Positions 1 to 20,077 of a stretch of DNA of 20,077 nucleotides are shown piece after piece. A program made the position numbers and the translations under genes. The notes beneath the pieces are model-generated. The model had not been told where the DNA came from and did no database searches. It saw only the letters and a list, made by a program, of their open reading frames with translations. Every line of letters starts with the position of its first letter. Position 1 is the first letter of the stretch. The stretch covers positions 1 to 20,077 of IMG/VR virus record IMGVR_UViG_3300024262_000321. One strand, given 5' to 3'. The DNA comes from a virus.

Positions 1-1957
1 TAGCATTACCAACTGGGTCTAATTCATCAGCATTAATGTTGGTAACAGTATTAGCATCAACATCAATAGTCTTATTTGTCAAGGTCTGAGCTTCAGCCAA
101 GAAAGCAAATGTATCAGAAGCACCAGTAGCAATATCAGGAATGTTGAAAGTGTGAGCTTCAGTAGATTGGTCAGCGACTACAATCAAAGCATTAAACGAT
201 GCTCTTCTAAAGGTCAACTCTGAACCATCAAGAATTTCAATATCACCAGTTCCTTTTGCATCTAACAATAAACCACCAGAATTATCTGTGCTTGAAGTTG
301 CGGTTAAGGTTAAACCTACACCTGCATCACCTTGCGTAATTAACAAGTGGTCAACAGGAGTAGCATCTTCAAGAAATTCAATCCATTCAGCTCCATTAGC
401 ATCAACAATCTTTCCACCAGTAGCAATTTTAGGAAGGGTTAAGGTCTTATTTGTAAAGGCCTCAGCTCCAGCCAAAGTAGCAAGAGTTCCAGTTGTAGGT
501 AAAGTTACATCAGTAGTATTAGTGGTCGTAAAGGTAAGAGAATCATCTCCAGCAGTGATTAAAGCACCAGAAAGAGTAACATCACCAGCTAAAGTAACAG
601 CTCTATTAGCAGCACCACAAGCTATTGTAAGCGTTCCAGCTCCAGTTGTAGCTATATCAGCACTAAAACTTATATTACCAGAAAGGTCAATAATTCTATC
701 TCCATCATTAGGTGTATAGGTTAAAGTCTTATCTCCAGTCAAATTCTCATTTACAAGAATTTGAAGAGTTTGGACATCATCACTATCACCAAGATATAAC
801 AATCCATACTCAACAGTTTGAGCAGCAGTCCAAGTCTGTGCAAAGTTAATGAATGCAAATGTATTAGCAGTTGCACCACCAAAGTTAGGAACAATCACAG
901 ATGCACCAGCAGTTCCCTGCGTAGTGAATGCGATTGTTGCGTCATTTGCACCAGCATCTACTAATTCAGCACCATCAGCAATAGCACCAGCAACAGCTAA
1001 AGCAGGCAATGACCAAGAAGGAGAACTTCCACCTTCAAGATATTGATTACTTGTTCCTTTTGCTAATCTTACCCAAGCACCACCAGAACGATAAAGAATA
1101 TCACCATCAGCTTCACTTGCAATACTTAAATCTGTTACTGTAGAAACTCCAGCAGTAGAAATAGATACATCACCAGTTAATTCTACGGAATTCAAATCTG
1201 TATCGTCACCGATAAGAATATAACCAGCACCTTTAGCAGAAACTCTACCCCAAGCACTTGCACCACGAATAGCAATATCACCTCTGGCATCAGAGCCAAA
1301 AGTTAATCCATCAACCGTAACAGCTCCAAGATTTGTTATGGCAATATCTCCACTAACAGCAACAGACGTAAGAGTTGAGCCATTACCAATAAGAATATAC
1401 CCATCAGTTTTGGCATCTAAAGCAGCTCCAACACTTGCAGTTCCAAGAATTATACTACCAGTAGTAAGAGCAATTTTACCAACAGCAATACTTCCTGCTA
1501 AATCACCACTCACAACTGCATCGGTAAGATTCAATTTAGAGTAAGCAATAGCAGCATCTGATTTAACATCATCATTGACAATTACTCCAGAAGCAATAGC
1601 AGCTATTCCAGTCGCACCAATAGTAATATCACCACTTAAGGTAACAAATTCTAATGCTGTTCCACCAGTATTAACCTTAACTATCTTATTAGCAGCAGCA
1701 GTAAAGTTAGCTGGAGTATCAGTCAAACCAACAAAAGTTGTAGCAGAAGCACCAGCAGCACCAAGAGTAGAAAAAGCACCTGCTTCATATATCCTTAATC
1801 CAACGCCAGTTTGATGATAAATACGACCATCAACTAAATCAGCATCATCAGGGTCAGTTGCTCTTTCTTCTAACTGAATTTGTTTTAGATACTCAATACC
1901 ATTATTGACATCGGGTTCTAAATGAGGCATTACCTCCCAAGATTTTACTAAACTCAT
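1..1957 (-). CDS. tail-fibre-like repetitive structural protein (C-terminus cut off by window edge)
   Basis: One open frame reads from an ATG at 1957 leftwards past the window edge, so about 652 residues are visible and the C-terminus is missing. The product is rich in Ala, Thr, Gly, Asp and Val. It repeats short beta-type segments such as SGDIAI, GYILIG and two copies of an LTNKT/FTNKTLTLP motif, typical of phage tail-fibre and tail-spike shafts. The N-terminus (MSLVKSWEVMPHLEPDVNNG) would be the virion-attachment end, and the missing C-terminus the receptor-binding tip. The repeats leave the opposite strand open in places, which makes spurious plus-strand frames. An internal ATG at 1930 is preceded by GGGAGG, but only 2 bases away, so 1957 is preferred. 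It is the last gene of the leftward structural block seen here. Confident as a repetitive virion appendage protein; fibre versus other appendage is open. Confidence 0.82.
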   Translation of the reverse strand, partial: MSLVKSWEVMPHLEPDVNNGIEYLKQIQLEERATDPDDADLVDGRIYHQTGVGLRIYEAGAFSTLGAAGASATTFVGLTDTPANFTAAANKIVKVNTGGTALEFVTLSGDITIGATGIAAIASGVIVNDDVKSDAAIAYSKLNLTDAVVSGDLAGSIAVGKIALTTGSIILGTASVGAALDAKTDGYILIGNGSTLTSVAVSGDIAITNLGAVTVDGLTFGSDARGDIAIRGASAWGRVSAKGAGYILIGDDTDLNSVELTGDVSISTAGVSTVTDLSIASEADGDILYRSGGAWVRLAKGTSNQYLEGGSSPSWSLPALAVAGAIADGAELVDAGANDATIAFTTQGTAGASVIVPNFGGATANTFAFINFAQTWTAAQTVEYGLLYLGDSDDVQTLQILVNENLTGDKTLTYTPNDGDRIIDLSGNISFSADIATTGAGTLTIACGAANRAVTLAGDVTLSGALITAGDDSLTFTTTNTTDVTLPTTGTLATLAGAEAFTNKTLTLPKIATGGKIVDANGAEWIEFLEDATPVDHLLITQGDAGVGLTLTATSSTDNSGGLLLDAKGTGDIEILDGSELTFRRASFNALIVVADQSTEAHTFNIPDIATGASDTFAFLAEAQTLTNKTIDVDANTVTNINADELDPVGNA

Positions 1958-1985
1958 TTTATTTCAGAATAATTAAATTAATAAT

Positions 1986-2645
1986 TTATGAAACTCCTCC
2001 GACCTCAGAAGTTCCGTCTTTTTTTATTTTATATACAAAATTATAAATTTCTGCCAAATCAACTGTTTTCAGATGATTACAAAGGCAATCCATATCTACC
2101 CATATTTTATATCCTGCCTCTTGTGCCCTTCTACAAAATTCAAAGTCTTCACCAACCTGTGCAATTCCACCTTCGTCATAAATAACAGCAAACGGAGTTT
2201 TAAGTTTTTCTAATACTTCTCTTTTAATAATTAAAGCACCAGCACCTATTCTATCTACTTCTATTATGCCCTTTCCATCTGCTATATCAAATGGTTTATC
2301 GCCTTTATCCTGATATTTCCCTTTTTCTGTTGTCACAAAAGCAAAAGGACAAAGACTACCTCTGTTCCAACCACAATACAATCCACTAATGATTTCTTTA
2401 TCTTCTTCAATTAAATCAAGAAGTCTTTTGTTCGGAACAATATCGTGGTCTAACATTACTAAATAATCAAAATCTGTATTTAAAAAATATCTTACAATTT
2501 GGTTTCTATTGCTTTGAACAGGAGTAGAAAAGAAATGCTGAACAGAAATATCATATTTTCCTTCTTGCAACCGGTTAATAAGCCATCTGGCTGTTTCAAA
2601 CCTAATATTACCACTTGTTAAAATCGCAATATATACTTTTTTCAT
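1986..2645 (-). CDS. GT-A fold glycosyltransferase
   Basis: A 219-residue protein with the features of a small family-2-like glycosyltransferase. It has an N-terminal beta strand (KKVYIAILTSG), a DxD-type metal and nucleotide-sugar motif (LDHDIVP, residues 66-68), and a late acidic motif EDFEFCRRA followed by AGYKIWVDMD, as in many phage and cell-surface GT-A enzymes. It probably moves a sugar onto a virion or host-surface acceptor. The location between capsid and fibre genes suggests decoration of a structural protein or a change in host glycans, but the acceptor is unknown. A longer reading from a TTG at 2672 adds nine residues; the ATG at 2645 is preferred because the domain starts there. 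No SD precedes it; instead CCTCC lies six bases upstream. Confidence 0.78.
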   Translation of the reverse strand: MKKVYIAILTSGNIRFETARWLINRLQEGKYDISVQHFFSTPVQSNRNQIVRYFLNTDFDYLVMLDHDIVPNKRLLDLIEEDKEIISGLYCGWNRGSLCPFAFVTTEKGKYQDKGDKPFDIADGKGIIEVDRIGAGALIIKREVLEKLKTPFAVIYDEGGIAQVGEDFEFCRRAQEAGYKIWVDMDCLCNHLKTVDLAEIYNFVYKIKKDGTSEVGGVS

Positions 2646-2714
2646 AAGATTGGAGGAAGGGTTTTTAGCCAAGGAAACAAGGAAACCCCAAACCTATTAA
2701 TTACTAAGTAAAAC

Positions 2715-3896
2715 TTAGCTTGTTAAAGCGGTATGAATTGCAAAAGCTTCAAGGGCGTTGCGGAATTCTGCGGTATAGGCACCGGAGACCATTGCCTCAA
2801 TTAACCTTCCGGTTTTGGCAATATCTTCAAGTCCAATAGCGTCACCTTGTAACGGTCCAACCTTAACTCGGTTAAGGTCTCCAATTACAATAGTGTCGTC
2901 AGGAACCCAAGGGTCAACGATAATCTCTACCTCAAATCCTAAGTCAGAAAGAAATCTCTCAACTACATAACCAGCAGACTTGGAATCAAAATCCATTCTT
3001 CGGTAAGCTTGGTCAAATGTTGAAATTTTCCTTTTCTGAACACCACCCACTAAAGCAAATAATCTACCACCGGCAACCATTCCACCATCGTCCCAAATCT
3101 GCTTAATCATTGCGTTCATAACAGAAGGAGAAAGAGCTTCGGAAGTTGAACTTGTGTTCCCAGTTGCCTGTGAAACAAATTCAATTAATCCACCCATTGA
3201 TGGATATTCACCGGAGCCACCTTCTGTGGCTGAACGAACAGAGTTAATAACAGAACTATCAAGCTGTCTCATTATCTCTTTTAGACGATAAGCGGCTTGA
3301 TGGGCGAATTCGGACTTAATGGCTGCGTGGTCAACTAATTGTCTGCTACGGCTAATAGCAATACCTAAACCTAAAATACTTCGGTAGTTGTAAGGACCAG
3401 TTCTTTCCAGAGACCAATCTTCCTGAGTTGGCTTCCAAGCTTCTTGCTTGGTGTGAGAAATAATCATTATTGGAAAGTTCTGAGCGTGGGCTTCAGCGTC
3501 AGTAGAACCGTGTCCTCTTTCAAGGGTCAAAGTATCATTAGAAACATCGGTAACTCTCATTACCTCAGTTTTTCCAGCAGTATTGTCCTTAATCAAAGTT
3601 CCAATCTTAAATCTTTCTGTTCCTTGGTCAGCAACTACATCTAAAGCAGTATCAGCATCGCTTGCTCCTAATGTTCCAGCAGCACTATCAACAGCGTTAG
3701 CTGTATTAGGATTCAATGCGTCCTCTACCCAAGCGTGTTTTAGCTGACTTGCTACAAGTCCGCCAACACCCATTCTCTGCAAAAAAGCAGTGTTATCAGT
3801 TCTGATAATCTCAGCTAATTCTTCGGAAAGGTCAAGCTTTTTAACCGCAGCTGCAATATTATATGCAACTAAACCAGTTCCAGCACTAAGACTCAT
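2715..3896 (-). CDS. major capsid protein (HK97 fold, SU10/DUF5309-like)
   Basis: This 393-residue protein has the usual size and context of a capsid subunit, directly downstream of the scaffold-like gene. The N-terminal segment (DLSEELAEIIRTDNTAFLQRMG), the central WSLERTGPYNYRSILGLG with ISRSRQLVDHA, and the helix EFAHQAAYRLKEIMRQLDSS are arranged like the SU10-type major capsid family (DUF5309), where proteins start with a short helix rather than a long cleaved delta domain. It would assemble the icosahedral shell around scaffold and portal. There is no obvious SD; the 5' leader carries a small hairpin at 3907-3923. After the stop codon a 6-bp hairpin (CTAAGT/ACTTAG) is present without a T-run. 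The family assignment is from remembered patterns rather than an alignment; the capsid role is well supported by order and size. Confidence 0.83.
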   Translation of the reverse strand: MSLSAGTGLVAYNIAAAVKKLDLSEELAEIIRTDNTAFLQRMGVGGLVASQLKHAWVEDALNPNTANAVDSAAGTLGASDADTALDVVADQGTERFKIGTLIKDNTAGKTEVMRVTDVSNDTLTLERGHGSTDAEAHAQNFPIMIISHTKQEAWKPTQEDWSLERTGPYNYRSILGLGIAISRSRQLVDHAAIKSEFAHQAAYRLKEIMRQLDSSVINSVRSATEGGSGEYPSMGGLIEFVSQATGNTSSTSEALSPSVMNAMIKQIWDDGGMVAGGRLFALVGGVQKRKISTFDQAYRRMDFDSKSAGYVVERFLSDLGFEVEIIVDPWVPDDTIVIGDLNRVKVGPLQGDAIGLEDIAKTGRLIEAMVSGAYTAEFRNALEAFAIHTALTS

Positions 3897-3906
3897 ATGT
3901 TAAATA

Positions 3907-3923
3907 AGCTATGGAGGATAGCT
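3907..3923 (-). promoter_or_regulatory. short hairpin in capsid gene leader exposing CCUCC
   Basis: On the minus strand AGCTAT and ATAGCT form a perfect 6-bp stem around a CCTCC loop, ten bases before the capsid ATG at 3896. The gene has no purine-rich SD, so the hairpin may shape translation start or mRNA stability. Function is inferred only from position. Confidence 0.35.
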
Positions 3924-3961
3924 AAAAATTAATAATTTAGTATAAGAGAAGGAGCGACCAA

Positions 3962-4663
3962 TTAGGTAATATTAATCTTCTCAGAAATTGATTTCTCTAC
4001 ATTATCCATAGGAACAACTGTCTTTGCTTCCTTTGATGTAGATTCCTCACTTCCTTCCGCTGGTTGAACAACCCCGGATTCCACTTCAGCACCTGTTTCC
4101 TTTCCCTTTTCTTCTTCTGGTTGAGCCGGCTGTGCCGACAAAGAAGAAACCTTAGCGTCTAATAACTCCTTAATCTGTTCAGCGGCATCTTCAATACTGA
4201 AGAATTCTTCAAGCAAAGCAAGTGGATTTTTTGCAATCACATCTCGCAACGTAGAGTCTTTTTTAATAACCTCCTGATAATCAGGATTTCTTAAAATAAG
4301 ACCCTGAATTCTGATGATAGCATCTTTCTGTTGAGACTCCTCTAAAGAATCTTCAGATGGAATTTCATCATCAATATCTACCTCACCTTTTTGAATCTTC
4401 TTAAGCTTGATTGCAAGCTTATTGCTTTCCCTTTCAGCTATTTTACGCTTTCGGTCTGCTTGAGACTGCAATGTTGTTAGCTGTCCAAGCTGTGTTTCAA
4501 GGGTTTTAACCTTACCCTCCAGCTCTACTACTTTTGGGTCCTTTACCTCGGACGAAGCGGCTGATGCTTCTTTGGGCTTTTCCGAAGTAATTGCTTCTGG
4601 CTCCTTAGAGGCAGTAGTTTCCTCTTTTTTCTCCGGAGCAGGAGTAGTGGCTTCTTTAACCAT
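3962..4663 (-). CDS. capsid scaffolding protein
   Basis: A 233-residue, highly charged protein that lies immediately upstream of the capsid gene, the classic place for a scaffold. The N-terminus (about 1-45) is low-complexity Glu/Lys/Ala/Thr/Pro. Residues 45-95 form a probable coiled coil (VVELEGKVKTLETQLGQL onward, then a basic stretch with RKRKIAERES). A helical middle follows, then another disordered acidic region rich in Glu, Gly and Ser. No enzyme motif is present, and no protease-like Ser/His pattern that would suggest a fused prohead protease. Such proteins guide capsid assembly inside the prohead and are then removed. There is no SD at the start; a GAGA-loop hairpin lies just upstream. 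The call rests on composition and gene order, since scaffolds diverge beyond sequence recognition. Confidence 0.68.
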   Translation of the reverse strand: MVKEATTPAPEKKEETTASKEPEAITSEKPKEASAASSEVKDPKVVELEGKVKTLETQLGQLTTLQSQADRKRKIAERESNKLAIKLKKIQKGEVDIDDEIPSEDSLEESQQKDAIIRIQGLILRNPDYQEVIKKDSTLRDVIAKNPLALLEEFFSIEDAAEQIKELLDAKVSSLSAQPAQPEEEKGKETGAEVESGVVQPAEGSEESTSKEAKTVVPMDNVEKSISEKINIT

Positions 4664-4671
4664 ATATTTTG

Positions 4672-4685
4672 GCGGTTCTCACCGC
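4672..4685 (-). promoter_or_regulatory. GNRA-loop hairpin at the scaffold start
   Basis: The minus strand reads GCGGT-GAGA-ACCGC, a 5-bp GC-rich stem with a GNRA-type GAGA loop, ending eight bases before the scaffold ATG. It occupies the position where an SD would sit. It may act on translation or mRNA stability; no direct evidence beyond sequence. Confidence 0.4.
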
Positions 4686-4703
4686 TGTTAATAATATTAT
4701 TTA

Positions 4704-4732
4704 GCTATATCAGAAAATGATTGATTTGTCAA
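4704..4732 (-). promoter_or_regulatory. possible internal promoter ahead of scaffold and capsid genes
   Basis: On the minus strand there is a perfect -35 TTGACA (4727-4732), a 17-base spacer, and a weaker -10 TATAGC (4704-4709; four of six consensus bases). Transcription would start near 4697 and read into the scaffold and capsid genes, the most highly expressed structural products. It sits in a 95-base gap in an otherwise compact operon, which favours a real role, but the -10 is imperfect. Confidence 0.45.
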
Positions 4733-4758
4733 ATGTTTTTAAAAAAGAGGGAGAAGAA

Positions 4759-4986
4759 TTAAACGACCATCATTGTTTCGTCTTCGTGGTTAGCTAATGG
4801 CTGGGTTAATAGAACATAATAGATAGTTCCATCTTCATTCTTGTAAAACACAAATTGATGTCCTGCGTTTTTAAGGTCTAAGTAAGTATTAAAGTATAAT
4901 TTATTTCTGGCAAGATTTTCTATAAACTCCTCAATAGATTCCAGCATTTGTGTTTGGAACTCTTCTTCTGTAATTTCTTCGGTCAT
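4759..4986 (-). CDS. small acidic protein of unknown function
   Basis: A 75-residue acidic protein with an N-terminal helix rich in Glu (TEEEFQTQMLESIEEFIENLARNK) and a C-terminal beta-type part (HQFVFYKNEDGTIYYVLL). I do not recognise a family. Its start is well supported: GGGGAGGGG precedes the ATG by four bases, one of the strongest SD sites in the window, and the ATG overlaps the stop of the upstream gene in an ATGA junction, so the two are probably translationally coupled. It lies between the HNH-like gene and the scaffold gene; a role in head assembly is possible but not shown. Confidence 0.7.
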   Translation of the reverse strand: MTEEITEEEFQTQMLESIEEFIENLARNKLYFNTYLDLKNAGHQFVFYKNEDGTIYYVLLTQPLANHEDETMMVV

Positions 4987-5213
4987 TTTCCCCTCCCCAT
5001 AAGATTCTTACGAAGTTCCTGAAGTTGTTTACTCGTCCATCTGTCTTGGTTGTAAACTATATCAAGAAATTCGTGTATCTCCGACAAGAGCATATTCTCA
5101 AAGCATAAATGAAATGCTATGTGAAACTTTAAGGGAATTCGTTGTGCCGTGTTCTTTCCCCTGTCTCTTGACTTCGGGATACGATGATGTCTTGATAACT
5201 TTTCTTTTCTCAG
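4983..5213 (-). CDS. small HNH-like zinc/nucleic-acid protein, apparent CTG start
   Basis: This 76-residue frame has no ATG, GTG or TTG before its conserved part. An in-frame TAA lies just upstream, and the only plausible start is a CTG at 5213, placed six bases after GGGAGAGG. The protein has an HNH-like pattern: HHRIPKSR near the N-terminus (H9, H10), N21, then H31 and H35, followed by ENM and a helical tail. Similar short HHRxPxSxGG...N...H...H proteins occur in bacterial and phage genomes, and I associate them with Patescibacteria, though I cannot check this. The stop overlaps the next gene's ATG (ATGA). It may bind or cut nucleic acid or may be a non-catalytic relative. It follows directly after a structured RNA region, so a functional link is possible. 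Start choice is inference. Confidence 0.62.
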   Translation of the reverse strand: MRKEKLSRHHRIPKSRDRGKNTAQRIPLKFHIAFHLCFENMLLSEIHEFLDIVYNQDRWTSKQLQELRKNLMGRGK

Positions 5214-5289
5214 TTTTTTCCTCTCCCTTTACAAAGAGCTTTACATAGATTTGAAAAACTTTTAAGTTCAAGGTTAATCAAAACTACAT

Positions 5290-5611
5290 AGGTTCAGCAA
5301 ATTAGTTTGCTGAGTAGGAATACTAATCTACGATTTACGGTATACCGAGTATAGTACGGGGCTTTCGCCCTTAGTATTCCAACCCAGAAAGCTATCTTGC
5401 TTAATAGTTAACAAAAGTGTTAACTATCTATGAACTATAATTCCCTATAAGCTGAATTGAGTGTTTTATAGATTGACTTGGAATTAAATCCAGGTTGCAG
5501 GTACACCGTTCTAAAAGACCTTCCACTCCTGTATACTTCGGGTATAGCCCTGACTTAATGCTATGCCTATATCCACATTCTTGGGTGGCACTCAACTCAA
5601 TTCAACTTACA
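5290..5611 (-). ncRNA. structured intergenic RNA of about 320 nt, type not recognised
   Basis: The 403 bases between the phosphoesterase and the HNH-like gene hold no credible gene but many perfect helices. (1) 5596-5610 pairs with 5447-5461, 15 pairs, with G-U wobbles that fit only the minus strand. (2) A 9-bp hairpin lies at 5404-5412/5419-5427. (3) A 10-bp helix, 5317-5326 with 5371-5380, encloses a GGGC-GAAA-GCCC hairpin (5359-5370, GNRA loop on the minus strand) and a second arm. (4) An 8-bp hairpin lies at 5294-5301/5306-5313. (5) A 5-bp hairpin sits inside the first domain at 5532-5536/5542-5546. The wobbles and GAAA loop say the RNA is read leftwards, with the operon. I see no group I or group II intron core, tRNA, tmRNA or known riboswitch. 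End points are approximate. Confidence 0.6.
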
Positions 5612-5616
5612 AAGAA

Positions 5617-6588
5617 CTATTTATAAAGTTTTCCTTTCCAAACAAACTTGTGATTGTCTATTATTATATTATAAAAGTTACTAACATCTCCGTCAAATTC
5701 TATTACTCCAATTCCTTGTTGCCAATCAGGATTATTCATATAAGCAGGATTCAATTTACACATACAACCTACTTCTGCTCCTAATCTAATGCCGTCTAAA
5801 TAGGTTCTTGGAGATATTCCTGTTCTGTGAATATGTGCTTGAATAACATCTACACCCATTTCTTCTCTTAATCCTTTAGCAGTATATCCAGCGTGTTTGC
5901 GAGCCATATCAAAGTGTCCTATATGATATTTTCCTACTTTAATATAATTGTGAGAAAACTTGCTCAATCCAGCTTCACAAGGAATATAAGTAATGTCTAA
6001 CTTTTCAAGATTAAGTCGTCTTGGTAAATCATCATAATAAGATTCATAAAGTGCTGGTGCATTTTTTAACAAGTATATTCTCCATCTAAATTCGTGGTTT
6101 CCTTCTATAAAAAATATCTGGGCTTTAGGAACAGTCTCTCTAATATCACTTAAAATATTATGAGCAATAGACATACTTTGTTCTATGCTTTCATCGCTGA
6201 AAGGAACTTTTGTGAATTTTGATATTATATTAAAATCTATTAAATCTCCATCAATAGCAATTATTTCAGGTTGTTCATCAAATAAAAACTCATTTACAGG
6301 TATTATTGTTCTGTTATCGTGAAAAGGAATATGATAGTCTTGTAAAGAAATTAACTTTCCCTTTTTAGGAGGTTTGATATTAATGTCGGGTCTGATAATT
6401 TCTGACCGAACTGGTCTTATTATCTTTCCCTTTCTAATACCCATTGCTTTAAGCTTACTTTTTATTGAATCATAACTTCTGTTTGGTAATTTTAACTTTA
6501 AATCATCTATAAATACTCCCCCATTTTCATAGTCATAAAGAACTTTTTCTTCTTTGTCTTCCCATTTTTTCACATATTGATTAGGCAT
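5617..6588 (-). CDS. calcineurin-like metallophosphoesterase with N-terminal DNA-binding-like domain
   Basis: A 323-residue protein. Residues 80-290 carry the metallophosphoesterase signature in order: DYH (D84, H86), GD (114-115), GNHE (163-166), GH (224-225) and HIH (H252, H254). This is the dinuclear metal centre used for phosphodiester or phosphomonoester hydrolysis. Residues 1-55 look like a Myb/SANT-type helix-turn-helix (KKWEDKEEKVLYDY..., then LPNRSYDSIKSKLKAMGI), which would bring the enzyme to nucleic acid. Phages often encode such enzymes; nuclease or nucleotide phosphatase roles are both possible. It sits inside the structural operon, between internal virion-type genes and the structured RNA. 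The ATG at 6588 is preceded by AGGAA at about nine bases and by a structured leader (6605-6672). Confidence 0.8.
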   Translation of the reverse strand: MPNQYVKKWEDKEEKVLYDYENGGVFIDDLKLKLPNRSYDSIKSKLKAMGIRKGKIIRPVRSEIIRPDINIKPPKKGKLISLQDYHIPFHDNRTIIPVNEFLFDEQPEIIAIDGDLIDFNIISKFTKVPFSDESIEQSMSIAHNILSDIRETVPKAQIFFIEGNHEFRWRIYLLKNAPALYESYYDDLPRRLNLEKLDITYIPCEAGLSKFSHNYIKVGKYHIGHFDMARKHAGYTAKGLREEMGVDVIQAHIHRTGISPRTYLDGIRLGAEVGCMCKLNPAYMNNPDWQQGIGVIEFDGDVSNFYNIIIDNHKFVWKGKLYK

Positions 6589-6604
6589 ATAAATAATTTC
6601 CTAA

Positions 6605-6672
6605 GTGCTGGGAATCTGCTAAAACAGAGAAAAAGCAGATTAATTGAGGCCTCACGCATAAAATCCCAGCAC
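6605..6672 (-). promoter_or_regulatory. compact structured RNA element in phosphoesterase leader
   Basis: The outer arms GTGCTGGGA (6605-6613) and TCCCAGCAC (6664-6672) pair perfectly over 9 bp. Inside, 6614-6620 pairs with 6634-6640 (ATCTGCT/AGCAGAT, 7 bp), stacked directly on the outer stem, and a 10-base palindrome TGAGGCCTCA lies at 6645-6654. The whole forms a small junction ending 16 bases before the phosphoesterase ATG and starting just after the 38-residue gene. It could be a leader regulatory element or an mRNA processing site. No T-run follows on the minus strand, so a simple terminator is unlikely. I do not recognise a ribozyme or riboswitch consensus. Confidence 0.55.
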
Positions 6673-6680
6673 ACAGAAAA

Positions 6681-6797
6681 TTATTTTCTTCTATTTCTTT
6701 TTCTTTGCCTTGCCTTACTCTTTTTACTTCTTCTTTTCCTACGTCCACCCCAACTTTGTTTTTTTATTGATTTTGGTATATCAAAAGCGTATAGCAT
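6681..6797 (-). CDS. 38-residue very basic protein
   Basis: This short gene starts one base after the stop of the 867-residue gene (TAA-T-ATG), which suggests translational coupling. The first 18 residues (MLYAFDIPKSIKKQSWGG) are mixed; the remaining 20 are almost all Arg, Lys, Ser and Gln (for example RRKRRSKKSK). Such arginine-rich tails bind nucleic acids or acidic proteins. A minor virion protein, DNA-condensing peptide or RNA-binding peptide (lambda N-like arginine-rich motifs are comparable in composition) are all possible. I do not recognise a family. Position, clean ends and strong compositional bias support a real gene; the alternative is a chance frame in a purine-rich spacer. Confidence 0.6.
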   Translation of the reverse strand: MLYAFDIPKSIKKQSWGGRRKRRSKKSKARQRKRNRRK

Positions 6798-6798
6798 A

Positions 6799-9402
6799 TT
6801 AAAAATTGTCCCAAAAATCAAACACATCACCCATATTTTTTCTACGGGTAGGATACAAATAATTACTTATTGGTCTTGTAATCCCGAATTGATTTATCAT
6901 AGATTTCTTAAATCCTTTTGTTGGTTCTCCTTTTTCTACCGACTGAACCAATCCTTCCGCTAAATCCATAACCGTTCCAAAAGCTGGACCCATTATAGCT
7001 GAAGATAATTGACCAAATTCTGCACTTTCCCATAAATCAAGAGCTAATCCAAATGTTCCAGCATTTGCTATGTTATTCCAATATCTATCCCAAGCTCTTG
7101 TTGGTCTTTTTGAACCAGTCAATATTGAACGAACATCTGAAACAACCTCTCCAGTCATTGGAAAAACTAATCCCAAAATACCCAATGTTCTCACCACTCC
7201 AGCTACATTTTTTTGTGCCATTTGGGTAAAAAGATGGTCCTTCACAAAAAGTGCTTGATTGTAAGCATAATTCTTAAATTGAAAAAGAACCTTACCTTCA
7301 GGAGATGAAGCAAATGCAGGCAAATACAATGGTTCTGATAAGAATTGAGTTTTAGTGGTAAAAATATTAGCAGCTATTAATAATTCTTTCTCAACCAATG
7401 CTCCTCTTTGTAATGCAACAACCGGAGAAATACCCAATTCCTCTAATCGTGCCATCAAAATACCATTTTGAGGACTATCTTTTAATCTATTAAAAGTATT
7501 TTCAGCATATTTTATTCCAGCATTAGCTGATACGGTTCTGTTAAAAATTTCTGTCCAAGTAAATCCAGTATGTTTTAAAAGATTAGTGGCAAAGTTAGAA
7601 CCACCAACATACGATAATTGTTGATTAATAACACTATTTAAAGTTGCTCCACTTCTTAAAGCTCTCTGAACACCCTTATCAGTGAAAGCAGATTGCAACC
7701 CATATGCCAAAGAACCTAAATCTGAACCCAATAAAGTATTAAGACTCTGCCCTAAGTTAGAAATAGCTGCAAAGCTTAATTTTGGAGTCTGTGTTGTTCT
7801 TAATATAGATGAAACTTGAGTCTTAAAAGAACTACCTTTCACCTGACCAGTAGCAGTTCTTACTAAATCATCAGCTAACTGTAAAGTTTCTAATCCTTCA
7901 GATTTACCAATTTTAGAAATTAAATCATTTAAAACCTCACCACCAACACCAAATTGAGCAACTGATTCTGTTCTCGCAATAGCATCTAAAAAATATGATG
8001 GTAAAACTCTACGAGGGTCTGGGTCAAAAAATGGCCAATTTAAAATACGAGCACGCTCTAATGGGCCATATTGCGGTAATTTTGGTAAATCCTTTTGTAA
8101 AAATTGTTGAAATGCTTTAGCTTCAGCTTCCGCTAAATTATTTGCTTGACCACTCTTAACAAGATGATTTAAAAATGGTCTTATTCCCTCACTTATTGCC
8201 CTTTTTCCACTTCTTACATACTGGGCCCAACTCTCTAAAACTTCACCTGCCTCTGAAACAGTCCTAAAAGCTTTTTGTTTAAACACAGCATTTTGTAAAA
8301 TATCTCTCCTTAAAGATTCTTTAACTCCAGTCTGTAAATAAATTGTTTCTTTTTCGGCAATAGTCTTTGTTTTAGATAAAGCAATCTTCTCACTTGATGA
8401 CAATACTATCTTGCTGGCAGGAGGAGTTATCTGAGGAAAATAATTTTGTCTTTTTCCACCGGGCAATAATCCAGCATTAGAAGCACTTTCAGCCACATCA
8501 TCTAATGCCCTTCTACTAAGTTCGGCAGCTGCTTTATTGCCTTCATTCGGCATTGCTTTGCCAGTCAAAACATCTAATAAACTGTCGTCTGCTTTCCAAG
8601 CCATTTCAGCAGACATTATAGGTTGTCTCTTTTTTAAAGGAACTAAACTTCGCTTTTCCATTAAACCAACTTCACCCATTTCATCTGCCAAATTACCCAT
8701 TCTAAGTCTTGTTTCTTGACTGGCTGCTTTAAACTTTTTAACAATTTCTTTCCCTTCATCACCGAGAGCTTCAAGACGATTCATAACCCGAGCTAAAGGA
8801 TTATGTTTGCCAAGTTTAACTTTCTCTGAAACTTTACTCTTAGCCCAACCAAAAAGCTTACCACCAGCTTTAAATGCACCATAAGTAACACCACCTAAAA
8901 CAGCACCAGTAATCCCACCAGTTACTCCTCTTGCAATAGACTGTTCTATACTTTTACTTTCTGATAATGCCTGACTTGTTCCAAATGCAAAGCCGGTCAA
9001 TCCGCCATTTACAAAAGCTGACAAAACTGGAGCTCCTTTTAGTGCTTTAATTTGTGCACCCGGAGCAAACCATAAAAGAGTTCCAGCAACATCACCAACA
9101 ATCTTACTCGTAGAAGGACGAGAACCGATTTCTTTTTCCAACTCATTAGCTAAATCAACCCAAGGACCACCACGGGCTCTTAATTTTTCTACATCAGTTC
9201 TTGCACCTCTTATTTCAGGAAACCACTCAGCAATATCTTCCCCAAAACCAATAGTTGATTTGAATAAACTTTCTTTTATTACCTGCATTCCCCCTTGTTC
9301 TCGCTGCTTCAAATACCATACTGGTTCATTTCTATCAACTGATGGCAATGGAAGTTCTGCGGCTTCTTGAAATTTCCATTTTTTTTCAGTTTCAATTACC
9401 AT
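6799..9402 (-). CDS. large internal virion/ejection-type protein (867 residues)
   Basis: The largest gene in the window. After a polar N-terminus (1-95) come hydrophobic glycine-rich segments (about 100-185: GDVAGTLLWFAPG, GGLTGFAFGTSQ, GVTGGITGAVLGGVTYGAF) that could insert in membranes. A long helical region follows, and the C-terminal part (about 680-867) has the pattern FQFKNYAYNQALFVKDHLF then LGILGLVFPMTGEVVSDVRS and NYLYPTRRK at the end. Such C-terminal domains occur in large phage internal or polyvalent proteins. Located between portal-side genes and the capsid module, it is likely carried in the virion and released with DNA to help cross the host envelope. No lytic transglycosylase motif is visible. 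A tape-measure function is an alternative, though the compact coiled-coil repeats expected there are absent. Confidence 0.6.
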   Translation of the reverse strand: MVIETEKKWKFQEAAELPLPSVDRNEPVWYLKQREQGGMQVIKESLFKSTIGFGEDIAEWFPEIRGARTDVEKLRARGGPWVDLANELEKEIGSRPSTSKIVGDVAGTLLWFAPGAQIKALKGAPVLSAFVNGGLTGFAFGTSQALSESKSIEQSIARGVTGGITGAVLGGVTYGAFKAGGKLFGWAKSKVSEKVKLGKHNPLARVMNRLEALGDEGKEIVKKFKAASQETRLRMGNLADEMGEVGLMEKRSLVPLKKRQPIMSAEMAWKADDSLLDVLTGKAMPNEGNKAAAELSRRALDDVAESASNAGLLPGGKRQNYFPQITPPASKIVLSSSEKIALSKTKTIAEKETIYLQTGVKESLRRDILQNAVFKQKAFRTVSEAGEVLESWAQYVRSGKRAISEGIRPFLNHLVKSGQANNLAEAEAKAFQQFLQKDLPKLPQYGPLERARILNWPFFDPDPRRVLPSYFLDAIARTESVAQFGVGGEVLNDLISKIGKSEGLETLQLADDLVRTATGQVKGSSFKTQVSSILRTTQTPKLSFAAISNLGQSLNTLLGSDLGSLAYGLQSAFTDKGVQRALRSGATLNSVINQQLSYVGGSNFATNLLKHTGFTWTEIFNRTVSANAGIKYAENTFNRLKDSPQNGILMARLEELGISPVVALQRGALVEKELLIAANIFTTKTQFLSEPLYLPAFASSPEGKVLFQFKNYAYNQALFVKDHLFTQMAQKNVAGVVRTLGILGLVFPMTGEVVSDVRSILTGSKRPTRAWDRYWNNIANAGTFGLALDLWESAEFGQLSSAIMGPAFGTVMDLAEGLVQSVEKGEPTKGFKKSMINQFGITRPISNYLYPTRRKNMGDVFDFWDNF

Positions 9403-9403
9403 T

Positions 9404-10783
9404 TTATTCTGTTATTCCTCTAAATATTTTTTTACCTTTTTCAATAACCCTTCCTACATCATAACCTCGCCTTGCAATCCAGTCTGGCGAAGATGTTTTA
9501 GCAGAATCTATTGCTCCTTGTTTTGCTTCAGTCATTGTCGCCTCTGGATAACGAAACTCTTGTGGTTTAGGAGCAAGTGGGCTTGAAACCATACTAACTC
9601 CACCCATTTCAGCTCCACCAACACCAGAAAAGAATGATTCATCAATAACTCTTGGTTTTCCTGATTCATCAAAACCAGAATTTTTGGATATAAAATCTGG
9701 GTGAGCTAAAAAGAACCTATCATCAACATCTGATGGATTTCTACCAATTTCCTCTAAATACCTTTTTAGCGTATCAGCATCTTTTGCTTTCCATAAAGTA
9801 AAACTCTTATCATAAAAATAATAATCTCCTTTTCCATCTTTTAACACACTTTCAGGTGGTAAATTATAAAAATCAAATGGAACAGCAGATAATGGAAACT
9901 CCTGTCTTTCTTGTTTTAATCCAGCTCTGGTCTCCTCACCTAATAATGCCTCAAGTGATTCTCCTACAAAAGTTCCTATTCCAGCTAATATTCCTTCTCC
10001 ACTTTGTTTTAAAATTTTATCATTTTCATCATAATCAAAAGTTATACCACCAAGATTGCCTTGTTCTACTCCCTTTGCATCATAAGTATTTAAATAAATT
10101 GGCAATCTACCATATCGTGAATCAGTTTTTGTATAGCCAGTTGGAACACCACTAAGACTATCTGCCCTTTGAATATCTAAATTCACAATAGACCCATTTT
10201 GTGGATTAGTTTTAATAAAAACACCATAAGCGTCTGGATTTACTGGACCAGCAAGATTAGTAGTCGGGTCAGTCTGCATATAAGAGTAAGACAAATCAGC
10301 TAAAGTTTTAAATCTATTATCTAAATCTTCTTTATAATTCAAAAGTGCATCTGGCACATCATATCCTTTTGGCAAATTTTCTAATGCTTTATCAAACAAT
10401 CCACCAAAATCTTCTAAAGCTAATTGATAAATAGAGGTTAATCTAAAAATTAATTGAGAAGGATTATCTTTATTATCCTTAGTTGCCTCTAATGCTGTTT
10501 TTTGTAAATCATAATTAAAAAGAGTCAAGTCATTATTGGCTTTCTCAATTTTAGTTTCCAATTTCAAAACCTTATTCTGATAATCAGCAATTTTTCCAGC
10601 AACACCAACATCGTCTGAATATGGAGCCAGTAAATTAATAGCTTCAAGATAAATATTGGGGTTTGAAACCTCCCCATATTCATCAGTATTGGTTTTGATA
10701 TAATTGTCAGCCATCTTTTTCGTCTCACTCATTATGGTATTCGTGGGACGATATTTTGTAAATCCGAACATCTTTTTAGCCAT
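9404..10783 (-). CDS. hypothetical virion protein (459 residues)
   Basis: It starts at an ATG at 10783 and ends one base before the next gene, so it clearly belongs to the operon. The N-terminal third is helical with a probable coiled coil (KIADYQNKVLKLETKIEKANNDLTLF spans it), the middle has beta-type segments (GRLPIYLNTYDAKGVEQ, GKGDYYFYDKSFTLW), and the C-terminus is Gly/Ser/Pro-rich with a basic end. I do not recognise a family or any catalytic motif. Its place between the LysM protein and the 867-residue protein suggests the three form an internal core or ejection set, or a head-tail connector set; this is inference from order. Confidence is high that it is a gene, low on role. Confidence 0.6.
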   Translation of the reverse strand: MAKKMFGFTKYRPTNTIMSETKKMADNYIKTNTDEYGEVSNPNIYLEAINLLAPYSDDVGVAGKIADYQNKVLKLETKIEKANNDLTLFNYDLQKTALEATKDNKDNPSQLIFRLTSIYQLALEDFGGLFDKALENLPKGYDVPDALLNYKEDLDNRFKTLADLSYSYMQTDPTTNLAGPVNPDAYGVFIKTNPQNGSIVNLDIQRADSLSGVPTGYTKTDSRYGRLPIYLNTYDAKGVEQGNLGGITFDYDENDKILKQSGEGILAGIGTFVGESLEALLGEETRAGLKQERQEFPLSAVPFDFYNLPPESVLKDGKGDYYFYDKSFTLWKAKDADTLKRYLEEIGRNPSDVDDRFFLAHPDFISKNSGFDESGKPRVIDESFFSGVGGAEMGGVSMVSSPLAPKPQEFRYPEATMTEAKQGAIDSAKTSSPDWIARRGYDVGRVIEKGKKIFRGITE

Positions 10784-10784
10784 A

Positions 10785-12422
10785 TTATTGTGGAATAATT
10801 AATTTAGTTCCTATTTGTAATTTCCTTGCAGTTTCTTCTGTAAATATCTCACCCTTTTCAGTCTTTAACTCTTTCCACCTTGACCAATCTTGTAGATATT
10901 GTTGAGAAATGCCAGATAATGTTTCACCAGCTTTCACAATATGAATCTTTGGTTCTGGCTTTGGTTCTACTGGTGTAACTGGCTCAACAGGTTCCTCAAC
11001 CTTCTCAGTCACAGGCACTGCACCCTCCTTTCTAATTTGTTCCTTTTTCTCAGCAACTTCTTTTTCTAATTGAGCTTTCTTTTCCTCTAATGGCGGAACC
11101 TCAACAACTTGTTCTAACACTTCTGGTTCTATTGGAGGAGTAATTAATTTTTCATATTCTTCTTCCGGAGTAGTTCCTCTTTGCTCAGCCAAAACCTCGG
11201 CTGTTGTTCTAAGAGCAACATCTTTAGCTGGAATAGTAGATATTTGCCTATAATATAAATCACTCACATAAGCAGCAGTATTAATACCAAACTTCTCTTG
11301 AAGACTTTTAAGACCAGCAAATCCTTTATCGTAATCTCCAGAATATTCTGCATCAGCCATAATAGCTTTAGCAGTTTTATCAATAGCATCTACCAAAGAA
11401 CCAATGCGATAATTTTCTATATTATTTAAATAACTTGCAAACTCACTTTTTTGAGCAAGGTTTTTATAATCTTGGTCAATGGCAGCAATCATAGATAATG
11501 GCACATAACCAAAATCACTCATTGCTGAAGTTCTTAAAGTTTTATCTTTAACTTCTTTTGAAAATTCTAATAAAAAGTCTTTAAATTCACCACTACCAGA
11601 ACCAGAAATATATGCCTCTCTCTGATGAGTCCAAAATTCTTGTTCTGATGCCCAATTTTGGCCATCAATATTAATAACAGATGTAGTATCAGCGTCAGCA
11701 ATAGCACCTCTAAGTAAATCCAATTTCTCCATAGCTGTTGCCCCGTCTTTCATCACCTTGAAATCAAAGTCGTGAAACTTTTGTTCAGTATTTAATTTAA
11801 CTTTTTGAGAATTTAAAGTCTGTATTTTAATATCTAAAAATGAAACCATTTCCTCATCACCAACAGACAAAGCTTCATTTCTCTTAACATTTACTTCAGA
11901 TAAAACTTTTTCTATGACAGATATACTGTCGTCTTTTTCAGCCAAAGTAATTTTATTTTTTAAAGCATTAACATCTGCTTTATGTTTTTCTATTTTTGCA
12001 TTAGAAATATTCTCTGAAATTTCAGCTCTCATCTCAGAATCAGTTTCCTCACTTAATCTCCTTCCCAATAAATCAATAAAACTGTCACTACTAATTTTAC
12101 CTTGTTTAAGTTCGGTATAAGAATCTAAATATTCTTTTCTTAACTTTTCAAATCTATTTAATTTTTTCAAAGTTCCAAGTTCGCCTTTAAGTTCAGAAAG
12201 AAAATCAGCATCAGGATATGTCTTAATTTTTTCTTCTTCAATCTGATTCTTACGATAACTCATTTGGTCTTCATAAGAAAGAGCTTCAGAAATTACCCTG
12301 CTTTGAAATTCCATTTCTTTAGAAAGCTGAATCCTTTTGCGAGAAGAATCAAAATTTTTTAATCTCGCCTTGATTACATCTTCTAAATCCAGTATGAAGT
12401 CTATTTTTCGTTCAACGGCCAC
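10785..12422 (-). CDS. coiled-coil protein with C-terminal LysM domain
   Basis: A 545-residue protein starting with GTG (an AAAGG stretch lies about ten bases upstream). Residues 1-230 are strongly helical and coiled-coil-like, rich in Glu and Lys. A Pro/Glu/Val-rich linker runs from about 425 to 494. The last 50 residues are a LysM module (HIVKAGETLSGISQQYL... to KLQIGTKLIIPQ), which binds N-acetylglucosamine chains in peptidoglycan. No hydrolase domain is attached, so the protein probably anchors or guides to the cell wall rather than cutting it, as would suit a virion protein used during entry. It abuts the next gene and follows the HNH gene by two bases. Its order next to other candidate internal proteins supports virion location. 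Confidence 0.75.
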   Translation of the reverse strand: MAVERKIDFILDLEDVIKARLKNFDSSRKRIQLSKEMEFQSRVISEALSYEDQMSYRKNQIEEEKIKTYPDADFLSELKGELGTLKKLNRFEKLRKEYLDSYTELKQGKISSDSFIDLLGRRLSEETDSEMRAEISENISNAKIEKHKADVNALKNKITLAEKDDSISVIEKVLSEVNVKRNEALSVGDEEMVSFLDIKIQTLNSQKVKLNTEQKFHDFDFKVMKDGATAMEKLDLLRGAIADADTTSVINIDGQNWASEQEFWTHQREAYISGSGSGEFKDFLLEFSKEVKDKTLRTSAMSDFGYVPLSMIAAIDQDYKNLAQKSEFASYLNNIENYRIGSLVDAIDKTAKAIMADAEYSGDYDKGFAGLKSLQEKFGINTAAYVSDLYYRQISTIPAKDVALRTTAEVLAEQRGTTPEEEYEKLITPPIEPEVLEQVVEVPPLEEKKAQLEKEVAEKKEQIRKEGAVPVTEKVEEPVEPVTPVEPKPEPKIHIVKAGETLSGISQQYLQDWSRWKELKTEKGEIFTEETARKLQIGTKLIIPQ

Positions 12423-12424
12423 CG

Positions 12425-12946
12425 TTATTTACCTTTTGCTCTACCTTTATAATTGTCAGTCAATTTATGACAATCTTCGCAGAGCGTAAGGCCATTACTT
12501 AATATAAACCTTAATTTCGGGTATTTAACCCACGACTTTTTATGATGAGCAGTTAAATAAACTTTGTTTGCTCTACACCCCTGACAAACATAGTTATCTC
12601 TTTCAAACACTTTCTTTCTCCACTTAATATATTCTACCGAATAATATCCTTCTTTGTAAAATCTTGAACTTCCCCCTTTCCAATTCGGGTGATTTTTCCC
12701 TTTTGGAAACGAATATGCTTTCGGAGATTTCGGCATTTTCTTTAATTGCTCTATATTACTTGGCATTTTTCCTATTCTTGATTTTTGATAACATTTTCTT
12801 GAACAAAATTTCGCAATATCTTTCCGATAAAAATAAATTTCAAATTCTTTACCACAACCTTCACACTCAACTTCTACTTTAGCATTCTTAAAAGCATTTT
12901 TCTTCCCTAAATTTATTTTATGTCCTTTTTGAAATCCTTTTGCCAT
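12425..12946 (-). CDS. free-standing HNH homing-type endonuclease with zinc finger and NUMOD3-like motif
   Basis: A 173-residue protein. Residues 28-52 form a zinc-finger pattern (C28, C31, C48, C52). Residues 80-92 (FPKGKNHPNWKGG) match the NUMOD3-type DNA-binding motif common in homing endonucleases. The HNH domain follows: C121-x2-C124, HH at 134-135, N151, and C156-x2-C159-H160 at the end. It is expected to make site-specific double-strand or single-strand cuts and to spread as a selfish gene. It sits between the portal gene and the LysM gene, with a gap of 15 bases to the portal stop, splitting the usual late gene order. The composition is Lys-rich, slightly unlike its neighbours. No intron structure flanks it, so it is free-standing. 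Confidence 0.85.
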   Translation of the reverse strand: MAKGFQKGHKINLGKKNAFKNAKVEVECEGCGKEFEIYFYRKDIAKFCSRKCYQKSRIGKMPSNIEQLKKMPKSPKAYSFPKGKNHPNWKGGSSRFYKEGYYSVEYIKWRKKVFERDNYVCQGCRANKVYLTAHHKKSWVKYPKLRFILSNGLTLCEDCHKLTDNYKGRAKGK

Positions 12947-12961
12947 TTCTTTTAATCATAA

Positions 12962-14725
12962 CTATATTCCCCGAGATGCTCTTTGACTAATCGCACCACC
13001 CTGACTAATGGGTGCCTGTTGCGGCACTTTTGGTGCTGATGCCGGTAATTCTTCTTCAGCAGTTCTACCAGCTCCGCCTTCTGCTTCAGTCAACATTGGC
13101 CCTTGTGCTGGACCACCTCCAACCCGAGCAGCCATCATCTCTGCCATCATTTGTTGCACTTGCATTCTAAAAGCTGGATTTCTTGAAATTTCTATCATCA
13201 AACTTGTATCGTCCCACTCTCGCTTCATAATCTTTAATTCTTCTTTTGGAGAAGGAATACCAAGATTCTTCATTGTAGTATATTGAGACTGAAGCTTCAT
13301 ATTAAACTTGTTAATTTCCTCAGTAATATTACGAATCAAAATTGATGGGAAGAAAATATCAGTCTTATAATAACCCTGAATAATTTGTTTTGAATCAGGA
13401 ACATAAAGTTCTATTAACCTTAGGATATGACCATTTAATTTTTTCAAAGCAACCTTCCAATATTGCTGTTTTCCTTTTACTTTATTATTTACTCCTTGCA
13501 TTAAAACTGATAAAGCTCTACCAGTTGCTTTTGCTGTCATTGCAGAACCGTGAAAAATTTCTGAAATCATTGAAATATGATGAATGTCCTGTTTTCTTGT
13601 CGTTTGATAATTTTCAAAAGGAGCAGTGGACTGACCCATTGGGTCTGGAAAAATTCTATCCTCTGGACCAATTTTAATCATTTGTGCCTGACCAGCTTCA
13701 TATTCTATTGGTGCTGACTCACCAGAATAGAAAATATGAGGAATAGCAACCTGATTAATTTTTCCTCTGGTAGCAGCAGCTGCCTCATTATACTCAACCT
13801 GAGGGTCTAATATATCTTCAATGTCAGAAATTCCCCAAGGACGAGTTGAATGAGAAATATTTTTGACAAAAATTCCGGGTATAAATCCCCAATTATGTTC
13901 TACAAAATCTAACACTTTATTATCAACCATTGCCATCAGAAAACGAGCATTCCAAAAAACTTTTACTGTGGAAAAAGAAGCACCAGTTTCCTGAGTAGAA
14001 CTAACATCACTTGCTAATGTTTTAATATCTCTCTTTTTCATTTGTTCCTGATAAATCTTTTCTGCCTTTTCTGTTGCCACACGATAATAAAGAATAAAAC
14101 CAATCATTTCATTATAATCTTCGTCAGCCCAAATAATTCTTACATTTTCTGGTTTTTTAATATTTTTAAATCTTATTCTTGGAATCTTAACCTTCTCAGT
14201 TATCTCACTACCCTCCTTATCTTTCTTACCAGTCTTTCTTGTGCCAACAAATTTCCATTCCACATAAGGACCAAAAATAAAACAGTCCCCCAGCAAACTC
14301 TGGTTTTGGACTGCCTCAGTAAAAACAACAGGAAATTCATTATCCTCTTTAACGGCTAATAAAATTTTCTCAACCTCCTCTGCTCGGGAAACCTCTAAAT
14401 CGTCATTATTGTCTCTTGGAGGAACATCATCTTCTGGAGATTCGTTGGCAAGAAAAGAGGTATAATTTAAAACAGTAGTCCGACAATAGTTATAAACTCT
14501 TGGTTGTATTCCATCAGCACGAGAAAAAGACCACTGGTCGCCATCAAAAAAATCACGCAAGATTTCGTATCCTGCAATTTTTTTACCAGTGCCAACCTTA
14601 TTTGCAATACCATTAAGACGCTGAGAAAAATCTGATTGAAGTTCAATGTCTTTTTGCGTAACATACGCTTTTAAATCATCTTCAGTAACAGTTATAGCGG
14701 TTAATGGATTTATTATTTGTGCCAT
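12962..14725 (-). CDS. portal protein
   Basis: A 587-residue protein directly downstream of the large terminase gene, the usual position and size for a portal, twelve of which form the ring through which DNA enters and leaves the head. Features include an N-terminal helical wing (about 60-75, EILRDFFDGDQWS), YNYCRTTVLNYTSFLANE that leads to the conserved portal core, acidic stretches, a central WGFIPGIFVKN...RPWGISDIEDILDPQVEYNE segment typical of P22-like and related portals, and a helical C-terminal crown ending in a Gly/Ala/Pro-rich tail. CCTCC rather than GGAGG lies six bases before the ATG. The family subgroup is uncertain; the portal role is well supported by order. Confidence 0.82.
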   Translation of the reverse strand: MAQIINPLTAITVTEDDLKAYVTQKDIELQSDFSQRLNGIANKVGTGKKIAGYEILRDFFDGDQWSFSRADGIQPRVYNYCRTTVLNYTSFLANESPEDDVPPRDNNDDLEVSRAEEVEKILLAVKEDNEFPVVFTEAVQNQSLLGDCFIFGPYVEWKFVGTRKTGKKDKEGSEITEKVKIPRIRFKNIKKPENVRIIWADEDYNEMIGFILYYRVATEKAEKIYQEQMKKRDIKTLASDVSSTQETGASFSTVKVFWNARFLMAMVDNKVLDFVEHNWGFIPGIFVKNISHSTRPWGISDIEDILDPQVEYNEAAAATRGKINQVAIPHIFYSGESAPIEYEAGQAQMIKIGPEDRIFPDPMGQSTAPFENYQTTRKQDIHHISMISEIFHGSAMTAKATGRALSVLMQGVNNKVKGKQQYWKVALKKLNGHILRLIELYVPDSKQIIQGYYKTDIFFPSILIRNITEEINKFNMKLQSQYTTMKNLGIPSPKEELKIMKREWDDTSLMIEISRNPAFRMQVQQMMAEMMAARVGGGPAQGPMLTEAEGGAGRTAEEELPASAPKVPQQAPISQGGAISQRASRGI

Positions 14726-14737
14726 TTATCGGGAGGA

Positions 14738-16249
14738 TTAAATATTATAAAATTTTTTTAATGAAAATGATTCAATCTTTTTTCCTTTTCTGTGTTTTTC
14801 CATATACCAAGCCAACATAGCCAACATCATCACCCAGTCCTGTTTAATTTTTTTGTCGTCAAGCTTATAGGTTGACAACTGTCTTTCAAGCTTTGGGAGA
14901 TAGTAACTCTTTAGTCCATTCATAGCAGATTCTGATTGATTTGTCAACTTACGCAAATTATTTCTCAATCTAAGCTGTAAATAAAACAATGCATCTTGTT
15001 TGTTCCCCTGTCCAAAAGCAATCGGTCTAAAACTTCTAAGCATTTTTTTAAAAATTACTCCACCCATTTCTGCAACATCAAGAACAAGAGGAGCGTCAAA
15101 AAACTGCAATACCAAATAAGTAGCCATTGCCATTAATTCAACCGGGTCTCCACCTGATTTTGACCAAGCGTGAACAACAAATGGATTTGCAAACTCAGTC
15201 ACATCTGCAACTCCTATTACTGTTTCATCTCCGCCATCAGCTACTCCCCAATCTACTACAACGACATATAATCTTTTTGTAGTCCCATCTTTCATAAACT
15301 CCTCTGGCTTAGATGGCATTGTATTTCCATTCCACATACCCTCTATCACATCTGGAGGAAACATTCTGTCAACTGAAGCCAAGAAAGCACCTTCAATCAC
15401 CTGATGATATTTCTGTGGAGAAAACTTTTTCAGTCTTGTTTTAAATTCATTCCTTTTTTCCAAAGGAATAAAAATATTTTCGTCATACAAACCCTTAATC
15501 AACAACCAATCAACAACACCTCCTTCCTTCATTGCTCTTTCAGCAGCAGTATAAAGATGATACCAGTATTGCTGTGATTTACCCATTTCGTCTGGAGTAG
15601 CAATAAGAACCACCCAACCAGAATACTTAGCAGTTCTGGAAAAAATACGAGCTCCCATTTCTTCCTCCAAGTGATGAGACTGCACGCACTCATCGTAAGT
15701 AATAGCAGCAAATTGTTTTCCAGCCAATCCTGCACCTTGGTCTGATGCGGTAGAAAGACAATAAGCTGAAGAATTATTAAGAAAATCAACTCTACCAAGA
15801 TTTTCATTCTTATTCTCCCAAAACCAAATTTTACAATCATTGATATATCTCTTGCCATCAAACTCCCAAGAAAATTCAGAATGCAAAATTTCCTCTATGT
15901 AATGCAAACATTCTGTTGCCTGACGAGAGATTGGAGAAATGTTTAAAGTTTCAAATCTGGCCTTTTCAATCATTTCTGGGTCACCGGCAAATCCTTTCTT
16001 ATAATAATTAAACCAAATATGAAGAACGGCCAAGGCAACGGTTTTACCAACCTGATTAGCTGTTGCAACCATCATCTGCTTATTGTATGGAACTGCACGC
16101 AAAAACCTTTTTTGAAAAGGGTTGAATGTTAGTCCCAAGAAATGTTCTCCAAAAAAAATTGGGTCGTCTTCACCCAGAGCTAACATCGCTTGGTCCAACG
16201 AGGACTGCCTTTTCTGCTCTGGCTTCAAGAATTCGGTTGATACTTTCAT
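14738..16249 (-). CDS. terminase large subunit (packaging ATPase and nuclease)
   Basis: A 503-residue protein with both halves of a large terminase. The ATPase part has Walker A TANQVGKT (residues 63-70), Walker B AAITYDE (D186, E187) and the coupling motif ATPDE (217-221). The nuclease part begins at VVVVDWGVADGGDE (D333) with a second acidic segment LVLDVAEMGG and a late KQDWVMMLAML, matching an RNase H-like fold. It drives DNA into the prohead through the portal and cuts the concatemer. The start at 16249 overlaps the small-terminase gene by 80 bases in another frame; an internal ATG at 16186 would shorten the overlap to 17, but the first 21 residues include plausible N-terminal sequence. 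Which one is used is not settled. Confidence 0.92.
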   Translation of the reverse strand: MKVSTEFLKPEQKRQSSLDQAMLALGEDDPIFFGEHFLGLTFNPFQKRFLRAVPYNKQMMVATANQVGKTVALAVLHIWFNYYKKGFAGDPEMIEKARFETLNISPISRQATECLHYIEEILHSEFSWEFDGKRYINDCKIWFWENKNENLGRVDFLNNSSAYCLSTASDQGAGLAGKQFAAITYDECVQSHHLEEEMGARIFSRTAKYSGWVVLIATPDEMGKSQQYWYHLYTAAERAMKEGGVVDWLLIKGLYDENIFIPLEKRNEFKTRLKKFSPQKYHQVIEGAFLASVDRMFPPDVIEGMWNGNTMPSKPEEFMKDGTTKRLYVVVVDWGVADGGDETVIGVADVTEFANPFVVHAWSKSGGDPVELMAMATYLVLQFFDAPLVLDVAEMGGVIFKKMLRSFRPIAFGQGNKQDALFYLQLRLRNNLRKLTNQSESAMNGLKSYYLPKLERQLSTYKLDDKKIKQDWVMMLAMLAWYMEKHRKGKKIESFSLKKFYNI

Positions 16250-16763
16250 TGAAAGATTCTTTTAATTTTAATAAATCTTCAGCAGACAATCTCTGATACG
16301 GAAGCAAAAATGTTCTGGCAGCTTCAAGGCCTAATTTGCCTTTTGCAATTTTAGTCCTTTTTATTGCTTCCTCTAAACTTTGGACAGCTTTATACATTTT
16401 TCTCACCTCTGCCAAACTAACATTCTTCATTTTTCTTGGATTGGCCTCATATTCTTTTAAAACCTTGTGCATCACCAAAATCATTCTTCTGCGGTTCTCA
16501 TTCTGCATTTTTTCTGCACCTTCGTCTGTCAGTTCTTTCACCTCTTGGTCCACCTCGTTTGCCCTCTGCTCCCTTTTCCATTTTCTAACCAAGCCCATAA
16601 AAGACAACCAATCATTGTCAGTCACTTTCCAGTTTTCAACATTAAAATAATTCCCAAGATAGTCTTGGTAAAAGTCGCTCAGCTTTTTATCCTGATGCTG
16701 AATCCAGAGATTCTTAATTTCTTTTTCTCTTTCTCTTTCTTTTTTTCTAATATCAGAGACCAT
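16170..16763 (-). CDS. probable terminase small subunit
   Basis: A 197-residue basic, helical protein just upstream of the large terminase gene, overlapping its start. It has charged helices (DIRKKEREREKEIKNLWIQ), a central helical region with RRRMILVMHKVLKEYEAN and a C-terminal helical part. No clear DNA-binding helix-turn-helix stands out. The small subunit normally recognises the packaging site and forms a ring. A longer reading from a TTG at 16805 is possible, but those codons overlap a promoter-like element (16773-16801), so the ATG at 16763 is preferred. The RNA would then start only a few bases before the ATG, which would make it leaderless or nearly so. The assignment rests mainly on order. 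Confidence 0.6.
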   Translation of the reverse strand: MVSDIRKKEREREKEIKNLWIQHQDKKLSDFYQDYLGNYFNVENWKVTDNDWLSFMGLVRKWKREQRANEVDQEVKELTDEGAEKMQNENRRRMILVMHKVLKEYEANPRKMKNVSLAEVRKMYKAVQSLEEAIKRTKIAKGKLGLEAARTFLLPYQRLSAEDLLKLKESFNESINRILEARAEKAVLVGPSDVSSG

Positions 16764-16772
16764 ATTATTTAT

Positions 16773-16801
16773 TTCATAGCAGAAACAAGAAACTTTGTCA
16801 A
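16773..16801 (-). promoter_or_regulatory. leftward promoter ahead of the terminase operon
   Basis: The minus strand has a perfect -35 TTGACA (16796-16801), a 17-base spacer and an extended -10 TGC-TATGAA (16773-16778). Transcription would start near 16766, just before the small-terminase ATG at 16763. The first 18 bases closely resemble those of the rightward promoter at 16847, with two mismatches. Confidence 0.55.
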
Positions 16802-16846
16802 GCAACTACCTAAAAATCCCTAAAACAACAGGAAGCTCAGGAAAAC

Positions 16847-16874
16847 TTGACAAGCTTTCTTGTTCTAATATAAT
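16847..16874 (+). promoter_or_regulatory. rightward consensus promoter in the divergent control region
   Basis: Perfect TTGACA (16847-16852), a 16-base spacer and perfect TATAAT (16869-16874) on the plus strand. Back-to-back with the leftward promoter at 16773-16801, the two -35 boxes are 45 bases apart. Its RNA would read antisense to the leader RNA at 16925-17120, then towards the 45-codon gene at 17362. Confidence 0.65.
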
Positions 16875-16888
16875 GAAATTAAGAACCT

Positions 16889-16948
16889 ATGGCAAAAGAG
16901 ATTTTGACAATCAAATACCGCTTAAAAATCCAAAACCGCCAGTTTTAA
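16889..16948 (+). CDS. possible 19-codon leader peptide
   Basis: The first ATG after the rightward promoter opens a 19-residue frame (MAKEILTIKYRLKIQNRQF) ending inside a strong hairpin (CCAAAACCGCCA pairing with TGGCGGT-G-TTTGG, 16930-16964). A short peptide that ends in a hairpin could control downstream reading, as in attenuation. There is no SD, and the composition alone is not distinctive. This is a weak call kept because of its promoter and hairpin context. Confidence 0.22.
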   Translation: MAKEILTIKYRLKIQNRQF

Positions 16949-16963
16949 CATTGGCGGTGTTTG
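16924..16963 (-). terminator. strong intrinsic terminator of the leftward leader RNA
   Basis: On the minus strand CCGCCA (16952-16957) pairs with TGGCGG (16936-16941) over a 10-base loop, flanking bases extend the stem, and the sequence continues TTTTGGATTTTT. This is a typical rho-independent terminator in the leftward direction. Rightwards the U-run is weak, so it is mainly one-way. Confidence 0.8.
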
Positions 16964-17120
16964 GTTACTTCCACAAGAAGTAAGCAATCGTGCAGGAGTT
17001 AAATCCTAACAGCGAATTGCGAATTTTCTTTTTTTGGTTAAATGTTAGGAACCTCATCTGACGGCGAAAACTTATACCGATAAGCTTTCACAGATGTTAT
17101 AAGCTCTTAATATTCAACCT
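16925..17120 (-). ncRNA. about 195-nt structured leader or small RNA upstream of the terminase operon
   Basis: A complete transcription unit: promoter at 17127-17155, predicted start near 17120, terminator at 16924-16963, and no convincing gene inside. The RNA can form CATCTG/CAGATG (17091-17096 with 17054-17059, the second holding an inner CTTAT/ATAAG hairpin with a 4-base loop), a long-range TCCTAACA/TGTTAGGA stem (17043-17050 with 17004-17011), TTACTTC/GAAGTAA (7 bp, loop TTGTG) and the terminator hairpin. Layout is as in lambda pR': short leader, terminator, then late genes starting with terminase. Two readings are possible: a regulatory leader opened by an antiterminator, or a stable small RNA. 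I do not recognise the RNA family; end points are predicted. Confidence 0.62.
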
Positions 17121-17150
17121 TGCTTGGTTATAGCACGACCAAGCAGGGTT
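17116..17150. repeat. 13-bp inverted repeat over the leader-RNA promoter
   Basis: AACCTTGCTTGGT (17116-17128) and ACCAAGCAGGGTT (17138-17150) are inverted with a 9-base centre and one wobble-type mismatch. The repeat covers the -10 and spacer of the leftward promoter, so it could be a repressor site or, if transcribed rightwards, a strong hairpin. Confidence 0.6.
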
Positions 17151-17155
17151 GTCAA
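17127..17155 (-). promoter_or_regulatory. leftward near-consensus promoter of the leader RNA
   Basis: Perfect TTGACA (17150-17155), a 17-base spacer and -10 TATAAC (17127-17132) with an extended TGC before it. Only one base of the -10 differs from consensus. It lies within a 13-bp inverted repeat (17116-17150), and a palindromic operator-like site (17158-17175) abuts the -35. Confidence 0.75.
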
Positions 17156-17157
17156 TA

Positions 17158-17175
17158 CTTTACAGTCGTAAAATA
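17158..17175. promoter_or_regulatory. operator-like palindrome, copy A (inverted orientation)
   Basis: TTTAC-AGTC-GTAAA palindrome, the inverse-orientation member of a four-copy 18-bp family (consensus TATTTTACGNNNRTAAAR). It lies two bases from the -35 of the leader-RNA promoter, a good place for a regulator that contacts or blocks RNA polymerase. Confidence 0.6.
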
Positions 17176-17180
17176 ATTAG

Positions 17181-17209
17181 TCCTGTTATAAAGAAAAAAA
17201 GTAACAGGA
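17181..17209. repeat. 8-bp inverted repeat with purine-rich loop
   Basis: TCCTGTTA (17181-17188) and TAACAGGA (17202-17209) pair perfectly around a 13-base A-rich loop. It lies between operator copies A and B; as no T-run follows, it is not a clear terminator. It may be a protein site or a leader hairpin. Confidence 0.4.
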
Positions 17210-17282
17210 GACCTTTGCTTTCTGGCTCTTCTTACCCGATAAGGGAAAAGAATAAAAGAGATAAAAAGATAAAGAGAATATC

Positions 17283-17318
17283 TATTTTACGATGGTAAAG
17301 TATTTTACGATGATAAAA
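17283..17318. promoter_or_regulatory. tandem operator-like palindromes, copies B and C
   Basis: Two head-to-tail 18-bp units, TATTTTACGATGGTAAAG (17283-17300) and TATTTTACGATGATAAAA (17301-17318). Each is centred on a TTTAC-N4-(G/A)TAAA palindrome. Direct abutment suggests cooperative binding of a dimeric regulator. They lie 44 bases ahead of the 45-codon gene. Confidence 0.65.
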
Positions 17319-17342
17319 TAGATTATATTCGTAAATCATAGG

Positions 17343-17360
17343 TATTTTACGGAGGTAAAG
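17343..17360. promoter_or_regulatory. operator-like palindrome, copy D, containing the SD
   Basis: TATTTTACGGAGGTAAAG matches copies B and C, but the centre is GGAG, which gives the SD GGAGG for the ATG at 17362. The RNA form can fold UUUAC-GGAG-GUAAA with the SD in the loop, so the site could act on DNA, on RNA, or on both. Confidence 0.6.
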
Positions 17361-17361
17361 T

Positions 17362-17499
17362 ATGGAAAGCTTGGGAGTGAATTTGGATACTCTTAGAGGT
17401 AGGGCAATGCACCATCACTTATCCGAGCTCAAAAGGAAACTACCCGTAAGGGGAAACCCGATATTAAAAAAGGCAATAGTGAAAGCTTATAAGGTATAA
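17362..17499 (+). CDS. 45-residue basic protein of unknown function behind an operator array
   Basis: The ATG follows GGAGG by six bases, the best SD on the plus strand. The product is MESLGVNLDTLRGRAMHHHL and then a basic part (SELKRKLPVRG...KKAIVKAYKV). It has a run of three His and is Lys/Arg-rich, but no recognisable fold; a small DNA- or RNA-binding regulator would fit the operator array just upstream (copies B, C and D). It is flanked by AT-rich spacers and ends shortly before a T9 run. Autoregulation through copy D is a natural guess. It is too short for a family assignment. Confidence 0.6.
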   Translation: MESLGVNLDTLRGRAMHHHLSELKRKLPVRGNPILKKAIVKAYKV

Positions 17500-17522
17500 A
17501 AGCATATATACTCTTTTTTTTT
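17484..17522 (+). terminator. possible weak terminator after the 45-codon gene
   Basis: A run of nine T (17514-17522) follows a weak imperfect hairpin (GCTT...AAGC) overlapping the stop codon. The stem is short, so termination would be inefficient. The stronger candidate is at 17768-17801. Confidence 0.3.
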
Positions 17523-17646
17523 ATTAAAAGGGAATTATGGTTTTAATGAGTGGGTCTATTAAGAGGGGAGGGAATAATAATGGAGCGAGTGAGAGGGAAG
17601 CACCCTTTAATCATAATCAATTTTTAATGAACCCTCATCTCTATTG

Positions 17647-17687
17647 CTATATAACTATATATCTATATAACTATATATCTATATATC
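17647..17687. repeat. 2.5 tandem copies of a 16-bp AT repeat
   Basis: CTATATAACTATATAT occurs twice end to end (17647-17678), followed by a partial copy CTATATATC. Such easily melted repeats occur in origins and also arise by replication slippage. Confidence 0.7.
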
Positions 17688-17727
17688 ATTGTATTATCTA
17701 TTATCTATTGTTTAGTAGTGATAATAC

Positions 17728-17779
17728 AATTAAGAGCTATAATCTAATTAAGAGCTATAAACACATTAAGAGCTATAAA
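17728..17779. repeat. three direct repeats of AATTAAGAGCTATAA
   Basis: Copies at 17728-17742, 17746-17760 and 17765-17779 (the first base of the third differs), spaced 18 and 19 bases. The last copy supplies the left arm of the terminator. A similar ATTAAGAGCTTATAA is found inverted at 17097-17111, near the start of the leader RNA. Iteron or protein-binding roles are both possible. Confidence 0.65.
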
Positions 17780-17801
17780 ATGATAAAAGCTCTTTTTTTT
17801 T
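17768..17801 (+). terminator. rightward intrinsic terminator
   Basis: AAGAGCT (17768-17774) pairs with AGCTCTT (17788-17794) around a 13-base loop, and the right arm runs straight into a T-rich tract ending near 17801. It would stop rightward transcripts from the control region before the early promoter at 17916. Confidence 0.65.
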
Positions 17802-17915
17802 ATCGCTCTTATCTCTATTCTAAGAGCTTAAAACAATTAAGATGATATATAACACCTATTGTTTTAAACATATAAAGCTCTTTTTAAAGCTATAAAACAA
17901 TCCACAGTTTATCTA

Positions 17916-17944
17916 TTGACACCTATCTTTGCTTGATATATAAT
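17916..17944 (+). promoter_or_regulatory. perfect consensus promoter for the rightward genes
   Basis: TTGACA (17916-17921), exactly 17 bases, then TATAAT (17939-17944), all twelve bases matching the sigma-70 consensus. The start would be near 17951, giving a 33-base leader to the ATG at 17984. It probably drives the rightward small-gene array early in infection. Confidence 0.88.
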
Positions 17945-17983
17945 TAAGATGTCGGATATATTAATCTAAAACAGAATAATAAA

Positions 17984-18163
17984 ATGGAATATAAAGCATT
18001 TCTCTCTCCCCGAAAATATGATTGTGGTCATTGGACTTCTGATAAGTATTATTATGAAGACAAGAAAACAGGTAAAACCATTTGTGCTGATTGCTATAAA
18101 AAAGAGCAATTAAAAAAGGTAAGTAAAATAAATCAAGGAAGGTCGGAAATTAAAATTAAATAA
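17984..18163 (+). CDS. 59-residue zinc-knuckle protein
   Basis: The first gene after the consensus promoter. The product has C14-x-H16 and C34-x2-C37 (CGHW ... CADC), a likely zinc-binding knuckle spaced by a Tyr/Lys-rich segment, then a basic tail (KKEQLKKVSKINQGRSEIKIK). No SD is present; the ATG follows an A-rich leader. Small zinc proteins at the start of phage early operons often bind host nucleic acid or RNA polymerase, but no specific target is visible. It is shorter than 60 residues and easily missed by gene finders; the Cys/His pattern makes it credible. Confidence 0.62.
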   Translation: MEYKAFLSPRKYDCGHWTSDKYYYEDKKTGKTICADCYKKEQLKKVSKINQGRSEIKIK

Positions 18164-18170
18164 TAATATA

Positions 18171-18410
18171 ATGAAATATCAAGACAAGCTACAATTTCAA
18201 TTAGAAGCATTAGCATTAGATAAAATAGCAAGAGAAGAAAAAACCAAAATCTTTTGGGGAGATACTAAAATTGATACTGAAATTGGATTCATAATGTTGG
18301 GGTTTAACCTATTTTATGATGAAGCAAAAGAGAGATGGAAACAAGCTCTTAATCTTATAAAAAAACAGAATAATATAAAAAGGTCGTATATTAAAACAAA
18401 ACAGAAATAA
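18171..18410 (+). CDS. 79-residue hypothetical protein
   Basis: It starts seven bases after the zinc-knuckle gene. The product is mainly helical (MKYQDKLQFQLEALALDKIA..., FYDEAKERWKQALNLIKKQ) with a hydrophobic middle (IGFIMLGFNLF) and a basic C-terminus. I do not recognise a family. An A-rich leader without SD precedes the ATG, as for its neighbours. It is probably co-transcribed from the promoter at 17916. Confidence 0.55.
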   Translation: MKYQDKLQFQLEALALDKIAREEKTKIFWGDTKIDTEIGFIMLGFNLFYDEAKERWKQALNLIKKQNNIKRSYIKTKQK

Positions 18411-18412
18411 AA

Positions 18413-18550
18413 ATGAAGAAATATAAAATTACAATTCATTCTTATTCTTTTGAAGTAGAAGCCGAGAATGAAGAAGAAGCCAAACAAAGAGCAGAAGATA
18501 TAAACTGGAATATGGTTGATGTTGAAGAAATAAAAGAAGAAATAAAATGA
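18413..18550 (+). CDS. 45-residue protein, first of two MKKYK paralogues
   Basis: It begins MKKYKITIHSYSFEVEAENE, then EEEAKQRAEDINW and an acidic end. The beta-strand, then 'VEAENEEEAKQRAE' helix pattern is shared with the following gene and resembles DpnD/PcfM-like small proteins from plasmids and phages. That family's function is not established. Its TGA overlaps the next ATG (ATGA), so the pair is probably translated together. Confidence 0.6.
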   Translation: MKKYKITIHSYSFEVEAENEEEAKQRAEDINWNMVDVEEIKEEIK

Positions 18551-18720
18551 AAAAATATAAAGTTGAGTTTATACAAACAGAAACATTTATCGTTGATGTT
18601 TTGGCAAAAAACGAACAAGAAGCAATAGAAAAAGCAACAGAAGAGTGGAATAATGGAAATTATCAAGAAGTTGGCGATTGTAAGGTTGAAACAGGAACGA
18701 TACTTAAAACAAAAAAATGA
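18547..18720 (+). CDS. 57-residue protein, second MKKYK paralogue
   Basis: It begins MKKYKVEFIQTETFIVDVLA, then KNEQEAIEKATEEWNNGNYQ and a short C-terminal tail with one Cys. It shares the MKKYK start, the central beta strand and the EEA(I/K) helix with the preceding gene, so the two look like a tandem duplication. DpnD/PcfM-like similarity is from memory only. It is linked by ATGA overlaps at both ends (18547-18550 and 18717-18720). Confidence 0.62.
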   Translation: MKKYKVEFIQTETFIVDVLAKNEQEAIEKATEEWNNGNYQEVGDCKVETGTILKTKK

Positions 18721-18962
18721 ATAAAAAAATAAAAGAAGAATTGAGGGAGCAATTTAGGTTGTGGGCAATTGAAGTTGCTGGAGGTTGTGATATACAAGAG
18801 GGAACGAATAAAAAATCTTATCCTTGTGGAACTTGTTTTAATGCTGGGATTGGAATGCTTATCAATGAAAAAGCAAAAGATTATCAAAGACACAACGAGC
18901 CGGTTGATAGAATAAATGAGGTATGGCGATTTATTTTACAGTTAAGAGATGAGAAGTATTAA
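18717..18962 (+). CDS. 81-residue hypothetical protein with paired Cys
   Basis: It overlaps the previous stop by four bases (ATGA). The product has a helical N-terminus (NKKIKEELREQFRLWAIEVAGG), then C24 and a CGTC pair (C37, C40: SYPCGTCFNAGIGMLI) and a charged C-terminus. The Cys pattern could bind metal with the earlier Cys, but spacing does not match a known finger. No family recognised. Operon position suggests early expression. Confidence 0.55.
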   Translation: MNKKIKEELREQFRLWAIEVAGGCDIQEGTNKKSYPCGTCFNAGIGMLINEKAKDYQRHNEPVDRINEVWRFILQLRDEKY

Positions 18963-18963
18963 A

Positions 18964-19161
18964 ATGAAAACAATTTTTAAAGAATTATTTTATCTTATCG
19001 GGATTTTTTTAGTTGGTTGCTTGATTATGTCGTGGGGTATGTCAAAACACGAATTAATGGAATGTCAAGAGTGGCAGAAACAAAGCGAGGTTTATCGGGG
19101 TTGGTATTCCACCGATTGGCAAAAAGAGCAGTGCTTGACTTATGGAATAGAATTAGAATGA
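18964..19161 (+). CDS. small one-pass membrane protein
   Basis: From the ATG at 18964 the product is 65 residues: MKTIFKELF, a hydrophobic segment (YLIGIFLVGCLIMSWGM) and a polar tail with two Cys (MECQEW, EQCLTYGIELE). The basic start and single hydrophobic segment suggest an inner-membrane anchor with the tail outside or a signal-anchor. An in-frame ATG at 18949 would add five residues and overlap the previous gene; the later start is preferred because GAGAAG lies about nine bases before it. Possible roles include superinfection exclusion or a holin-like function, but neither can be shown from one segment. Confidence 0.55.
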   Translation: MKTIFKELFYLIGIFLVGCLIMSWGMSKHELMECQEWQKQSEVYRGWYSTDWQKEQCLTYGIELE

Positions 19162-19165
19162 GGTT

Positions 19166-19203
19166 TTGCTTATTGCTGTTTTAATACAAAACAGCAATAG
19201 CAA
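19166..19203. repeat. long hairpin after the membrane-protein gene
   Basis: TTGCT-t-ATTGCTGTTTT (19166-19182) pairs with AAAACAGCAATAGCAA (19188-19203) over a 5-base loop: 16 pairs with one bulged T. No T-run follows on either strand, so it is not a standard terminator; an mRNA stability or processing hairpin fits better. Two AAGGTCTT repeats lie just beyond it. Confidence 0.6.
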
Positions 19204-19248
19204 GGTCTTATTTTGGCAAGTGGTAAGGTCTTTTAAAACAAAAAATAT

Positions 19249-19875
19249 ATGGAAACAAAAAAAATAAAAGAAATTAAAAGGTATGCGAAAGCAGATGTAA
19301 AGTATTTTGTCAGAAGATTGGGGGAAGTCAAAAAATATGGCAAAGAAGCTGTAAAAGAGTTTGATAAAAGATACCCCGAAGGGATAACAACCTATTACAA
19401 AGAGATATGTCAACAGCACGAGGACAGGAAAGGGCGATTGGTTAGTCAATTCGGTTATACTCCGGAAATGTTAAAAGAGAGAGTTGAAATATACCACGAA
19501 GCATTTTGGGGTAGTTGGCAATGGTGGAACAACAAACTTGTGGAAATTAAAGAGGTTATGGCAAAATATAAACCGATATTTAAAGAAGCAGAAGAATTGG
19601 CAAAGAAGGTTGATGTCTCGGATATTAAAGATGGATTCCCTTGCGGAATGTCAATCTTATATTTAGAGCCGGAAATGAAAAACAGTGATTTGGGCAAAGC
19701 ATTAAGTTTAATGAGTGAGAGCGTTAGTAGTTCTCATTGGGCAAAATATCAGCTACCGATTAAGATACCTTCTTATGGTCAATGTATGAGTTTTGACGAA
19801 AGGATATGTGGTAAAGTTGCTGAGTTTTTAACCTCAAAGGGAGTCAAAACAGCAGTATATTCAATGATTGATTAA
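19249..19875 (+). CDS. 208-residue hypothetical early protein
   Basis: The largest rightward gene. It starts METKKIKEIKRYAKADVKYF, with charged helices through the first 100 residues, an unusual Trp-rich patch (AFWGSWQWWNNKLVEIK, about residues 85-101), then more helix and a C-terminal mixed part (FPCGMSILYLE... SYGQCMSFDERICGKVAEFL). No motif I can name. An 87-base gap with the long hairpin and two short repeats separates it from the membrane-protein gene, so it may be expressed separately; no promoter is clear. Confidence 0.6.
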   Translation: METKKIKEIKRYAKADVKYFVRRLGEVKKYGKEAVKEFDKRYPEGITTYYKEICQQHEDRKGRLVSQFGYTPEMLKERVEIYHEAFWGSWQWWNNKLVEIKEVMAKYKPIFKEAEELAKKVDVSDIKDGFPCGMSILYLEPEMKNSDLGKALSLMSESVSSSHWAKYQLPIKIPSYGQCMSFDERICGKVAEFLTSKGVKTAVYSMID

Positions 19876-19880
19876 CTGAT

Positions 19881-20077
19881 ATGATAACACAAATAAAGCT
19901 TTACAATCTGGGAACAGTCAACAAAAATGAAATTAGGATTTTAACAGACAGGGGGAAGTTTTATTTAACTTTTTCTTATCTAACATTGGTCGGGATTAGT
20001 TGGGATTGGCACAATAAAGGGAAATGGGAAAGTGGCAAAGCTACGATTGAGAATTATTGGTCAACAACAACAGGAAA
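19881..20077 (+). CDS. partial hypothetical protein at the right edge
   Basis: An ATG five bases after the previous stop opens a frame that continues to the window end (65 codons visible). The start reads MITQIKLYNLGTVNKNEIRI, then beta-type, aromatic sequence (FYLTFSYLTLVGISWDWHNKGKWES). The C-terminus is missing. No family recognised from this fragment. Confidence 0.55.
   Translation, partial: MITQIKLYNLGTVNKNEIRILTDRGKFYLTFSYLTLVGISWDWHNKGKWESGKATIENYWSTTTG

Follow-up and report, generated by a model that had tools for sequence, protein, structure and literature searches.

The window analysed here is a virus record of 20,077 bases, and all coordinates are positions in it. Its minus strand carries a structural operon that includes genes for a terminase, a portal protein and an SU10-type major capsid protein, among others. 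An HNH endonuclease gene, weakly similar to the HNH portion of IscB, is inserted at 12425-12946, between the portal gene and a 545-aa gene. Further along the minus strand, a gap of 403 nucleotides (5214-5616) extends from the stop codon of a metallophosphoesterase gene (5617) to the apparent CTG start codon (5213) of a 76-codon frame, called HHRIP after its motif. The stop codon of HHRIP overlaps the ATG of a 75-aa gene (p75) in the sequence ATGA, and profile searches assigned p75 to no confident family. The stretch from p75 to the metallophosphoesterase gene (4759-6588) fills a slot between an 867-aa gene and a scaffold-like gene, and the contents of this slot vary among related phages. The slot is empty in L018 and L019, where the flanking genes are separated by 58 and 37 nt, respectively; it is occupied by a 163-aa gene in L016 and by two genes, one of them ATP-grasp-like, in L017. 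Neither the metallophosphoesterase gene nor the HHRIP frame was found at this place in the relatives that we laid out gene by gene. Since related phages have the slot empty or filled by other genes, 4759-6588 looks like replaceable cargo. The features of the locus are collected in Table 1.

Table 1. Genes of the cargo slot and parts of the structured region in the gap.
Feature	Position	Strand	Evidence or remark
Metallophosphoesterase gene, intact to the C terminus	5617-6588	-	Family match, alignment to the last residue
Whole structured region, running from the stop codon of the metallophosphoesterase gene as far as the HHRIP ribosome-binding site	5221-5620	-	Fold z -4.8 to -6.2; fills the gap
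Domain A: 26-bp helix P1 (5620-5595/5462-5437, 5 G-U) closing about 132 nt	5437-5620	-	Shuffles reach at most 17 bp
8-bp hairpin GGCAUAGC/GCUAU(A/G)CC in domain A (5567-5560/5548-5541)	5541-5567	-	Holds the sole polymorphic base, 5543
Perfect hairpin, 10-11 bp	5403-5428	-	Helix search
Domain B: long interrupted stem (5401-5371/5326-5296), three-way junction	5296-5401	-	Fold
8-bp perfect local hairpin UCAGCAAA-CUAA-UUUGCUGA	5294-5313	-	Competes with the lower domain B stem
3' hairpin, 12 + 5 bp	5242-5290	-	Fold
Small hairpin hiding the GGGAGAGG ribosome-binding site	5221-5238	-	Predicted, pair probability about 0.6
76-codon frame with HHRIPKSR...H..FH motif (HHRIP), apparent CTG start	4986-5213	-	No family match
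75-aa gene (p75)	4759-4986	-	Start overlaps the stop of the 76-codon frame

The minus strand of the gap folds at -116.9 kcal/mol with a z-score of -4.83, and none of 100 shuffled sequences folded as well. Over the 20 kb, 99 minus-strand windows of 400 nt gave a mean z-score of -1.01 (standard deviation, 1.60). When scanned in 400-nt windows, the gap reached -5.7 and was beaten only by an intergenic region near 16.8-17.5 kb. That region (16824-17536) lies between two divergent gene blocks and folds more strongly than any other part of the window (z -6 to -9). It contains four operator-like palindromes TTTACNNNNGTAAA, at 17159, 17286, 17304 (one mismatch) and 17346; this palindrome matches 5 times in the window, where 1.6 would be expected. 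The longest helix found in 150 shuffles of the gap had 17 pairs, compared with 26 in the real sequence. The original prediction had placed a large unrecognised structured RNA at this point of the operon, and these values bear it out: we consider it very probable that the 403-nt gap encodes a structured RNA. The predicted interval, 5290-5611, does lie inside the gap, but the structure is wider and spans 5620 to about 5221. Similarly, what had been described as a 15-pair long-range stem is indeed a long stem, though one of 26 continuous pairs. This helix, P1, is unbroken and begins within the stop codon of the upstream metallophosphoesterase gene.

Two other predicted elements were located as described: the perfect 8-bp local hairpin at 5313-5294, and a 10-bp stem in domain B (5380-5371/5326-5317) that encloses a hairpin capped by a GAAA tetraloop (GGGC-GAAA-GCCC, 5370-5359). 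A loop of domain B carries a self-complementary palindrome, CGGUAUACCG (5347-5338). This loop could pair with domain A; we considered a pseudoknot between domains A and B, formed by ACGGUGUACC and GGUAUACCGU, and rejected it, as it was not better than in shuffles (p about 0.16). An outer helix between the tail of the metallophosphoesterase gene and the 5' end of HHRIP (5691-5673/5203-5183) is predicted by folding.

In order to choose between the strands, we took inverted repeats that had been selected without favouring either strand and read their irregular positions on the minus strand. These comprised 6 G-U and 0 A-C pairs (p 0.03), which supports an RNA transcribed from the coding strand of the operon, the strand that had been proposed from G-U pairs and the GAAA loop. 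This preference comes mostly from one helix, since most of the six informative G-U pairs sit in P1, and the two strands have nearly equal fold z-scores, the plus strand reaching -4.70 at -105.5 kcal/mol. Such near equality would suit inverted repeats that act as DNA, either as the remnant of a transposable element or as a site for a DNA-binding protein. Given the excess of G-U over A-C, the GAAA-capped hairpin on the minus strand and the fact that the repeats are not terminal, we regard a role at the DNA level as very improbable.

We then asked whether the RNA belongs to a known family. The Rfam search that had been proposed as a check, covering group I and II introns, HEARO, GOLLD and ROOL, was run on the window at an E value of 5 and on the gap, with a query of 451 bases, at an E value of 10; it returned only chance matches, far below gathering scores. 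As a positive control, the same scan recovered a group I intron in the related phage L016 with 91.5 bits. ARAGORN found no tRNA or tmRNA in the window. The RNA therefore matches no Rfam family, and the statements that the gap shows neither intron nor tRNA features and could not be matched to GOLLD or ROOL held. Profile searches with the frames inside the gap matched no protein family. It is well supported that the gap folds into two domains plus hairpins, that its frames belong to no protein family and that the RNA belongs to no Rfam family.

Relatives were equally scarce. Blastn of 50,697 phage records and 72,556 plasmid records revealed no homologue of the gap, and the capsid-protein relatives L015-L037 (38-73% identity) showed no such RNA. 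We built covariance models of domain B (R1) and domain A (R2) and ran them over related phage loci. R1 had no match in these loci, nor in 22 whole related records. A match of R2 at L024:14544-14623 was discarded, as it rests only on a long hairpin that lies within a coding frame, shows no similarity in the core and has a score equal to that of the window's reverse complement. One related phage, L037, lies on a contig of 42.7 kb that was assigned to a Neomarinimicrobiota MAG; this is our one clue to a host, and the assignment is possibly wrong. Among 245 genomes of that phylum, we found a 24-nt chance match only. Scans of IMG/VR with back-translated stretches of domain A and of domain B, with the HHRIP protein and with the HHRIP DNA motif all led to a single record, L004 (4,146 bases, 99.9% identical), which holds the sole other copy found.

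Within the gap, L004 differs from the window at one position, 5543, where it has a G that converts a C-A mismatch into a C-G pair in the 8-bp hairpin of domain A. The change improves the fold of the gap, which has a z-score of -6.24 in L004. It ranks 6th in stabilisation among all 1209 single substitutions, 5th among the 403 transitions and 5th among the 132 A-to-G changes. The substitution is consistent with pairing and, as one event between two copies, lends support rather than proof. Read on the plus strand, the C-A mismatch of the window becomes a G-U pair, which counts against the minus-strand preference.

Three known systems invite comparison. Phages and prophages carry ROOL RNAs, frequently close to tRNA islands, and the HEARO RNA studied in the same work has 343 nt (PMC12286853). 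The gap RNA is like ROOL and GOLLD in being large, structured, phage-borne and without a protein frame, and its self-complementary CGGUAUACCG loop could let copies pair in the way that kissing loops do in those RNAs, for which a cage built of several identical RNA molecules is characteristic. It differs from them in that it matches neither model, is shorter, lies among structural genes and has no tRNAs around it in the window. With HEARO, or omega RNA, and its HNH proteins IscB and IsrB, it shares the position of a structured RNA beside an HNH-like frame; however, the HEARO model does not match, and the adjacent frame, which at 76 aa falls far short of the size of IscB or IsrB, belongs to no family that we could match. 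The third system is the L016 intron (L016:11946-12190), which is followed by an HNH gene (12261-12875) and apparently interrupts, after NLFNFK, a gene that L021 and L022 have intact. Similar in size and with the same order of RNA and then HNH, it could suggest that the gap holds a ribozyme or intron together with its HNH-like gene, as a mobile element that is derelict or has escaped recognition, in a slot that is variable among related phages. Yet the gap gave no group I score where the L016 intron gave 91.5 bits, and no match to group II, HEARO or any other mobile RNA even at an E value of 10. It also interrupts no gene: there is no split exon, since the metallophosphoesterase aligns to its last residue and p75 has its own ATG. 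A mobile element is therefore unlikely. As the gap RNA did not match the sequence models of ROOL/GOLLD, HEARO or group I introns, we file it under none of them, although it may still work like ROOL or GOLLD.

The frame downstream bears on a different possibility. An HNH-like gene had been announced directly after the RNA, and a 76-codon frame with an HHRIPKSR motif, which we take to be HNH-like, does follow; however, it matched no HNH profile in Pfam, PHROGs or NCBIfam and lacks an ATG, GTG or TTG start, so that it appears HNH-like by its motif only. Its CTG is placed behind GGGAGAGG, a good ribosome-binding site. AlphaFold, run on the 76 aa without an alignment, gave a model with a pLDDT of 62, which we set aside. 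The HHRIP sequence is itself somewhat structured (z -2.7 with dinucleotide shuffling), and none of 200 synonymous-codon shuffles folded as well.

The RNA ends at this ribosome-binding site, itself inside a predicted hairpin, which raises the main rival to a free RNA: a cis-acting leader. As the 5' untranslated region of HHRIP and p75, it would control their translation through the 5' arm of domain B, which would pair alternately with its own 3' arm and with the region around the HHRIP start. Two competing folds fit such a switch. When the long domain B stem forms (-127.5 kcal/mol), the HHRIP start is mostly open; when the local 5313-5294 hairpin forms instead (-127.8 kcal/mol), the CTG start is covered by pairing of the 5' arm with 5215-5194. 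Because HHRIP and p75 overlap in ATGA, one switch would serve both. On the other hand, the switch helix, which was chosen by eye, ranks no higher than 111th among 2865 windows of 26 nt (top 4%), which makes it weak evidence; a leader of this type would be long at 400 nt; domain A would have no role; and the coding status of HHRIP has no support from homologues. We hold the leader to be possible and the lesser prospect.

P1 may indicate what happens to the RNA. A helix of 26 bp is long enough to be an RNase III substrate, and the RNA could thus be cut out of the late transcript. In its simplest form, this would make the region one of RNA processing or stability only, with P1 as an RNase III site separating transcripts and the remainder as stabilising hairpins; the good substrate length of 26 bp and the start of P1 at the stop codon agree with it. 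A simple hairpin would suffice for that purpose, whereas P1 closes 132 nt and is followed by a second branched domain, and we judge processing alone to be quite improbable. The region would also seem too large and too complex for a common RNase III site or for a hairpin that merely covers a ribosome-binding site.

The explanation that we prefer is an orphan structured RNA of ∼400 nt, on the sense strand of the operon and in a variable cargo slot, that acts as a released RNA; we give this reading about even weight. The RNA would be co-transcribed with the late genes, and host RNase III would cut P1, where the metallophosphoesterase gene ends. Against this reading, sites resembling promoters or terminators near the gap did not exceed what shuffled sequences yield. 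Once released, the RNA would have a function of its own as a scaffold or as a binding RNA, broadly comparable to the ornate phage RNAs, and its CGGUAUACCG loop could pair with another copy. Whether the gap RNA acts as a free molecule is, in our estimate, an evenly balanced question. More tentatively, it may represent a new class: phage RNAs of ∼400 nt whose two domains are held together by a pseudoknot or kissing contact, which multimerise or bind a phage protein and which phages carry between virion genes as cargo.

The discovery of ROOL and GOLLD relied on their many relatives, and searches based on covariation miss orphan examples. The present case, which offers a defined sequence for probing and is made from a single genome by strand bias, a helix of 26 bp and a polymorphism that restores pairing, suggests that further RNA classes lie in the cargo slots of phages.
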